Origin: Geothrix oryzisoli
GTDB lineage: Bacteria; Acidobacteriota; Holophagae; Holophagales; Holophagaceae
Direction: 5' to 3'
Length of the DNA stretch: 64,000 nt
NCBI RefSeq assembly: GCF_022808865.1
Contig: NZ_JAKZLB010000003.1
Span: forward strand, 67,875 to 131,874
Position 1 is the first letter of the stretch; each line of letters starts with the position of its first letter. The translations under genes were made by a program, and so were the position numbers. Shown in pieces: positions 1 through 64,000 of this stretch. Below the pieces are notes generated by a model, which saw only the letters and a list, made by a program, of their open reading frames with translations, made no database searches and was not told where the DNA came from.

Positions 1-305
1 ACACCCACCTTACCTTTTTTTTGGGCCGGCCGGGGGGGGTGCCCCCGTGTCGGGGGGGGGGGGGGGGGGGGGGGGCCCCCCCCCCCACCCCACCCCTTGG
101 ATTCCGGCCATGGAACTGGAGTCTCTACCCGGGGTAACGAGTACTGGACAAGGGTCGGATGGGGCCGGAGAATGATCGCCACCCCACCCCCCCCAACCGC
201 CTTTCCCAGCCTGACGGACCTGCGTGGAGATCCAGGCCTCCACTGCCATCCACACGCTCCTCCGCCGCTTCCCGCTTTCCTCTCACCAACTGGCCCGGAG
301 CCGAC
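1..305. other. non-coding stretch upstream of acs
   Basis: No convincing gene is seen in these 305 bases. They hold an extreme G/C homopolymer tract (40-86, entered separately) and then an ordinary high-GC leader up to the acs start. The frames open here are low-complexity proline/glycine translations of the homopolymers. I could not pick out a convincing -35/-10 pair for acs. Confidence 0.6.
40..100. repeat. G24-C11 homopolymer tract
   Basis: A run of 24 G (52-75) is followed directly by 11 C (76-86) and then C-rich sequence. An earlier G8 run lies close by. The G and C runs can pair as a hairpin, and the G run could form a quadruplex. Such a tract could be a phase-variable or slippage site, but a sequencing or assembly artefact is at least as likely, because homopolymers this long are rare in bacteria. 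Confidence 0.85.
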
Positions 306-2258
306 ATGTCCGAAGACCTCTATCCCGTGAAGCCGCACATCCGTGAGCGGGCCCACATCAAGACCATGGAGGAGTACCAGCGCCTGTACCGCCTGTCCCT
401 CGACAACCCGGAGTGGTTCTGGGGCGAGCAGGCCAAGTCCCTCACCTGGTTCCATCCCTGGCAGTCCGTCTTCGACGCCGACTACAAGGAAGTGGACTTC
501 TCCTGGTTCTCGGGCGGGCGGCTGAATGCCTGCTTCAACTGTGTGGACCGGCACCTGCCGCACCTGGGGGACAAGACCGCCCTCATCTGGGCCCAGGACG
601 AGCCCGGCGTCTACACCCACATCACCTATCGCGACCTCAAGCACCACGTGGCGCGGGTGGCCAATGTCCTGCTGCACAACGGCGTGCAGAAGGGCGACCG
701 GGTCTGCATCTACCTGACGATGATTCCCGAGCTGGTCTACACCATGCTGGCCTGCGCCCGCATCGGGGCCGTGCACTCCGTGGTCTTCGGCGGATTCTCC
801 GCGGAATCCCTGCGCGATCGCATCGTGGATGCCCACTGCAAGGTGGTGATCACGGCCAACGAAGGCATGCGCGGCGGCAAGCGCGTTCCGCTCAAGCGCA
901 CCGTGGACCGGGCCATCGAGGGCATGTCCCTGGTGGAGACGGTGCTCGTGGCCCGCCGGACCGATGGCGAAGTGCCCATGCAGCCCGGCCGGGACCTCTG
1001 GCTGGATGACGAGACCGCCAAGCAGCGCTCCACCTGCACCAACGAGTGGATGGGCGCGGAGGACCCCCTCTTCATCCTCTACACCTCGGGCAGCACGGGG
1101 AAGCCCAAGGGCCTCATGCACACGACGGGCGGCTATCTCACCTATGCCGCGTTCACCCACAAGCTGGTCTTCGACTACCATCCGGACGACATCTACTTCT
1201 GTGCTGCGGACGTGGGTTGGGTCACGGGCCACAGCTACATCGTCTACGGTCCCCTGGCCAACGGCGCCACCTCGGTGATTTTCGAATCCACGCCGCTCTA
1301 CCCCGATGCCGGCCGCTACTGGCAGATCGTGGACGACCTGGGCGTGAACATCCTCTACACGGCACCCACGGCCCTGCGCGCGCTGGCTCAGGCCGGAGAC
1401 GACTGGATCAAGAAGTACAGCCGCAAGTCGCTCCGCATCCTCGGCACCGTGGGCGAGCCCATCAACCCCGAAGTCTGGCGCTGGTACCACGATGTGGTGG
1501 GCGAAGGGCGCTGCACGGTGGTGGACACCTGGTGGCAGACCGAAACCGGCGGCATCCTCATCACGCCCCTGCCCGGCGTGACGCCCACCAAGCCCGGGTC
1601 GGCCACCCTGCCGTTCTTCGGGGTGAAGCCCGTGATCGTGGACCCCGCCACCGGCGTTCCGCTGGAGGGCAACGATGTGTCCGGCGCCCTGTGCCTCGGG
1701 GCTCCCTGGCCGGGCCAGGCCCGCACGGTCCACGGCGACCACAAGCGCTTCCGGGACACCTACTTCACCCAGTACCCGGGCTACTACTTCACGGGGGATG
1801 GAGCCCGGCGGGACGAGGACGGCTACTACTGGATCACCGGCCGCATCGATGACGTGATCAACGTCTCTGGCCACCGCCTGGGCACCGCCGAGGTGGAGAG
1901 CGCCCTGGTGGCCCACGAGGCCGTGGCCGAGGCCGCCGTGGTCGGCTACCCGCATCCCATCAAGGGGCAGGGCATCTACTGCTACGTGCTGCTCAACAAC
2001 GGCTACGCGGAACAGGGGAACCAGCAGCTCATCGGCGCCCTCAAGGAGCAGGTGCGGCAGGTCATCGGCGCCTTCGCGGCCCCGGATGTCATCCACATCT
2101 CCTCGGGCCTGCCCAAAACGCGCAGCGGCAAGATCATGCGGCGCATCCTGCGGAAGATCGCCTCGGCCGAGTACGACGGCATGGGCGACACCTCCACGCT
2201 GGCCGAACCGGATGTGGTCAACCGGCTGATCGAAGAGCACCAGAAGAACAACGCCTGA
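306..2258 (+). CDS. acs: acetyl-CoA synthetase (AMP-forming)
   Basis: Predicted to activate acetate to acetyl-CoA through an acetyl-AMP intermediate in the cytoplasm. The 650-residue length is normal for Acs. The ATP-binding signature [11 protein letters not shown] is present, along with the WWQTETGG and YYFTGDGA motifs. The C-terminal [15 protein letters not shown] segment holds the lysine that is acetylated in regulated Acs enzymes. The ATG at 306 was chosen because the family N-terminus (SEDLYPV...) begins there; the 49 extra upstream codons are low-complexity. The stop codon is followed at once by the dispersed two-hairpin element. The gene stands alone on the plus strand and converges on the purine nucleoside phosphorylase gene. 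Confidence 0.97.
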
Positions 2259-2301
2259 TGTTCTCCGGGGATCTGCGCTGCGCGCGCACCCCCGGACCCC
2301 C
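2259..2301 (+). repeat. post-stop element, copy 1 (after acs), first hairpin
   Basis: The element starts at the acs stop codon (TGATGTTCTCCGGGG). TCCGGGG (2264-2270) pairs with CCCCGGA (2290-2296) around a GCGCTGCGCGC core. The same block occurs after rplU, rpmA, serA, gspF and the beta-barrel gene ending at 62957, always in gene-sense orientation. A perfect terminator-like hairpin follows at 2302-2334. Confidence 0.8.
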
Positions 2302-2334
2302 AAGCAGAAGCCCGGCAAAGCCGGGCTTCTGCTT
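2302..2334 (+). terminator. 15-bp perfect hairpin after acs
   Basis: The arms at 2302-2316 and 2320-2334 are perfectly complementary over 15 bp with an AAA loop. The core is GCCCGGC/GCCGGGC. No clear T-tract follows. It is the second part of the post-stop element and sits between convergent genes, so it may serve acs, and possibly the facing gene too. Confidence 0.75.
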
Positions 2335-2360
2335 GCTCAAGGGCGGGGTTCCAGAGGGGC

Positions 2361-3176
2361 CTACAGCGGCAGGCCGCGGACGAAGGCCCGCACCAGGGCT
2401 TCGAAGCGGCCTGCCGCGGCGGCGCCGGCCTCGAGCACTTCCTGGTGGGTGAGCGCCTGGGGCAGGATGCCGGCGGCCATGTTGCACAGGCAGGAGATCC
2501 CGGCGACGCGCAGGCCCTCGTGCCGGGCGACGATGGCTTCGGGCACGGTGCTCATTCCGACGGCGTCGGCCCCCAGGACGCGGAAGGCCCGGATCTCCGC
2601 CGGGGTCTCGTAGCTCGGGCCCGTCAGCCCCAGGTAGACGCCCTCGCGAAGGGTCTGGCCCAGGCGCTGGGCACAGGCCTGGAGGTGGTTCCGGAGGGCC
2701 GGGTCGTAGACGGCGGTCATGTCGGGGAACCGGGGGCCGGGCTCGACGTTGGGGCCGATGAGGGGGTTGGTGCCGAACAGGTTGATGTGGTCGGTGAGGG
2801 CCATGAGCTCACCCACCCCGAAGGCGGGGTTGAGGGCGCCGGCGGCGTTGGTGAGCAGCACGGCCTTCGCGCCCAGCCGCCCATAGAGGCGCATGGGGGT
2901 GACGACGAGGGGCATGGGATGACCCTCGTAGAAGTGGAAGCGTCCGGCCTGGAGGACCACCTTGCGGCCTTCGAACGTGCAGAAGACCAGCTTGCCGCCA
3001 TGGCCCGCCACGGTGGGGGCGGGGAATCCCGGCAGGTCCGTGAAGGGGATGGCCACACCGGCCTTCGCCTCCGGGCTTTCGGCCAGGGCCCCGAGGCCGG
3101 AGCCCAGGACGATGGCGAGATCCGGGGCGAAGGGGGCCTTGGCCCGCAGGACCTGGAGGGGGGCGGAGGCGGTCAT
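2361..3176 (-). CDS. punA: purine nucleoside phosphorylase
   Basis: Predicted to phosphorolyse inosine/guanosine-type nucleosides to base and ribose-1-phosphate for purine salvage. The 271 residues fit the trimeric class I family. The phosphate-binding GSGLG is at about residue 26. GRFHFYEGH, LLTNAAGA, the base-site segment GPSYETPAEIR, GADAVGMSTVPE and CLCNMAAG follow in the usual order. The ATG at 3176 has AGGAG six bases upstream. The gene lies 23 bp downstream of the lipoprotein gene on the same strand, with no evident functional link. Confidence 0.95.
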   Translation of the reverse strand: MTASAPLQVLRAKAPFAPDLAIVLGSGLGALAESPEAKAGVAIPFTDLPGFPAPTVAGHGGKLVFCTFEGRKVVLQAGRFHFYEGHPMPLVVTPMRLYGRLGAKAVLLTNAAGALNPAFGVGELMALTDHINLFGTNPLIGPNVEPGPRFPDMTAVYDPALRNHLQACAQRLGQTLREGVYLGLTGPSYETPAEIRAFRVLGADAVGMSTVPEAIVARHEGLRVAGISCLCNMAAGILPQALTHQEVLEAGAAAAGRFEALVRAFVRGLPL

Positions 3177-3199
3177 GGCGGCTCCTGGAGCGGACGGGA

Positions 3200-5131
3200 C
3201 TAGAGGCTGGGGGTGAAGCTCACCGTCACGACGACATCCGGCTGGACGGTGCTCGGGCTGTTCAGGCGCACCCGGACCGGCTGATAGATCGGGGGCGTCG
3301 TGGTCACCGAGACGACCGTGGCTGGGGTGGATCCGCCGCTGCCGGTGAAGGCGAAGCTCCGGTTGAGGAAGGGCAGATCCAGGTCGAGCTCGACGCCGGC
3401 CGCCAGGGCGGGCGTGATGGAGACGCCGATCACGTAGCGCTTGTCGACGCTCAGGCCGAAGCCGCTGTAGAAGACCTCCCCTTCGGAGAGGTTCGGATAG
3501 CTGCCCCGCACCTGGACGGCCTTGGCCATGCTGAGGGTGAAGGGGGCCAGCGGAGTCGTGGTGGCATTGGGATCCAGGCCCCAGTCGGAGACGAAGGAGG
3601 CGTAGGTCCCGGTGGTGGGCCGGGGCCAGGGCAGGCCGAAAGGCGCGGTGAGGTTGGTCAGGACCGAATCCGTGAAGATGGTGGAGAGGTCCACCGGCTC
3701 GGTCGAGGTCTTGCCCTCCTTGAGGCGGGCGAGCTGGGAGTAGATGTTGAGGGGCTCCGCATCACGGCTGCCATCCGGGTTGGTCCGGCCCGGGGCCAGG
3801 AAGAACCGGGCGGCAGCCAGACTGTTGATCGTGGACCAGGTCGTCGGGGTGCCAGGGCTCGCGACGCTGTTCGCCTTGAGGACGAGTTCCCAGGCCAGGG
3901 CGCGGAGGGCGGGGGCGGAATAGGGGGTGAGCTGGGTGGTCGCCAGTCCGCTGATGTCCCGGATATCCAGCACGGGGCCCGCCAGGGCGGTGCCCTGGGT
4001 GTCGGCCAGGTAGGGCGACTTCAGGATGTTCGCGGCCATGGCCTCGGCCAGGCCCTCGATCCGCGCCATGTCCGGGCTCAGGTCCGTCAGCGCGGTCGCC
4101 ACAGGGAACAGGGGCGCGAGGGGGACCGAATAGGTCCGTCCGTTGTTGCTCCCGAAGAGGACGTTCCTCGCGATCAGGGGCAGGATCACGCCCTCGTCCC
4201 AGGCATCGTCGTTGGCGGGGCCGCCCTGGAGGGAGCCGAAATAGTGGTAGCCGGAGAGGTTGTCGTCGTAGGCCAGGGGGTAGACCGTGCGGTTGTATTC
4301 CACGAAGGAACCCCGGGTCTCGGAGACGCCCGGGGCGTAATGCAGGTCGAAGGTGGATCCGGGGGTGGCGAGACCGTAGATGCTCTTGAAGCTGTAGATG
4401 GTGTCGCCGATGCCCAGGATGCGGCTGCCGGTCCCGGTGGTCCGGCCGGCCAGGGTGGTCTCAAGGACCGGGTTGCCGGCGTCGGGCGCCACCGAGCTGC
4501 TGAAGAGGTAGCTGGGGTTGACCAGCCACCAGGCATCGGTGAGCCCCACCGTGAAATTGACGACGCTGTCCTTGGCGGGGATGGCGGAGGGGATCGGGTC
4601 TCCCGCGGTCGCCGTGCCATCGGCGGCCTTCCGCATGGCGTAGCGGTAGCGGGTCGCCTGGGTGATGGTGCTGTTGATGCCCGCAGGATCGCCGACGAGG
4701 TTCACCGAGTGCCCCTCACCGCCGTCGAAGCTGCTCATCAGTTCGACCATCAGGGGCTTGTCGCCGGGTACCGTGACGGAGTAGGCGCCGTTGGCATCGG
4801 TGAAGGTGGAACCGCCGGAGAGTACCAGCCAGGAGGTGGTCTTGGTGACGCCGTCGGGGTTGAGCTGGTCATTGCGCTGATAGACGCGGATCATCACGCC
4901 CCGGGCGGGCAGCGACTTGAGGTTCGTCGAGACGGAACCGTCCATCAGCCCCGTGGGCACGCCGTTGGCATCCGTCGCCAGGGGGACGCGGGAGTAGGTG
5001 ACCGTCCCGGTGATGGTGGCGGTGGGGGTGGCGGTGGGACTGGATCCACCCTTCTTGCCTCCGCAGGCCAGCGCCGCAGCGAGAAGCGCAACGGCCCCCA
5101 GGGCCCGGAGGGAAGCTCGGTACAGCGGCAT
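3200..5131 (-). CDS. large exported lipoprotein, function unknown
   Basis: The N-terminus is a lipoprotein signal: Arg, a hydrophobic stretch, then LAAALACGGKKGG, with the Cys as the predicted lipidation site. A Thr/Pro linker follows, then a beta-sandwich-like segment with DANGAYSVTVPG of the carboxypeptidase-regulatory (CarboxypepD_reg) type. The remaining roughly 500 residues have no motif I recognise. The ATG at 5131 was preferred over a GTG two codons upstream because GAGGTG lies just before it. Probably anchored at the cell surface or in the periplasm. Not obviously co-transcribed with a functional partner. Confidence 0.8.
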   Translation of the reverse strand: MPLYRASLRALGAVALLAAALACGGKKGGSSPTATPTATITGTVTYSRVPLATDANGVPTGLMDGSVSTNLKSLPARGVMIRVYQRNDQLNPDGVTKTTSWLVLSGGSTFTDANGAYSVTVPGDKPLMVELMSSFDGGEGHSVNLVGDPAGINSTITQATRYRYAMRKAADGTATAGDPIPSAIPAKDSVVNFTVGLTDAWWLVNPSYLFSSSVAPDAGNPVLETTLAGRTTGTGSRILGIGDTIYSFKSIYGLATPGSTFDLHYAPGVSETRGSFVEYNRTVYPLAYDDNLSGYHYFGSLQGGPANDDAWDEGVILPLIARNVLFGSNNGRTYSVPLAPLFPVATALTDLSPDMARIEGLAEAMAANILKSPYLADTQGTALAGPVLDIRDISGLATTQLTPYSAPALRALAWELVLKANSVASPGTPTTWSTINSLAAARFFLAPGRTNPDGSRDAEPLNIYSQLARLKEGKTSTEPVDLSTIFTDSVLTNLTAPFGLPWPRPTTGTYASFVSDWGLDPNATTTPLAPFTLSMAKAVQVRGSYPNLSEGEVFYSGFGLSVDKRYVIGVSITPALAAGVELDLDLPFLNRSFAFTGSGGSTPATVVSVTTTPPIYQPVRVRLNSPSTVQPDVVVTVSFTPSL

Positions 5132-5249
5132 GACCACCTCAGAACGGCGAAAGGATCAAGTCTAGCATGGCGCCCGCGGCCGATCCCGCGCCGGGACACA
5201 GTGGGACGCTTCCTTCCAGTGCCGCGGGTGGCGCGGAGGTTCAGTCCTC

Positions 5250-6311
5250 CTAGCGCCGTGCGCCAGGGGCCAGCAGGGCGTTCTGGGCCGCGAGTTCGGC
5301 GGAGACCTCTTCCTCGTCGTTGAGGACCGGCAGGGGATTCCGCTGCACGCCGTCGACCTTCAGCTCGAAGTGGAGATGGGGGCCCGTGGCGTTGCCCGTG
5401 CGGCCCACTTCGGCGATCTTCTGGCCGCGGCGGACGATGTCGCCCTCGTGAACCAGGTTCAGCTTGTGGTGGGCATAGAGGGTGGCCACGCCGTTGCCGT
5501 GGTCGACCACCACATAGTTGCCGTACTGCTTGTGCTTCCCGGCCATCACCACCTGTCCGTCCAGGGCCGCGAACACGGCGGTGCCGATGGGGGCGGTGAG
5601 GTCGATGCCGCGGTGGCGGCCCTTGTAGCGGACCCGCTTCTTGCGCTGGTTCTTCACCCGGACAGTCTTGGTGCGCATGCGGGGGCCCCAGGCCGAGCTG
5701 ATGGTCCGGGTCTCCACCGGCCAGAGCAGGTCGAGGTGGCCCGGATCGGCGGGCGCGAAGGTGGGCAGCAGGGCGTTCAGTTCGGCTTCGCTGACCGGGG
5801 GCATGACCGACTGCATCCGGGCCAGGAGCTGGGCGGGCGTGCCCGGGGCGAGGTGGGCTTCGAGGTGGCCGGAGGTGGCCGTGCCACTGGCGGCGGGCAC
5901 CACGGCCCGGACCTGGTAGGGCAGCAGGCGCTCCAGGTGGGGCATGGGGGCCGGAGGCACGACCGCGGGGGTGGGCAGGGCCGCCAGCGCGGGCCTCGGG
6001 GTCACGGGAAGGGCCTGGACGGGGGCGTCCTCCGTTTCCGAAGCCTCGGCCACCGCCCGGGAGGGGCGCACCTTCAGGCGAATGCCGACGGACAGCTTGG
6101 ACAGCTTCCGTCCGGGGTTCAGGGCGGCCAGGTCGGCCAGGCTCATCCCATGGGCCCGGGCGACCGCGCCAGCGGTCTCACCCTTGCGCACGATGTGGAC
6201 GGCACCATCATCGGCGGGCCTGGAAGAGGTCTTCTTGGAGGTCCGTTTCGGAGCGGCCTGGAGGCCGACACTGAGGGACGCGAGAACGAGGGTCAAGACG
6301 GCAATGCGCAT
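5250..6311 (-). CDS. secreted LysM-M23 peptidoglycan endopeptidase
   Basis: 353 residues. The signal peptide is MRIAVLTLVLASLSVGLQA, then a basic linker, a LysM domain (about residues 36-82, IVRKGETAGAVARAHGMSLADLAALNPG), a linker and a C-terminal M23 (LytM) domain. The zinc ligands are visible: HRGID (first His and Asp), LYAHH and GPHLHFEL. The domain should therefore be catalytically competent, unlike the EnvC-like protein at 35858. The ATG at 6311 was chosen over a longer frame because the signal peptide starts there and GGGAG precedes it. Predicted to cut peptide cross-links in the periplasm. Confidence 0.92.
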   Translation of the reverse strand: MRIAVLTLVLASLSVGLQAAPKRTSKKTSSRPADDGAVHIVRKGETAGAVARAHGMSLADLAALNPGRKLSKLSVGIRLKVRPSRAVAEASETEDAPVQALPVTPRPALAALPTPAVVPPAPMPHLERLLPYQVRAVVPAASGTATSGHLEAHLAPGTPAQLLARMQSVMPPVSEAELNALLPTFAPADPGHLDLLWPVETRTISSAWGPRMRTKTVRVKNQRKKRVRYKGRHRGIDLTAPIGTAVFAALDGQVVMAGKHKQYGNYVVVDHGNGVATLYAHHKLNLVHEGDIVRRGQKIAEVGRTGNATGPHLHFELKVDGVQRNPLPVLNDEEEVSAELAAQNALLAPGARR

Positions 6312-6433
6312 GGGGTGAACTCCCGGCTGGAACGGAAAAGCCTGCTTCGCTAGGCCTCCTTGAGGGGGTCGTGACCCCGGTCGCTGATGAGATAGGAACA
6401 GTCCAGTTCCCATCCTACCGGGGTCCTGGAACC

Positions 6434-6445
6434 TTGCATATGCAA
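6434..6445. promoter_or_regulatory. 12-bp perfect palindrome upstream of the M23 gene
   Basis: TTGCATATGCAA lies 123 bp upstream of the M23 start and 26 bp beyond the moaC stop. It is a possible operator. It resembles the ATGCA/TGCAT half sites between argD and argR, but its half sites abut, so I do not call it an ARG box. Confidence 0.3.
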
Positions 6446-6470
6446 ATGTTTTCCAACTGGGATGCCGTGC

Positions 6471-6971
6471 TCAGGGCTCCCAGGGGCACCCGGCCCAGGG
6501 CAGGGTCACCGTGCCCCGGCGGCCGCCTTCCTTGCGGAGAAGCCGGGCGGGGCCGATGGCCATGCCGTGGCTCACGGCCTTGAGCATGTCGTAGAGGACC
6601 AGAAGCCCCACGGTCACCCCGGCCAGGGCCTCCATCTCGATGCCCGTGCGCCCTTCGCAGCTGACCTGGACCCGGAGCCAGGCCCGGCGGGCGGCGGGAT
6701 CCCAGTGGTGGACCACATCCACGGCCTCGATGGCCAGGGGGTGGGCCAGGGGGATCAGATCCGAGGCCCGCTTGACTCCGCCCACAGCCCCCAGGCGGGC
6801 CACGGACCAGGGATCGCCCTTGGGGCCGCCACCCTTCGACAGGGCCTCGGCGGCGGGGGCGTCCAGTTCCAGGTAGCCGGCGGCCACCGCCAGGCGCCGG
6901 GTCACCGCCTTGGCCGAGACATCGACCATCTTGGGGCGGCCTTCGGGATCGAGGTGCGTCAGTTCCGCCAT
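6471..6971 (-). CDS. moaC: cyclic pyranopterin monophosphate synthase MoaC
   Basis: Molybdenum cofactor biosynthesis, second step: turns the MoaA product into cyclic pyranopterin monophosphate. The 166 residues are normal for MoaC. Family segments are all present: LDPEGRPKMVDVSAK, KRASDLIPLAHPLAIEAV (active-site His), VSCEGRTGIEMEALAGV, LYDMLKAVSHGM. The gene starts 2 bp after the stop of the HAD phosphatase gene, so the two are translationally close. No other moa gene is in the window. Confidence 0.95.
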   Translation of the reverse strand: MAELTHLDPEGRPKMVDVSAKAVTRRLAVAAGYLELDAPAAEALSKGGGPKGDPWSVARLGAVGGVKRASDLIPLAHPLAIEAVDVVHHWDPAARRAWLRVQVSCEGRTGIEMEALAGVTVGLLVLYDMLKAVSHGMAIGPARLLRKEGGRRGTVTLPWAGCPWEP

Positions 6972-6973
6972 CG

Positions 6974-7627
6974 TCAGCCCTCCACCCAGGCCAGCAGGAT
7001 GTCCCTGAGCGCCGCGGTGTCCGGGGCATAGGCCCGGGGGCCGCAGGCCGCCAGGGCCTCCTGGGGATAGAAGCCGTGGCCCACGGCCAGGCTGGGCACG
7101 CCGGCGGCCTGGGCCATGTCCAGATCGAAGGGGGTGTCCCCCACCATGAGGATCTCCTCGGGGGCGAGGCCGGTGCGGGCCTGCATCAGCTCCAGGGTCT
7201 CCGGGTGGGGCTTGCCGTGGGTGACGTCATCGGGGGTGATGATGGGATCGAAGAAGGTCTCCCACCCGAACTGGGCCATCTGCCGCAGGAGGGGAACCGT
7301 CCGCTTGGAGGTGGCCACGCCCATGCGCTGGCCCCGGGCGCGGAGTTCTCCCAGAAGCTCGGGGATGCCGGCGAAGGGCTTCATCAGGTACTCGTGCTCG
7401 GCATGGCCGAAGCTGCGGTAGGCCTTCAGGACCGTATCGAGGTCCAGACCCAGCGGGTCGAAGGTGTTCCGGATGCCCGCGTTCACGGGCAGGCCCACAT
7501 ACTTGAGCCACTCGGCCATGACGGAGCGGGGCTGGCCCAGGGCGTCCAGGGTGTGGGCCATGCCGGCCTCGATGAGGGGGCGGCTGTCCACCAGCGTGCC
7601 GTCGAAGTCCCAGGCGATGAGTTTCAA
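6974..7627 (-). CDS. HAD-superfamily phosphatase (Gph/PpaX-like)
   Basis: 217 residues with HAD motif I DFDGTLVD at the N-terminus, motif II ATSK, the motif III lysine in HGKPHPE and motif IV MVGDTPFDLDMA. The helical cap between motifs I and II is typical of phosphoglycolate phosphatase and PpaX-type enzymes. The start is TTG at 7627, supported by GGGAGG five bases upstream. It lies between serA and moaC. A phosphoserine phosphatase role beside serA is possible but not shown by the sequence. Confidence 0.88.
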   Translation of the reverse strand: MKLIAWDFDGTLVDSRPLIEAGMAHTLDALGQPRSVMAEWLKYVGLPVNAGIRNTFDPLGLDLDTVLKAYRSFGHAEHEYLMKPFAGIPELLGELRARGQRMGVATSKRTVPLLRQMAQFGWETFFDPIITPDDVTHGKPHPETLELMQARTGLAPEEILMVGDTPFDLDMAQAAGVPSLAVGHGFYPQEALAACGPRAYAPDTAALRDILLAWVEG

Positions 7628-7662
7628 AGAGGCCTCCCGGCCTCCATGATGGCAGACCGCGC

Positions 7663-7748
7663 GGTCGGGCTTCGCCCCGCCGGGCGGTGGGGGGCTCCGG
7701 GGGGGACTTGGCGAGCGCCAGCGAGCAGGCGGTTCTCCCCGGACAGCA
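7663..7748 (-). repeat. post-stop element, copy 2 (after serA)
   Basis: In serA sense the sequence runs from the stop TGATGCTGTCCGGGG to a CCCCCCGGAG arm, then a GCCCGGC-type hairpin. The central part (GCTCGCTGGCGCTCGC) differs from the GCGCTGCGCGC core of the other copies, so this is a diverged member. Confidence 0.65.
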
Positions 7749-9344
7749 TCAGGCCGACGGCAGGTGGAGCGCCTGGATGAAGGTGGCCTCCGTGGCCCGC
7801 TGGAGCTCCGCGACCACCGGCAGCGGAACCGGGCTGTCCACGGAGAGGACCACCATGGCCTCGCCCTTCCGTTCCCGGCGGCCCAGGTTCATGAAGGCGA
7901 TGTTGATGTCGCGCTGGCCGAGCACGGTGCCGATCTTGCCGATCATGCCGGGGCGGTCCATGTAGCTCAGCAGGAGCATGTGCTCCTCGGGCATGAAGTC
8001 CATGGCGTAGTCCCGCAGGCGGACAATCCGGGGCGTCCCTTCGAAGAGTGTGCCGGAGAGGACCCGGGTCTGGCCGCCGCCCTCCAGCATGAGGGTCACC
8101 AGGTTGGAGAAGGGGCCGCCTTCCGTGGACTTGCGCTCCTCCACCACCAGGCCCATGCGCTCGGCCACCAGGCCGGCGTTGACCATGTTCACGGGCTGGT
8201 CCGTGGCCCGGTCCAGCAGGGCGGCCAGGCCGCTCACGGTCAGGGGCGAGCAGTCGTGATGGGCGATGGCGCCGGCGAAGCCGAAGGTGACCCGATCCAG
8301 GCTGCCCTTCATGAGCTGGAGGCCGAATTCGCTGAGGACGGCCATGAGCTTGAAGTAGGGCCGCATCTGGTCCATGACCGCCGGATCGAAGCGGGGTAGG
8401 TTCACCGCGTTCTCCAGGGGGACCCGGTCCAGGTAGCTGAGGATCTCCCGGGACACGTCGATGGCCACGTTGACCTGAGCCTCCTGGGTGTTGGCCCCCA
8501 GGTGGGGCGTGACCACCACCCGCTCATGCTCGATGATCTGCCTGAGGGTCTCGGACTTGGGGGGCTCCTCGGACCAGACGTCCACCGCCGCGAGGCTCAC
8601 CTTGCCGGATTGCAGGGCCGCCAGCAGGGCGGGCTCATCCAGGATGCCGCCCCGGGCCACGTTGAGCAGGATGACGCCCTCCTTCATGAGAGCCAGCTGG
8701 TCCGGGCCGATCATGCCGCGGGTCTCGTCGTTCAGGGGCGTGTGCACGGTGAGGATGTCGCAGGAACGGCAGAGCTCGTCGAGATCCACCAGGCGCACGC
8801 CCAGGTCCTGGGCGCGCTTGGCGCTCACGTAGGGGTCGCAGCCCAGCACCTCGCACTCGAAGGCCTTCAGCCGCATGGCCACTCGGCCCCCGACCTTGCC
8901 CAGACCGATGACGCCGGCCACCTTCCCCTTCAGCTCCACGCCCGTGAACTTCGCCCGCTTCCACTCGCCGGCCTTGAGGCTGGCGTTGGCGGCGGGCACG
9001 TGCCGGCAGGCGGACAGCAGCAGGGCCATGGTGTGCTCCGCCGCGCTGTTGGTGTTGCCGAAGGGCGCGTTCACCACGATGACGCCCTTGGAGCTGGCGT
9101 AGTCCACGTCCACGTTGTCGATGCCGACGCCCGCCCGCGCCACGATCTTCAGGTTGGTCGCCGCATCCAGCAGGGCCTTGTCCACCGTGGTGCCGCTGCG
9201 GGTGATGATGGCGTCGTACTCGCCGATGCAGGCGTGCAGGGCCTCCCTCGTCAGGCCGAGGCGGACATCCAGGGTGATGCGCGGGTCGCGCTGGAGCAGG
9301 GCTAGGCCTTCGCCAGTCACCTCGTCGGTCACGATGATCTTCAT
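7749..9344 (-). CDS. serA: D-3-phosphoglycerate dehydrogenase
   Basis: First step of serine synthesis: oxidises 3-phosphoglycerate with NAD+. The 531-residue length matches the long type I enzyme: substrate domain, Rossmann NAD-binding domain (GVIGLGKVGGRVAMRLKAF, about residues 142-160), an intervening regulatory domain and a C-terminal ACT domain (LLSYMDRPGMIGKIGTVLG onward). Catalytic Arg (ARGGILDE) and His (TPHLGANT) are visible. The ACT domain suggests feedback control by serine. The gene is downstream of the dicarboxylate symporter gene (107 bp gap) and is followed by the post-stop element. Confidence 0.97.
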   Translation of the reverse strand: MKIIVTDEVTGEGLALLQRDPRITLDVRLGLTREALHACIGEYDAIITRSGTTVDKALLDAATNLKIVARAGVGIDNVDVDYASSKGVIVVNAPFGNTNSAAEHTMALLLSACRHVPAANASLKAGEWKRAKFTGVELKGKVAGVIGLGKVGGRVAMRLKAFECEVLGCDPYVSAKRAQDLGVRLVDLDELCRSCDILTVHTPLNDETRGMIGPDQLALMKEGVILLNVARGGILDEPALLAALQSGKVSLAAVDVWSEEPPKSETLRQIIEHERVVVTPHLGANTQEAQVNVAIDVSREILSYLDRVPLENAVNLPRFDPAVMDQMRPYFKLMAVLSEFGLQLMKGSLDRVTFGFAGAIAHHDCSPLTVSGLAALLDRATDQPVNMVNAGLVAERMGLVVEERKSTEGGPFSNLVTLMLEGGGQTRVLSGTLFEGTPRIVRLRDYAMDFMPEEHMLLLSYMDRPGMIGKIGTVLGQRDINIAFMNLGRRERKGEAMVVLSVDSPVPLPVVAELQRATEATFIQALHLPSA

Positions 9345-9451
9345 GGAGCCCCCGGTCGGATCCTGATGCAGCGCCGCATTGGGAATCCACCAGGGTACCG
9401 GCGAAAGGCTTTCAAGACAAGGATTCCGCGCCTACTCCCGGTAGAGGCTGA

Positions 9452-10756
9452 TCAGACTTCCTGGTCGGGTAGTGGCTCCGGATCCGTGCCGAAGACGCCC
9501 TCCCAGCGCGCGACGACCACGCTGGCCAGTCCGTTGCCGATGACGTTCACGGTGGTGCGGGCCATGTCCATGATTTCGTCCACGGCCAGCAGCATGGCGA
9601 TGCCCGCTTCGCCCGGCAGGCCGAAGCTGCCGCAGGTGCCGGCGATGATGACCAGGGTCGCCCGGGGCACGCCCGCCACGCCCTTGCTGGTGAGCATGAA
9701 GGTGAAGACCATCAGCAGCTGCTGGCCCAGGCTCATGTGGATGCCCGCCGCCTGGGCGATGGTGAGGCTGGCCAGCACCAGGTAGAGCGTGGAGCCGTCG
9801 AGGTTGAAGCTGTAGCCCGTGGGGATGACGAAGCTGGCCACCTGGCGGGGGACGCCGAAGCGGACCACCTCCTCCAGCAGTTTGGGCAGGGCGGCTTCGC
9901 TGCTGGCGGTGCTGAAGGCCGTGAGCGCCGGATCCTTGATGGCCTTCACGAAGCCCAGCACCCGGATGCCCGCCAGCCAGGCCACGGGCACGAAGACCAG
10001 GAGGAACAGCAGGGTGAGGGCCAGGTAGAGGCTTCCGACCAGCAGGCTGTACTGCTTGAGGAGGTGGAACACGGCGGGCCAGCCCTTGATGACCGCGCCG
10101 TTCACCGTGTGCCCCGCGGCCATGTGGCTCACGTTGTAGGCCATGGCGCCGAAGACGCCCAGGGGCGTGAGCTTCATGACGAAGTCGGTGTACTTGAACA
10201 TGGTCTGGGCCACGCCGTCGAAGAAGGCCAGCACGGGCTTGCCACGCTCCCCGACCTTCGTGAGGGCGATGCCGAAGATCGTCGCGAAGATCACCACGGG
10301 CAGGATGTCGCCTTCCGCCGCGTGCTGGACGAGGTTCGAGGGGAACATGTGGAGCGCGATCTCCCAGCCCGTCTTCGCCTTGGCGGCGGCCACCCCGGCG
10401 TGGGCGCTCATGTCCATGGGCAGGTGCGCGCCGGGCTGGACCCAGTTGGCCACGGCCAGGCCGATGAAGAGGGCCAGGGTGGTGACCACCTCGAAGTAGA
10501 TGAGCGCTTTGGCCCCCATGCGGCCCACGGCCCGGATGTCGCCGGTCTGGGCGATGCCCACGATGATGGTGGACAGCAGCAGGGGGACGATGAGGCCCTT
10601 GATGAGGCTGATGAAGGCCTTGGACAGGAAGCGGAAGGTGTCGTAGGCCCAAGGGTACTGATCCTGGGGCAGGAAACCGCCGAGCCCCACGCCCAGGGCC
10701 AGGCCCATGAAGATCCAGAAGGTACTGGATTGGTACCAAGGTCGCTTGACGGTCAC
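9452..10756 (-). CDS. dicarboxylate/amino acid:cation symporter (DAACS family)
   Basis: A 434-residue inner-membrane carrier of the GltP/DctA family, predicted to import C4-dicarboxylates or glutamate/aspartate with H+ or Na+. The serine-rich motif is AFSTASSEAALPKLLEE, followed by the NxD motif in PTGYSFNLDGSTLY, then TSKGVAGVPRAT and the C-terminal DEIMDMARTTVNVIGN helix. About eight membrane helices plus two re-entrant loops are expected. The start is GTG at 10756 with GAGG five bases upstream. Substrate cannot be fixed from sequence alone. Divergent from the desaturase gene. Confidence 0.93.
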   Translation of the reverse strand: MTVKRPWYQSSTFWIFMGLALGVGLGGFLPQDQYPWAYDTFRFLSKAFISLIKGLIVPLLLSTIIVGIAQTGDIRAVGRMGAKALIYFEVVTTLALFIGLAVANWVQPGAHLPMDMSAHAGVAAAKAKTGWEIALHMFPSNLVQHAAEGDILPVVIFATIFGIALTKVGERGKPVLAFFDGVAQTMFKYTDFVMKLTPLGVFGAMAYNVSHMAAGHTVNGAVIKGWPAVFHLLKQYSLLVGSLYLALTLLFLLVFVPVAWLAGIRVLGFVKAIKDPALTAFSTASSEAALPKLLEEVVRFGVPRQVASFVIPTGYSFNLDGSTLYLVLASLTIAQAAGIHMSLGQQLLMVFTFMLTSKGVAGVPRATLVIIAGTCGSFGLPGEAGIAMLLAVDEIMDMARTTVNVIGNGLASVVVARWEGVFGTDPEPLPDQEV

Positions 10757-10848
10757 AGAAACCTCACGCCAGGGGAAAGGGCAAGTTTGGCATGGGACGC
10801 CGGTTGCATGCGTCCGGTAGAATTAATCTCTGTTTTGGAGTCAATGGC

Positions 10849-12000
10849 ATGGTCCATGGCAAGCGCTGGAATCTTCTCAATACGCTCTTCCTCACGGGGA
10901 CCCTGGCCCTCGCGCTGGTGCTGGTGCCCTGGCGCCTGGCCACCTCGGGCCTGGGCTGGAGCGAGGCGCTGGTCTTCCTCGCCATGATCTTCGCCGTGGG
11001 CACCGCCATCAGCGGCGGCTACCACCGGCTCTTCAGCCACCGGGCCTACAAGGCCTCCTGGCTGGTGCGCTTCCTCTTCCTCTGCTTCGGCGCCGCCGCC
11101 TTCGAGAACTCGGCCCTCAAGTGGTCGAGCGACCACCGGGTGCATCACCAGCACGTGGACACCGAGAAGGATCCCTACCAGATCGGCAAGGGCTTCTGGT
11201 ACGCCCACTGGACCTGGGTGATGGAGGCCAAGGGCCTGCCCCTGGCCGGCGTGGCGGACCTGGAGAAGGACCCCCTGGTGCGCTGGCAGCACCGGCACCA
11301 CTTCCTCATCGGGGCCGTAGTGGCCACCATCCCCCTGTGGATCGGCCTCGCCACCGGCAACATCCTGGGCCACCTCGTCTTTGGCGTGGTGCTGCGCATC
11401 GTGATGACGCACCACACCACCTTCTTCATCAACAGCGCCGCCCACATGTTCGGCAGCCGCCCCTATACGGACGCCAACACGGCCCGAGACAACTGGATCC
11501 TGGCGCCCCTCACCTACGGCGAGGGCTACCACAACTTCCACCACCTCTGGCAGTGGGACTACCGCAACGGCGCCCTCTGGTACCAGTGGGACACCACCAA
11601 GTGGCTGCTGAACGTCCTGGGCTGGATGGGCCTCGTGGGGCAGTTCCGCCGCGTGTCCGCCGCGGCCATGACCCGGGCCCGCCTCCACATGGAGGAGAAG
11701 CGGCTCCGCGAGCGGCTGGCCCTGGCCAGCCCCGGCGTGGCCACGCCCATGCATGACCGGCTCGCGGCGGCCCGCCTGAAGCTGGATGCCGCCCTGGCGT
11801 CCCTCCATGACCGGCACGAAGCCTGGCAGGCCAGGAAGGCCGAGTGGCGGGCCAAGGGCCTGGCCAAGGCCGAGACCTGGCGCGAGGCCAAGGCGGAGTG
11901 GAAGGCTTCCGCAGCCTTGCACCGCGCGGAACTCCAGACCGCCTGGGCGGAGTGGAAAGCCGCCCGGTTGGAGATCCGATCGGCCCTGGTTTACGCCTAG
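10849..12000 (+). CDS. membrane fatty-acid (acyl-CoA type) desaturase with charged C-terminal extension
   Basis: 383 residues. The three histidine boxes of delta-9-type desaturases are present: HRLFSH, HRVHHQH and HNFHH, with four hydrophobic segments between and before them. Predicted to place a cis double bond in saturated acyl chains using a di-iron centre. After about residue 270 comes an unusual 110-residue Ala/Arg/Glu/Trp-rich helix with repeated AEWKA/REAKAEW units, predicted to be coiled coil. The ATG at 10849 was chosen because GGAG lies eight bases upstream; a longer frame from 10792 lacks a site. Confidence 0.92.
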   Translation: MVHGKRWNLLNTLFLTGTLALALVLVPWRLATSGLGWSEALVFLAMIFAVGTAISGGYHRLFSHRAYKASWLVRFLFLCFGAAAFENSALKWSSDHRVHHQHVDTEKDPYQIGKGFWYAHWTWVMEAKGLPLAGVADLEKDPLVRWQHRHHFLIGAVVATIPLWIGLATGNILGHLVFGVVLRIVMTHHTTFFINSAAHMFGSRPYTDANTARDNWILAPLTYGEGYHNFHHLWQWDYRNGALWYQWDTTKWLLNVLGWMGLVGQFRRVSAAAMTRARLHMEEKRLRERLALASPGVATPMHDRLAAARLKLDAALASLHDRHEAWQARKAEWRAKGLAKAETWREAKAEWKASAALHRAELQTAWAEWKAARLEIRSALVYA

Positions 12001-12003
12001 GCG

Positions 12004-14217
12004 TCACGGCAGGTTCGCGAGCGACTTCTGCAATTCCTCGCGGGAGTAAGGTTTGCCGAGCATGGCGGTGTGCCCCAGCCGCCTGAAGCCGTCCCGCACC
12101 TCGTCATCGGCATAGCCCGAGGTGATGACCGCGGGAAGGGTTGCGTGGAGCCGCCGGATGCGACGCAGCGTCTCCAGGCCACTCATCCCCGGCATGTTCT
12201 GGTCGAGCAGCACGACATCCCAGGCGGCACCGGGTCCGGCGAGGCCGATGGCGCGGTACCCCTCGGCCACCATGGTCACCCGATGTCCCAGGTTCTCCAG
12301 GAGGGACATCGAAGCCTCGCCCACGATGGGATCATCCTCCACCAGGAGGATCTTCAACCCCGGGCCGCTCGGGCTGGGGGCGACCGCCTCCTCCACGGCA
12401 GGAAGGGTCGGATCCTCCGGTGTGATGGGGAGCCGGATCTGGACCCGGGTTCCGGCGCCGGGCGCGCTATGCATCGCCAGGGTGCCCTTGTGGGCCTGCA
12501 CGGTGCCGTACACCATGGACAGCCCCAGGCCCGTACCCTTGCCCATGGGCTTGGTGGTGTAGAACGGCTCCACCGCGCGCTTCAAGACCTCCGGAGGCAT
12601 GCCCTGACCCGTGTCTTCGACGATCAGTTCCAGCTCCCGATCGCCCAGGAGCGCGGTGCGGATGATGAGCTTCCCACCGTCCGGCATGGCGTCCACCGCA
12701 TTCACGCAGAGGTTCATCAGGGCCGTGCCCAGAGCCGTGCTGGAACCCATGAACAGGGGCAGCTTGGGATCCAGGTCCGTCTTCAGCTGGATCCGCTGCA
12801 GGGTGGTGTTGGAGAGCAGCTCGACCTCATTGGACACGAGGGCGTTGAGGTCCACCAGCTCCGCGTCCTCCACCTCCTTGCGGGCATAGGCCATCAGGCC
12901 CTTGATCAGGCTCCTTCCGCGATGGGCCGCCTTCAGGATCAGCTCCGCCTGCTTCTGGCAGGGATCCCCTTTGGACTGGATGAGGCTCGCCGTCGACATC
13001 ACCGCCGCCAGGACGTTGTTCATGTCGTGGGCGATCCCCCCCGCCAGGCGGCCGACGGCCTCCAGGCGCTGGAGGTGCTGGAGCTGACCCTCGAGTGCGG
13101 CCTGGGCTTCCTCGGCCTTCTTCCGTTCCGTCACGTCCAGGAGGTTCCCGATGATGCCCGGGCGACCGTTGAAGCAGATGGTGCCGCCGAGGATCTCGAT
13201 GTGGATGATCCCGCCATCCTTCCTCACCGCGCGGGTTTCAAACCGGCTGGACATGGTCCCCTGGATCCTGCGACGGATGTTTTCCGTGACGAGAGCCTGG
13301 TCGTCGGGGTGGATGACCATCAGGGGCGACTTCCCGAGCAGCTCCTCGGCCGAGTAGCCCAGGAGTTCCGCCAGGGTGGGGTTGACATAGGTGAGCACCC
13401 CTTCCTGGATGATGTAGGTGCCCGCGAGGGCCGATTCGCTCAGGGCCCGGAACCGGGCCTCACTTTCCCTCAGGGCGTCCTGGGTGCGCTTCCGCTCGGT
13501 GATGTCATGGATGAGCGAGTACATGAGCACCTGCTCCCCCATCCGGATGGGGGCGGAGTGCACCTCCACGTCCCGCAGGGAGCCGTCGGCCCCGCGATGG
13601 CGGAACTCGAACAGCCGCTTCACGCCGGTCCTCGACAGTTCCATCTGCTGGCGGATCTCGGCCTCCGACAGCGCATTGATCTCCCAGATCCTCATGCGCA
13701 GAAGCTGGTCCCGGCTCCAGCCATAGAAGGCGGCCGCCGCGGGGTTGGCGTCGACGATCCGTCCGGTTTCCGGGGCGATGAGCAGCTTGACGCTCGGGCT
13801 CTCCTCGAACAGGCTCCGGTAGCGCGCCTCGCTCTCGAGCTGGGCCAGCTGGGCCTCCCGCAGCCCCGTGATGTCCCGTCCGAACACCGAAAGGGCCAGG
13901 GGCCTGGTATCCCGGTCGATCCGGTGGATCACCAGGTTGAGGATGGGGGTGCCGGCATAGGTGGCGTACTCGGTCTCGAAGCGCCCCTTTTCAAGGGCCT
14001 CCTGGAAATATCCCCGCCACTGGTTGATGTACCCCGGGTCCGAGAACAGATCCTCGGGGCGATCCCCCAGCTTGATCGGATGGTGCCGCCGATCCCGGAA
14101 GTAGTCGGAAAAGGATCGGTTGAAGGAAAGGACCCCAAAGGTCACGGGATCGACCGACCAGATGAAATCCTCGGTGCTGTCGAGGATCATGTTCACCATT
14201 TCCTTCGATTCGTACAT
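12004..14217 (-). CDS. soluble hybrid sensor histidine kinase (PAS-PAS-PAS-HisKA-HATPase-REC)
   Basis: 737 residues, no signal peptide or membrane helix, so a cytoplasmic sensor. Three PAS domains (about residues 8-110, 125-245, 250-365) precede a short coiled coil and the phosphoacceptor motif RLAGGIAHDMNNVL. The ATPase has N box LMNLCVNAVDAMPDGG, VEDTGQGMPPE and GKGTGLGLSMVYG. The C-terminal receiver domain (ILLVEDDPIVGEA, VVLLDQNMPGMSGLE) has its acceptor Asp. The ATG at 14217 has AGGAG eight bases upstream. No DNA-binding response regulator lies nearby, so the output partner is unknown. Confidence 0.94.
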   Translation of the reverse strand: MYESKEMVNMILDSTEDFIWSVDPVTFGVLSFNRSFSDYFRDRRHHPIKLGDRPEDLFSDPGYINQWRGYFQEALEKGRFETEYATYAGTPILNLVIHRIDRDTRPLALSVFGRDITGLREAQLAQLESEARYRSLFEESPSVKLLIAPETGRIVDANPAAAAFYGWSRDQLLRMRIWEINALSEAEIRQQMELSRTGVKRLFEFRHRGADGSLRDVEVHSAPIRMGEQVLMYSLIHDITERKRTQDALRESEARFRALSESALAGTYIIQEGVLTYVNPTLAELLGYSAEELLGKSPLMVIHPDDQALVTENIRRRIQGTMSSRFETRAVRKDGGIIHIEILGGTICFNGRPGIIGNLLDVTERKKAEEAQAALEGQLQHLQRLEAVGRLAGGIAHDMNNVLAAVMSTASLIQSKGDPCQKQAELILKAAHRGRSLIKGLMAYARKEVEDAELVDLNALVSNEVELLSNTTLQRIQLKTDLDPKLPLFMGSSTALGTALMNLCVNAVDAMPDGGKLIIRTALLGDRELELIVEDTGQGMPPEVLKRAVEPFYTTKPMGKGTGLGLSMVYGTVQAHKGTLAMHSAPGAGTRVQIRLPITPEDPTLPAVEEAVAPSPSGPGLKILLVEDDPIVGEASMSLLENLGHRVTMVAEGYRAIGLAGPGAAWDVVLLDQNMPGMSGLETLRRIRRLHATLPAVITSGYADDEVRDGFRRLGHTAMLGKPYSREELQKSLANLP

Positions 14218-14466
14218 GGCCGGCGCTCCTGGATTGCGGCTGGGAAGGCGGGCGTTTCACGGCACGCAAAACCATACCTGGAGATCGGATTCCTGGGTAA
14301 TTTCCTTTAATCGGGAACTCCCGGCCAGATTTTCATCTACGGCAGGCGGAACGGGATCGCCGAAGGCGTGGATGTCCGGCGCGGGGCCGGTCTGGGCGGC
14401 CCAGCTAGCCTCCCCCCAAGCGCCAGCTCGTGTGGGATCATGGGCTCCTGTTCTTTGGAGCACTGC

Positions 14467-15870
14467 ATGGCTTCCTTCGACCTCATCGTCATCGGCTCCG
14501 GCCCCGGCGGGTACATCGCCGCCATCCGCGGCGCCCAGCTGGGCCTGGCCACGGCCCTCGTGGAGAAGGATGCGGGCCTGGGGGGCACCTGCCTCCACCG
14601 CGGCTGCATCCCGGCCAAGACCTGGCTGGAGAGCGCCCACCGCTTCGAGCAGATGCAGGTGGCCGACGACTACGGCATCGACGGCGTGGACGCCAAGAGC
14701 CTGAAGGCCAACCTCGCCACCATCGTCAAGCGCAAGGGCCGCATCGTCCTGAAGAACGCCAAGGGCATCGAGTTCCTCATGAAGAAGAACAAGGTGACCG
14801 TGCTCAAGGGCTTCGGCAAACTGCTGGGCGGCGGGCGCGTGGATGTGGCGGGCGAAGTGCATGAGGCCAAGCGCATCATCCTGGCCACGGGATCGGCCCC
14901 CAAGCCCATCCCCGGCCTGGAGACCGATGGCGTCCGGGTGCTCAACAGCGACCACATCCTGGACCTCACCGAGCTGCCGAGCCACCTGGTGATCCTGGGC
15001 GCCGGCGCCATCGGCGTGGAGTTCGCCTCCGTGTTCAGCCGCCTGGGCTCCAAAGTCACCCTGGTGGAGTTCATGGACACGATCCTGCCCCTGGAGGACG
15101 AGGAGATCGGCCTCGAGCTGGCCAAGATCTTCAAGAAGACCTACAAGATGGACGTGCGCACCAAGACCAAGATCACCCGCATCGAGAAGCGGGCCGACGG
15201 CGTGGTGTGCTTCCTCGAAGGTGAGACCCCCGGCGAGGTGGTGGGCAGCCACCTGCTGGTGGCCGTGGGCCGCGCGCCCATGGTGGAGGGCATCGGCCTG
15301 GAGGCCACCAAGGCCCAGGTGGACCGCGGCTGCGTGGTCATCGACAAGTTCATGCAGACCGGCGAGCCCGGCCTCTACGCCATCGGCGACATCGTGCGCA
15401 CCCCCTGGCTGGCCCACGTGGCCAGCGACGAGGGCATCGTGGCCGCCGAGCACGCCGCCCAGAGCCTCGGCAAGGATGTGCATCCCCACCCCGTGCGCTA
15501 CGACCGTTTCCCCGCCTGCACCTACTGCGATCCCGAGGTGGGCACCATCGGCCTCAACGAGAAGGCCGCCCGGGCCAAGGGCTACGACGTGCAGGTGGGC
15601 ACCTTCCCCTTCGCGCCCATGGCCAAGGCCAACATCGTGGGCGAGCCCCACGGCTTCATCAAGATCGTGGCCGACAAGAAGTACGGCGAGATCCTCGGCA
15701 TCCACATCCTCGGCCCCAAGGCCACCGAGCTCGTGGCCTCCAGCGTGGCCCTCATGGGCGGCGAGTTCACCGTGGACGAGCTGATCAACACGATGTACCC
15801 GCACCCCAGCCTGAACGAAGTGTTCCCCGAGGCGGCGCGGGCGGTATACGGGCGGGCATTGAATATGTAG
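14467..15870 (+). CDS. lpdA: dihydrolipoyl dehydrogenase
   Basis: FAD flavoprotein, E3 component of 2-oxoacid dehydrogenase complexes or the glycine cleavage system; reoxidises dihydrolipoamide with NAD+. 467 residues. FAD motif GSGPGGYIAAIRGAQLG is at the N-terminus and the redox disulfide is GGTCLHRGCIPAK (Cys42/Cys47). The NAD-binding GAGAIGVEFASVFSRLG and the C-terminal HPHPSLNEVFPE with the His-Glu pair are present. The ATG at 14467 has GGAG six bases upstream. No E1/E2 gene is adjacent. A strong terminator follows. Confidence 0.97.
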   Translation: MASFDLIVIGSGPGGYIAAIRGAQLGLATALVEKDAGLGGTCLHRGCIPAKTWLESAHRFEQMQVADDYGIDGVDAKSLKANLATIVKRKGRIVLKNAKGIEFLMKKNKVTVLKGFGKLLGGGRVDVAGEVHEAKRIILATGSAPKPIPGLETDGVRVLNSDHILDLTELPSHLVILGAGAIGVEFASVFSRLGSKVTLVEFMDTILPLEDEEIGLELAKIFKKTYKMDVRTKTKITRIEKRADGVVCFLEGETPGEVVGSHLLVAVGRAPMVEGIGLEATKAQVDRGCVVIDKFMQTGEPGLYAIGDIVRTPWLAHVASDEGIVAAEHAAQSLGKDVHPHPVRYDRFPACTYCDPEVGTIGLNEKAARAKGYDVQVGTFPFAPMAKANIVGEPHGFIKIVADKKYGEILGIHILGPKATELVASSVALMGGEFTVDELINTMYPHPSLNEVFPEAARAVYGRALNM

Positions 15871-15904
15871 GTTGGGGATCATCGCGCCCGGTTAGGGCGC
15901 GGAG

Positions 15905-15940
15905 ATGCCAAAAACCGCCCGGCTGGGCGGTTTTTGGCAT
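15905..15940. terminator. bidirectional terminator after lpdA
   Basis: A perfect 16-bp stem (arms 15905-15920 and 15925-15940, loop GGCT) contains an A5/T5 tract near its base on both strands. It ends lpdA and marks the boundary with the lower-GC cassette region. Confidence 0.85.
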
Positions 15941-15956
15941 GGGGTGAAATTTTGAG

Positions 15957-16050
15957 TGTTGACGAATGGGACTAACCGACTCCGCCTGCACCGACGCTGT
16001 GGGCGGAGCCGAGGAAGCTGGAAATCTCGAGAAAGCGAAAGGCTAGGCCG
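15957..16050 (-). other. attC-like recombination site of the TIG-lipoprotein cassette
   Basis: On the minus strand the site reads GGCCTAGCCTTTCGCT at its 5' side, aligned with the ACCTAACCTCTCGCT of the better site at 16851-16974. A CGGCTCCGCC/GGCGGAGTCG stem follows, then CATTCGTC. It shares the blocks ACGAATG, CTA and GCCTGCACCGA with the other site. The outer core is degenerate (GTCAACA rather than GTTRRRY), so the exact cut point is uncertain. Confidence 0.5.
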
Positions 16051-16101
16051 ACGGCACCCGACGGCGAATGCTGTCCATTTATATCAAATAATCACCCAAT
16101 T

Positions 16102-16818
16102 TTAGGGTTTGTTAATTGTGAAAGACTGGGATGAAGTCCACCAGACGTCTGGAGTGGATACAAAGACGCCAACAACTTCAGATGTCATCAGTGCACTCGC
16201 GGGGACCTGGGCCTGTAGTTCAGTTGCACTGACATAAGTGGTCTTGAGCGGATAGGCGGGAGGCGAGAAGCTCGAGTTCCACATGACAACAGAATCCGGG
16301 GAAAACCCGGTACCGGTGGCGATCAATGTAAAACCTGCTGACCCAGCGGTAGCGCTTGCAGGTGTGATGCTGTTTAAATTGGGGAGAAAAGCCACAACGG
16401 TAATTTTTTTGCTCAAGACATTCGATACATTTCCTGTGGTTGTTTCCAATTGAATTTCATTGGTAAAAACACCGACGGAAGCATTGTTTACCTGAAGTCT
16501 GCACACAATGGTATTGACGTCAGGGCCATAAATGGTCCCGAAGGAAGAACCGATATACCCGTTGCCGCTGAGCAGCCTCATCCCTTTGATGGGTCCTACT
16601 GAAGGGCTTACATCAACAGAAACATCGGCCAGGGCTTGTCCGGTTTGGGTAAATAAGCTCGGTGAAATGGTGAGGTTCGAGATCGTAAAGCTAGGTTGTT
16701 TGGGAACGCTCACCCCATTGCTACCACTGGCATTGCCACCACCGGCATTGCCGCCGCCGCAGGCCATGGCAAGGGCAATGATCATTACGGCCGAAAAGGC
16801 TCGAATGTCTCTAAACAT
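16102..16818 (-). CDS. TIG/IPT-domain lipoprotein in a cassette
   Basis: 238 residues with a lipoprotein signal (MFRDIRAFSAVMIIALAMACGGG), a Gly/Asn/Ser linker, a first beta domain and a C-terminal IPT/TIG-like domain (NSITPASATAGSAGFTLIATGTGFSPDSVV). Predicted surface or periplasmic lipoprotein; binding target unknown. The ATG at 16818 has GGAG upstream. Base composition is clearly lower in GC than the surroundings. It lies between two attC-like sites and in the same orientation as the RelA/SpoT gene, as cassette genes do. Confidence 0.8.
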   Translation of the reverse strand: MFRDIRAFSAVMIIALAMACGGGNAGGGNASGSNGVSVPKQPSFTISNLTISPSLFTQTGQALADVSVDVSPSVGPIKGMRLLSGNGYIGSSFGTIYGPDVNTIVCRLQVNNASVGVFTNEIQLETTTGNVSNVLSKKITVVAFLPNLNSITPASATAGSAGFTLIATGTGFSPDSVVMWNSSFSPPAYPLKTTYVSATELQAQVPASALMTSEVVGVFVSTPDVWWTSSQSFTINKP

Positions 16819-16850
16819 GGGAGACTCCAGGAAAGGAATGGCAAGAGCGG

Positions 16851-16974
16851 CCTAAACGAATGAAGCTAGGCGGCCACGCCTGCACCGAGAGGATGAGCGA
16901 AGTCGAGATAGCGAAATGACGAGAGAGAGCGGAAGGCAATGCAGGCGGGGCCCGACTTGAGCGAGAGGTTAGGT
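16851..16974 (-). other. attC-like site of the RelA/SpoT cassette
   Basis: On the minus strand it starts with ACCTAAC (fits RYYYAAC), then CTCTCG and CTCAAGTCGGGCC, closely like the R''-spacer-L'' of known attC sites (for example aadA cassettes, from memory). Arms CCCCGCCTGCA and TGCAGGCGTGG can pair with one mismatch. It ends with GTTTAGG, one base off GTTRRRY. Its first 11 bases (TGTAACCTAAC, 16968-16978) are the exact complement of the cassette start at 18095-18105, the property expected of a mobile cassette. Confidence 0.7.
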
Positions 16975-16987
16975 TACAGGCCTCAAC

Positions 16988-18076
16988 CTATGAAGTCTGA
17001 ATTTCTTCAAATATCTTGATTGCTCTCTCGGCTTCTTGTTCACGGCCTTCCTCAGCACCGATCCGAAAGTGGTTCAAGTATTCGACAAAAGCACTCTTAT
17101 CTTGTCTCGCAGCCATTAGTAAATAGCCGAGGTAAAGAGTGCCAATGCCGGTGGGAAACCTTGTGTATGTCTTTTTAGAAAACCACTTCTTTGCGAACAT
17201 TGCAGCTGAATTCTGATTCTGCTTCGCCATCTGCTCAGCTTCAGACACTGTGCTAATGCCCAAATATAGAAGCCGACTTAGTAGCCGCTCGTAGACGTCA
17301 TTCGTTCCTTCATCTAGCTTGGCTGAAACAATGGCAGCAATCGCTCGGTCCAGTTCTACTAGAGCGGAGCCGCTGCTGTAGAGAGATTTCAAGGCCGGTA
17401 GATCTAGGTCAATGTTCTTTTCATTATCCGCAATTTTCTTACCAACTTCCAACTCGTAGCCCTTAAGTTCCTCACGGAGCGCACAAAATTCATCATCTGC
17501 AATTTCGAGGAGTCCGGCCACTCGGGCAAATCGACGTCGAATGCCTCTGGGAACGCCGCTTGCGGATTTGTATCCAAGGTCATGCTCAATCTCAGCCCAT
17601 GCGTGTTGAAGGATCGATCTAATCTGGATTTCGAATTTTTTGCCAGCGAAGGTTTTATATTCGATTAACTCTCTTCTCGACGAGCTCAGAAGTGCGACAT
17701 AGTGCAAGGACTGGTAACCAAATCTATCCGGATCTATTGAAGTGCGTTTGTCGATCGAGTTGTTTCTGTCAATTTCAAACTCACGTTCAACTACTTCGGC
17801 GACTCTGTCCACATCTGTGGCGAAGTAGGTTGTGACTCTGATTCCGGCTAGGTCTGTAATCTCATTAAGAGATTGGTAAGATTTCTCAGGCTTGCTTACC
17901 TTTCTAGAAAAGCTCTCGATCGATTTGCAACGGCTTGTAGTGGAGTGCACTACAATTCCTTCTCTCACAAGAATTTGCGAGAGAAGATCGGCCATCTTTG
18001 AACTCAATTGCTTATAGGTGCTGTTCTCGGAAGCATATTCAATTACAAGCTCACTACCTTCTTTTGACTCGCTCAT
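16988..18076 (-). CDS. RelA/SpoT-type nucleotide pyrophosphokinase in a gene cassette
   Basis: 362 residues; stand-alone synthetase domain of the RelA_SpoT family (about residues 15-175) and a helical C-terminal half without a recognised motif. Synthetase landmarks are present: RCKSIESFSRK, DLAGIRVTTYF, DRFGYQSLHYV (G-loop Tyr121) and FEIQIRSILQHAWAEIEHDLGYK (Glu149). No HD hydrolase, TGS or ACT domain is seen. It should transfer pyrophosphate from ATP to a nucleotide (ppGpp type) or to tRNA; toxic members of this family act in anti-phage or toxin-antitoxin systems, but no antitoxin gene is adjacent. The ATG at 18076 has AGGAG five bases upstream; a TTG five codons earlier is less likely. GC content is far below the genome level. 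Confidence 0.85.
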   Translation of the reverse strand: MSESKEGSELVIEYASENSTYKQLSSKMADLLSQILVREGIVVHSTTSRCKSIESFSRKVSKPEKSYQSLNEITDLAGIRVTTYFATDVDRVAEVVEREFEIDRNNSIDKRTSIDPDRFGYQSLHYVALLSSSRRELIEYKTFAGKKFEIQIRSILQHAWAEIEHDLGYKSASGVPRGIRRRFARVAGLLEIADDEFCALREELKGYELEVGKKIADNEKNIDLDLPALKSLYSSGSALVELDRAIAAIVSAKLDEGTNDVYERLLSRLLYLGISTVSEAEQMAKQNQNSAAMFAKKWFSKKTYTRFPTGIGTLYLGYLLMAARQDKSAFVEYLNHFRIGAEEGREQEAERAIKIFEEIQTS

Positions 18077-18377
18077 GGTTCTCCTGGACAACTTTGTAAC
18101 CTAACTAGAATTAGACGATCAGAGCGGAGAGGGGCGAGGATCGCCCAATTTGGGAGTACAGAGACGTTACTGCTGATCGGATATCAAAATCATGAGATGA
18201 ATCGACATGCTTAGGCACTCGAAAAGTGTTACGGCCTAAGTCGTTGGTGAACACTAAGGGCCGTTTGGTTCGCCTCATGAAGACACGCTTATCTCGTATC
18301 CCCAAGGGAATCATCCGAACGGGCGAATTCAATCCCCGAACGGGGAGGCCAAACCCCCAACAGGACTCACGCTAGCC
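18077..18377. other. low-GC intergenic stretch at the edge of the cassette region
   Basis: The cassette start core (minus strand GTTAGGT, 18099-18105) is at the left end. A 73-codon frame on the minus strand (18111-18332) has no similarity I recognise and is left uncalled. A CCCCGAACGGGG hairpin (18334-18345) and a hairpin with CTTAGGC/GCCTAAG arms (about 18210-18240) are present. No integrase gene and no clear attI site was seen. Confidence 0.5.
18095..18105 (-). other. 5' boundary of the RelA/SpoT cassette
   Basis: GTTAGGTTACA on the minus strand fits the integron core GTTRRRY. The predicted exchange point is between G (18105) and TTAGGT. It is the exact inverted repeat of 16968-16978, at the R'' end of the cassette's own attC-like site. 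Confidence 0.65.
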
Positions 18378-19196
18378 TCAACACCGCGCGCAGAAGTGCG
18401 GCGGCGCGGGCAGGCGGGAGAGGCCTTCGAAGGCCAGCTCCCAGGCTCGGGCGGGCCCGCGGAAGGCGGTGGCTTCAAGGGTGAGCGTGCGCAGCGCGTG
18501 GAGGGGCGCGGGGTCGCCGGGCAGGGGCAGGAAGGGGATCGGCTGGCCCGTGGCCGCGCGCAGGGCCGTGCGCAGGGCGGTCGTGAGCGCCGTGCCCTCC
18601 GGCAGCACCAGGGGCGGCACCCGCAGCTCGGCGCCCTCGGGCAGGGGCACGCCGGGCCAGAGGTCCGCTTCGAAGCCGCCGTGCTGCTCGTGGTCCGGGG
18701 CCTCGCGCCACTCGGGCCGGCGGAAGGTCATCTTGCGGCGGGCCTTGTCCCAGTCCGGCAGGAACAGCTTCAGATCCGCCTTCTCCAGGGGGCCCATGGG
18801 GGCCTTCTCCAGGGCCACGGGCACGGCCCGGGCGACGCGGCCCGGCAGGCGCCGGACCAGCATGGGCTTCCCGTCCAGCCAGGGCAGGCCCGCATCCAGC
18901 GCGCAGACCAGGGCGCCCAGGCGGCGGCGGTGGAGCTGCAGGGCCTGGGCCAGGTCGCAGCCGGGCGCGGGTACGAGGCCCAGCACGTTCACCGCCAGGC
19001 CCCGGGCGTGGACAGTGGCCGCGGCGGAGAGGGGCTCCCGCAGGTCTTCCGCCGTGCGGCCCAGCACCAGGATCTGCGGCAGGCCATGCCCCTGGATGCG
19101 CTCCACGAGCACCAGGCTGCCGCCACCAGAAGCGCCGGGGGCCGACAGCACCGCCCCGCCCAGCTCAGCGGCGAGGCGCAGGGCCTCGGGGTTCAC
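18378..19196 (-). CDS. hypothetical protein
   Basis: 272 residues, not recognised. It is Ala/Leu/Pro/Arg-rich, with no signal peptide and no membrane helix. The N-terminal half looks like alternating strands and helices (GGSLVLVERIQGHGLPQILVLG, GLAVNVLGLVPAPG). The C-terminus ends with HFCARC, a CxxC pair. Codon use matches the high-GC genome, unlike the adjacent cassette region. The start is GTG at 19196; no ATG is available in this frame upstream, so the true start is uncertain. Confidence 0.55.
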   Translation of the reverse strand: MNPEALRLAAELGGAVLSAPGASGGGSLVLVERIQGHGLPQILVLGRTAEDLREPLSAAATVHARGLAVNVLGLVPAPGCDLAQALQLHRRRLGALVCALDAGLPWLDGKPMLVRRLPGRVARAVPVALEKAPMGPLEKADLKLFLPDWDKARRKMTFRRPEWREAPDHEQHGGFEADLWPGVPLPEGAELRVPPLVLPEGTALTTALRTALRAATGQPIPFLPLPGDPAPLHALRTLTLEATAFRGPARAWELAFEGLSRLPAPPHFCARC

Positions 19197-19328
19197 GCGG
19201 GGCTCCCGGCCCTCGGCCGGAGGGGCCGTGTCAGGGCGATGGGGTCGCTGGCAGGGACGGAGCGCGCTGGGCGCGCGAGGACTGACATGATCCCAGGGTA
19301 CCTGAGCCCGGATCGCCCGGCAGGCGTC

Positions 19329-19338
19329 ATAGATCTAT
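19329..19338. promoter_or_regulatory. ATAGATCTAT palindrome upstream of the beta-barrel gene
   Basis: A 10-bp perfect palindrome about 105 bp upstream of the start at 19444. Related AGATCTA sequences lie upstream of two other exported-protein genes (40914-40931 and 63599-63618). Binding factor unknown. Confidence 0.3.
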
Positions 19339-19365
19339 TAAAGAGATATCAATGCCTTATTTTTC

Positions 19366-19400
19366 TTGTTCAAGGGCAGTTCGAATGCTATCTTGCCCTT
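19366..19400 (+). promoter_or_regulatory. sigma70-like promoter with inverted repeat around the -10
   Basis: TTGTTC (19366-19371) and TATCTT (19389-19394) are spaced by 17 bp. The repeats AAGGGCA (19372-19378) and TGCCCTT (19394-19400) bracket the -10 region with centres 22 bp apart, suggesting a repressor site over the promoter of the gene at 19444. Confidence 0.45.
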
Positions 19401-19443
19401 TCAATCGAGGGGCTGAGGTCGGCCCCGTTGACAAGGGATGTGC

Positions 19444-20352
19444 ATGAATAAAGCGCTGCTCCTCACCGTGACGCTGGTCGCCGGCGCGACCCCCGCCCTC
19501 CGGGCCCAGGATGGGTTCCGCGTGGGTGCCTCCGTCGGCTCCATGAAGACCACCGGCCCCACCACCCCCTTCGCGATGATCATCGCGACCTCCGGCAGCA
19601 CCCAGACGGCGCCGACCTACACCTACGGCCAGCCCACGCAGACGCCGCTGTCCCTGGACCTGGCCCTGGTGAAGGGGGACGACGAGTTCTCCCTCACCTA
19701 CATGGCCTCCAGCAAGAAGGACGGGCGGGACCTGTACGACGCGGCGGGCGCCATCCGGATCGGCGGCGCGATTGGCGGCTCCAACAGCGACACGGCCCAC
19801 GGCCGCCAGGAGCTGAAGGTGTCCACGCTGGACCTGGCCTGGAAGCGCACCTTCGTGAAGGGCGAGGCCGGCTCGCTGGCCTTCTCCACGGGCCTCCGCG
19901 CCTTCGAGCTCACCGACGAGTTCACCACCGAGGGCACCACCACCGGCACGCTGGATCTCGGCATCCACGCCAAGGGCAAGGCCACGGGCTTCGGCCTCAC
20001 CGCGGGCCTCCACGCCCGCCTGAACCTGTCGAACCAGGTGTGGGTGACCACCGGCTTCACCCTGGCCCAGCTGGACACGACCCAGAAGGCGGAGGACTAC
20101 CGGCTCTACAACACCACCACCACCTACCTCCTCCCCACCGAGAACACCCACGCCTCCAACCTCCAGACCGAGTCCTACCTGCGCCTGAACATGGCTTTCG
20201 TGAAGGGCTTCAACGGGTACCTGGGCTACGAGGTGAAGAACTTCGGCAACGACGCCGTCAAGATCGACAACCTCTACACCCAGATCGGCATGCCGGCCCC
20301 CCACGGCTTCGGCCTGTCGGGCTTCACCCTGGGTCTCAGCTACACCTTCTGA
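19444..20352 (+). CDS. outer-membrane beta-barrel protein, function unknown
   Basis: 302 residues with a signal peptide (MNKALLLTVTLVAGATPALRAQ) and then alternating amphipathic strands (for example LSLDLALVKGDDEFSLTYMAS and FGLTAGLHARLNLSNQVWVTTGFTL). It ends in Phe (LGLSYTF), the usual C-terminal signal for barrel insertion. The ATG at 19444 is preferred over an ATG two codons upstream because AAGGG then sits six bases before the start. Likely a porin-like or structural barrel; substrate not evident. Confidence 0.8.
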   Translation: MNKALLLTVTLVAGATPALRAQDGFRVGASVGSMKTTGPTTPFAMIIATSGSTQTAPTYTYGQPTQTPLSLDLALVKGDDEFSLTYMASSKKDGRDLYDAAGAIRIGGAIGGSNSDTAHGRQELKVSTLDLAWKRTFVKGEAGSLAFSTGLRAFELTDEFTTEGTTTGTLDLGIHAKGKATGFGLTAGLHARLNLSNQVWVTTGFTLAQLDTTQKAEDYRLYNTTTTYLLPTENTHASNLQTESYLRLNMAFVKGFNGYLGYEVKNFGNDAVKIDNLYTQIGMPAPHGFGLSGFTLGLSYTF

Positions 20353-20371
20353 GGCCGCACCGCGGGAAACG

Positions 20372-20399
20372 GACGAGGGGGCCCCGGGGCCCCCTCGTC
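20372..20399. terminator. 28-bp perfect palindrome between convergent genes
   Basis: GACGAGGGGGCCCC is followed directly by its complement. It lies between the convergent beta-barrel and ABC permease genes and probably terminates both, although there is no T-tract. Confidence 0.65.
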
Positions 20400-20418
20400 G
20401 CGTCCGGGGTCGGCGAGC

Positions 20419-22020
20419 TCAGCCCAGCGCCTCCACCAGCTTCTCCCGGCGCCGGTCCAGGGCCGCGGCCGCGGCGGGCAGCAGGAGCAGGTGGGCGGTC
20501 AGCACCAGCCCGAAGAGCAGCGCCATGCCCGGCACCAGCAGCCGGGGCCAGGCCCAGGCCAGCAGGGCGTAGGCGCTGCCGAAGAGGCCGGCCCAGAAGG
20601 CCGAGGTGCCCATGCTCAGCAGGCCCAGGGCGATGGGCATGTTGTTGTTCTTGAGGCTGTCCATGGCCATGGGCCGTGGCGCCCAGGTGGAGGTCCACTG
20701 CCCCACGGCGGTCTGGGCCAGGAAGATGCAGCCCATGAGCAGCATGCCGCCCAGGAGCGGGGCGGGGCCCGCGTGGTCCAGGGCCAGCAGGAGGACCGCC
20801 AGCGTCAGGGCCTGGAGCCCCTGGTGGGCGGCCAGGCCCAGCAGCTTCCCCTTGAGCAGGTCCTCCGAGCCCACGGGCAGGAGCAGCAGGCCCTTCACGC
20901 CGTGCCGGTCCAGGCCGAACTGGTTGAACACGAAGTTGTTCGCCACCAGGGACAGGTAGGCGAAGGCCGCAGGCACGGTCCAGAGCGGGTTCGCCTTGAA
21001 CTGGGCGAAGGGGCCCTTCAGCAGCACCACGGTCATGAGGGGCATGAGGAAGGCGAAGCGGCCCAGGTGGCTGCGCATGAGGGTCTGGAAGTGGAGCCGC
21101 CCGAGGCCCTCCGCGGGGTGGCGGAAGCTCCAGAGGCGGTCGGGGCCGCGGGTCTGCGGGGCCACCGACGTGCCGCTGGCTTCCCGCGCCATGATGCGGG
21201 CGCCCAGGACCATCACCAGGGCCAGCAGGCCCAGCGGGTAGAGGTGCAGGGCCAGGGCCGCGCCCCAGTTCCCTTCCTGGGCCTTCACCAGGCTCCGGGC
21301 GGTGGCGTGGGTGGGCAGGGCCTCCAGCACCCGGGCCGCGCCCCGGCCCAGGGCCTGGACCTTCTCGACCTGGGCGGCCTGGAGGGGCCGGGTGGGCGGG
21401 TTCCCTCCGCGCGTCGACAGGCCGGGGGACATCAGTGTGGAGCCCAGCCAGGCCAGGATGGCCAGCGCCGTCAGGGCCAGGCGGAGGCGCTTCACCAGGG
21501 CCGAGGCCAGACCGCCCACGAGCACCTGGAGGGCCAGCAGCATCAGCAGCGTCTCGAGGAAGACGAGGGGCACCAGCACCAGGGTCCGGGGCGCGGCCAG
21601 GCCGAGGCCCAGCATCAGCCCCGTCAGGGCGAGGCCCATCGTCAGCGGCAGCATGTCCGCTAGGCCCGCCGTCAGCTCGGCCAGGTAGAGGGTCCGCAGC
21701 CGCAGGGGGAAGCCCCGGTAGGCCTCCCAGGCGAGCTCCCGGGCGCCGCCCAGCACGCCGCCGATGAGGCCGCCGCCGAAGCCCAGGAAGGCGAGCAGGG
21801 CCCCCAAGATCGTGAGGACCACGGGCCGTTCGAGGCGGCTGCCCAGCAGCCAGCCCAGGGCGCCGCCGCCGAAGATCAGGCCCACCGCCGCGAGGAGGGC
21901 GAGGATCCCCACCACCAGGGCCAGGACCCAGGCGCCCTGCCGGCCCAGTTCCCGCGCGGAGCGGTTCCAGGTGGCCTGGCTGTGGGCCGCCAGCAGGGCG
22001 CGGAAGGGGCTCACAACCAC
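20419..22020 (-). CDS. ABC exporter permease (ABC-2-like)
   Basis: 533 residues, strongly hydrophobic, with about ten to twelve membrane segments such as WVLALVVGILALLAAVGLIF and LVPLVFLETLLMLLALQVLV. There is no periplasmic binding domain. The start (GTG 22020) overlaps the 3' end of the ATPase gene by 10 bp, which indicates that the two are translated together and form one exporter. It has no close family motif that would identify the substrate. Inner membrane. Confidence 0.8.
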   Translation of the reverse strand: MVVSPFRALLAAHSQATWNRSARELGRQGAWVLALVVGILALLAAVGLIFGGGALGWLLGSRLERPVVLTILGALLAFLGFGGGLIGGVLGGARELAWEAYRGFPLRLRTLYLAELTAGLADMLPLTMGLALTGLMLGLGLAAPRTLVLVPLVFLETLLMLLALQVLVGGLASALVKRLRLALTALAILAWLGSTLMSPGLSTRGGNPPTRPLQAAQVEKVQALGRGAARVLEALPTHATARSLVKAQEGNWGAALALHLYPLGLLALVMVLGARIMAREASGTSVAPQTRGPDRLWSFRHPAEGLGRLHFQTLMRSHLGRFAFLMPLMTVVLLKGPFAQFKANPLWTVPAAFAYLSLVANNFVFNQFGLDRHGVKGLLLLPVGSEDLLKGKLLGLAAHQGLQALTLAVLLLALDHAGPAPLLGGMLLMGCIFLAQTAVGQWTSTWAPRPMAMDSLKNNNMPIALGLLSMGTSAFWAGLFGSAYALLAWAWPRLLVPGMALLFGLVLTAHLLLLPAAAAALDRRREKLVEALG

Positions 22021-22754
22021 GAGAGCGCCCCCTTCTGCGCGCCGCCCACGAGCCCGACGAAGAGCTGTTCCAGGCTCTCGCCGCCGCGGCGCAGCTCGTC
22101 CAGGGGGCCGAAGCCCTTGAGCCGGCCCTCGTCCAGGATGGCGATGAGGGGGCAGAGCTTCTCCACCACTTCGAGGATGTGGCTGGTGAGGACCAGCGTC
22201 ACGCCGCTCTGCTGAAGGCTCTGGAGGATGTCCTTGATGGTGCGGCTGGTGACGGGGTCGATGCCTTCGAAGGGCTCGTCCAGGAACACGACCTGGGGCC
22301 CGTGGATCAGGGCCGCGCAGAGGGCCACCTTCTTCTTCATGCCGAAGCTGTAGTCCGCGATGAGGGTCTTGGGGCCGGGCGCCAGATCCAGGGTGTCGAA
22401 GAGCTCGGCCTGCCGCGCGTCGATGAGCGCGTCCGGCATCCCGTACATGCGACCCACGAAGCGCAGGTACTGCGGCCCGGTGAGCATGTCGAGCAGGGCC
22501 ATGTCCTCGGGCATGGCGCCGATCTGGCGCTTCACCGCCAGGGGGTCCGCCTCGAGGTCCAGGCCCAGCACGCGAATGCGGCCGGCGGTGGGCTTCAGCA
22601 GGCCCGTGACCATCTTCAGCGTGGTGGACTTCCCGGCGCCGTTGCGGCCCAGGAGGCCCAGGAAGGCGCCAGGTTCGAGGGCCAGGCTGAGGTCTTCGAC
22701 GGCCGTCTTGTCGCCGAAGCGCTTGGTGAGGGAGGCCAGTTCCAGGGCGGGCAT
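22011..22754 (-). CDS. ABC transporter ATPase
   Basis: 247 residues of an exporter-type (ABC-2) ATP-binding subunit. Walker A GRNGAGKST, Q-loop region IGAMPEDMALLD, a degenerate signature (YSFGMKKKVALCAAL in place of LSGGQ), Walker B QVVFLDEP and switch His (TSHILEVVEKL) are visible. The start at 22754 was chosen because the family N-terminus (MPALELASLTKRFGDKTAVEDLSL) begins here; the longer open frame upstream is anti-sense to another gene. Pairs with the permease gene it overlaps. Confidence 0.93.
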   Translation of the reverse strand: MPALELASLTKRFGDKTAVEDLSLALEPGAFLGLLGRNGAGKSTTLKMVTGLLKPTAGRIRVLGLDLEADPLAVKRQIGAMPEDMALLDMLTGPQYLRFVGRMYGMPDALIDARQAELFDTLDLAPGPKTLIADYSFGMKKKVALCAALIHGPQVVFLDEPFEGIDPVTSRTIKDILQSLQQSGVTLVLTSHILEVVEKLCPLIAILDEGRLKGFGPLDELRRGGESLEQLFVGLVGGAQKGALSWL

Positions 22755-22817
22755 CCTTCGAGGGTAGCAGTGGCGCCCGGAGGCTTCAGGGCCGGAGGGC
22801 CCGGTATACTGCGCGCC

Positions 22818-23381
22818 ATGGCAGCCCCTGGAACCTCGATGTCGTCCCTGCTGGGCCTGGTGGCCGTGCTGGCGCTGTCCGCCTGCGCCAAGCCCGAGAC
22901 CTCCGGCCTGTCCGCCGCCGCCACGGCGCCCCTGGGCGACCTCAACCTGGTGCGCGCCAAGATCCCGCCGATCCTCCTGGCGGCCCAGAAGGCCCCCTAC
23001 GGACCGCCGGCGGACCCCAGCTGCGCAGGCCTGGTGGCGGAGGTGCAGCAGCTGGACGCGGCCCTGCCTCCGGACTTGGATGCCCCCCCGGCGGCGGATC
23101 CGAGCCTGGCCGACCGCGGCCGGGCCGAGGCGAGTGGCGCGGCCGTGGGTGCCCTGCGCCACACCACCGAGGGTCTCCTCCCCTTCCGGGGCTGGGTGCG
23201 GAAGCTGAGCGGGGCCGAACGCCACTCCAGGCTGGTGGCTGAGGCCGTCGCCGCGGGCCTGACCCGGCGGGCCTACCTCAAGGGGCTGGGACAGGCCCAG
23301 GGTTGCCCGCCGCCCGCGGCTCCCCGGCGCGCCGAACCGGCCCCGCTCCCCGAACCCACGCCCCCACCTTCACCCCAGTAG
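22818..23381 (+). CDS. small predicted lipoprotein
   Basis: 187 residues with signal and lipobox (LLGLVAVLALSACAKPE), an Ala-rich helical middle and a Pro-rich tail (PRRAEPAPLPEPTPPPSPQ). No motif recognised. It ends 14 bp before the SDR gene on the same strand and diverges from the ABC exporter genes. Probably periplasmic; function unknown. Confidence 0.7.
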   Translation: MAAPGTSMSSLLGLVAVLALSACAKPETSGLSAAATAPLGDLNLVRAKIPPILLAAQKAPYGPPADPSCAGLVAEVQQLDAALPPDLDAPPAADPSLADRGRAEASGAAVGALRHTTEGLLPFRGWVRKLSGAERHSRLVAEAVAAGLTRRAYLKGLGQAQGCPPPAAPRRAEPAPLPEPTPPPSPQ

Positions 23382-23395
23382 CCCAGGAGGAACCC

Positions 23396-24184
23396 ATGGA
23401 TCTCGGCATTCGCGGCAAGGTGGCCATGGTGGCGGCCGGCAGCAAGGGATTGGGCCGGGCCACGGCCCTGGCCCTGGCGGCCGAGGGCTGCGCCGTGTCG
23501 GTCTGCGGCCGGGGCGGCGAGGCCCTGGCCACGGTGAAGGCGGAGCTGGAGGCCCTGGGCGTGCCCGCCCTGGCCCTGGCCGCGGACGTGACGAAGGCCG
23601 AGGACCTGGCCCGCTGGCACCAGGCCACGGCCGTGGCCCTGGGCCCCGTGCAGATCCTCGTGACCAACACGGGCGGGCCCAAGGCCGCCGGATTCTCGGG
23701 GCTTTCCGATGACGACTGGGCCGCCGGGGTGGACTCCACGCTCATGAACGTGGTGCGCCTCTCGCGGCTCGTGCTGCCCGGCATGCGGGCGGCCAAGTGG
23801 GGGCGCATCGTCCACATCACCAGCCTGGTCGCCAAGCAGCCCACGCCCCTGCTCACCATCAGTTCGACGCTCCGGGCCGGCCTCTCTGGCCTCACCCGCA
23901 CCCTGGCCCTGGAGACTGCCGCGGATGGGATCACGGTGAATGCCGTGCTGCCCGGCCATGTGATGACCGACCGTCAGGTCCACCTCGCCGAGGTGCGGTC
24001 CGCCGCCGAAGGCATCTCCATGGACGAGTACTACGCCCGCACGGCCGCCGCCATCCCCGCCGCCCGCCTCGGCGATCCCGGCGAGATCGGCGCCGTCATC
24101 GCCTTCCTCTGCGGAACCCCCGCAAGCTACCTCACCGGCCAGAGCCTGCTGGTGGATGGGGGGCTCGTGCAGGGCACGTTCTGA
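23396..24184 (+). CDS. SDR-family oxidoreductase with altered active site
   Basis: 262 residues with a classical SDR fold. The dinucleotide motif is AAGSKGLG (residues 13-20), followed by CGRGGEAL, NTGGPK (in place of NNAG) and ITSLVAKQ with the catalytic Ser143. Where SDRs carry YxxxK this protein has S156-S-T-L-R160, so the catalytic Tyr and Lys are replaced. The cofactor site and C-terminal GQSLLVDGG are intact. The ATG at 23396 has AGGAGG upstream. Either a divergent active-site subgroup (I recall homologues with a similar S/N-x-x-x-R segment) or a non-reductase role. Confidence 0.85.
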   Translation: MDLGIRGKVAMVAAGSKGLGRATALALAAEGCAVSVCGRGGEALATVKAELEALGVPALALAADVTKAEDLARWHQATAVALGPVQILVTNTGGPKAAGFSGLSDDDWAAGVDSTLMNVVRLSRLVLPGMRAAKWGRIVHITSLVAKQPTPLLTISSTLRAGLSGLTRTLALETAADGITVNAVLPGHVMTDRQVHLAEVRSAAEGISMDEYYARTAAAIPAARLGDPGEIGAVIAFLCGTPASYLTGQSLLVDGGLVQGTF

Positions 24185-24219
24185 CGCAGAATCGCCGGCC
24201 CGCGGCCGGCGATTCTGCG
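24185..24219. terminator. 16-bp perfect hairpin after the SDR gene
   Basis: Arms 24185-24200 and 24204-24219 pair perfectly around a CGC loop. The hairpin sits between the convergent SDR and M20 peptidase genes, just after the SDR stop. Confidence 0.75.
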
Positions 24220-24233
24220 CAGGTGAGGAACCG

Positions 24234-25610
24234 TCAGCTCTTGATTCCGCTCACGGTCTGGAAGTAGTGCGCGAAGGCCGCGATGCCGCCGCTGGCCTGC
24301 TCCCAGTCGTAGTTCTCGTTGGGCGCGTGGTAGCCGTGGCTGGGGAGGCTGAGGCCGAGGAAGAACACCTCGCAGCCCAGGATGTCCTCCATGGTCTTCA
24401 CGGCGCCGATGCTGCCGCCTTCGCGGGTGAAGGAGCAGGGGGCGTCGAAGGCGAAGCGGTAGGCGTCCTTGATGGCCTCGGCATAGGGGCCGGTGACGTG
24501 GCCCTTGAAGGGCGCCAGCCCGTGCTCCTCGTGGAACTGCACGTCAGGGAAGTGCTCGTTCACGAAGGCGCGGATGCGCTCGATGGTCTTCGCCTCGTCC
24601 ATGTCCGGCACCAGGCGGCAGGAGAGCTTCACCTCGGCGCGGGGCGGCACGGCGCTCTTGATGCCGGGGCCCGTGTAGCCGCCCACGACGCCGTGGACTT
24701 CCATGGTGGGCCGGCCCCACACGCGCTTCATGACCTTGAGGGGATCCTCCGTGCGCATGCCGGTGATCATGTGGTCCTTCTTGAAGGTCTCCACGCTGAA
24801 GCCCGCGTGGGCCCACTCCTCCAGCTCCTGCTTGGAGGGCTTCACCACCTCGTCGTAGAAGCCGGGGACCTTCACCTTGCCCGTCTCGCCGTCCATCATG
24901 GCGGCGACCACCTTGATGAGCTCGGCCAGGGGGTTGCGGGCCGCGCCGCCCACCACGCCGCTGTGCAGGTCGTGGTCCGCGGTCTCCAGCGTGAGGCGGA
25001 AGCCCTTGAGGCCCCGCAGTCCGGCGGGGGTGCTGGGCTTGCCGCGGGTGATCCAGACCGTGTCGCTCACCACGATGGCGTCGGTCTTCAGGCGGTCCCG
25101 GTGGCGGTTCAGGCCGCCCTCGAAGCTGGGGGAGCCGATCTCCTCCTCGGTCTCCCACAGGAAGTGGATGTTGAGGGGCACGCCCGCCTGCCGGGCCGCC
25201 AGGGCGCCGAAGAAGGCCGTCACCGCCGGGCCCTTGTCGTCCGTGCTGCCGCGGCCCCGGTAGGTGTCGCCGTCCACCACGAAGGTGAAGGGCTCCGCCG
25301 TCCACTCGGGCTCATTGGCGGGCTGCACGTCCATGTGGTTGTAGACCGTGATGGTCGAGCAGCTGGGATCCTCCCCGAACCAGCCGTGGATGAGCGGATT
25401 GCCGCTGGTCTCCAGGATCTCGGCCTTCCCCCCGTGCCGCTCGAAGAGGGCCCGGGCCGCCTCGGCCACGCGGCGCACGTCGCCCTGGCGGGCCGGATCG
25501 GCGCTGATGGAGGGGATCTCCACCAGGGTCTTCAGCTCCGCTTCGAAGGCCGCACGGCTCGCGCTGGCGAACTGCCCCAGGGCTTCACGGGTGAGAAGGG
25601 ACGGGTTCAT
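24234..25610 (-). CDS. M20-family dipeptidase/peptidase
   Basis: 458 residues. The metal-binding motifs of M20 peptidases are present: YNHMDVQP (His/Asp), GRGSTDDKGP (bridging Asp), WETEEEIGSPS (catalytic Glu and metal ligand) and a late His (LPSHGYHAPNE). The length and the SxDDKG version fit the dipeptidase (carnosinase/PepV-like) branch rather than ArgE. The ATG at 25610 has GGAG five bases upstream. It lies 78 bp downstream of argC on the same strand and may be read through from the arg operon, but a peptide-salvage role is more likely than an arginine step. Confidence 0.92.
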   Translation of the reverse strand: MNPSLLTREALGQFASASRAAFEAELKTLVEIPSISADPARQGDVRRVAEAARALFERHGGKAEILETSGNPLIHGWFGEDPSCSTITVYNHMDVQPANEPEWTAEPFTFVVDGDTYRGRGSTDDKGPAVTAFFGALAARQAGVPLNIHFLWETEEEIGSPSFEGGLNRHRDRLKTDAIVVSDTVWITRGKPSTPAGLRGLKGFRLTLETADHDLHSGVVGGAARNPLAELIKVVAAMMDGETGKVKVPGFYDEVVKPSKQELEEWAHAGFSVETFKKDHMITGMRTEDPLKVMKRVWGRPTMEVHGVVGGYTGPGIKSAVPPRAEVKLSCRLVPDMDEAKTIERIRAFVNEHFPDVQFHEEHGLAPFKGHVTGPYAEAIKDAYRFAFDAPCSFTREGGSIGAVKTMEDILGCEVFFLGLSLPSHGYHAPNENYDWEQASGGIAAFAHYFQTVSGIKS

Positions 25611-25688
25611 AGACGCTCCGGAAAGGGTCAATCATCATCCCACATCCGGAAGTCTTGTCTATTAAGCGATCTAGGCGTCCTCGATGGC

Positions 25689-26687
25689 TCAGCCGGGATA
25701 GCCGCCGGCCATCTTCAGTCCGGTCCACTCCGGCAGTCCCAGGGCCAGGTTCAGGTTCTGCACGGCCTGGGCGGCCATGCCCTTGCCCAGGTTGTCCAGG
25801 GCGACCATGACGGCGCCGTGGCCGTGCCGGGCCGCCACCCCGATGTCCGCGAAGGCGCTGCCCGTGGTGGCCGCCACGCGGGGCGATCCGTCCACGATCC
25901 GGACGAAGAAGCGGCCCCGATAGAAGGCTTCGAAGTGGGCCTTGAGCGCGGCCGCATCCATCCCCGCGGGCAGCGGGAACTGAGCCGTGGCGAAGATCCC
26001 CCGCACCATGGGCGCGCTCTGCGGCACGAAGCTGAGGGGCGCCTCCCAGCCCTCCGCGGCCAGGGTGCGCAGCACCTCGGCCTCGTGCTGGTGGCTCAGC
26101 ATCTTGTAGGCGCGGAAGTCGGTGGCCCGCGTCGGGTGGTGGGTGGTGTCGCTGGGCGCGGCGCCGGATCCGCTGGATCCCGTGGCGGCGGTGACGGCCA
26201 CGAAGGCGGGCTTCCACGCGGCCAGCGGCAGCAGGGCCAGCTGCAGGGCCGTGGCGAAGCAGCCGGGATTGGCGATGCGGGTCGCGCCCTTCATGCGCTC
26301 GGGCTTCCAGTCCACCAGCCCGTAGACCCAGGCGGGATCCAGCCGGAAGTCCGTGGAGAGGTCGATGACCGTGATCCGGCCGGCGAGGCCCAGGCGCGCC
26401 CACTCCGTCTGGCATTCCGGCCACAGCTTCGCCAGCTCGCCGTGCGGCAGGGCGGAGAACACCACGGGGAAGGCGCTGTCGGCCAGGGCGGCCCAATCCG
26501 GAGCGGCCTCGAAGGCGCCGTCCACCAGGCCCCGCAGGTTCGGGTGCTGGGCGTGGAAGGGCTTGCCCGCGTGGGTCCGCGCGGTGCCGCGCAGGGACTT
26601 CACTGCCGGATGGTTCGCGAGCCACCGCAGCAGCTCGCCTCCACCGTAGCCGGAAGCGCCGAGGATGACGACGTCGACCTTGCTCAT
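25689..26687 (-). CDS. argC: N-acetyl-gamma-glutamyl-phosphate reductase
   Basis: Third step of arginine synthesis: NADPH reduction of N-acylglutamyl phosphate to the semialdehyde. 332 residues. Nucleotide motif GASGYGGGELLRWLANHP is at the N-terminus and the catalytic Cys is in ANPGCFATALQLALLPL. The ATG at 26687 overlaps the stop of the P-loop gene by 4 bp (translational coupling). It is the last gene of the arginine operon. Confidence 0.95.
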   Translation of the reverse strand: MSKVDVVILGASGYGGGELLRWLANHPAVKSLRGTARTHAGKPFHAQHPNLRGLVDGAFEAAPDWAALADSAFPVVFSALPHGELAKLWPECQTEWARLGLAGRITVIDLSTDFRLDPAWVYGLVDWKPERMKGATRIANPGCFATALQLALLPLAAWKPAFVAVTAATGSSGSGAAPSDTTHHPTRATDFRAYKMLSHQHEAEVLRTLAAEGWEAPLSFVPQSAPMVRGIFATAQFPLPAGMDAAALKAHFEAFYRGRFFVRIVDGSPRVAATTGSAFADIGVAARHGHGAVMVALDNLGKGMAAQAVQNLNLALGLPEWTGLKMAGGYPG

Positions 26688-27736
26688 GCCCTGGCCGCGA
26701 TCTTGGATTCGACCAGTCCCAGCACGAACTTGCCGAGGGCCTCGGCGTCGGCCCGGGCGTTGCGGGCGGGGAGGCCCAGGGTGGCCACGAACCGCTCGCC
26801 CACGCGGTTGTCCGTGGCGGGGCCGGCCACCAGATCCGTCTGGATGCCGAAGGCGGATTTCAGGTACTGGACACCGCCCGCCGCGCCCACGGGATCGTTG
26901 GCGCAGAGGAGGAAGGCGCCGCCCAGGGCTTGCAGGTCCGGGTCCGCGAGGATGGCCTGGACGCCGTACTCGCCCATGATGCCGTCCCCGGTCTCCGCCA
27001 CGATGACGTCCACGCCGTGCGTGGCCAGCTCCGAGAAGATGATGCGCGACATGGTGGCGGCGCTGCCCGCGTCCGTGCAGACGCAGCCGGCGTCCGTGAA
27101 GTCCAGGGCGACTTCGGCGCCGTAGTCCCGCATGGCCAGGGCATCGCGCATGAGCGACACGCCCGTGAGCTTGCAGGCGCCCACGCGGTAGCCCGCGCGG
27201 CTGAGCTGGCGGATGGTGGCGCAGGCCGCGGCGGTCTTGCCCGCGTTCATGCAGGTGCCCGCCACATAGACCACGGGGCAGTGGGCGGAGAGGCCCGTGC
27301 CCTTGAGCGCGCCCATGCGGATGTGCGCCGGCTGGCCGGCCCGGGACTGGAACTCGGGGAACACCAGCACCTGGCCCAGCACTTCCAGCTCGAAGGGCTT
27401 GCCCACGTCCGGGTTGTGGGAGAGGCACTTGCCGAGGACGCCGCCCATGTTGAGGAGGTTCACCGTGTCGCCGGGCTTCAGGGACTCGGGCATGACGCCC
27501 TCATAGCCCTGGAGGGCGTTGCGGTGGCCCAGGGCGCCCACGAGGATGTCCCCGTCGTGCAGGGTGCTCATGCGCCCGTAGGGGTCCTCCAGCTGGTTGT
27601 AGGTGGTCTTCTCGCCCCGGATGCGGCAGGCGATGACCGAGCCCTCCTCCAGCAGGATCTCCGGCCCGAGGGTGAGGGTCCGGCTCAGCCGCAGGTTGCG
27701 GGTGACCGAGGCGAGCTTGTCGACGTGGATGCGCAT
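26684..27736 (-). CDS. P-loop NTPase of unknown function inside the arginine operon (possibly DUF1611-like)
   Basis: 350 residues. An N-terminal beta-rich domain (1-150, with HDGDILVGALGHRNALQGYEGVMP) precedes a P-loop domain with VAGTCMNAGKTAAA (Walker A, Lys167) and a BioD/CobB-like arrangement: GYRVGACKLTG, then VIVAETGDGIMGEYG and LLCANDPVGA. It resembles dethiobiotin-synthetase-type NTPases and perhaps DUF1611, but not closely enough for a firm name. It sits 14 bp after argG and overlaps argC by 4 bp, so it is a fixed member of the operon. A role in N-acyl-glutamate supply or its regulation is speculation. Confidence 0.85.
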   Translation of the reverse strand: MRIHVDKLASVTRNLRLSRTLTLGPEILLEEGSVIACRIRGEKTTYNQLEDPYGRMSTLHDGDILVGALGHRNALQGYEGVMPESLKPGDTVNLLNMGGVLGKCLSHNPDVGKPFELEVLGQVLVFPEFQSRAGQPAHIRMGALKGTGLSAHCPVVYVAGTCMNAGKTAAACATIRQLSRAGYRVGACKLTGVSLMRDALAMRDYGAEVALDFTDAGCVCTDAGSAATMSRIIFSELATHGVDVIVAETGDGIMGEYGVQAILADPDLQALGGAFLLCANDPVGAAGGVQYLKSAFGIQTDLVAGPATDNRVGERFVATLGLPARNARADAEALGKFVLGLVESKIAARA

Positions 27737-27750
27737 GGGGGACCTCGAAA

Positions 27751-28938
27751 TCAGTTCGACTTGGCCTTGAGGGTGAGGGTCTGCTGGACGCCGAAGACCT
27801 TCGCGAAGCCCGCCGCTTCGGCGCCGGTCCAGAGCTTGTTGGCTTCGCCGTAGGTGGCGATGCGGGGATCCATCAGGGAGTAGGGCGACTGGACGCCCTC
27901 CACCACGAAGGCCCGGGGGTGCAGGGTGAGGCGCACCTCGCCGGTCACGCGATCCTGGCTGGACGCCAGGAAGGCCTCCAGGTCCCGGGCCAGGGGATCG
28001 AAGAAGTGGCCCTCGTGGAGGAGCGAGCCGTAGAGGTTGCCGAGGCTCTCCTTCCAGAAGAGCTGCTTGCCGCTGAGCACCAGCTTCTCCAGCTCCCGGT
28101 GGGCGCCGATGAGCAGGTGCGCGGCCGGGGCCTCGAAGCCCACGCGGCCCTTGATGCCCAGGATGGTATCGCCCAGGTGCACGCCCCGGCCGAGGCCGTA
28201 GGGCCGGCCCACGGCATTGAGCTGGGCGACGAGGGTGACCGGATCCATGCTGTTGCCGTCCAGGGAGACGGGCACGCCCGCCTCGAAGCCGATGACCAGC
28301 GACTTGGGCGGCAGGCTGCCGATGACGCCACCGGGGAAGGCGGCCTCGGGCAGGGTGGTCCAGGGGTCGAGGGTCTCCCGGCCGCCCACGCTGGTGCCCC
28401 ACATGCCCTCGTTGATGGAGTAGTCCTTGGTCTTGGGGGGGAAGATCACGCCGCGGTCGGCGCAGTAGGCCATCTCCTCGGCCCGGGAGAGGGCCAGGTC
28501 CCGGATGGGCGTGAGGATCTGGAGGTCCGGCGCCAGGGCCCGGAAGGCCACATCGAAGCGCACCTGGTCGTTGCCGGCGCCGGTGGAGCCGTGGGCGATG
28601 GCGGCGGCGCCCATGTCCTTGGCCAGCTCCGCCACGGCCCGGGCCTGGCAGACGCGTTCGGCCGACACCGACAGCGGGTACATCTGGCCCCGCAGCACAT
28701 TGCCGTAGACCAGGTAGCGCAGGTAGCCGTCGAAGAGCCCGGCCCGGGCGTCCACCGTGGTGTGGCTCACGGCGCCCAGCTTGGGCGAGGCGGCCTCGAT
28801 GCGGGCCAGCTCCTCCGGCGAAAAGCCCCCCGTGTTCACCGTGACCGTGGCCACGTCGTAGCCCTGCTCCTTGAGGTAGAGCACGCAGAAGGAGGTGTCG
28901 AGGCCGCCCGAGAAGGCGAGAACGGCGAGCTGGCTCAT
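27751..28938 (-). CDS. argG: argininosuccinate synthase
   Basis: Joins citrulline and aspartate with ATP. 395 residues, normal for ArgG. The N-type ATP PPi motif is AFSGGLDTSFC at the N-terminus. AHGSTGAGNDQVRFD and DYSINEGMWG follow as in the family. It lies 40 bp downstream of argH in the arginine operon. Confidence 0.96.
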   Translation of the reverse strand: MSQLAVLAFSGGLDTSFCVLYLKEQGYDVATVTVNTGGFSPEELARIEAASPKLGAVSHTTVDARAGLFDGYLRYLVYGNVLRGQMYPLSVSAERVCQARAVAELAKDMGAAAIAHGSTGAGNDQVRFDVAFRALAPDLQILTPIRDLALSRAEEMAYCADRGVIFPPKTKDYSINEGMWGTSVGGRETLDPWTTLPEAAFPGGVIGSLPPKSLVIGFEAGVPVSLDGNSMDPVTLVAQLNAVGRPYGLGRGVHLGDTILGIKGRVGFEAPAAHLLIGAHRELEKLVLSGKQLFWKESLGNLYGSLLHEGHFFDPLARDLEAFLASSQDRVTGEVRLTLHPRAFVVEGVQSPYSLMDPRIATYGEANKLWTGAEAAGFAKVFGVQQTLTLKAKSN

Positions 28939-28978
28939 GGGAGACCTTTCAAGAGAGAAACATCAGGGGAGCCGTGCC

Positions 28979-30337
28979 TCAGTTCGCCCACAGCGCAGCC
29001 TCCGCCTGGGCATGGGCCTGCTGCCTGGCCTCGATCCAGCCGCGGGCGGCGGCGAGGTCGGCGGCGAGGGTGTCCAGGGCCAGGTTGCCGGCGCCGCCCA
29101 GGTGGGTGGCGGTGAGGGCCGCCCGGTCCGGGGCGAAGGTGCCGTCCTGGATCTGCTGGGCGACCTTGCGGTAGGCCTCGCGGAAGGGCATGCCGCCCTG
29201 CACGAGGACATAGGCCTGGTGGGCGGCGTAGAGCTCGTCGCTGGAGGCCGCGGCGGCCGCTTCGGCCTTCACCTGGAGGGCGGGCAGCAGGGGCCGCAGC
29301 ACGGTGAAGAGGTCGTCGGCATGCCGCAGGGCGGTGATCAGCGGCTGCTTCAGCAGCTGGAAGTCCCGGTGGTAGCTGGAGGGCAGGCCCGAGGCGACCT
29401 GCTCCACGAGGCCGGCGGCGCCGCGCAGCTCGCGGCAGCGGCCGCGCGCGAGCTCCACCACATCCGGATTCTTCTTCTGGGGCATGATGCTCGACCCGGT
29501 GGTGAAGGCATCCGGCAGCTTGAGGAAGCCGAACTCCTCGGTGCTGTAGAGCGAGACATCCCACAGGAACTTCTCCAGCACCCCGCCCACGGAGGCGGCC
29601 CACTGGAGTACGGCGGTCTCGTGGCGGCCCCGGCTGTTCTGCACGTCGATGGGGCTGCGCTGGACCTTCGAGAAGCCCAGTAGCTTCGCGGTGAGTTCCC
29701 GGTCGATGGGCAGGGGCACGCCGAAACCGGCGGCGGAGCCCAGCGGGCAGCGGTCCAGGCGGCCGTACACGCCCTGCAGGGCCTCCAGTTCCTCCAGCAG
29801 GCCTTCGGCGAAGGCCGTGGCCCAGAGGCCGAAGGTGCTGGGCATGGCGCGGCGCAGGTGGGTGTAGCCCGGCAGGGGCGTGTCCTGGTGCGCCTTGGCG
29901 AAGGCCAGGAAGCCCTCGGCCAGGTCCGCCACCCGCAGGCCCAGGACCACCAGGGCGTTGCGGAGGTAGAGGCGCAGGGCCAGGATCACCTGGTCGTTGC
30001 GCGAACGGCCCAGATGGATGCGGCCGCCCACGGGGCCCAGGTTCCGCATGAGGTCGGCCTCGATGGCGGTGTGGCCGTCCTCCATGTGGGGCGGGATGGG
30101 GAAGGCGCCCTGCTTGGCCAGATTGGCGATGCGCCGAAGGCCGCGGACGAGCGAGACGGCGTCCGCCTCGGGGATGAGGCCCGTGGCGGCCAGCATCCGG
30201 GCGTGGGCGGCGCTGCCCAGGGCGTCCCAGGCCAGGAGGGCCAGGTCGGTCTCGGGGTCTTCGCCCACGGTGAAGCGGTGGATGGCCGCGTCGAGCGGGA
30301 CATCCTTGGCCCAGAGGGTGGTGGCTTCAGGCCTCAT
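28979..30337 (-). CDS. argH: argininosuccinate lyase
   Basis: Last step of arginine synthesis: splits argininosuccinate to arginine and fumarate. 452 residues of the fumarase/aspartase superfamily. The signature loop is GSSIMPQKKNPD; GRSRNDQV and YTHLRRAMP are also present. The ATG at 30337 lies inside the end of argE (11 bp overlap), the start of the recognisable family sequence. Confidence 0.96.
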   Translation of the reverse strand: MRPEATTLWAKDVPLDAAIHRFTVGEDPETDLALLAWDALGSAAHARMLAATGLIPEADAVSLVRGLRRIANLAKQGAFPIPPHMEDGHTAIEADLMRNLGPVGGRIHLGRSRNDQVILALRLYLRNALVVLGLRVADLAEGFLAFAKAHQDTPLPGYTHLRRAMPSTFGLWATAFAEGLLEELEALQGVYGRLDRCPLGSAAGFGVPLPIDRELTAKLLGFSKVQRSPIDVQNSRGRHETAVLQWAASVGGVLEKFLWDVSLYSTEEFGFLKLPDAFTTGSSIMPQKKNPDVVELARGRCRELRGAAGLVEQVASGLPSSYHRDFQLLKQPLITALRHADDLFTVLRPLLPALQVKAEAAAAASSDELYAAHQAYVLVQGGMPFREAYRKVAQQIQDGTFAPDRAALTATHLGGAGNLALDTLAADLAAARGWIEARQQAHAQAEAALWAN

Positions 30338-31394
30338 GCGGCACCTGCATCTTGAAGAACGCGGGAACGAGCTTGGCATAGAAGTCCGCCCCCGCCTCGA
30401 GTTCCTGGATGGTCAGGTACTCGTTGGGGCTGTGGCTGCGGAAGGTGTCGCCGGGGCCCACCTTCACGGCCGGGATGCCGCCGAGGAAGGCCCAGTCCGA
30501 GGTGGTGCCCGAGCCCACGGGGCCCGCCTTCTTGGCGGCCTGGAGGGCGGCCCGGACGATGGCGTGGCCGGGATCCGTGCCTTTGGGGAGGTAGCGCTGG
30601 GAGTGGATGGCGACCTCGCTCTCCAGCTGCCGCTGGAAGTCGGCACACAGGGCGTCGTGGTCCTGGTCCGGGCCCGTGCGGAGGTCGATGAAGAACTCGC
30701 AGGCGTCCGGCACCTGGTTGCGGCGCAGGCCGCCGCTGATCTGCGTGACCTGGGCCTTCTGGCTGCCCAGGAGCGGGTGGGCCGGGAACTCCATGGCCGC
30801 GATCTTGGCGATGTCCCGGGCGGCCTTGTGGATGGCGTTCTCGGCGCCCAGCATCTGGGCATTGGCCACATGGCCGCTCTGGCCCCGGGCCGTGCACTTC
30901 AGCAGGAGCATGCCCCGCTGGGCCGCGCAGACGCGCAGGCCCGTGGGCTCGCCCACCACGGCGCCGTCCAGGGGGCCCAGCTGGTCGAGGATGGTGGCGA
31001 TGCCCTGGCCGCCGGTCTCCTCCTCGGCGGTGAGGGCCACGACGACTTCGCCGTCGAGGGGCTGCGAGACCAGGTCGAACGCGGCGAGAAGGATGGCGGT
31101 CACGCAGCCCTTGGCATCGTTGGCGCCCAGGCCCTGGAGCCGCGAGCCGTGCCAGACCGGCGTGAAGGGGTCGCCCTCCCAGCCGCTGCTGGGAGGTACG
31201 GTGTCCAGGTGGGAGTTGAGCAGGAGCCGCGGTCCACCCTTCTTCCCGAAGGTGAACCAGAGGTTGTGGCCCTGGCGCTGGACCTCGAAACCCTGGGCGG
31301 AGACGAGGTTCTGCACCAGGTCCGCGAGGGGGCCCTCTTCGCCGGACACGCTGGGCGTGCCGACCAGGAGCGTGAGCAGCTCGGCTGGGCTCAT
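30327..31394 (-). CDS. argE: N-acyl-ornithine/citrulline deacylase (ArgE-like, M20)
   Basis: 355 residues. M20 metal motifs: NSHLDTVP (His/Asp), GANDAKGC (bridging Asp), TAEEETGGQG (catalytic Glu pair) and GTTSDWAFL. Predicted to remove the N-acyl group so that citrulline or ornithine is released; with the N-acylornithine carbamoyltransferase in the same operon, N-acylcitrulline is the likelier substrate. Its ATG overlaps the argB stop (ATGA). No ArgJ recycling enzyme is present, so a linear pathway is implied. Confidence 0.88.
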   Translation of the reverse strand: MSPAELLTLLVGTPSVSGEEGPLADLVQNLVSAQGFEVQRQGHNLWFTFGKKGGPRLLLNSHLDTVPPSSGWEGDPFTPVWHGSRLQGLGANDAKGCVTAILLAAFDLVSQPLDGEVVVALTAEEETGGQGIATILDQLGPLDGAVVGEPTGLRVCAAQRGMLLLKCTARGQSGHVANAQMLGAENAIHKAARDIAKIAAMEFPAHPLLGSQKAQVTQISGGLRRNQVPDACEFFIDLRTGPDQDHDALCADFQRQLESEVAIHSQRYLPKGTDPGHAIVRAALQAAKKAGPVGSGTTSDWAFLGGIPAVKVGPGDTFRSHSPNEYLTIQELEAGADFYAKLVPAFFKMQVPHEA

Positions 31395-32317
31395 GGCTTG
31401 GTCCCTGCGGTGGGCGCGGCGGCGCCCGACACGATCATCGTCCCGCTGCCCTCATTGGTGAAGATCTCCGCCAGCAGGGCGTCGGGGGCGATGCCGCTCA
31501 CCAGGTGGGCGCTGAACACGCCGCCCTGGAGGGCCGCCCTCACCGCCGCCACCTTGGGGCGCATGCCGCCGCTGATGACGCCCTTGGCCTCGAAGGCGGC
31601 GAGCTCCTCCAGGGTGGCGTGGGGGATCAGCGAGGAGGACTTGGCCACATCCTTCAGCAGGCCCGGCACCGACAGCAGGAAGAACAGCTTCTCGGCGTGC
31701 AGGGCCTCGGCCAGGCTGGCGGCGATGGTGTCGGCATTGGTGTTGTAGATGGCGCCGTCCTCTCCGCCGGAGAGCGGCGCCACCACAGGCACGAAGCCGC
31801 CGTCCAGCAGGTGGCTCAGCACGTGGGGATCCACGGTGTCGATGTCGCCCACCAGGCCGAAATCCACCAGCTGGGGCTCGGTGGCGCCGTCCGGCACGAC
31901 GGGCACCGGCGGCCGCTTGGTGGCCTTGAGCAGGCCGGCGTCCAGCCCCGTGAGGCCCACGGCGGGCACGCCCGCGGCCTGCAGCTCCGCCAGCAGGTCC
32001 ATGTGCACCTGGCCCGCGAAGACCATCTTGGCGGCGTCCAGCACCTCGGGACTCGTCACCCGCCGCCCCGCCACCTTCTGCACAGGGATGTTCATGGCCT
32101 CGCAGACGGCGTCCAGCTCGGCACCGCCGCCATGCACCACCACCACCTTGATGGAGAAGGACCACAGCAGGGCGATCTGCTCGCAGAGGGCCTTGCGGAT
32201 CTTGGGCTCGGCGATGACTTCGCCGCCCACCTTCACCACGAAGGTCTTGCCGCGGAACAGGCGGACATACCGGGAGGCTTCCTTGAGGGCGGCGTAGGGA
32301 TTGGGGGAGAGCGGCAT
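31391..32317 (-). CDS. argB: acetylglutamate kinase (N-acylglutamate kinase)
   Basis: Phosphorylates N-acylglutamate. 308 residues of the amino acid kinase fold: FVVKVGGEVI, VVVVHGGGAELDAV, VAGRRVTSPEVLD, INADTIA-like TNADTIAASLAEAL and VISGGMRPKV. The ATG at 32317 has GGAG six bases upstream and is preferred to a start 10 codons earlier. Whether it prefers acetyl- or succinyl-glutamate cannot be read from sequence, but matters given the neighbouring carbamoyltransferase. Confidence 0.93.
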   Translation of the reverse strand: MPLSPNPYAALKEASRYVRLFRGKTFVVKVGGEVIAEPKIRKALCEQIALLWSFSIKVVVVHGGGAELDAVCEAMNIPVQKVAGRRVTSPEVLDAAKMVFAGQVHMDLLAELQAAGVPAVGLTGLDAGLLKATKRPPVPVVPDGATEPQLVDFGLVGDIDTVDPHVLSHLLDGGFVPVVAPLSGGEDGAIYNTNADTIAASLAEALHAEKLFFLLSVPGLLKDVAKSSSLIPHATLEELAAFEAKGVISGGMRPKVAAVRAALQGGVFSAHLVSGIAPDALLAEIFTNEGSGTMIVSGAAAPTAGTKP

Positions 32318-32343
32318 CAGTGACTCCAGGATCGGACGGAAGG

Positions 32344-33333
32344 TCAATCGTTCAGAAGGTGATCGATGGTGGCCCGCTGCACGTGGAAGCGGTTCTCGGC
32401 CTCGTCCACCACGCGGCTCCAGGGACCGTCGAGGACGCTGTCGTGGACCTCCAGGTTCCGGCGCACGGGGAGGCAGTGGGTGAAGATCGCCTCCTTGGCG
32501 GCCTTCTGCATGTGGGCGGCGGTGGGCATCCAGGCGCCCAGGTCGGCCATGGGCGCGGCCTCCAGGCCCGACGTCGTGGAGGGGCCCCAGGCCTTGGCGT
32601 AGACGGCCGCACTGCCCTCCAGGGCGGCATCCTGGTCCGTGGTGTAGACGACCTTCCCACCGGTGGCCGCCGCGTACTTCTCGGCCTCGGCCCGGACTTC
32701 CGGCGCCAGCTCGTAGCCCTTGGGGTGGGCCACGCGGATCTCCGCACCGCAGGCCGCGGCGGTCAGCAGGAAGGAGTTGGGCACGGCCTTGGGCAGGGGC
32801 TTCATGTGGGGCGCCCAGGTGAGGGTCACGGGCACCTTGGTGCTGCCATGGGCCTCCTGGATGGTGAGCAGGTCCGCCAGGCCCTGGTGGGGATGCTCCC
32901 GGGCGCTCTCCATGCTCAGCACGGGCACGGTGGAGAAGCGCCGGAAGGCGTTGATGACGGGATCCAGCTCATCGATGGCGTCCCCATCGCCGTGGGAGAA
33001 GGTCCGCACCGCCAGGGCGTCCACGTAGCGGCCCAGCACGGGCACGCCCTCGCGCACGTGCTCGGCGCGGTCCTGGTCCATCACGGCGCCGTCCCGGTCC
33101 TCCAGCTTCCAGGTGCCGGCGCCCACTTCGAGCACGATGGCGTGGCCGCCGTGGCGCAGCATGGCCGCCTCGAAGCTGGCCCGGGTGCGCAGGCTGGGGT
33201 TGAAGAAGACCATGCCCAGGATGCGGTCCGCGAAGATGGCGCCGGGGCGCTGCTTCTTCCAGGCGGCGGCCTTGGCCAGGATCTGCTGGACGCCCTCGGG
33301 GCCCAGGTCGGCGATGCGGGTGAAGTGCTTCAT
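32344..33333 (-). CDS. argF': N-acylornithine carbamoyltransferase (AOTCase/SOTCase family)
   Basis: 329 residues. The carbamoyl-phosphate motif is FFNPSLRTRASF; REHPHQGLADLLTIQE, TLTWAPHMKPLPKAVPNSF and HCLPVRR follow. The LTWAPH..PLP.AVPNS segment is the hallmark of acetyl/succinyl-ornithine carbamoyltransferases rather than ordinary ArgF. The discriminating position (Glu92 in the Xanthomonas acetyl enzyme, Pro90 in the Bacteroides succinyl enzyme, from memory) is Ala90 here (MDQDRAEH). The Lys that is carboxylated in Xanthomonas is Arg (HVQRA). Makes N-acylcitrulline from N-acylornithine. 14 bp downstream of argD. Confidence 0.92.
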   Translation of the reverse strand: MKHFTRIADLGPEGVQQILAKAAAWKKQRPGAIFADRILGMVFFNPSLRTRASFEAAMLRHGGHAIVLEVGAGTWKLEDRDGAVMDQDRAEHVREGVPVLGRYVDALAVRTFSHGDGDAIDELDPVINAFRRFSTVPVLSMESAREHPHQGLADLLTIQEAHGSTKVPVTLTWAPHMKPLPKAVPNSFLLTAAACGAEIRVAHPKGYELAPEVRAEAEKYAAATGGKVVYTTDQDAALEGSAAVYAKAWGPSTTSGLEAAPMADLGAWMPTAAHMQKAAKEAIFTHCLPVRRNLEVHDSVLDGPWSRVVDEAENRFHVQRATIDHLLND

Positions 33334-33347
33334 GTCGGCTCCCGGAG

Positions 33348-34490
33348 TCAGGGCTTGGCGAAGGCGTGGATGGCGGCGACGAGGGCGGTGAGGGCGGCGT
33401 CGCTGACATTGAGGGGCGGCATGAGGCGCAGCACCTGGGGATCGCCGGAGCCGCCCAGGAGGATGTGCTGCGCCATGAGGTGCTTCTTGAGGGCGGCGGC
33501 GTGGGGTGTGCGGAGGCCTAGGAGGAGGCCCTCGCCCTGGATGGCCTCGACGACCGATCCCTTCAATTCCTTCCGGAGTCGCGCCGCGGCTTCGGAAGCC
33601 TGTGTCATCAGCCCCTCCGATTCGATGACGTCCACCGTGGCGAGCAGGGCCGCGCAGGCCAGGGGGCCGCCGCCGAAGGTGCTGCCGAGGTCGCCGCCCT
33701 TGAGCTTCGAGGCCACGGCGGCGGTCATGAGCAGGGCGCCCATGGGCACGCCGGAGGCCAGGCCCTTGGCGGAGGTCATGAGGTCGGGCCGCACGCCGTA
33801 GAACTGGGAGGCGAAGGGCGTGCCCAGGCGGCCCATGCCCGTCTGGATCTCGTCGAAGATGAGCAGGGTGCCGGTGGCGTCGCACTTGGCGCGCAGGGCC
33901 TGGAACCACTCCTTCGAGGCGGTCTTGATGCCGGCCATGCTCTGGATGGGCTCGAGGATGACGCCGGCCACGCCCGAGAAGTCCGCCGCGTCGAGGGCCG
34001 CGAGGTCGCCGAAGGGCAGGCGCAGGCAGGGGGTGAGGCTGTCCGCGAAGGGCTGGGTGATCTTGGGATCGTCCGTCACGGAGAGGGCGAGCGTGGTCCG
34101 GCCGTGCCAGCCGCCCTCGAAGGCGCCGAGCGTCTTCCGGCCCGTGAGCAGCAGCGCCACCTTCAGGGCGTTCTCGTTGGCCTCGGCCCCGCTGTTGCAG
34201 AAGAAGACCGAGTCCATGCCGGAGAAGGCCGTGATCGTCGCGGCGGCGGCATCCCGCACGGGCAGGGCCGCGGCGGCGGAGTAGAAGAGCAGCGAGGCGG
34301 CCTGGTCCGCCACGGCCTTCACCACCTTGGGGTGGCTGTGGCCCGTGGCGCACACGCAGTGGCCCCCGTAGAAGTCCCACCAGGCCTGGCCGCGGTCGTC
34401 GAAGACCCGGTCGCCTTCGCCCTTCACCAACGGGAAGGGGTAGGGGGCGTAGGTGGGCAGCAGGGCGGGAACGGCGGGCGTGGAAGGCAT
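33348..34490 (-). CDS. argD: acetylornithine aminotransferase
   Basis: PLP-dependent class III aminotransferase that makes N-acylornithine from the semialdehyde and glutamate. 380 residues. NSGAEANENALK, IFDEIQTGMGRLG and the PLP-lysine motif TSAKGLASGVPMGA are present. The ATG at 34490 fits the family N-terminus and has AGGA seven bases upstream; the longer frame runs through the operator region. First gene of the eight-gene arginine operon. Confidence 0.95.
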   Translation of the reverse strand: MPSTPAVPALLPTYAPYPFPLVKGEGDRVFDDRGQAWWDFYGGHCVCATGHSHPKVVKAVADQAASLLFYSAAAALPVRDAAAATITAFSGMDSVFFCNSGAEANENALKVALLLTGRKTLGAFEGGWHGRTTLALSVTDDPKITQPFADSLTPCLRLPFGDLAALDAADFSGVAGVILEPIQSMAGIKTASKEWFQALRAKCDATGTLLIFDEIQTGMGRLGTPFASQFYGVRPDLMTSAKGLASGVPMGALLMTAAVASKLKGGDLGSTFGGGPLACAALLATVDVIESEGLMTQASEAAARLRKELKGSVVEAIQGEGLLLGLRTPHAAALKKHLMAQHILLGGSGDPQVLRLMPPLNVSDAALTALVAAIHAFAKP

Positions 34491-34502
34491 GCGGGAATCC
34501 TG

Positions 34503-34655
34503 TGCATATGCGCGCATGGGGATGCATAACCATGCAATCGTTTGCATAATATGCACAGATCGAATGCTTGGAAGCAAGAACTATTTCACGACTTTTGCGG
34601 AACGGCCGTGTGATTGGCTTGCGAATTCATGCAATTTCATGCAACATCCATGCAT
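34503..34655. promoter_or_regulatory. argD-argR operator region with ATGCA/TGCAT half-site array
   Basis: Two strong palindromes, TGCATAACCATGCA (34523-34536) and TGCATAATATGCA (34543-34555), have centres about 20 bp apart, as paired ARG boxes do. Further ATGCA half sites lie at 34629, 34639 and 34650, one helical turn apart, just before argR. TGCAT also occurs at 34503. TATTAT within the second palindrome (minus strand) could be the argD -10. Likely ArgR sites giving repression of the operon and autoregulation. Confidence 0.7.
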
Positions 34656-35058
34656 GGACTTGGATCAGCTCATCCTCCGGCTGCTGGAGGCCCACCCCAT
34701 CGCGGATCAGACCGACCTGCTGGAGCGGCTGTCCGCCGAAGGCCACGAACTCACCCAGTCCACCCTGTCCCGACGCCTCAAGCGCCTGGGGGTGCAGAAG
34801 GTCCAGGGGCGCTACCGCCGGGTGGAGGGCTCCGCCCAGATCCTGCCCGACATCACCATCACCGAGGCGCCGCCCAACCTGCTGGTCCTGCGCACGGCCC
34901 CGGGGTTTGCCCAGGCCCTGGGCCTCAGCCTCGATGCCGACCCGATCCCGGGCCAGGTGGGCACCCTCGCCGGGGACGACACGGTGTTCGTGGCGGTCCT
35001 GCCCGAGCGCCTGGCCGAGGTGAAGGCGCACCTGGCGCGGATGGCGGCGGGGAGGTAG
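34654..35058 (+). CDS. argR: arginine repressor
   Basis: 134 residues. The N-terminal winged helix-turn-helix (LLERLSAEGHELTQSTLSRRLKRLGVQKVQGRYR) and the C-terminal oligomerisation/arginine-binding domain (NLLVLRTAPGFAQALGLSLD, VGTLAGDDTVFVAV) are clear. Slightly short for ArgR; an ATG five codons upstream (34639) is also possible. Divergent from argD across the half-site array, the usual position for an autoregulated repressor. Confidence 0.92.
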   Translation: MDLDQLILRLLEAHPIADQTDLLERLSAEGHELTQSTLSRRLKRLGVQKVQGRYRRVEGSAQILPDITITEAPPNLLVLRTAPGFAQALGLSLDADPIPGQVGTLAGDDTVFVAVLPERLAEVKAHLARMAAGR

Positions 35059-35110
35059 GGTCTCCGGGTGCCAGCCTGTAGACTTACCTGGTACCCGCCA
35101 GGAGCCCCTC

Positions 35111-35854
35111 ATGGACCGTTTCGGTAGTTCGAAGCTGCGCATCGGCTGGACCCTGGTCTGCCTGTTCTTCGCCGGGCTGATGCTCATGGGGGTCCGGGGC
35201 CAGCAGGGCGCGGAGGGCTCGCAGATCGTCGTCTTCGGCACCCAGGTGCCCCTGGGCGCGGATTCGCTGCGGGACTACGCCCTGGGCAGCCTCCAGGGGG
35301 TCATGTACTGGCTGGTGTCGCTCGTGGTGCTGTTGGGGGCCTTCGGGCCCGTGAGCCAGTGGACGGCCGCCGCGGCCCGGGGCGAGCGGCTCAAAGGCTT
35401 CTTCGCCGGCACGGGCCTGGGCTTCGCCCATGGACTCTTCCTCTCCCAGGTGGCGCTGATCCCCGTGTGGGCGCTGAGCTGGCGCCTCGTCGGCCAGGCC
35501 TGGCCCCCGGAGCTGCTGCGGGCGGACCTGCACGGCCTCCTGCTGGGCCTCCAGATGCTGCTGTGGGCGGTGCTGCTGTCGCGCCTGCTGAAGTCCAGCG
35601 CCGGCCTGGCGCTGCTGCTCACCCTGCTGCTCCGGGAGCTGGGGCCGCGCCTGAGCTTCTTCCTGGACTTCGGGCAGGACCTGGGCTGGAGCGCGGGGCA
35701 GGTGAAGGTGCTGGAGGTCTTCGTCCGCCTGCTGCCCATGGCCCAGCTGCCCTCGGATCCCTTCTCGCCGCTGGCCCTGCCGCTGTCGATCGGCGGGCCC
35801 CTGGTGCTGGGGGCCCTGGCGATGCTGCTTCCCACGGGTGGTGGTCGGAAGTAG
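35111..35854 (+). CDS. integral membrane protein, function unknown
   Basis: 247 residues with about six hydrophobic segments (for example WTLVCLFFAGLMLMGV, YWLVSLVVLLGAFG, LLLGLQMLLWAVLL). No motif recognised. The ATG at 35111 has AGGAG upstream. The gene ends 3 bp before the EnvC-like gene, so the two are probably co-expressed and may act together in the cell envelope. Confidence 0.75.
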   Translation: MDRFGSSKLRIGWTLVCLFFAGLMLMGVRGQQGAEGSQIVVFGTQVPLGADSLRDYALGSLQGVMYWLVSLVVLLGAFGPVSQWTAAAARGERLKGFFAGTGLGFAHGLFLSQVALIPVWALSWRLVGQAWPPELLRADLHGLLLGLQMLLWAVLLSRLLKSSAGLALLLTLLLRELGPRLSFFLDFGQDLGWSAGQVKVLEVFVRLLPMAQLPSDPFSPLALPLSIGGPLVLGALAMLLPTGGGRK

Positions 35855-35857
35855 CCG

Positions 35858-36997
35858 GTGCGCCGCGGCCTGGGCTTCCTCCTCCCGGTGATCCTCCTGG
35901 GCCAGTCGGCCCAGGATCCGGGCGAACTCCGCCAGAAACTCGCGGCCATCCAGGGGCGCCTGGGCCAGGTGGACCAGCAGCTCGCGGCCCTGAAGAAGCG
36001 GCGCAAAGGCGTGCTGGTGGACCTCCAGGGCATTTCCCTGCAACGGGACCGGGCGAAGGCCCAGGTGGAGGGCGCCCGGTTGCGGCGGGACCAGGCCCAG
36101 AGCGAGGTCCAGGTCATCGGCCGCGAGCAGGCCCGCATCCAGGGCGAAGTGCTGAAGCTCCAGGCCGACCTCCGCCGGCAGGTGCGCTGGATGCAGGCAC
36201 TGGGTCCCTGGGGCGACTTCGGCCTCTACGCCACCTTCAAGGATCTGGACGCCTGGCTGGAGCGGGGCCGCGTGCTGGCCTGGGCGCGGCTGCAGGAGCG
36301 GAAGCGCCTCGACCAGATCCACCGCCTCCAGGGCGATCTCGCCACCAAGGAGAAGGCCCTGAAGGAGGTGCTCGCGCGGCTGGCCAGCGAGGAGCGGGAC
36401 GCTGCCCAGCTCCAGGCTGCGCTGCGCCTCCAGGAGGAGAAGCTCAACGGGTTCCTGGACGGCCTCCAGAAGGATGAGTCCGCCCAGAAGCAGGTGCAGG
36501 CGGAGCTGGCGGAAGAGGCGGTGCAGCTCGAGCGCCTCCTGGCCGGCCTGCTGGTCCAGCCCAAGGGCGAGGTCTTCGAGGCCGCCGTGGGGTTCGCGAC
36601 GCTGCATGGGAGCCTGCCGCAGCCCGTCGACGGAACGCTGGCCCAGGGGTTCGGTGAGCACCTGCACCCGCGCTTCCACACCAAGACGGTGCAGAGCGGC
36701 CTGCTCATCGCGGCCGCCACGGGCGCGCCCGTCGCGGCGGTGGCGGATGGCAAGGTGGTCTACGCGGACTACTACCAGAGCTACGGACCCATGGTGATCC
36801 TCGAGCATGGCGGCGGCTGGTTCACCCTCTACACCCACCTGCTGGGGCTCCAGGTGGCCAAGGGCCAGGTGCTCAAGGCGGGTGAGGCCGTGGGCGCCGT
36901 GGGCGACACCGTGGACGGCCCCCGCCTCGGCTTCGAGATCCGCCACCAGGCCCAGCCCCAGGATCCGCAGAAGTGGCTGAAGAATCGGTATCGCTAG
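35858..36997 (+). CDS. EnvC-like coiled-coil protein with degenerate LytM domain
   Basis: 379 residues: short signal sequence (RRGLGFLLPVILLGQSAQ), a long coiled coil (about residues 22-245) and a C-terminal M23/LytM domain. The zinc ligands are mostly lost: the HxxxD position reads QSGLL, and the HxH motif reads GPRLGFEIR instead of GPHLHFE; only YTHL keeps its His. It is therefore unlikely to be a peptidase and looks like EnvC/NlpD, which activate amidases at division. The start is GTG at 35858. Confidence 0.88.
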   Translation: MRRGLGFLLPVILLGQSAQDPGELRQKLAAIQGRLGQVDQQLAALKKRRKGVLVDLQGISLQRDRAKAQVEGARLRRDQAQSEVQVIGREQARIQGEVLKLQADLRRQVRWMQALGPWGDFGLYATFKDLDAWLERGRVLAWARLQERKRLDQIHRLQGDLATKEKALKEVLARLASEERDAAQLQAALRLQEEKLNGFLDGLQKDESAQKQVQAELAEEAVQLERLLAGLLVQPKGEVFEAAVGFATLHGSLPQPVDGTLAQGFGEHLHPRFHTKTVQSGLLIAAATGAPVAAVADGKVVYADYYQSYGPMVILEHGGGWFTLYTHLLGLQVAKGQVLKAGEAVGAVGDTVDGPRLGFEIRHQAQPQDPQKWLKNRYR

Positions 36998-37002
36998 GCT
37001 GA

Positions 37003-37127
37003 GAAAGCGGATCCCCGGCTCTGCCGTGGATCTGCGCGGGGGCCCGGGGGTGTTCGCGCAGCGAAGCGGAGCGTGCCCATCAGATCCCGGCGACGCATGC
37101 GTCGCCGGGGGAACCCCCGAAGGATAT
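37003..37127 (-). repeat. post-stop element, copy 3 (after gspF), with inserted palindrome
   Basis: In gene sense it runs from TGAATATCCTTCGGGG through GCTTCGCTGCGCG, a CACCCCCGGGCCCCCGCGC block and a final GC-rich hairpin. A 24-bp perfect palindrome (37086-37109) is inserted near the start. It also lies downstream of the convergent EnvC-like gene. Confidence 0.65.
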
Positions 37128-38315
37128 TCAGCGCACCACGTTGCTGGCGTTGAAGAGCGGCACGTAGATGGCCAGCAGGAGGGCGAGGACGACCACGCCC
37201 ATGAAGAGGATCAGGATGGGGCCGATGAGGCTGGTGACGGCCGTGGTGGCCTTCTCCACTTCCTGATCGAAGAAGTCGGCCACGTGGTCGAGCATTTCGG
37301 GCAGGGCGCTGCTCTGCTCGCCCACGCGCACCATCTCGACGGCCAGGGGGTCCAGGATCTTCGCCTGTTCCAGGGCCAGGTGCAGGCTGCTGCCGGCGCG
37401 CACCTTCTCCGTGACGGTGGTCAGGCCCCCCTTCATGCGCTCGCTGGGGCTGGTCCGCTGCACGACCTCGAGGGCCTGGACCACGGGCAGGCCGCCGGAC
37501 AGCAGCACGCCCAGGGTGCGCGAGAAGACGCTGGAGTGGTACATGCGGTAGAGGGTGCCGACCTTGGGCACCGTCAGCAGCAGGCGCTCGGCCAGCTTGC
37601 GGCCGGCCTCGGAAGCCGCCATCCAGCGGGCGAGGACGCCGAGGCCGACGAGGACGAGGCCCTGGAGCCAGATCGTGGAGCTGACCACCTTGCCCATGCC
37701 CAGCAGGATCCGCGTGAACAGGGGCATCTCGATGTCGCCGCCGGCGTAGAACTCCGCGAAGCGGGGCAGCACCACGTTGAAGATCACGCCGAGGGCGAGG
37801 ATCAGCACCATCACCAGGAAGGCGGGATAGAAGAGGGCTTCGATGATGCGGCGGCGGCTGGTCTGGGCGAATTTCTGGAAGGACAGCCAGCGGGCCAGCA
37901 CGTCGGGGAGGGTGCCGCTGCGTTCACCCGCCACGACATTGCTGCGGTAGATCGCCGGGAAGGTTCCGGCCTGTTCCATGGCATCCGAAAAGGACATGCC
38001 CTCGCGCACCAGCTCCACCACCTGGCCCAGGCTGCGGCGCAGCTGGGGATCCTTGCCGTGGCCCACCAGCAGTTCCAGGGACTGCAGCAGGGGGATGCCG
38101 GCCTTGAGCAGGGCCAGCAGCTCCTGGTTGAAGAGCACCAGGGATTCGGTCTTCAGCTGCGCCCGGCTGCTGAAGGCCGTGTCGGTGCGGGTGATCTCCA
38201 GGGGGAACCCGCCTTCGGCCAGGACTCGGGTCCGCAGCGCCTCGACACTCTCCGCCTCGAAGTCGCGAACGAGGACCTCGCCGTTGGAATGGGTGAGCCG
38301 GACTGTGAATCGCAT
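37128..38315 (-). CDS. type II secretion/type IV pilus inner-membrane platform protein (GspF/PilC)
   Basis: 395 residues with two repeated T2SF domains (about 60-185 and 265-390), each followed by membrane helices. Typical segments: LVLFNQELLALLKAGIPLLQSLELL, GMSFSDAMEQAGTFPAIYRSNVVAGERSGTLPDVL and VEMVRVGEQSSALPEMLDHVADFFDQEV. Platform protein on which pseudopilins are assembled. The ATG at 38315 begins the family sequence. No other gsp/pil gene is adjacent. Confidence 0.92.
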   Translation of the reverse strand: MRFTVRLTHSNGEVLVRDFEAESVEALRTRVLAEGGFPLEITRTDTAFSSRAQLKTESLVLFNQELLALLKAGIPLLQSLELLVGHGKDPQLRRSLGQVVELVREGMSFSDAMEQAGTFPAIYRSNVVAGERSGTLPDVLARWLSFQKFAQTSRRRIIEALFYPAFLVMVLILALGVIFNVVLPRFAEFYAGGDIEMPLFTRILLGMGKVVSSTIWLQGLVLVGLGVLARWMAASEAGRKLAERLLLTVPKVGTLYRMYHSSVFSRTLGVLLSGGLPVVQALEVVQRTSPSERMKGGLTTVTEKVRAGSSLHLALEQAKILDPLAVEMVRVGEQSSALPEMLDHVADFFDQEVEKATTAVTSLIGPILILFMGVVVLALLLAIYVPLFNASNVVR

Positions 38316-38411
38316 GGGCACCTGGAAGCTTGAGGATAACGGGAAAGGGGGCCCGGAGGCTGGAGGCTCCCCGCGCAACCGGTTAGCCTCGGGGGTGCCC
38401 CCGGAGGCTCC

Positions 38412-40901
38412 GTGCCACGACGCCCGCTGTTCCTGCTGCCTGTCCTGACCCTCGCCCTGGCGGCCCAGGCCCCCCCGGCGGCCCCTCTGCGCAGCGGCGT
38501 GCCGGAGCCCGCGGTCCTGGACCTGCGGACGGAGGACGGGGCCCGGCTGGTGCCGAAAGACAACCGGGATGCGGCCCAGGTGGAAGCGGCCCGGCAGCGC
38601 TGGGCGCCCCTGGTGGCGGGCCTGAAGGGCGCCCCGGCCGTGCGGCTGCTCCTGCCTGCCGGCGAGACGCGGCTCCCCCTCCTGCTGGCGGCGGCCCAGG
38701 CCCTGAAGGCCCAGTCACCGGACCAGCGGCTCTACGTGGCCTTCGATCCCCAGGCCGCGCCCCTATTGGATGAAACAGCCTGGGGCGCCGTGGACGGCGG
38801 GGCCCTGGTGCCGGCGGACCTGAACCTGGATCCCGCCCAATGGCGGGGCCAGCTCACCCGGGCCCAGGATGCCTTCCCCGGGCGGCCCTGGACCCTCTGG
38901 CTGCCCTCGGATCCCGGCCCCCTGGTGTCGACGCTCCTGGGCGATGGCGGGCGGGTGGTGGTACCCGCCGGCGGTCCCGGGGCCCGGCTGGCGGAGGCGC
39001 TCCCCGCGGGCTTCACCGAGGTCGAGGGCGGCCTGGGCGACCTGACCCTGCGGAACCGGGCCGGGGCCATGCGGCGCTGGACCTTCGCGGGGGGCGTCTG
39101 GTCCTCGGTGCCCCTGCCCAAGGACCGGACCGAGGTGGCCGTGAGCGCCGCCGAGGCCTATGACGTGGGTGCCCTGCTGGCCAGGGTGCGGGCGGCCCAG
39201 CTGCGCTCCCGGGCCGCGGCCCGCACCGTGCAGGCCAAGGCGGAACTGGATCTGCACCTGCAGGCTCCCACGGGACGCGGGGGGGATCTGGGCTTCAGCT
39301 TCGGCTACTTCGAGCAGGCCGGCGAGTGGCCGGAGCTGCTCCAGAAGGCGGTCCGCTTCAACGGGGTGACCGCCAAGCTGGATGGCGAGGTGCAGCTGCC
39401 CCTCATCGAAAGCCGCCAGTCCATGTCACTGCCCGTGGCCCTGGGCCTGACCGAACGCTACCGCTACCGGGACGGCGGCCCCGCGGGGCCGGGTCGGCGC
39501 CGGCTGAGCTTCGAGCCGGTGGATGCGGATCCGCTGCTGTACTCCGGGGACCTGGAGGTGGAGGAGGCCACCGGGCGGATCCTGGTGGAGCACCGGGAGC
39601 GCACGAACCTGCCCGGCACCGTGAAGAGCGAGCGGGAGATCCTCACCTACGGCCAGGCGACGCCGGACCTTTGGCGGCCCGTCGCGGTGCAGACCTTCGA
39701 GCGCTGGGTGAGCGCGGGCGGCGTGGTGCAGGTGCAGCGGCGCTTCACCTACCGCGACTTCCAGGTCAATGGCGAGGGCTTCGAGGCCAGTCGCGCCGCG
39801 GCGCGGGAGTCCGGGTCCACCATGCTCAAGGTGACGCCGGAAGGGGCCCGCTACTTCACGAAGCAGGGGGACGGCACCCGGAAGATCGAGGAGAAGGCGA
39901 AGAGCAGCGGCCGGGCCCTGGCGGGCGTGGTGCTGGTGGATCCGGGCCTCACCCCCCCGGTGGCGCCCCTGGGCGGCCTCCTCTACTTCGACTACGACGC
40001 CTTCGGCAAGGGTGTGCAGCTGAACGCCCTCACGGCCATCCTCTTCAACACCGCCAGCCTGGCCATCCCCCGGGGCCTGGGCAGCTTCGACGTGAGCGCC
40101 GACGCCACCACCCTGCTGCTGAGGACCACGGAGCGCCCCGTGGTGAACGGGCGCCTGTCCGATCAGGATGGCGTGGGCCGCCGCTTCGGGAAGGCGGGGG
40201 TGGAGTTGGGTCGGGATCTGGGCCTGGGCTTCCGCCTGGAGGGCCGCGGGGACTTCCAGTACGACGACTATGGGGAAGGGGACGACAAGTACCGCACCCC
40301 CGGGTACCAGCTGCCGCCCTCGGGGCTGACGCGCATCGGCACCCTCCAGGGCTCCTGGCTGTTCCGGGGCTTCCAGGTCCGGGCCTACCACGGGTGGGGG
40401 CGCCGTCCGGAGGGCACCTACGGCCTGGCTTCGGCGCCCCAGGAGGTTCCGGAAGGCGGCGACTTCCGCCGCTGGGGCGGCAGCCTGGGCCTGGATCGGG
40501 AGGTGACTCCGGGGTTCTGGCTCCACGGCGAGGCGGGCTGGGCCTCGGGCCGGGCCTTCGACCGCTTCAACGCGCTGGATGTGGGGGGCATGGGCGGTGC
40601 GGTGCGGATCGCGGGCATCCGGTCCCACGCCATCACGGCCGACCGGCTGGCCTACGGCAAGGCTGCCCTCGCCATCCCCACCGGTCCGAACCTGCGCCTG
40701 TCCCTCAGCCTCGAGTACGCCCGCGCCCGCAGCCTGGATGACCAGAAGACCTATGGGATGAGCGGCGCCGGCATCACAGGCGACCTGCCGGGCTTCTGGC
40801 TCTTCACGGCCGTGCGCGTGGACCTGGGCGTGGGCCTGCAGAGCGACATCGCGGGGGTCCGGACCGTGAATGGGTACGTGGCCCTCCTCCGGGTTTTCTA
40901 G
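38412..40901 (+). CDS. large exported protein with probable C-terminal outer-membrane barrel
   Basis: 829 residues. The signal peptide is MPRRPLFLLPVLTLALAAQA. The N-terminal 200 residues are Ala/Leu/Pro-rich. The middle part (roughly 270-480) holds alternating strands with no known motif. From about residue 560 amphipathic beta-strands alternate (GFRLEGRGDFQYDDYG, FWLHGEAGWASGRAF, LRLSLSLEYARARS), ending in VALLRVF with a terminal Phe. A surface barrel is likely. The start is GTG at 38412 with GGAGG just upstream. Function unknown. Confidence 0.75.
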   Translation: MPRRPLFLLPVLTLALAAQAPPAAPLRSGVPEPAVLDLRTEDGARLVPKDNRDAAQVEAARQRWAPLVAGLKGAPAVRLLLPAGETRLPLLLAAAQALKAQSPDQRLYVAFDPQAAPLLDETAWGAVDGGALVPADLNLDPAQWRGQLTRAQDAFPGRPWTLWLPSDPGPLVSTLLGDGGRVVVPAGGPGARLAEALPAGFTEVEGGLGDLTLRNRAGAMRRWTFAGGVWSSVPLPKDRTEVAVSAAEAYDVGALLARVRAAQLRSRAAARTVQAKAELDLHLQAPTGRGGDLGFSFGYFEQAGEWPELLQKAVRFNGVTAKLDGEVQLPLIESRQSMSLPVALGLTERYRYRDGGPAGPGRRRLSFEPVDADPLLYSGDLEVEEATGRILVEHRERTNLPGTVKSEREILTYGQATPDLWRPVAVQTFERWVSAGGVVQVQRRFTYRDFQVNGEGFEASRAAARESGSTMLKVTPEGARYFTKQGDGTRKIEEKAKSSGRALAGVVLVDPGLTPPVAPLGGLLYFDYDAFGKGVQLNALTAILFNTASLAIPRGLGSFDVSADATTLLLRTTERPVVNGRLSDQDGVGRRFGKAGVELGRDLGLGFRLEGRGDFQYDDYGEGDDKYRTPGYQLPPSGLTRIGTLQGSWLFRGFQVRAYHGWGRRPEGTYGLASAPQEVPEGGDFRRWGGSLGLDREVTPGFWLHGEAGWASGRAFDRFNALDVGGMGGAVRIAGIRSHAITADRLAYGKAALAIPTGPNLRLSLSLEYARARSLDDQKTYGMSGAGITGDLPGFWLFTAVRVDLGVGLQSDIAGVRTVNGYVALLRVF

Positions 40902-40913
40902 AGGGCTTAGACC

Positions 40914-40931
40914 TAAAGATCTATATCTTTA
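40914..40931. promoter_or_regulatory. AT-rich inverted repeat upstream of the first DUF4382 gene
   Basis: TAAAGAT-CTAT-ATCTTTA has perfect 7-bp arms, an unusual AT-rich patch in this genome. It lies between the large exported protein stop (40901) and the DUF4382 gene. It could be an operator or a weak terminator. Confidence 0.4.
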
Positions 40932-41034
40932 ATTGATTGGGTTTAAGTGTAAATTTTGGGATTGCGGAGGAACCCTTCCGGGGCCATGATGGCTGTCCTG
41001 ATGCCTTTCCCGTGGCACGGGTTCGGAGGTGAAC

Positions 41035-42180
41035 ATGCAGAGATGGCGCACACCCTTCCTGTGGCTGGCCGGTCTGGGGCTGGCCCTCATGACGGCCTGC
41101 AGCGGATCGAGTTCCGGCGGGGGCAGCGGAACCATGAACGTGCATCTGGTGGACGGACCCATTGCCGGCTACCAGGAGATCAACGTCAACATCCAGACCG
41201 TGGAGATCGCCAGCGATGGCGGCTGGATCACCCTCGGCACGCCCAACAAGACGATCAACCTGTTGAGCCTCGTGGGCGGTGTGGACGAGACGCTGGTTGC
41301 GGGCGCCACCCTGCCGGCGGGCCACTACGGGCAGATGCGGCTCGTCCTCGGTTCGGGGAACACCGTGAAGCTGTCGGACGGCACCGTGGAGCCCCTGAAG
41401 GTGCCTTCGGGCATGCAGAGTGGCATCAAGCTGATCGTGAACTTCGATGTGGCCGCGGGTACCACGAAGGATGTGTGGATCGACTTCGATGCGGCCCACT
41501 CCATCCAGGTCGTGCAGGCCGGGGCTTCGGGCCAGTACCTCCTCAGGCCGACGATCTGGGCCTTTGACAAGCTCGTCACGGGTTCCATCCACGGCGTGCT
41601 GACCGACGCCGCGACCTCCACGGGTCTGCCGGGCGCCACGGTCTATGCCGAGGTCCTGGACGGTTCCGGGAACGCCCGGATTTCCCGCAGCACCGTGACG
41701 GACGCCACCGGCGCCTACACCCTGGACCTGCTCCCCGTGGGTGCGACCTACTATGTGGTGAGCCAGCCCCTCACCGGCACGACCCCGAAGGCCTATGACG
41801 CCAAGGCCAGCGAGGCCTTCGCCCTGACCGCCACGACCCCCGTGTTCACCTACAGCGCGGCCTTCACCGCCAACGCCTCCACGGGCGGTGTGTCCGGCGG
41901 CCTCACGCCGCTGGCCACCAGCAGCCAGAGCGACCAGGTGAACCTGCTCCAGTCGCTGGTCACCTCTTCGGGGACGTTCAGCTTCATCGTGCGCACGACG
42001 ATGGCGGTCGTGGGCACCACGGAGACCTACGGCTTCACCACCGTCCCGGTGGGAACCTACGGCGTCCAGGCCGTGCGGAGCACCCTGAACCTGGATGGGA
42101 CCACCACCACGACCACCTCGACCGTCCAGCCGGCCACTGTGACCGCGAGCACGACGGCCACCGTGAACCTGGGGCTCTAG
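41035..42180 (+). CDS. DUF4382-domain lipoprotein, paralogue 1
   Basis: 381 residues. Lipoprotein signal (LWLAGLGLALMTACSGSSS), then a DUF4382-like domain (about 33-190: MNVHLVDGPIAGYQEINVNI, TLPAGHYGQMRLVLG, DFDAAHSIQVVQAG), a carboxypeptidase-regulatory-like beta sandwich (TSTGLPGATVYAEVLD... DATGAYTLDLLPVG) and a Thr-rich C-terminus. The ATG at 41035 has GGAGGTGAAC upstream. Very similar along its whole length to the protein at 51786, on the other side of the Ehr operon. Function unknown; probably outer-membrane or surface anchored. Confidence 0.88.
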   Translation: MQRWRTPFLWLAGLGLALMTACSGSSSGGGSGTMNVHLVDGPIAGYQEINVNIQTVEIASDGGWITLGTPNKTINLLSLVGGVDETLVAGATLPAGHYGQMRLVLGSGNTVKLSDGTVEPLKVPSGMQSGIKLIVNFDVAAGTTKDVWIDFDAAHSIQVVQAGASGQYLLRPTIWAFDKLVTGSIHGVLTDAATSTGLPGATVYAEVLDGSGNARISRSTVTDATGAYTLDLLPVGATYYVVSQPLTGTTPKAYDAKASEAFALTATTPVFTYSAAFTANASTGGVSGGLTPLATSSQSDQVNLLQSLVTSSGTFSFIVRTTMAVVGTTETYGFTTVPVGTYGVQAVRSTLNLDGTTTTTTSTVQPATVTASTTATVNLGL

Positions 42181-42194
42181 CCTCACCGGTTCGA

Positions 42195-42228
42195 GGTCCG
42201 GAGGCCCTGGCGACGGGGCTTCCGGACC
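42195..42228 (+). terminator. hairpin after DUF4382 paralogue 1
   Basis: GGTCCGGAGGCCC pairs with GGGGCTTCCGGACC around a short loop, 15 bp after the stop codon, followed by TTGGT. Likely terminator separating this gene from the Ehr operon. Confidence 0.6.
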
Positions 42229-42271
42229 TTGGTCTGCCCCGTGGCCAGCGGGCAAGAGGTTCGCATCTGCT

Positions 42272-42301
42272 TTGAAGACGGGGCTGGGTTGGGAGTAGCA
42301 T
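42272..42301 (+). promoter_or_regulatory. candidate promoter of the Ehr operon
   Basis: TTGAAG (42272-42277) and TAGCAT (42296-42301) with 18 bp spacing, about 105 bp upstream of the first operon gene and downstream of the preceding hairpin. Visual match only. Confidence 0.35.
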
Positions 42302-42404
42302 GGGCCCAACCGATCCCGGCCCATCTGATGACGAGCCCCCTTCCAGGGTGGCCCCAGCCAAAACCTGAGCCGCCGGGCTCGCTATCTGAACCCGGAGCGT
42401 GCAG

Positions 42405-44378
42405 ATGCTGGATGTGGCCTTGGTCCTCGCGTCCTCTGGATGCTGGTTCGCCGGGGCCCTGCTGTCCGCCTTCTCCCGGCCGCCGGAGCGCTTGGCCACC
42501 GGCCTCGGCCTTCTCGGCAGCCTCCTGGCTCTGGGCGCGTCGATCCACCTCCTGCTGGGAGGGCCCACCTCCTGGGTGGTGTTCCAGGCCTGGGGCCTGC
42601 CGGCCCGCCTGGAGGTGGATGCCCTCTCCGCCGCCTTCCTGCTGCCCCTGCACCTGGTCGGCGGCCTCGGCCTGATCTACGGGCGGCGCTACTGGCCGGC
42701 CCAGCTGCCCTGGGGTTCGGGGCGCTCCCTGCGCTTCTTCTACGGCCTGCTGGTGGCGGCCATGACGCTGCTCTTCCTGGCCCGGCACGGGCTGGTGTTC
42801 CTGGTGGCCTGGGAGCTGATGGCCGTATCCGCCTTCTTCCTGGTGGGCACCGACCACGAGAAGCCCGAGGTCCGGCGCGCCAGCTGGGTCTACCTGGCCT
42901 GCACCCACACGGGCACGCTGCTCCTCACGGCCATGGTGATCCTCATGGCCCAGCGGATGGGGGGGCTCCAGTGGACGGTCCTTCCGGTTTCCACCTCGCC
43001 CTGGTTCGAGGGCGGCATCCTCCTCCTGGCCCTGGTGGGCTTCGGCTTCAAGGCGGGCGTGCTGCCCCTGCACTTCTGGCTGCCGTCCGCCCATGCCAGC
43101 GCCCCCAGCCATGTCTCGGCCATCCTCTCGGCGGTGATGCTCAAGACGGGCATCTACGGCATCCTCCGCGTGTCGTGCCTGCTGCCCGCCATCCCCCGGG
43201 GGGTGGGCGGGACGCTCCTGGCCCTGGGCGCCCTCACGGCGGTGTACGGCGTGGGGAATGCGCTGGCCCAGCGGGACTACAAGCGCCTCCTGGCCTACTC
43301 CAGCATCGAGAACCTGGGGATCATCCTCATGGGCGTGGGCCTGGGCTGGACGGGCCGGGCCACCCACGATCCCTGGCTCATGGCCCTGGGCTTCGGCGGG
43401 GCCCTCTTCCACATCTGGAACCACTCGCTCTTCAAGAGCCTCCTGTTCTACGGGGCCGGGGCCATCCTGCACGCCACGGGCACCCGGGACATGGAGGCGC
43501 TGGGGGGGCTGGGCCGGAGGATGCCCCGCACGGCGCTGCTGGTCTTCCCCGCCGTGCTGGCGGTGACGGCCCTCCCGCCCTTCAACGCCTTCCTCAGCGA
43601 GTGGTTCCTCTACCGGGGCCTCTTCACCTCCCTCGCCCACGGCTATCCCTGGTCCGCGGCCCTGGGCCTCGTGGCCCTGGCCCTGGCCGGGGGCCTGGCG
43701 GCGGTGGCCTTCGCCCGGTTCTTCGGCACCCTGTTCCTGGGCTCGCCCCGGAGCGAGGCCGCCGAGCATGCCCATGATCCCGCCGGCTCCATGCTCCTGC
43801 CCATGGCCGTCCTGGCCGGGCTCTGCCTGGCCGTGGGCCTGGGCGCCTTCCTGCTCCTGCCCCTCCTGGATCGCGCGGTCGCCGTGCTGGCGCCCGGAAC
43901 CCCGGCTCTGCTCGCCCGGGGCCTGCAGGGGGACCTGCGGCTGCTCGCGGGCCTGGAGCTCGTGTTCCTGCTGCTCGTCGCAGCGGGCCTCGCCTGGCTG
44001 CGCCGCCCCGAAGCGGTCGCCGCGGCGTCCGGACCCCAGGACCTTCCGACCTGGGGCTGCGGGTATGCGGTCCCCGTGCCCCGGGCCCAGTACACCGGCA
44101 GTTCCTTTGCGGACGCCTGGGCGCCGGTCCAGCCGGGCCTGCGGGCCCGGAGGCCGCACCTCCGGGGGCTCTTCCCGGGCGGGGCCTCCTTCCGCCAGGC
44201 CTTCAAGGAACCCGTCGGAGAAGTCTTTCTGGAACCGCGGGTGGCCCGGGTGGCGGAACGGCTGCTCCGGTTCCGGCGCTTCCAGCAGGGCCACCTGCCG
44301 GTCTATCTCCTCTATGTGCTGCTGACCCTCCTGGGCACCTTCCTCTGGATGCTGCTGAGAGAGAGGCTGCTGGGATGA
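42405..44378 (+). CDS. Ehr complex antiporter-like subunit, HyfB type (copy 1)
   Basis: 657 residues, about 14-16 membrane helices, NuoL/MrpA-type ion-translocating family. The key residues are present: Glu in FLVAWELMAVSAF, Lys in FGFKAGVLPLHFWLPSAHASAPSHVSA, a second Lys in VMLKTGIYG and NHSLFKSLLFY. The C-terminal DLPTWGCGYAVPVPRAQYTGSSFAD is the HyfB/HycC-type tail. Predicted to pump H+ or Na+ in the membrane arm. The ATG at 42405 has GGAG eight bases upstream. First gene of a seven-gene operon. Confidence 0.92.
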   Translation: MLDVALVLASSGCWFAGALLSAFSRPPERLATGLGLLGSLLALGASIHLLLGGPTSWVVFQAWGLPARLEVDALSAAFLLPLHLVGGLGLIYGRRYWPAQLPWGSGRSLRFFYGLLVAAMTLLFLARHGLVFLVAWELMAVSAFFLVGTDHEKPEVRRASWVYLACTHTGTLLLTAMVILMAQRMGGLQWTVLPVSTSPWFEGGILLLALVGFGFKAGVLPLHFWLPSAHASAPSHVSAILSAVMLKTGIYGILRVSCLLPAIPRGVGGTLLALGALTAVYGVGNALAQRDYKRLLAYSSIENLGIILMGVGLGWTGRATHDPWLMALGFGGALFHIWNHSLFKSLLFYGAGAILHATGTRDMEALGGLGRRMPRTALLVFPAVLAVTALPPFNAFLSEWFLYRGLFTSLAHGYPWSAALGLVALALAGGLAAVAFARFFGTLFLGSPRSEAAEHAHDPAGSMLLPMAVLAGLCLAVGLGAFLLLPLLDRAVAVLAPGTPALLARGLQGDLRLLAGLELVFLLLVAAGLAWLRRPEAVAAASGPQDLPTWGCGYAVPVPRAQYTGSSFADAWAPVQPGLRARRPHLRGLFPGGASFRQAFKEPVGEVFLEPRVARVAERLLRFRRFQQGHLPVYLLYVLLTLLGTFLWMLLRERLLG

Positions 44379-46312
44379 GCCTCTACCTCCTCGCGCTCCT
44401 GGCTGCGGCGGTCTCCGGAGTGCCGGGACTGTTCCTGCGGCGGAGAGGGGGGGAGGTGGCGACGGGACTGCTGGGTCTGGCCGCCCTCCTGGGCCTGACG
44501 GCCTCTTTCCGCGTGCTCGCCGGAGGCTCCGGCGGAACCCTCGCGCTGCGCACGGCGGCGCTGGGCGCTCCGGGGCTCCTCGTGTTCGATCCGCTGGCGG
44601 CCTTCTTCGCCATCCCAGTGCTCGTGCTGGCCTTCTGCGGCAGCCTCTACGGCCTGGGCTATTGGGAGAGCCGCCGAGGCAACACGCCGGCCCTGCGCCT
44701 GGTCTTCGGGTGGCTGACGGCTTCTCTGGTGATGCTGGTGGCGGCCTCGCACGCGCTGACCTTCCTCCTGGCCTGGGAAGGCATGGCCATCGCCGCCTTC
44801 CTGCTGGTGATGGCGGAGGACCGCGAGGCCGAGACCCGCCGGGCCGGCTGGATCTACCTGGTCGCCACCCACACGGGCACCCTGATCCTGATCGCAGCCT
44901 TCGCATTGCTGGCCAGGACCACGGGCCAGTACGGGTTCACCGCGCTGCCCGCCGGGCTGGCCGCCAGCCGCGGGGGGACGATCCTCTTCGTGCTGTTCCT
45001 GCTGGGCTTCGGCTTCAAGGCGGGCATCCTGCCGCTGCACTTCTGGCTGCCGCCGGCCCACGCCGCCGCCCCCAGCCACGTCTCGGCGCTGATGTCGGGG
45101 GTGCTGCTCAAGATGGGCATCCTGGGGATCGCGCGTCTCCTCTCCTGGGTGCCGGACCCGCCGCTCTGGTGGGGCGGGACGCTGGTGGCGCTGGGTGTTT
45201 TGTCGGGCCTCCTCGGCGTGGCCTTCGCCCTGGGCCAGCACGACCTGAAGCGCCTGCTCGCCTACCACTCCATCGAGAACATCGGGATCATCCTGCTGGG
45301 CCTCGGCCTCGGCACCCTCGGCAAGAGCCAGGGGAACCCCGTGCTGCAGACGCTGGGGTACGCCGGGGCGCTGCTTCATGTGGTGAACCACAGCCTCTTC
45401 AAGGGGCTGCTGTTCCTGTCGGCGGGCTCGGTGCTGCACGCCACGGGCACCCGCGACTTGGAACGGCTGGGGGGCCTGGGGCAGCGCATGCCCTGGACTG
45501 CCGCGGCCTTCCTGGCGGGCTCCTGGGCCATCTGCGGCCTGCCTCCCCTCAACGGCTTCGTGAGCGAATGGCTGATCTATGTGGGGGCCTTCCGGGGATT
45601 GGGCCTCGGGCGGCAGGCCTGGCCCGTGGTGATCCTCCTGTCCCTGGCCCTCATCGGGGCCCTGGCCCTGGCCTGCTTCGCCAAGGCGTTCGGGGCCGTC
45701 TTCCTGGGACTGCCGAGGACGGAGGCGGGAGCCCGGGCCCAGGAGGCGCCCCGCGTGATGCTCCTGCCCATGGGGCTGCTGGCCCTGGCCTGCCTGGCCA
45801 TCGGCGTGGCGCCCCTGTTCCTGATGCCCGCCCTGGGCCGCGTGGTGGACACCCTCGGCCCGGCGGGCGGGTCAGGCCTGCCCTCCTTGCCCGGCTTGGG
45901 CGCGATCTCGGGGATGGCCCTCGCCCTGGGACTCCTGGCGCTCCTGCTCTGGCGCTGGCTCCGGCCCGGTTCCCGGGAAGACGGCCTGCCCACCTGGGAC
46001 TGCGGCTACGCAACCCCGGATGCGCGCATGCAGTACACGGCCTCGTCCTTCGCGGACGGCCTGGTCCGGGGCCTCCGCTGGGCCCTGTGGCCCGTGGTGC
46101 ACCGCCCCAAGGTGTCGGGCTGGTTCCCGCGTCCGGCGCGATACGAAGGCCATGTGCCCGATCCGGTCCTCGACCGGGCCGCGGCCCCCGGCCTGCGGTT
46201 CGGCGTGCGGGGCGCCGCTCTGCTCCGCGTGGCCCAGGGCGGGGCGCTGCCCGTCTACCTGCTCTACGTCCTGCTCACCCTGCTGGTACTCCTGGTCTGG
46301 ATGGTGGCCTGA
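44375..46312 (+). CDS. Ehr complex antiporter-like subunit, HyfB type (copy 2)
   Basis: 645 residues, the same architecture as the preceding gene product: FLLAWEGMAIAAFLLV (Glu), FGFKAGILPLHFWLPPAHAAAPSHVSAL (Lys), NHSLFKGLLFLSAG and the tail LPTWDCGYATPDARMQYTASSFADG. It takes the place where hyf operons usually have the shorter HyfD. Overlaps the upstream stop by 4 bp (ATGA). Both copies keep the charged residues of the ion path, so both probably pump. Confidence 0.92.
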   Translation: MSLYLLALLAAAVSGVPGLFLRRRGGEVATGLLGLAALLGLTASFRVLAGGSGGTLALRTAALGAPGLLVFDPLAAFFAIPVLVLAFCGSLYGLGYWESRRGNTPALRLVFGWLTASLVMLVAASHALTFLLAWEGMAIAAFLLVMAEDREAETRRAGWIYLVATHTGTLILIAAFALLARTTGQYGFTALPAGLAASRGGTILFVLFLLGFGFKAGILPLHFWLPPAHAAAPSHVSALMSGVLLKMGILGIARLLSWVPDPPLWWGGTLVALGVLSGLLGVAFALGQHDLKRLLAYHSIENIGIILLGLGLGTLGKSQGNPVLQTLGYAGALLHVVNHSLFKGLLFLSAGSVLHATGTRDLERLGGLGQRMPWTAAAFLAGSWAICGLPPLNGFVSEWLIYVGAFRGLGLGRQAWPVVILLSLALIGALALACFAKAFGAVFLGLPRTEAGARAQEAPRVMLLPMGLLALACLAIGVAPLFLMPALGRVVDTLGPAGGSGLPSLPGLGAISGMALALGLLALLLWRWLRPGSREDGLPTWDCGYATPDARMQYTASSFADGLVRGLRWALWPVVHRPKVSGWFPRPARYEGHVPDPVLDRAAAPGLRFGVRGAALLRVAQGGALPVYLLYVLLTLLVLLVWMVA

Positions 46313-46313
46313 G

Positions 46314-47240
46314 ATGGTTCGATCCCTGCTCCCGACGATGCTCCAGTTCCTGCTGCACGGGCTCACCGTGCTGCTGCTGCCGCCCCTGCTTCCCGGCCTC
46401 ATCGCCAAGACCAAGGCCCGGATGGCCGGTCGGCAGGGGCCGCCCGTGCTCCAGCTCTACTACGATCTGGCCAAGCTCGCCCGCAAGCGCGCCGTCTACA
46501 GCCGCACCACCACCTGGGTGTTCCTCGCCGGCCCCGTGGGCGGCGTGGCTGCGGGTCTGGCCGCCTCCGCCCTCGTCCCCTTCGGCCACACCCCGGCACC
46601 GATCTCCTTTGAGGGCGATGTCATCCTCTTCGCCTACCTCTTCGGGCTGGCCCGCTTCCTCACGATCCTCTCCGCCCTGGACACCGGCTCCAGCTTCGAG
46701 GGCATGGGCGCGGCGCGGGAGGCGACCTTCTCGGCCCTGGCGGAGCCCGCGCTCTTCCTGGGCTTCGCGGCCCTGGCCAAGGCCAATGCCAGCCTGTCGC
46801 TGGGGACCATGCTGGCCTTCCCCGGCAGCCTCACGACGCGGTTCACGGGACCCCTGATCCTCATCCTGGCGGGCTGGGTGATCGTCTACCTGGCGGAGAA
46901 TTCGCGCATCCCCGTGGACGACCCCAACACGCACCTGGAGCTCACCATGATCCACGAGGTGATGGTGCTCGACCATTCGGGCCGGCCCTTCGCCCTGGTG
47001 CTCTACGGCGCCAGCCTCAAGCTCCTGGTGCTGGGCGCGCTCATCCTGACGCCGGCCCTGCCCCGCGCGGCGCACGCCTGGCAGAACTGGCTGGCGTTCT
47101 ATGCGGCCCTGGCCGGCCTCGCGGTGGGGGTGGGCCTGGTGGAGAGCTCCATGGCGCGGTTCCGCATGACCAAGGTCCCGCAGTTCCTCGTGGCCGGGGT
47201 GCTGGCCACGGGTTTCGCCTTCCTGCTGATGCTGGTGTAG
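46314..47240 (+). CDS. Ehr complex NuoH/HyfC-like membrane subunit
   Basis: 308 residues, about eight membrane helices. Family segments: LIAKTKARMAGRQGPPVLQLYYDLAKLARK at the quinone/electron-relay interface, YLAENSRIPVDDPNTHLELTMIHEVMVLDHSG and ESSMARFRMTKVPQFL. It links the hydrophilic relay arm to the pumping subunits. The ATG at 46314 lies one base after the previous stop. Confidence 0.93.
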   Translation: MVRSLLPTMLQFLLHGLTVLLLPPLLPGLIAKTKARMAGRQGPPVLQLYYDLAKLARKRAVYSRTTTWVFLAGPVGGVAAGLAASALVPFGHTPAPISFEGDVILFAYLFGLARFLTILSALDTGSSFEGMGAAREATFSALAEPALFLGFAALAKANASLSLGTMLAFPGSLTTRFTGPLILILAGWVIVYLAENSRIPVDDPNTHLELTMIHEVMVLDHSGRPFALVLYGASLKLLVLGALILTPALPRAAHAWQNWLAFYAALAGLAVGVGLVESSMARFRMTKVPQFLVAGVLATGFAFLLMLV

Positions 47241-47242
47241 CC

Positions 47243-47878
47243 ATGCTGCCCGACCTGCTCATCGCCCTCACCATGCTGTCCAACTTCAGCCTCGTGGCCA
47301 CCAGCCGCGTCAGCAAGGCCATCCAGTTCGCCGTCCTCCAGGGCGTGCTGCTGGGCCTGATGCCGCTGGCCATGGGCCTGGGCCGCCACTTCCACATCGT
47401 CCTGCTGGCCGTCGCGGCGGTCACGGTGAAGGGCTGGCTCATCCCCTTCCTGTTCCGCCGCGCCCTGAAGCAGGTCCACATCCAGCGCGAGGTGGACCCC
47501 TACATCGGCTACACCGTGTCGCTGATGCTCTGCGCCCTGGGCACGGGCCTCAGCCTGCTCCTGGCCCACAACCTGCCGCTCAAGCCGGGCACGGAGTACG
47601 TTCTGATGGTGCCGGCCTCGCTGGCGACGCTGTTCACGGGCTTCCTGCTGCTGGTGTCCCGCCGGAAGGCCCTCACCCAGGTGGTGGGCTACCTGGTGCT
47701 GGAGAACGGCATCTACCTCTTCGGCCTGCTGCTGGTGGAGGACATGCCGGCCTTGGTGGAGGCGGGGATCCTGCTGGACCTCTTCGTGGGCATCTTCGTG
47801 ATGGGCATCGTCATCAACCACATCCGCGTGGCCTTCGATTCCACCGACACCCGGCACCTGGCCGAGCTGAAGGACTGA
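47243..47878 (+). CDS. Ehr complex HyfE-like membrane subunit (NuoK-like)
   Basis: 211 residues with about six to seven membrane helices (LLIALTMLSNFSLVATS, LMVPASLATLFTGFLLLVS, LVLENGIYLFGLLLV, GIFVMGIVINHIRVAFD). HyfE-type subunit with a NuoK-like core, including the membrane-buried Glu in VLENGIYLFG. It begins 2 bp after the HyfC-like gene. Confidence 0.88.
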   Translation: MLPDLLIALTMLSNFSLVATSRVSKAIQFAVLQGVLLGLMPLAMGLGRHFHIVLLAVAAVTVKGWLIPFLFRRALKQVHIQREVDPYIGYTVSLMLCALGTGLSLLLAHNLPLKPGTEYVLMVPASLATLFTGFLLLVSRRKALTQVVGYLVLENGIYLFGLLLVEDMPALVEAGILLDLFVGIFVMGIVINHIRVAFDSTDTRHLAELKD

Positions 47879-47881
47879 CCC

Positions 47882-49339
47882 ATGGCCTGGCTGCTCATCC
47901 TCGTCCCCCTCCTGGCCGCCGCCCTGGCCTTCGCCGTGTCGTCCCCGACCCTCCGCGCCTGGATCCTGCCGGCCGTGGGCATCCTCCACCTGGGGCTGCT
48001 GCTCGTGGCACTCGGCGGATGGCGGGCCCTGCCGGCCACCGCCTGGTTCGGCCTCGACGCCCTGGGCGGCTGGGTGCTGCTCGTCATCAGCGTGCTGTTC
48101 TGCATCTGCGCCTTCTACGCCCCGGCCTACCTGGCCCTGCGCCCCGAGCGTGACCACCGCGTGCTCTCCACCTGCCTCCTGGGCTTCCTGGGCCTGGCCT
48201 CGCTGCTGGCGCAGGCCCGCCACCCCGGCATCGCCTGGGTGGCCATGGAGACCACCACCCTGGTCACCGCACCCCTCATCTACTTCAACCACAACCGCCG
48301 CTCCCTCGAGGCCACCTGGAAATATCTCGTGATCGGCTCGGTGGGCATCGCCCTGGCGCTGCTGGGCACCCTCTTCATCGCCTACGCGGCGCACATGGGC
48401 GGGCTGGAGGAGCCCCTGCGCTACACGCGGCTCATGGAGAACGCCTCGCTCCTGTCCCGGCCCTGGCTGCGGGCGGGCTTCGTGCTGACCCTGGTGGGCT
48501 ACGGCACCAAGATGGGCCTGGCGCCCCTGCACACCTGGAAGCCCGATGCCTACGGCGAGACGCCGGGCCTGGTGGGCGCCCTCCTGGCGGGCGGGGTCAC
48601 CAGCTGCGCGTTCCTCGCGTTGCTTCGGATCTACGCGGTGGTGGCCGCGGCGGGCGAGGGCGCCTTCGCCCGGGAGCTGCTGGTGGCCTTCGGCATGCTC
48701 TCCATGGCCTGGGCCCTGGTCTTCATGATCCGGCAGACGGACATCAAGCGGCTGCTGGCGTACTCCAGCGTCGAGCACATGGGCATCCTCGTCTTCGGCA
48801 TCGGCATCGGGGGCCTGGCGGCGAAGTTCGCCCTCTTCCACCTGGCGGCCAACGCCCTGGTGAAGAGCGTGCTGTTCCTGTCCGCGGGCAACATCCACCG
48901 CAGCTACGCCAGCAAGCAGCTGCCCTTCGTCACCGGGGCCCTGCGCCGCACGCCGGTGTCCGGCTGGCTCTTCCTCCTGGCCTTCCTCGCCATCACAGGC
49001 ATGCCGCCCTTCGCGCCCTTCCTCAGCGAGTTCAGCATCGCGTCGGGTGCCCTCGGCACGGGCCATCTCGCAGGCGGGGCGGCCTTCCTCATCCTGCTGG
49101 GCAGCATCTTCCTGGCCATGAGCGAGACGGTGGTGAAGGTGGTCTTCGGCACGCCCAGCGCTCAGCGGGTCCGCACGCCCTACAAGGATGCGCCGGCCAC
49201 CACGGCGCCCCTCATCGCGGCGCTGGCGCTGGCCTTGGTCCTGGGCATCTGGCTGCCCCGGCCCCTCCAGGCCATGCTCGACCACGCCAGCACCACCGCG
49301 GAGGGCCTCCCCTCCGCCCGCCTGGAGGTGCGGCCATGA
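47882..49339 (+). CDS. Ehr complex antiporter-like subunit HyfF
   Basis: 485 residues, about 14 membrane helices, NuoN/HyfF-like. Glu in WVAMETTTLVTAPLIY, Lys in YGTKMGLAPLHTWKPDAYGETPGLVGALLAGG, TDIKRLLAYSSVEHMGI and NALVKSVLFLSAGN. This is the third antiporter-like subunit of the complex. It starts 3 bp after hyfE and overlaps the large-subunit gene by 4 bp. Confidence 0.92.
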   Translation: MAWLLILVPLLAAALAFAVSSPTLRAWILPAVGILHLGLLLVALGGWRALPATAWFGLDALGGWVLLVISVLFCICAFYAPAYLALRPERDHRVLSTCLLGFLGLASLLAQARHPGIAWVAMETTTLVTAPLIYFNHNRRSLEATWKYLVIGSVGIALALLGTLFIAYAAHMGGLEEPLRYTRLMENASLLSRPWLRAGFVLTLVGYGTKMGLAPLHTWKPDAYGETPGLVGALLAGGVTSCAFLALLRIYAVVAAAGEGAFARELLVAFGMLSMAWALVFMIRQTDIKRLLAYSSVEHMGILVFGIGIGGLAAKFALFHLAANALVKSVLFLSAGNIHRSYASKQLPFVTGALRRTPVSGWLFLLAFLAITGMPPFAPFLSEFSIASGALGTGHLAGGAAFLILLGSIFLAMSETVVKVVFGTPSAQRVRTPYKDAPATTAPLIAALALALVLGIWLPRPLQAMLDHASTTAEGLPSARLEVRP

Positions 49340-50850
49340 CCCTCGTCCTGCCCATCCTCCGCAACGGCCAGCGCCTGCCCCTTCGGGAGGTGCCCGAACT
49401 GCCGATCCGAGAGTTCCGCGAGGCCATCCTGCAGCGCATCCATGAAGGGGACCGCCTCGCCTGCCTCTGCGCCGACTTCGACCTCCACCTCCATGCGGTG
49501 CTGGCCGACGATGCGGGACAGGCGCTTCGCGCCCTCCGCACGAAGCTGGACGCACCCCGCTATCCCGCGCTTACGCCCGACTGCCCCCAGGCCCACCTCT
49601 TCGAGCGGGAGATCGCCGAGCAGACCGGCATCGTCCCCGAGGGCCATCCCTGGCTCAAGCCGGTGCGGTTCCACCTCCCCTGGACCGGCGCGCCGGATCC
49701 CTGGCAGCGGGGTGGGGCACCGGTCCCCGGTGCCATGGACTTCTACCGGGTGGAGGGTGAAGAGGTTCACGAGGTGGCCGTGGGGCCGGTCCATGCCGGC
49801 GTCATCGAGCCTGGCCACTTCCGGTTCCAGTGCCACGGTGAGCGGGTCTTCCACCTGGAGATCGCCCTGGGCTATCAGCACCGCGGGCTGGAGAAGGCCC
49901 TCCTCGGGGGTCCCCATCCCCTCAGCCTCAAGCAGGCGGAGACGGCCTGCGGGGACAGCAGCATCGCCCACGCCTGGGCCTACTGCCGCCTGCTGGAGGG
50001 CCTGGCGGGTGTGGAAATCACGCCTCGCGTGGATCTGGTGCGCGGTGTGGCCCTGGAACTGGAGCGCGTCGCCAACCATGTGGGCGACCTGGGCGCCCTG
50101 TCCGGCGATGTGGGCTTCCTGCCCACGGCCTCCTTCTGCGGGCGCATCCGGGGTGACTGGCTGAACCTGAGCGCCGAGGGCTGCGGCAGCCGCCTGGGCC
50201 GGGACTGGCTGCGTCCCGGGGGCCTGCGGCAGGACCTGGAGCCGGCGCGGGCCGCCGCCATGCGCCCGCGCCTGGACCGGGCCTGGATGGACACGAAGGA
50301 CGCGGTGGAACTGCTCTGGGGCGCGGCCTCCGTGATGATCCGCTTCGAGGCGGCGGGTCGCGTGGACCCGGACCAGGCCCGCGAGATCGGGCTGGTGGGC
50401 GTGGCGGCGCGGGCCTGCGGGCTGAGCCGGGACGTGCGCCAGGACCATCCCTTCGGCCCCTACGGGACCCGGCCCGTCCCCGTGGCCCAGGCCGAGAGCG
50501 GCAATGTGCATTCCCGGGCCTGGGTGCGCTGGCTGGAGCTGGGCGAGAGCGCGGGATTCCTTTCCGCGGCCCTGGCCTCGCTGGCGGAAAGCGAAGCCGA
50601 CCCCAGGCCCCGACCCCTGCCGCCACGGGCTCCGGAGCACCTGTGCATCTCGCTCACGGAGGGCTGGCGCGGCGAGGTACTGCACCTCGCCTGGACGGAC
50701 GCCCAGGGCCGCTTTGCCCGCTACAAGATCGTGGATCCCTCCTTCCACAACTGGTTCGGCCTGGCCCTGGCCCTGCGGGGCGAGCAGGTCTCCGACTTCC
50801 CCCTGTGCAACAAGAGCTTCAACCTCTCCTACTGCGGGCATGACCTATGA
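49336..50850 (+). CDS. Ehr complex large subunit (NuoCD/HyfG-like) lacking Ni ligands
   Basis: 504 residues: a NuoC-like N-terminal domain (about 1-125) fused to a NuoD/hydrogenase-large-subunit domain. In true group 4 NiFe hydrogenases two CxxC pairs hold nickel. Here the first pair reads C205-G-D-S208 (ETACGDSSIAHAWAYC) and the C-terminal site reads FPLCNKSFNLSYCGHDL with cysteines at 491 and 500, nine residues apart, and no CxxC. The Ni-Fe site is therefore absent, as in Ehr complexes and complex I. Electron donor or acceptor unknown. Confidence 0.93.
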   Translation: MTLVLPILRNGQRLPLREVPELPIREFREAILQRIHEGDRLACLCADFDLHLHAVLADDAGQALRALRTKLDAPRYPALTPDCPQAHLFEREIAEQTGIVPEGHPWLKPVRFHLPWTGAPDPWQRGGAPVPGAMDFYRVEGEEVHEVAVGPVHAGVIEPGHFRFQCHGERVFHLEIALGYQHRGLEKALLGGPHPLSLKQAETACGDSSIAHAWAYCRLLEGLAGVEITPRVDLVRGVALELERVANHVGDLGALSGDVGFLPTASFCGRIRGDWLNLSAEGCGSRLGRDWLRPGGLRQDLEPARAAAMRPRLDRAWMDTKDAVELLWGAASVMIRFEAAGRVDPDQAREIGLVGVAARACGLSRDVRQDHPFGPYGTRPVPVAQAESGNVHSRAWVRWLELGESAGFLSAALASLAESEADPRPRPLPPRAPEHLCISLTEGWRGEVLHLAWTDAQGRFARYKIVDPSFHNWFGLALALRGEQVSDFPLCNKSFNLSYCGHDL

Positions 50851-51626
50851 TCCACATCCTGCTCTCCCGCTGGCGCCAGGGGTACCGCACCTTGCCCTAT
50901 CCGAAGGAACTGCCCGCGCTGCCCGAGCGGTTCCGGGGGCGGCCACTGATCCATCCGGAGCGTTGCCCCGACGGCTGCCGGGCCTGTGCGGAGGCCTGCC
51001 CCACCGAGGCCATCGCCTTCGGAGCCACGGGCCCGCGCATCGACCTGGGCCGCTGCCTCTTCTGCCCCGATTGCACGGAGGCCTGCCCCGAGGGCGCCAT
51101 CGAGTACACCCAGGAGCACCGCCTCGCCACCCGGACGCGGGAGGACCTGAGCCTGGGTCCGGCGGTGGAATACCGGCTGGCGGCGGCCCTGGACGGGGAG
51201 CTGAAGCGGCTCTTCGGCCGGTCGCTCAAGCTCCGGGTGGTGAGCGCCGGCGGTTGCAACGGCTGCGAGGTGGACGTGAACGTGCTGGGCACCCTGGCCT
51301 GGGACCTGGGGCGCTTCGGCATCCAGTTTGTGGCCTCGCCGCGCCACGCCGACGGCCTGCTCCTCTGCGGGCCGGTGACGCAGAACATGGAGCTGGCCGT
51401 GCGCAAGACCTACGACGCCATCCCGGGGCCCAAGCTCGTCATCGCCGTGGGGGCCTGTGCCATTGCCGGCGGACCCTACTACCGACAGGAGGAGCAGCTT
51501 GGCGGGGCCGCGAGCGTGGTGCCCGTGGACCTCTTCATCCCCGGCTGCCCGCCCCACCCCCTGACCATCCTGGATGGCCTGCTCCGCCTGCTCGGCAGGC
51601 TGGAACCCAGGGCGGGGACCGCATGA
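50847..51626 (+). CDS. Ehr complex iron-sulfur subunit: fused NuoI/HyfH-NuoB/HyfI
   Basis: 259 residues. The N-terminal half has two [4Fe-4S] motifs: C40-x3-C44-x2-C47-x3-C51-P (an unusual CxxxC opening) and C70-x2-C73-x2-C76-x3-C80-P. The C-terminal half is NuoB/HyfI-like with the N2-type ligands C137-N-G-C140, C204 (GACAIAGGP) and C234 (PGCPPHP). Two subunits that are separate in most hyf/nuo operons are thus one chain. It relays electrons to the large subunit at the membrane. Last gene of the operon, 4-bp overlap upstream. Confidence 0.93.
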   Translation: MIHILLSRWRQGYRTLPYPKELPALPERFRGRPLIHPERCPDGCRACAEACPTEAIAFGATGPRIDLGRCLFCPDCTEACPEGAIEYTQEHRLATRTREDLSLGPAVEYRLAAALDGELKRLFGRSLKLRVVSAGGCNGCEVDVNVLGTLAWDLGRFGIQFVASPRHADGLLLCGPVTQNMELAVRKTYDAIPGPKLVIAVGACAIAGGPYYRQEEQLGGAASVVPVDLFIPGCPPHPLTILDGLLRLLGRLEPRAGTA

Positions 51627-51785
51627 AGATGTAGTAAAAGTACACACTCGCCCTCCTCGGAACGCAGGGATGGACGCGATACGAGTGTCCAAACATGCAT
51701 GACCGGGGGGCTTGGCCGCCTGGCTGGCAATTCTGGGTCTCAACCTAAAAATGGTCTCGGGACTCCATTGCCCCAGGAGGCGACC

Positions 51786-52937
51786 ATGAATCGTTGGCGC
51801 GGCATATCCATCCTTTTGGCAAGTATGGGCTTGGCCTTTCTGCTGGCCTGCGGGGGATCCTCCGGCTCCAGCAGTGGCGCCATGACCGTCCACCTGGTGG
51901 ATGGCCCCATCAGCGGCTATCAGGAGATCAACGTCAACATCCAGACCGTGGAGATCAGCGGCAACGGCGGTTGGATCACCCTCGGAACCCCGAACAAGAC
52001 CTACAACCTGCTGAGCCTCACCGGCGGCGTGAGCGAGCTGCTGGCCTCCGGAGCGACGCTGCCCGCGGGCCACTACCAGCAGATGCGGCTGGTCCTCGGG
52101 TCGGGCAACACCGTGAAGCTGGCGGACGGCAGCGTCCAGCCCCTCACCGTGCCCTCGGGCCTGCAGACGGGCATCAAGCTGATCGTGAGCTTTGACGTGG
52201 CCGCCGGCACCACGAAGGATGTGTGGATCGACTTCGACGCGGCCCACTCCATCCAGGTGGTGCAGGCCGGGGCCTCCAGCCAGTACCTCCTGCGGCCGAC
52301 GGTCTGGGCCTACGACAAGATCGTCACCGGCTCCATCTCCGGGAAGCTGACCGACGCCGCGACCTCGACGGGCCTCGCCGGCGCCGTGGTCTATGCCGAG
52401 ACCCTGGACACGGGCGGGAATCCCCGGATCGCCCGCAGCACGGTCACCGACGCCACCGGGGCCTACACCCTGGACCTCCTGCCGGTGGGCGCCACCTACT
52501 ACGTGGTGAGCCAGCCCGTGCTGGGCACCACCACCCCCAAGGCCTATGACGCCAAGGCCAGCGATGGCTATGCCCTCAGCGGTACCACGCCGGTCTTCAC
52601 TTACAATGCCGCCTTCACCGCGGATGCGGCCACCGGCGGGGTGTCCGGCGGCCTGACGCCCGTGGCCACCAGCAGCCAGAGCGATGCCGTGAACCTGCTC
52701 CAGACCCTGGCCACGCCCACCTCGGGCAGCTTCGCCTTCATCGTGGACAGCACCATGGCCACCGTGGCCACCTCCACCGAGTCCTACGCCTTCGCGACGG
52801 TGCCGGTGGGCCTCTACAGTGTCCAGGCGGTGCGGACCACGCTGAACCTGGATGGCACCACCACGGTGACCTCCTCCACCCTCCAGCCCGCTACCGTGAC
52901 GACCGGGCTCACCGTGACCGTGAACCTGGGGCTCTGA
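51786..52937 (+). CDS. DUF4382-domain lipoprotein, paralogue 2
   Basis: 383 residues. Lipobox in MGLAFLLACGGSSGSSSG, then the same domains in the same order as the protein at 41035: HLVDGPISGYQEINVNIQTVEI, LPAGHYQQMRLVLGSGNTVKL, FDAAHSIQVVQAGAS, VTDATGAYTLDLLPVG, and the shared ending VTVNLGL. The ATG at 51786 has AGGAGG upstream. It lies 159 bp after the last Ehr gene. The near-identical architecture points to duplication or gene conversion; function unknown. Confidence 0.88.
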   Translation: MNRWRGISILLASMGLAFLLACGGSSGSSSGAMTVHLVDGPISGYQEINVNIQTVEISGNGGWITLGTPNKTYNLLSLTGGVSELLASGATLPAGHYQQMRLVLGSGNTVKLADGSVQPLTVPSGLQTGIKLIVSFDVAAGTTKDVWIDFDAAHSIQVVQAGASSQYLLRPTVWAYDKIVTGSISGKLTDAATSTGLAGAVVYAETLDTGGNPRIARSTVTDATGAYTLDLLPVGATYYVVSQPVLGTTTPKAYDAKASDGYALSGTTPVFTYNAAFTADAATGGVSGGLTPVATSSQSDAVNLLQTLATPTSGSFAFIVDSTMATVATSTESYAFATVPVGLYSVQAVRTTLNLDGTTTVTSSTLQPATVTTGLTVTVNLGL

Positions 52938-52957
52938 GCCGGGGAAGAAGGTCCATG

Positions 52958-52983
52958 GGGGCGGTCCGGACAAGGGCCGCCCC
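52958..52983. terminator. hairpin between DUF4382 paralogue 2 and the kinase gene
   Basis: GGGGCGG (52958-52964) pairs with CCGCCCC (52977-52983), 21 bp after the lipoprotein stop, between convergent genes. Confidence 0.5.
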
Positions 52984-52989
52984 TGTGGC

Positions 52990-54528
52990 TCACCCGGCCA
53001 GTCCGGTCAGCACGCTCAGGACCTCCTCGTCCCCGGGCCGCTGGTCGGGGTCCTTGCGGCAGAGCCGTTCGACGAGGTCCACGAGGGCGGCGGGGAGGTC
53101 GGGCCGGAGCGCCGCCAGATCCGGCAGAGGATCCCGCCGGTGCTTGTCGAGGATCTCGAAGGGCGTCTCCCCGTCGAAGGGCGGATGCCCCGCCAGCAGC
53201 TCGAACAGCATGATGCCGAGGGAGTACCGGTCCGCGGCGGGCCCCACCTGGGCTCGGATCTGGGCTTCCGGCGCGGCATAGCGGGGGGTGCCCAGGAAGG
53301 CGTAGGTGGTGGTCAGGGTGTTGGAGTCCACGATCCGGGAGATTCCGAAATCCATCACCTTGGCTTGATCGCCGTCGAAGATCACGTTGCCGGGCTTCAG
53401 GTCGCGGTGGACGATGCCGAGGTGGTGGGCGTGGGCCATGGCCCCGGCAATCTGCAGCGCGAGGCGGTAGAAGGCGGGCAGCGAGGGGGGGCCATCCTCG
53501 CGGAGGGCCTGGTCCAGCCGCCGACCGGAGATGTACTCCATGGCCAGCCAGGGAGGGCCTGCCTCCGGGCCGGGATCCAGCATCCGCACCAGGTTGGGGT
53601 GATCCAGCATGGCGCCGAGTTTCGCCTCCTGCCGGAATCGCCGCAGGAACTCGGGATCATCGTGCCGGTAGGGGTGCAGCAGCTTCAGGGCCACGGGCAG
53701 CTTGGTGGTGCCGTGGCGGGCGAGGTAGGTGCTCGCGAACCCGCCCCGGCCGAGCAGCCGTTCGATCCGGTACGGCCCCAGCTGTTCGGGGTCGCCGAAG
53801 GAGGAGGATTCGGGCGGGCGTCTCCGGCGCCGGAGGAGCAGCCAGGCGCCGGCCACGGCCAGGGAGAGGCCGACGGCCCATCGCAGACGGGAAGCGGGTG
53901 CCGGGGTGCCCTGGGGGGCTGCCGCGGGGGTGGGAAGGGTGGCTTGGGCCGGAGCGGAGGTGGCCTGGTCCGGGCTGCGGGGCGGGGGGGGGTCCCGCCG
54001 AGGGGGCGGCGGGTTCCTGGTCGCGGCGGCCGGGCCCCCTTCCCGGGATGGTCCGGGCGCGGGAACCGGTGTTGGGTCCGCAGGGGTCGGGGCGGGCTGG
54101 CTTTGGGCCGGGGGCACCGCCACGGGCTTCGACGGCGCTGGAACCGGGTCGGGGTCCTTCGGGGGCGGGACGGCCTGGGCCTTCTGGCTGAGGCGGTGGG
54201 CGAGGGCCTCCCGCGCCGCGTTGGGTTCCCGCTGGTGGGCTGCGCGGTCCAGGGCCGCATGGGCGGCTTCGGTTTCTCCCAGCTCGATGAGGCAGCGGGC
54301 CAGATGGGTGTAGGGCGCGTAGTCGTTGAGCAGGTTGTTGCCGTAGATGACGATCCGCGTGGCCGAGGCCGGCCGCAGCTCGATCGCCCGGCGGAAGGCG
54401 GCGGCGGCCGTCTGCCATTGTCCCTGCCGCTCGGCATCCAGGCCGTCCTGATAGGCGGCATAGAAGGTGGGCTGGCTCTGGGCCGCCAGCAGGGGTGCGA
54501 GGCCGAGCATGAGCGCACTCCGGCGCAT
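52990..54528 (-). CDS. membrane Ser/Thr protein kinase with exported TPR-like N-terminus
   Basis: 512 residues. N-terminal signal-like segment (1-16), a TPR-like helical region (about 20-110, WQTAAAAFRRAIELRP, LARCLIELGETEAAHAALDRA), a Pro-rich linker (120-222), one membrane helix (about 223-242) and a C-terminal Hanks-type kinase (262-512). Kinase motifs are complete: GRGGFASTYLA, VALKLL, HRDLKPGN, DFGIS, GTPRYAAPE. This places the sensor part outside and the kinase inside, the reverse domain order of PknB-type kinases. It starts 1 bp after the FadL-like gene stop. Confidence 0.9.
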   Translation of the reverse strand: MRRSALMLGLAPLLAAQSQPTFYAAYQDGLDAERQGQWQTAAAAFRRAIELRPASATRIVIYGNNLLNDYAPYTHLARCLIELGETEAAHAALDRAAHQREPNAAREALAHRLSQKAQAVPPPKDPDPVPAPSKPVAVPPAQSQPAPTPADPTPVPAPGPSREGGPAAATRNPPPPRRDPPPPRSPDQATSAPAQATLPTPAAAPQGTPAPASRLRWAVGLSLAVAGAWLLLRRRRRPPESSSFGDPEQLGPYRIERLLGRGGFASTYLARHGTTKLPVALKLLHPYRHDDPEFLRRFRQEAKLGAMLDHPNLVRMLDPGPEAGPPWLAMEYISGRRLDQALREDGPPSLPAFYRLALQIAGAMAHAHHLGIVHRDLKPGNVIFDGDQAKVMDFGISRIVDSNTLTTTYAFLGTPRYAAPEAQIRAQVGPAADRYSLGIMLFELLAGHPPFDGETPFEILDKHRRDPLPDLAALRPDLPAALVDLVERLCRKDPDQRPGDEEVLSVLTGLAG

Positions 54529-54529
54529 C

Positions 54530-55921
54530 TCAGTCCCCCACGAAGAGGTGGCGCAGGACCCGTTCCAGGGGCTTGCGGTCGAACTGGATGATGGCCGAGA
54601 GGTCCAGCCGGTGTTCGCGGATGCGCTCGGTGCCCAGGGAGGTGGAGCCGATGCGGGACAGGATCTGATCCACGTCGAGGGCCTTCGAGACCCGGCGGTT
54701 GGACCAGCCGTACCGGTAGGCGACATCCAGGCCGAGGGGCCCCTGCTTGAGTCCGGTCCCGAGGGCGACCCGGTACATGACGCGCTGGAGGCCGGTGGCG
54801 GCGTCGACCACGGGCTGGGGTTCCCGGCTGATGCCCGCCCGGAGGGGGATCACAGTGCCGTTGGAGGTGATGTGGAGGTACTCGGTCCCGAGGTGCAGGT
54901 CCGTGGCATTGGGGGTCCGGTCGCCCTTGTCGAAGTCGAAGAAGCTCTGGCCATTGAGCCGGGGGGAGTCGGACATGTAGCGGGTGGTGGACCACAGGGT
55001 GTGGGAGAGGTCCGCCGTGATCAGCCACTGGTCCGTGGGGCGGTAGGCGTAGCCCAGGCCGGTGCCCGATGGCCAGTGGAGACCCGTGCTCATGGGGGAT
55101 CCCGTGAAGCCGCCGCGGGGGAGGTTGGTGGCCAGTTGGGTCGCGAACGTGTAGTCGGCATGGAAGCCGGTGCGGTGGACGATCCCGAAGCTCCAGGTGG
55201 GCCAGCGCCAGATGAGCCCGAGGTTGAAGTTCTCGCCGTCCATGGCATTCCCCTGCTGGAAGGTCGCCACGGTCTGCGTCGTGCCCGTGGTGCGCAGGCT
55301 GGTGGAGACGAGATCCCAGCGCCCGCGCCACTGGTTGTACGAGAACCCCAGCAGGATGCGCTGGGACACTTCGTAGGCTGCGGCCAGGGAGTAGAGATCG
55401 ATCTGGCCGGTCTGGGTGATGTCCTGGACCAGCAGGGAGGGGGATCCGGAGGTGGTGAGCGGGGATTCCGTGAGGGTGCGGTGGCTGTGGTCGGTCAGGG
55501 CCAGGGCGCGCTGGATGGACAGCTGCAGCACCAGGTTCCGCCCGGCCACCTGCAGGGGTGCGGTGGCGGAGATGAAGAGGGGATCGAAGCGGGTGCTGCT
55601 GACGAGGGAATCGCTCACGGCCAGGATGCGGCCCTGGCTGGAGGTCTCGAAGTCCTCGTAGCTCACGGAGCGCTGGGTCCCCCGGGCCACGAAGCTGACC
55701 TCGGGATGGAGGAGCTGCGCCAGGCCGGCAGGATTGAAGGACACCGCCGTCGCATCGTCGGCCACGGCGATGAAGGCGCCGCCCAGTCCCATGGCGCGGG
55801 CGCCGGCGCCCTGAACGGTGAAGTTGGTGCGGGACTGCTCGGAGATCAGGGTGCCGATGGGAGTCTGCGCCCGCAGAAACCCGGACCCCCCCGCCGCGAG
55901 AAGCAGGCAGGGAAGGAGCAT
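54530..55921 (-). CDS. FadL/OMPP1-like outer-membrane protein
   Basis: About 463 residues. Signal peptide-like start (MLLPCLLLAAGGSGFLRAQ), then the OMPP1/FadL/TodX signature region GARAMGLGGAFIAVADDATAVSFNPAGLAQL and a long beta-barrel. A hydrophobic-substrate channel is likely. The start is uncertain: ATG at 55921 is given, but GTG at 55951 is also possible; neither has a good ribosome site. It lies between the DUF535 gene and the kinase gene on the same strand. Confidence 0.85.
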   Translation of the reverse strand: MLLPCLLLAAGGSGFLRAQTPIGTLISEQSRTNFTVQGAGARAMGLGGAFIAVADDATAVSFNPAGLAQLLHPEVSFVARGTQRSVSYEDFETSSQGRILAVSDSLVSSTRFDPLFISATAPLQVAGRNLVLQLSIQRALALTDHSHRTLTESPLTTSGSPSLLVQDITQTGQIDLYSLAAAYEVSQRILLGFSYNQWRGRWDLVSTSLRTTGTTQTVATFQQGNAMDGENFNLGLIWRWPTWSFGIVHRTGFHADYTFATQLATNLPRGGFTGSPMSTGLHWPSGTGLGYAYRPTDQWLITADLSHTLWSTTRYMSDSPRLNGQSFFDFDKGDRTPNATDLHLGTEYLHITSNGTVIPLRAGISREPQPVVDAATGLQRVMYRVALGTGLKQGPLGLDVAYRYGWSNRRVSKALDVDQILSRIGSTSLGTERIREHRLDLSAIIQFDRKPLERVLRHLFVGD

Positions 55922-56013
55922 CTGGCAGCGGCCGAAGGAGGAGGACTTCACTCGTACATCATGCCTGTATCCAGGAACGGCGGGAACCAGGGCCGCTGGG
56001 CCTTCCGGGCGGA

Positions 56014-56934
56014 TCAGGAGGAGGTGAGGACCGTCCGGATTTGCCGGGACAGGTCGTCCAGGAACTGGTAGCGCTTGGTGTACATCGAGCGCTTGTTGGG
56101 CTTGATGTCCTCTGCGGTCCTGCGCGGCGCCTTGATCGGCAGCTGGTACCAACCATCTTCCCGGCGCACTCCGCTGGACTCCCGCCAGAGCTCATCGTAG
56201 TCGAATAGGATCTTCTTGCCCGGCCCCAGGAGCCGGCCCCGCGCGACGTGAATGCCGTTGCCCACTCCGAGCAGGCTGGCCACCCGAAGGGACCGGGTGA
56301 TCTCCTGCGCCACGAAGACCATCAGGGCCTTGGGCCGGAGCCCATGCATGGCCTTGGTCGCGAGCTTGATGGTCTCCTCGTCGCCGCCCTTCCGGCCCTG
56401 GAGGGCGCCGAGGTAGCAGCACCATCCGGCGGCCTGGTGTTCGAGGGAGTAGGCGAACGAGCTGATGGCTCCGGGAATGCCCTCCAGCTCGAGGAAGACC
56501 CCGATCTCGCCTTCCTTGCGGAACTGGGGGTCCGCCCGCATCAGGAGGCGCAGGGTGCCCGCCTTTTCCAGCGGGATGCGCGCCAGCAGGAGGCCCTCCT
56601 CCCGGAGCATGGCCTGCTGGAACGCCCCGCCTTTGGCGTTCACGAAGATGTAGGTGTCGCGGATGACCTTGAAGCGCTTGGCCCAGTCCCACCGGCGGGA
56701 CATGTAGGTTCCCATGGGGCGGAAGGCCAGCCTTGGGCTGGCGGCCACGAAGGGGCGGACGACCGGCTCATCGAGAAAGGCGAACCAGCCCTGAACGGAG
56801 GCTTCCCGGAGGATCGCCAGGGCGGCCCAGCGGAGGTGGCGCTTGATCTTCTTCCGCTCTTCAGGGCGGGCTTCGTAGGCCTGGGTGCTGTAGTGCCAGG
56901 CCTTTCTGGAAACCAGGATGTAGCTTCGGATCAC
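56014..56934 (-). CDS. DUF535 (VirK/YbjX-like) protein
   Basis: 306 residues with the DUF535 pattern: GWFAFLDEPVVRPFVAASPRL, FLELEGIPGAISSFAYSL, CCYLGALQGRKG, IKLATKAMHGLRPKALMVFVAQEI and YDELWRESSG. Cytoplasmic, with no signal. Biochemical role unknown; homologues are linked to envelope or virulence functions in enterobacteria. The GTG start (56934) overlaps the gdhA stop as GTGA, so translation is coupled to gdhA. Confidence 0.88.
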   Translation of the reverse strand: MIRSYILVSRKAWHYSTQAYEARPEERKKIKRHLRWAALAILREASVQGWFAFLDEPVVRPFVAASPRLAFRPMGTYMSRRWDWAKRFKVIRDTYIFVNAKGGAFQQAMLREEGLLLARIPLEKAGTLRLLMRADPQFRKEGEIGVFLELEGIPGAISSFAYSLEHQAAGWCCYLGALQGRKGGDEETIKLATKAMHGLRPKALMVFVAQEITRSLRVASLLGVGNGIHVARGRLLGPGKKILFDYDELWRESSGVRREDGWYQLPIKAPRRTAEDIKPNKRSMYTKRYQFLDDLSRQIRTVLTSS

Positions 56935-58184
56935 GCGTAGAAACCGCGGTACTTCATGGCCTGGGCCACGCGATCCAGGGCCAGGATGTAGGCGCCGATG
57001 CGGGGGTTGGTCTTGTACTTGTCCGTGGTGGCGAAGGTGGCCTGGAAGGCGTGGGTCATGTAGTCCACCAGGCGCTCGTTGACTTCGCGCTCCCGCCAGT
57101 AGAAGCCCTGGCGGTTCTGCACCCACTCGAAGTAGCTGACGGTGACGCCGCCCACGTTGGCCAGAATGTCGGGCACCACGAGCACGCCGTGCTCCAGCAG
57201 GATGGGGTCGGCTTCGGGGGTGGTGGGGCCGTTGGCGCCCTCCACGATGACCTTGGCCCGCACCTGGGCGGCATTGGATTCGGTGATCTGGTTCTCCGAG
57301 GCCGCGGGCACGAGGATGTCCACCGGATGGGTCAGGAGGGTCGCGGGATCGAGCGGTTCCGCGCCCTTGAAGCCGACGACGGTGCGGGTTTCGGCCACGT
57401 GCTTGAGCAGGGCGTGGATGTCCAGGCCCCGGTCGTTCTTGATGGCGCCCTGGATGTCGCCGATGGCCACGATGCGGGCCCCGGCCTCATGCAGGAGGCG
57501 CGAGGCCTGGCTGCCCACGTTGCCGAAGCCCTGCACGGCCACCGTGGCGCCGGCCAGGGGCTTGCCCAGGCGCTGCATGGCCTCCCGGGCGGTGATGAGG
57601 ATGCCGCGGCCCGTGGCCTCGTTGCGGCCGAGGCTGCCGCCGAGGCCCAGGGGCTTCCCGGTGACCACCGCGTTCTCGGTCTGGCGGACGTGCATGGAGT
57701 AGGTGTCCAGCACCCAGGCCATGGTCTGGGCGTCCGTGCCCATGTCGGGGGCCGGCACATCGCGGTCGGGACCGATGATGTCCATGATCTCGGCGATATA
57801 GCGGCGCGTGAGGCGCTCCTTCTCCCCCAGGCTCAGCTTGGTGGGATCGCACACGATGCCGCCCTTGCCGCCGCCGAAGGGCACATCCACCACGGCGCAC
57901 TTCCAGGTCATCCAGGCGGCGAGGGCCTTCACTTCGTCGAGGGTCACGTTCATGTCGTAGCGGATGCCGCCCTTGGCGGGGCCGCGGGCGATGTTGTGCT
58001 GCACCCGGTAGCCGGTGAAGACCTCCCACTGACCGTTGTCCATGAGCACCGGCAGGCTCACGATCATCGACCGGCTGGGAGCCATGAAGACCTTGAAGAG
58101 CGCGTCATCCAGGCCGTACAGCTGGGAGGCGACCCGCAGGCGGGCCTGCATGGCTTCAAAGGCGTTGGTCTGGTCGGTCGGCAT
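56931..58184 (-). CDS. gdhA: glutamate dehydrogenase
   Basis: 417 residues, hexameric Glu/Leu/Phe/Val dehydrogenase family. GPAKGGIRY, WKCAVVDVPFGGGKGGI with catalytic Lys, PAPDMGTD, the Rossmann motif VAVQGFGNVGSQASRLLHEAG and EGANGPTTPEAD are present. Interconverts glutamate and 2-oxoglutarate plus ammonia; coenzyme choice not determined. The ATG at 58184 has AGGAG nine bases upstream; the ATG three codons earlier abuts that site. It lies 12 bp after rsfS. Confidence 0.95.
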   Translation of the reverse strand: MPTDQTNAFEAMQARLRVASQLYGLDDALFKVFMAPSRSMIVSLPVLMDNGQWEVFTGYRVQHNIARGPAKGGIRYDMNVTLDEVKALAAWMTWKCAVVDVPFGGGKGGIVCDPTKLSLGEKERLTRRYIAEIMDIIGPDRDVPAPDMGTDAQTMAWVLDTYSMHVRQTENAVVTGKPLGLGGSLGRNEATGRGILITAREAMQRLGKPLAGATVAVQGFGNVGSQASRLLHEAGARIVAIGDIQGAIKNDRGLDIHALLKHVAETRTVVGFKGAEPLDPATLLTHPVDILVPAASENQITESNAAQVRAKVIVEGANGPTTPEADPILLEHGVLVVPDILANVGGVTVSYFEWVQNRQGFYWREREVNERLVDYMTHAFQATFATTDKYKTNPRIGAYILALDRVAQAMKYRGFYA

Positions 58185-58196
58185 GGAGGTCATCTC

Positions 58197-58571
58197 CTAC
58201 GGACGGGCGTCGGATGCGGGATGGGTCTCGGGGGGCAGCTCCAGCTCACGGCCGGCGCCCCAGAGCCCCTCGAGGTTGTAGTGGCGGCGGGTGTCCTCGT
58301 CCATGACGTGGACGACCAGGTTGCCGTAGTCGAGCAGCACCCAGTTGCCGTTGGCTTCGCCCTCGCGGGAGATGGGATGCTCGCCGGCCAGCTTGAGGGC
58401 GTCCTCGATGGACTCGGCGATGGCGCGGTTCTGGCGGTCGCTGCCCCCGCTCATGAAGGCGAACACATCCGTGAAGCTGGCGATGTCCTTCACGTCCACG
58501 AGTCGGATGCGGAAGGCTTTCTTGGACCGGGCGGCGTCGACGACGGTCGCGAGCCGGGAATCAAGGGTCAT
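58197..58571 (-). CDS. rsfS: ribosome silencing factor RsfS
   Basis: 124 residues. Family segments AFRIRLVDVKDIASFTDVFAFMSGGSDRQNRAIAESIED and NWVLLDYGNLVVHVMDEDTRRHYNLEGLWG are present. Binds L14 and blocks 30S joining when nutrients are short. It follows nadD by 17 bp, the widely conserved nadD-rsfS arrangement. Confidence 0.95.
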   Translation of the reverse strand: MTLDSRLATVVDAARSKKAFRIRLVDVKDIASFTDVFAFMSGGSDRQNRAIAESIEDALKLAGEHPISREGEANGNWVLLDYGNLVVHVMDEDTRRHYNLEGLWGAGRELELPPETHPASDARP

Positions 58572-58588
58572 GCGGGCTCCAGAGCAGG

Positions 58589-59203
58589 CTAACGATACAG
58601 GTTTTCGGCGCGGATGGCAGCCAGAACTTGGGCTGGGATGCCGGCGGGATCCTCGGCAGGATCCGCCGCCAGGCGGTGCCGGAGGTCGGTGGAGGCGAGG
58701 TCGGTTTCGGTCGAGGGCAGCCAGACCAGCTCGCCGGGCCCCCCGGACCAGGCGGATACGACCTGGAGTCCCGGAATGCCTGGAACCTCGGTGGGGGCGC
58801 CGGGCCTCCGGCCCACGGCCAGGGAGGCCAGCTCGAGGATCCGCTCCGGGCGGCGCCAGGCGGCGAAGCCCGCCAGCTGGTCGCTGCCCATGACGAGGAT
58901 CCAGGCCGTGCCGGGCTCAAGGGAGGCCAGCGTCTCCAAGGTGTCCACCGTGTAGCTGGTGCCGCCGCGCGCCACCTCCGCCCGCTCCACCTTGCAGCGG
59001 GCGTCGAAGGCACGGAGAGCCTCGGTCAGCAGGTGCAGGCGCGTCTCGGCCCCCGGGCCGCCCGGATCGGGCTTGTGGGGGCTGAGGGCCGTGGGCACGA
59101 AGCGCAGCTCGTCCAGGTCCAGGTGCTCCAGGGCGAGGCGCGCCAAGCGCAGGTGCCCCTCATGCGGAGGGTTGAAAGCCCCACCGAGCAGGCCGACGCG
59201 CAC
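58589..59203 (-). CDS. nadD: nicotinate-nucleotide adenylyltransferase
   Basis: NAD synthesis: adenylates nicotinate mononucleotide. 204 residues, with [15 protein letters not shown] (HxGH) at the N-terminus, [11 protein letters not shown], and the C-terminal [16 protein letters not shown] (ISSTxxR-like). The start is GTG at 59203 and shares one base with the obg stop codon. Confidence 0.94.
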
Positions 59204-60252
59204 TACCAGACCTCGTCCTTGGGCACGGCTTCTTTCTGTCCGGCCAGGATCTTCAGGGCATCGTCGACCGCGAAGGCCAGCTCGCGGAGCCCTTCGCCCG
59301 TGACCCCCGAGATGAAGACGGGCTTCTGCCCCCGGTCGGCGCAGATGGCTTCGAAGGCGGTCCGGCGCGCCTCGTCCTGGAGGGCGTCGAGCTTGGTGCC
59401 CACCAGCCAGCGGGGCTTGGCGGCGAGCACGGGGCTGAAGGCCAGCACCTCGCCCTCGATGACCCGGACGGCCTCGGCGGGCTCGGTGATGGGATCCGAC
59501 AGGTCCACCAGGTGCAGCAGCATGCGGGTGCGTTCCACATGGCGCAGGAACTGGATGCCCAGGCCCGCGCCGTCCGCGGCGCCTTCGATGAGGCCCGGGA
59601 TGTCGGCGATGACCCAGCTGTCCATGATGTCGCCGCCGAAGCGGTCCAGGCTCACCACGCCGAGCTGGGGCTCCAGGGTGGTGAAGGGGTAGTCGGCGAT
59701 CTTGGGCCGGGCGGCGCTGAGGCGGCTCACCAGGGTGCTCTTGCCGGCGTTGGGGAAGCCCACCAGGCCCACGTCCGCAATGAGTTTCAGCTCCAGGTCG
59801 AGGGCGCGCTCTTCGCCTTCCTCGCCGGGCTGGTGGTGGCGCGGGGTGCGGTTGGTGGAGCTCTTGAAGTTCGTGTTGCCCAGGCCGCCGCGGCCACCGC
59901 GGGCCACGCAGACGGATTCGCCGTCCGCCAGCAGCTCCGCCAGCACCTCGCCGGTCTCGCCATCCTTCACCACGGTGCCGAGGGGCACTTCCAGGGTGAT
60001 GTCGAGGCCATCCTTGCCATGGCGCATGCAGCCCTCGCCCTGGCGGCCGCGCTCGGCGGCGAAGTCGCGCTTGTGGCGGTAGGGGTTGAGGGTGTTCAGG
60101 GCCCGATTGGCCCGGATGAAGATGGAGCCGCCCTTGCCGCCGTCGCCGCCGTCGGGCCCGCCCTCGGGGGCGAACTTCTCGCGGCGGAAGCTCATGGCGC
60201 CGGAACCCCCGTGACCGGCGGCGACGCGGAGCTGGACGTAGTCAAGGAACAT
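59203..60252 (-). CDS. obg: GTPase ObgE/CgtA
   Basis: 349 residues. Gly-rich Obg fold ([30 protein letters not shown]), then the G domain with [12 protein letters not shown] (G1), [16 protein letters not shown] (G3) and GTKLDAL (G4). Acts in 50S assembly and the stringent response. Short C-terminus; no separate OCT domain is seen. Follows rpmA, the usual rplU-rpmA-obg order. Confidence 0.96.
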
Positions 60253-60286
60253 GGTGGGGGGTCACTTCAGGAAAGGGGTGGAATAA

Positions 60287-60362
60287 GCACAGGCCGGGCT
60301 CCGCCCGGCCTGTGCGAGGGGGCCCCGGGGATGTGCGCGCAGCGCAGACCCCCCGGACAACA
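60287..60362 (-). repeat. post-stop element, copy 4 (after rpmA)
   Basis: In gene sense: TGATGTTGTCCGGGG from the stop codon, the GCGCTGCGCGCACATCCCC core, then a perfect 13-bp hairpin GCACAGGCCGGGC/GCCCGGCCTGTGC (60287-60315, loop 3). Confidence 0.8.
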
Positions 60363-60623
60363 TCAACCCTCGATGGGATCGATGTGGATGAAGCGGCCGG
60401 ACTGGCCCTTGTCCTGGAACCGCACCTTGCCGTCGATCTTGGCAAAGAGGGTGTGGTCCTTGCCCATGCCGACGTTGATGCCGGCCTTGAACTTGGTGCC
60501 GCGCTGGCGGACGAGGATGGAACCGCCGGGGACGACTTCCCCGCCGAACTCCTTCACGCCGAGGCGCTGGGAATGGGAATCACGACCGTTGCGGCTGGAA
60601 CCGACGCCTTTTTTATGAGCCAT
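60363..60623 (-). CDS. rpmA: 50S ribosomal protein L27
   Basis: 86 residues, full length. [24 protein letters not shown] and the [20 protein letters not shown] block are diagnostic. Binds 23S rRNA near the peptidyl-transferase centre. Downstream of rplU and upstream of obg; both its own stop and that of rplU are followed by post-stop elements. Confidence 0.98.
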
Positions 60624-60667
60624 GGAAGAACCTCTTCAAAATCAGGATTCGTGAATGGGGGGAAGGA

Positions 60668-60742
60668 TGCGGGTGCGGGCTTGGCCCGGGCGAGCATCGG
60701 GGGTCCGGGGGTGTGCGCGCAGCGCGGGATCCCCGGAGAGCA
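60668..60742 (-). repeat. post-stop element, copy 5 (after rplU)
   Basis: In gene sense: TGATGCTCTCCGGGG from the stop, the GCGCTGCGCGCACACCCCCGG core, then an imperfect GCCCGGGC-type hairpin. It sits inside an operon (before rpmA), so it is unlikely to be a complete terminator here. Confidence 0.75.
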
Positions 60743-61054
60743 TCATCCCTTGATGGCCTTGATGCGGACCTCGGTGTAACCCTGGCGGTGGCCCTGGGTG
60801 CGCTGGTAGGTGGTGGTCTTCTTCTTCTTGAAGATGATCACCTTCTTGGCGCGGTCGTGGGTGATGACCTCGGCCTCGACCTTGGCGCCCTTCACGATGG
60901 GCTGGCCCACCTTCAGGTCCCCGTCGTTGTCGATGAGCAGCACATCCTCGAAGGTCACGGCCTGCTTGGGATCCTTCTCCAGGAGCTCCACCCGGAGGAT
61001 GTCGCCCTCGGCGACGCGGTACTGCTTCCCGCCGGTCTTGATGATTGCGAACAT
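60743..61054 (-). CDS. rplU: 50S ribosomal protein L21
   Basis: 103 residues. MFAIIKTGGKQYRVAEGDILRVE, VITHDRAKKVIIFKKKKTTTYQRTQGHRQ and YTEVRIKAI are diagnostic. First gene of the rplU-rpmA-obg-nadD-rsfS-gdhA series. A sigma70-like promoter lies 80 bp upstream. Confidence 0.98.
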   Translation of the reverse strand: MFAIIKTGGKQYRVAEGDILRVELLEKDPKQAVTFEDVLLIDNDGDLKVGQPIVKGAKVEAEVITHDRAKKVIIFKKKKTTTYQRTQGHRQGYTEVRIKAIKG

Positions 61055-61134
61055 GGAAACCTCTTTGATTGGGGCGTGTGGGCGGCAGTCCATCGGACGC
61101 GCTTGGGGGGCCCACGGCCAGGGCAAGGCCCATC

Positions 61135-61163
61135 AGTATGCGGGGAAAGTCCTGTCGCCTCAA
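61135..61163 (-). promoter_or_regulatory. rplU: sigma70-like promoter of the rplU operon
   Basis: On the minus strand TTGAGG (61163-61158) and CATACT (61140-61135) are separated by exactly 17 bp. The expected start of transcription is about 70 bp upstream of rplU. Confidence 0.65.
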
Positions 61164-61240
61164 GGGAAATTCATGAAGCAAGGGGGATTGGGTTCCAGAT
61201 ACCGGCCCGGGGATGGGATGATCGGGGGCCGGAGATTCCC

Positions 61241-62710
61241 ATGGGCCGTGACTTCCAGACCTTCCTGAAGCAGCTCGAGGCTGCGGGCGAGCTCCACCCC
61301 GTGGCCGCCGAAGTCGATCCATTCCTGGAGATGGGCGCCATCGCCGACCGGGTGTCCAAGCAGCCCGGGGGGGGGAGGGCCCTGCGCTTCGACCGGCCCA
61401 AGGGCAAGGCCATGCCCGTGGCCATGAATGCCTTCGGCAGCCTCAAGCGCATGGAGATGGCCCTGGGCGTGGATCGGGAGCCCCGGGGCCTGGATGCCAT
61501 CGCCGACCGCATCGAGAAGCTGGTGCAGGAGGCCATGCCCAAGCCCGGCACGGGGTTGTTCGAGAAGCTGGCCAAGCTGCCCGTGCTGGCCGAGGTCTCC
61601 AACTGGATGCCGAAGACCGTACGCAAGGGGATCTGCCAGGAGGTGGTGCTCAAGGGCGACCAGGTGAGGCTCTCGGACCTGCCCGTGCTCACCACCTGGC
61701 CCGAGGACGGGGGCCCCTTCATCACGCTGGGCATGAGCCACACCCGCAACAAGCAGACGGGGCACCGCAACACGGGTCTCTACCGCCTGCAGGTTTTCGA
61801 TGACCGGACGCTGGGCTTCCACACCCAGCTCCACCACGATGGGGCGCGGAACCGCCACGGCTACGGCCGGGACGAGCGCATGCCCGTGGCCGTGAGCTTC
61901 GGCGGCGACCCGGCCCTGACCTACGCCGCCACGGCGCCCCTGCCACCCTTCCTCAGCGAGGTGATGTTCGCGGGTTTCCTGCGGGGCGAAGGCATCGAGA
62001 TGGTCCCCTGCGTGACCAACGACCTGGAGGTTCCGGCGGATTCGGAGATCGTCATCGAGGGCTACGTGAACCCCGGCGAGCTGCGCCGCGAGGGCCCCTT
62101 CGGCGACCACACCGGCTACTACTCCCTGGCAGACGACTATCCCGTGCTGCACGTGGAAGCCATCACCATGCGGAAGAACCCCGTCTTCCCCGCCACCATC
62201 GTGGGCCGCCCGCCCCAGGAGGACGCCTACCTGGGCCTGGCCACGGAGCGGATCTTCCTGCCCCTGCTCCGCATGGTGCTGCCGGAAATCCGCGACATGC
62301 ACCTGCCCGCGGCCGGGGCCTTCCACAACCTGGTGATCCTCTCCATGAAGAAGGAGTATCCGGGTCACCCGCAGAAGGTCATGAACGCCATCTGGGGCAC
62401 GGGCCAGATCATGTTCACCAAGGGCATCGTGGTGGTGGACGAGGACATCGATCCCCACGACCTGAACGAGGTGCTCTTCCGCCTCACCAGCAACGTGGAC
62501 CCCAAGCGCGACCTGCTCTTCACCGAAGGCCCGCTCGATGTGCTGGACCACAGCGCCGACCGCTTCGCCTTCGGCAGCAAGGTGGGCCTCGACGCCACCC
62601 GCAAGAACCGCCCCTGGGATGGTTTCCCCCGCGAGTGGCCGCGCGACCTGGTCTTCCCGGAGGAGCTCCTCGATCGCATCGGCCAGCGGTGGAAGGACTA
62701 CGGGCTCTGA
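61241..62710 (+). CDS. ubiD: UbiD-family decarboxylase
   Basis: 489 residues, the size of UbiD. Segments of the prenylated-FMN enzyme family are present: MSHTRNKQTGHRNTGLYRLQV, PLPPFLSEVMFAGFLRG, EVPADSEIVIEGYV, REGPFGDHTGYYS (catalytic Glu region) and HNLVILSMKKEYPGH. Likely 4-hydroxy-3-polyprenylbenzoate or a menaquinone-pathway decarboxylase; substrate not certain and no partner ubiX or mqn gene is adjacent. The ATG at 61241 has GGAG six bases upstream. Divergent from the rplU operon. Confidence 0.93.
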   Translation: MGRDFQTFLKQLEAAGELHPVAAEVDPFLEMGAIADRVSKQPGGGRALRFDRPKGKAMPVAMNAFGSLKRMEMALGVDREPRGLDAIADRIEKLVQEAMPKPGTGLFEKLAKLPVLAEVSNWMPKTVRKGICQEVVLKGDQVRLSDLPVLTTWPEDGGPFITLGMSHTRNKQTGHRNTGLYRLQVFDDRTLGFHTQLHHDGARNRHGYGRDERMPVAVSFGGDPALTYAATAPLPPFLSEVMFAGFLRGEGIEMVPCVTNDLEVPADSEIVIEGYVNPGELRREGPFGDHTGYYSLADDYPVLHVEAITMRKNPVFPATIVGRPPQEDAYLGLATERIFLPLLRMVLPEIRDMHLPAAGAFHNLVILSMKKEYPGHPQKVMNAIWGTGQIMFTKGIVVVDEDIDPHDLNEVLFRLTSNVDPKRDLLFTEGPLDVLDHSADRFAFGSKVGLDATRKNRPWDGFPREWPRDLVFPEELLDRIGQRWKDYGL

Positions 62711-62740
62711 CCCGCGCGACGGCGGGACTTCCCCCAGAGC

Positions 62741-62881
62741 AAAGCGAAGCCCGGCTGGGCCGGGCTTCGCGCGGGGGTCCGGGGGGAGGCTCCACCTCCG
62801 CGAGCCTGAAGGGCGAGTGGAAGCCCCGTCCGCGTGGCGTCAGGTGGAGGCGCGCAGCGCGACCTTGGCTCCCGGAGAGTA
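62741..62881 (-). repeat. post-stop element, tandem second copy (diverged)
   Basis: A 27-bp segment with the GCCCGGCTGGGCCGGGC hairpin at 62741-62767 is repeated exactly at 62881-62907. This outer copy carries the same GCGGGGGTCCGGGGG block but has an insertion of about 60 bp before the GCGCGCAGCGCG core (62850-62861) and the CTCCCGGAG end. Confidence 0.7.
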
Positions 62882-62956
62882 AAGCGAAGCCCGGCTGGGC
62901 CGGGCTTTGCGCGGGGGTCCGGGGGTGTGCGCGTAGCGCGTAAACCCCGGAGAATA
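62882..62956 (-). repeat. post-stop element, copy 6 (after the small beta-barrel gene)
   Basis: In gene sense: TAATATTCTCCGGGG from the stop, the CGCGCTACGCGCACACCCCCGG core and the AAAGCCCGGC/GCCGGGCTT hairpin. It lies between the convergent ubiD and beta-barrel genes. Confidence 0.8.
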
Positions 62957-63490
62957 TTAAAACCGGATGGTCACGCCCGCCTGGAGTCCGTCCGCGGTGA
63001 AGCCGGAGTCGACCTTGCTGTAGGTGTAGCGGAGTTCCGTGCCCACGGTGGCGTTCCACTGGTAGCCCACGCCGGCGGCCAGGCCCAGCTTGGTGGTGTT
63101 GGCGGTCACCTTCGTGAAGGCGTCCTTGGTCTCGAAGGACCAGCGCACCACGGCGAGGCCACCGGTGACATAAAGCCCCTCGGGCTTGCCGGCGATGAAG
63201 TAGAGGTAGTCGCCGCCCAGGCTCAGGTCCCAGGCGCTCTGCTTGAGGCTGCCGAAGGAGGCCTCGGGGAACACGCTGTAGTCCAGGCGGGGCCGCAGCA
63301 TGTGGCCATCGCCCAGATCGAAGGTGCCGTGGACGCCGACGCCGGGTCCGGGCTTGCTGTCCACGAAGTCCTTCAGATCGCCCAAAGGGATGTTCACCAG
63401 GCCCTGCACGCCGTACCGGGGGGCTTCGGCCCGGAGGGATAGCGCAGCAGCAGCCAGGACAGCCAGGGTCAGTGGGGACGAGATCTTCAT
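62957..63490 (-). CDS. small outer-membrane beta-barrel protein
   Basis: 177 residues. Signal peptide MKISSPLTLAVLAAAALSLRAEA, then eight or so amphipathic strands (YGVQGLVNIPLGDL, PGVGVHGTFDLGD, WDLSLGGDYLYFIAG, GLAAGVGYQWNATVGTELRYTYSKV), ending in GVTIRF with a terminal Phe. Size and pattern fit an OmpA/OmpX-like 8-stranded barrel. The ATG at 63490 has CGGAGG upstream. Function unknown. Confidence 0.82.
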   Translation of the reverse strand: MKISSPLTLAVLAAAALSLRAEAPRYGVQGLVNIPLGDLKDFVDSKPGPGVGVHGTFDLGDGHMLRPRLDYSVFPEASFGSLKQSAWDLSLGGDYLYFIAGKPEGLYVTGGLAVVRWSFETKDAFTKVTANTTKLGLAAGVGYQWNATVGTELRYTYSKVDSGFTADGLQAGVTIRF

Positions 63491-63598
63491 GGTTCCTCCG
63501 GAATGGCGCGCGGACCCAGGATGGGACGACCGGGCGCCCGGGGCCATGGTGCCACAAAAACCGGGTGCGCAGGCCTCGGCAAAACCCGTGAAAGCGAG

Positions 63599-63618
63599 AC
63601 TAGAAATAAAGATCTAGT
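63599..63618. promoter_or_regulatory. ACTAGA/TCTAGT inverted repeat upstream of the small barrel gene
   Basis: Perfect 6-bp arms around AATAAAGA, about 110 bp upstream of the start at 63490. Contains AAAGATCTA, also found upstream of the DUF4382 gene at 41035. Confidence 0.35.
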
Positions 63619-63644
63619 TCGAGTTAAACCTGTCCTGAACGAGA

Positions 63645-63696
63645 TCTCCACCAACGAAGAAGGCGCCCGTCCGGGCGCCTTCTTCGTTGGTGGAGA
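63645..63696. terminator. rplS: 24-bp perfect hairpin after rplS
   Basis: Arms 63645-63668 and 63673-63696 are perfectly complementary with a GTCC loop. It starts 8 bp after the rplS stop (minus strand). A strong terminator or 3' stabiliser; no long T-tract. Confidence 0.8.
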
Positions 63697-63703
63697 ATGG
63701 AAT

Positions 63704-64000
63704 CTACTCGCCGTTCTCGGTGCGGCGCTCCTTGAGGCGGCCGGCCTTGCCGAGCTTCTCGCGCAGGAAGTAGAGCTTGGCGCGGCGGACCTTGCCGTGG
63801 CGCACGACTTCGAGCTTGTCGATGGTGGGGCTGTTGAGGGGGAAGATGCGCTCCACACCCACGCCGCTCGCGACCTTGCGGACGGTGAAGGAGGTGCGCA
63901 TGCCGCCGCCCTTGATGCCGATGACGATGCCCTGGAAGAGCTGGATGCGCTCCTTCTCGCCTTCCTTCACCTTGACGTGCACCTTGACGGTGTCGCCGGG
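63704..64000 (-). CDS. rplS: 50S ribosomal protein L19 (5' part beyond the window)
   Basis: 98 codons visible, reading [20 protein letters not shown] at the window edge, then [37 protein letters not shown] and [28 protein letters not shown], diagnostic of L19. The N-terminal residues lie outside the window. Part of the 30S-50S interface. Confidence 0.97.

Follow-up and report, generated by a model that had tools for sequence, protein, structure and literature searches.

The window analysed here, a stretch of 64,000 nucleotides from Geothrix oryzisoli, carries two integron cassettes on the minus strand, between positions 18104 and 15963. They lie between two conserved host genes, lpdA (14368..15870, plus strand), which encodes dihydrolipoyl dehydrogenase, and a gene for a protein of 272 residues with no Pfam match (18378..19196, minus strand). 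Cassette 1 (16857..18104, minus strand) begins at a cut that follows the G at 18105, ends with the G in the R' box of its own attC at 16857, and contains the gene of a 362-residue protein with a RelA/SpoT domain (16988..18076, minus strand, ATG at 18076). Cassette 2 (15963..16856, minus strand) is bounded by cuts in the attC sites of the two cassettes, its right junction being aligned with related genomes, and encodes a putative lipoprotein of 238 residues with a CoaZ_rpt_PGGG domain (16102..16818, minus strand). The probable terminator of lpdA, a hairpin whose 16-bp arms pair perfectly, is found 22 bp from the right junction (15905..15940, plus strand). The GC content is 0.45-0.55 in the cassette region versus 0.60-0.78 in the flanks.

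The RelA/SpoT gene had been read as an integron cassette in a first-pass annotation made from the sequence alone, and the boundaries of cassette 1 agree exactly with this reading. GTTAGGTTACA at 18105-18095 matches TGTAACCTAAC at 16978-16968 (minus strand) in inverted orientation over 11 bases, so that the start of the cassette is complementary to the R'' box of its own attC over this length. Ten GTTRRRY/RYYYAAC pairs lie 300-3000 bases apart in the window, seven in one order and three in the other, and the 11-base match is unique to the pair of cassette 1. The same complementarity rule applies in the main array of the genome, where 21 of 27 junctions show matching runs of 7-12 bases. The annotation had also proposed covariance models as a check, and R1, a model built from 29 main-array attC of the same genome with neither window site in its training set, recovers both sites: the attC of cassette 1 (16849..16975, minus strand; R'' ACCTAAC at 16974-16968, R' GTTTAGGC at 16857-16850) with 117.6 bits and E 8e-29, and a degenerate last attC (15956..16080, minus strand) with 51 bits and E 4e-11. 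Given its degenerate attC, cassette 2 may be locked in. A third R1 match of 57 bases (62869-62925, 20.7 bits, E 0.0045) probably arose by chance, and a search of the window against Rfam gave no match at gathering scores. The R' box of the first attC contains one extra T compared with the usual GTTAGGC, and DNA folding taken alone gives modest values (at the first site, z -1.6 for one strand and -2.3 for the other; at the second site, -1.3), two main-array attC folding more strongly, with z -4.3 and -4.9. The organization is nevertheless that of gene cassettes, in which a gene precedes an attC that combines R''/R' boxes with an imperfect palindrome, with a degenerate second site and with both sites folding more weakly than the two from the main array.

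No IntI match was found in the window, and in a search of the whole genome the sole match on contig C3, to which the window belongs, scored 18.7 bits. Since no integrase adjoins it, the array is by the usual definition a CALIN of two attC, as the annotation had proposed, with a second cassette behind the first. The absence of an integrase, which the annotation had stated for the vicinity, is only local, because the genome encodes a full-length IntI elsewhere (C4:518770-519714; TIGR02249, 466 bits versus a cut-off of 265), accompanied by a main array of 31 attC; a genome devoid of integrase is thereby ruled out. The nearest solved structure to this protein is 2a3v (E 6e-82), the IntI4 of Vibrio cholerae. 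Three attC of the main array are located beside intI at the end of contig C4 and 28 near the end of C2, and we infer that the two parts form one array; its attC are 76-91% identical to the window site. By BLAST, the genome contains 44 attC-like sites, 13 of them outside the main array and two of these 13 in the window, and besides the main array and the window there are four other small attC clusters; a covariance search returned 46 attC at E<=1e-4. In the genus, 25 of 41 genomes encode an IntI above the cut-off, and three of the 41 (G011, G012, and G027) encode two. G012 also has a divergent integron-type integrase of 95.8 bits, below the cut-off (C4:632937-633452), which lies 1.4 kb away from a solitary attC at C4:634823. 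In G048, a genome with just 14 attC, intI is broken into two pieces, one with a stop (C1:774208-775153).

The first-pass annotation, right about the cassettes, overlooked an attI-like core in front of cassette 1 (18099..18116, minus strand; pattern match G000:C3:85975, G000 being this genome). This core consists of an L box, GTCTAA (18116-18111), a 5-nt spacer, and the cut site G^TTAGGT (18105-18099), and a GGCGATC box recognized by eye (18139..18145, minus strand) lies near the place that GGCGAAC occupies in the attI beside intI. The latter attI reads GTCCAA-N6-G^TTAGGC in the same genome, and its 6-nt spacer recurs at the lpdA sites of G022 and G049. A position weight matrix (PWM) trained on 12 intI-adjacent attI gives the lpdA site a score of 15.1, equalled by none of 2188 background GTT, with the proviso that the matrix favours any C-rich flank because the training attI are C-rich. 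The part of the PWM that covers the upstream box (positions -46 to -33) scores 7.0 here versus -1.5 in G022. The site therefore combines the L and R boxes, the spacer of about 6 nt, and the upstream box of an attI, though its spacer is 5 nt and the upstream box is weak in G022. Because intI is not adjacent but on contig C4, we term the site attI-like rather than attI.

Comparison of the lpdA locus in related genomes, which the annotation had likewise proposed, revealed differences that fall exactly at the cassette boundaries, the opposite of the shared region lacking such boundaries that the annotation had named as a refutation. The loci of 11 relatives (one of which, L144, ends at a contig end) were compared, together with those of G022 and G049, which share both flanks with this genome (88-89% identity over 1.1 kb on the left and 93-94% over 1.6 kb on the lpdA side). 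On the left, homology with these two ends at 18105, where the cut is predicted within G^TTAG, and it restarts past the G of the last R' box on the right: the 120 bp left of the cut are 82% (G022) and 79% (G049) identical, versus 56% and 53% for the 120 bp on the cassette side and 49% for shuffled sequences. G022 and G049 each have two R1 matches beside lpdA. R1 matches were also found there in G006, G007, G001, and G010, weak ones in G007 (36.5 bits) and G001 (29.5 and 17.4 bits), and the R1 search of loci L137 and L139-L144 gave no attC match. G011 shows the arrangement free of any insert, with 19 bp between lpdA and the following gene. The 15 proteins encoded at the locus in seven genomes are unrelated, every blastp pair having an E value of 0.2 or worse; some left ends were not located, so not all of these genes are proven cassettes. 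Three species do carry different cassettes at one lpdA site. As to cassettes moving as units between arrays, the comparison shows this difference at one site, and no cassette was seen at two places. Between the two weak attC matches of G001, the cargo encodes a defence protein of the TIR-TM type (L136:3483-4352; PADLOC, 386.7 bits). In G010, a second stretch resembling the 3' end of lpdA (74%; oriented L138 2265-2495) precedes an attC cluster.

Several genomes of the genus carry arrays of attC distant from intI, and most of those whose left end was resolved start like the one at lpdA. We examined the left ends of 38 such ectopic clusters, located by end complementarity alone under one fixed rule; this set leaves out the clusters cut by contig ends (G007 C8 and C29 and G012 C3) and the G007 lpdA site. 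The left end was resolved automatically in 20 clusters and not in the other 18. RTCYAA at a spacer of 5-6 nt precedes the cut in 16 of the 20 resolved heads, or 14 with first-ranked candidates only, compared with about 0.2% expected by base count (8/4096); among the 16, the head at G002 1196 was taken from a tied second candidate and that at G002 1576 was resolved from a first, truncated attC. The remaining four heads have near misses or different sequences. Several heads being orthologous, the independent ones are fewer, about 15 sites. With the PWM, 18 of 21 ectopic junctions, again not all independent, are equalled by at most 11 of the 2188 background GTT, and the other three fit poorly (64, 190, and 647 of 2188). 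The pattern CGTCYAAN{5,6}GTTRG has 33 matches in six genomes versus 5 for the reversed pattern. All 15 matches in G000 (5), G040 (4), and G002 (6) are at attC arrays, three of them inside main arrays; three of the other 18 were placed. An L box precedes 32 of 216 GTTAGG and 38 of 2512 GTTRR, a count that includes true sites and overlapping loci and is hence no control.

Some of these distant arrays are large. G040, a single contig, has a main array of 33 attC and, about 950 kb away with no intI nearby, a second one of 35 attC (G040:C1:1528475-1546619). The main array of G002 comprises 20 attC and its distant arrays 36 (C1:1576662-1596028), 25 (C1:846346-861121), and 6; the two larger ones likewise have no intI nearby. 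The arrays of 35 and 36 attC are among those headed by an attI-like core. The 600 bp upstream of the heads are 87% identical between G002 1576 and G040 1546 and 90% between G002 1196 and G040 3245, indicating that the paired heads are shared loci. In G002, short attC matches of 67-68 bases recur between full attC sites, for example at C1:1586530-1586597.

A stretch of about 215 bp in which no gene was found ends in an attI-like site rather than in an attC. Two copies are present in the main array of this genome (G000:C4:521117-521335, or L010 about 1117-1335, and G000:C2 about 718530-718745), and the element also occurs beside intI in G006 and G033 (loci L146 and L155), with 86-94% identity. 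The heads of G002 1576 and G040 1546 are similar to its 3' part (77-86% over 111-176 bp), and the lpdA site of G010 resembles the element better than any of 500 shuffled sequences did. The lpdA site of this genome shows no significant likeness to this second type of attI over 75 bp, 309 of 2000 shuffles being as good. New attI-like platforms may be seeded by this 215-bp element, which would then be mobile.

Based on the sequence comparisons above, we propose that the two cassettes quite probably occupy a secondary docking site in the chromosome, on the downstream side of lpdA, with an attI-like core on which IntI would act in trans and with exchangeable cargo. In such a docking site, the cut G^TT would be preceded at 5-6 nt by the L box RTCYAA and at about 34-40 nt by a box of the GGCGA type. 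The IntI encoded elsewhere would recombine circular cassettes, through their attC, into the lpdA site, and could also excise cassettes from it; as cassettes are inserted and removed, the site would persist while its cargo varies between species. In this reading, IntI would act on the lpdA site and exchange would be continuing there. Because the site is far from intI and relatives hold different genes at it, it seems that several docking sites around the chromosome share a single integrase. A tentative extension, which could well go either way, is that of a distributed integron, in which one integrase would serve several attI-like platforms across the chromosome, the lpdA platform being kept while its cassettes change, other platforms lying at shared loci, and seeding by the 215-bp element being possible.

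Three other explanations have to be weighed against exchange at a docking site. Off-target insertion, intI loss, and rearrangement have all been put forward as origins of CALINs (PMC8618304), and IntI1 has been reported to use secondary sites of GNT consensus at very low frequency (PMC3518468). A single landing in a nonspecific attG (GNT) that was inherited and eroded, the L box being incidental, could explain the array, and the degenerate last attC fits such erosion. We consider this quite unlikely, since the L box stands at the same spacing in most resolved ectopic junctions, far above expectation, and since one site holds different cassettes in three species. Import of the low-GC genes on a transposon or an island, with inverted repeats of 11 bp at its termini, would account for the inverted ends and the low GC content; the annotation itself had named a transposase with these repeats as its ends as evidence against a cassette. 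Neither cassette gene encodes a transposase, and one of the supposed ends lies inside an attC of which the genome contains 44 copies, including 13 away from the main array. We give this reading practically no credence and have dropped it.

The array might also be the relic of a second complete integron, whose intI formerly lay upstream of the attI-like site and has since been lost. The genomes with two IntI show that a second integrase does occur in the genus, and the ectopic cluster at G048 2518 has the relic of an intI N terminus about 0.9 kb upstream (65 residues, 62% identity, minus strand, L180:1934-2128), placed much as in a main array, so this cluster may have arisen by degradation of an integron. 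The core at lpdA and the flanking host gene, which relatives also have beside lpdA, are only 262 bp apart. A tblastn search with IntI in 46 loci gave matches only at five loci beside intI and at the G048 2518 relic, with no trace at lpdA or where the large G002 and G040 arrays begin (upstream stretches of about 3-4 kb), and G002 and G040 have a single IntI each at E<=1e-20. We therefore regard an integron relic as unlikely at lpdA, and suggest that degraded integrons may contribute to the ectopic clusters, G048 2518 at least.

Cassette 1 most likely encodes an active synthetase of the (p)ppGpp type. PF04607 covers residues 48-172 of the protein with 78.9 bits versus a gathering cut-off of 27, and the C-terminal part is all helical. 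The structure model (pLDDT 93.9) contains a small-alarmone-synthetase core followed by this helical part, and its best Foldseek match is SAS1 (5dec, TM 0.78 by target). D75, R80, Y121, and E149, which we take to be the catalytic residues, are invariant in the 42 sequences of the alignment. The protein thus shares its catalytic domain with the small alarmone synthetases SAS1/RelQ and RelP, yet at 362 residues it has about 140 further helical residues; with CapRel it aligns only at TM 0.35-0.37. By making alarmones of the (p)ppGpp type, the enzyme would slow growth, perhaps as a protection from phage. Support for such a defence role, though it is possible, is weak. Membership of the PADLOC family PDC-S33 was rejected, since the match of 56.2 bits covers only model positions 66-175 of 349, the catalytic core, and for 115 neighbour ORFs (of 122 called) of relatives no PADLOC family occurred in more than two members at E<=1e-10 among the matches listed (best 25 of 75 families). 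The gene is present in 1 of 47 genomes of the genus (E<=1e-10). Related proteins are widespread, with 301 of 346 candidate contig stretches encoding one (34-52% identity for the best 80 of the 301), and 28 plasmid records carry relatives, all below 60% identity. None of 79 relatives had complementary ends of at least 8 bases plus GTTRRRY, which gives no sign of a family habitually carried as a cassette. No promoter-like site stands out before the gene (2 in the region versus 2.1 expected). The product of cassette 2 (NF058597, 68.9 bits) is probably a lipoprotein; a relative with 32% identity is encoded between attC in the main array of the same genome, and one with 70% identity beside an attC in G007.

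CALINs have mostly been regarded as debris or chance insertions. If arrays lacking intI are indeed platforms headed by attI-like sites, one integrase could run several cassette stores per chromosome, each under different local transcription. The proposed docking sites may be likened to attG sites, reportedly described by Loot et al. (2024, Nat Microbiol) as places in the chromosome, apart from the integron, into which cassettes insert. Insertions at attG in E. coli are broadly scattered according to a paper citing Loot et al. 2024, whereas the sites described here have an L box in common, and some of them occupy one locus across several species. With the attI of integrons they have in common the L box, the 6-nt spacer, G^TTAGG, and the upstream box, and a 19-base core, CGTCCAATTCAAAGTTAGG, is identical in the heads of G040 2640 and G007 C17 and in the intI-adjacent attI of G000; they differ from attI in not being adjacent to intI, and at lpdA in this genome in a spacer of 5 nt. 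The IntegronFinder authors state (PMC9024848) that attI is poorly described outside class 1, so attI-like heads would escape routine scans. The literature on integrons and CALINs in Geothrix, Holophaga, and Acidobacteri(ota), as represented by titles and abstract openings with few subscription papers, reports no attI-headed arrays in this group, and in literature of the same extent we found no report of an "orphan attI" integron. A close parallel is reported in Xanthomonas, where a sedentary chromosomal integron with an intI-linked array coexists with CALINs at conserved loci apart from intI, their positions being relatively conserved across species (PMC12444791). The distant arrays described here differ in starting with an attI-like core and in being able to exceed the main array (35 versus 33 attC in G040; 36 and 25 versus 20 in G002), large CALINs having been reported with fewer attC than complete sedentary integrons (PMC9024848). 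The delta-attI cassettes of mobile integrons are reported also to end downstream in an attI instead of an attC and to be functional with IntI1 (PMC12901181); the 215-bp element differs from them in having no detectable gene and in residing in a chromosomal integron. CALINs and off-target insertion are already known, and chromosomal arrays headed by attI-like sites appear to be new; the named sites and the core motif RTCYAA-N5/6-G^TT make the long-open origin of integrase-less arrays directly testable.
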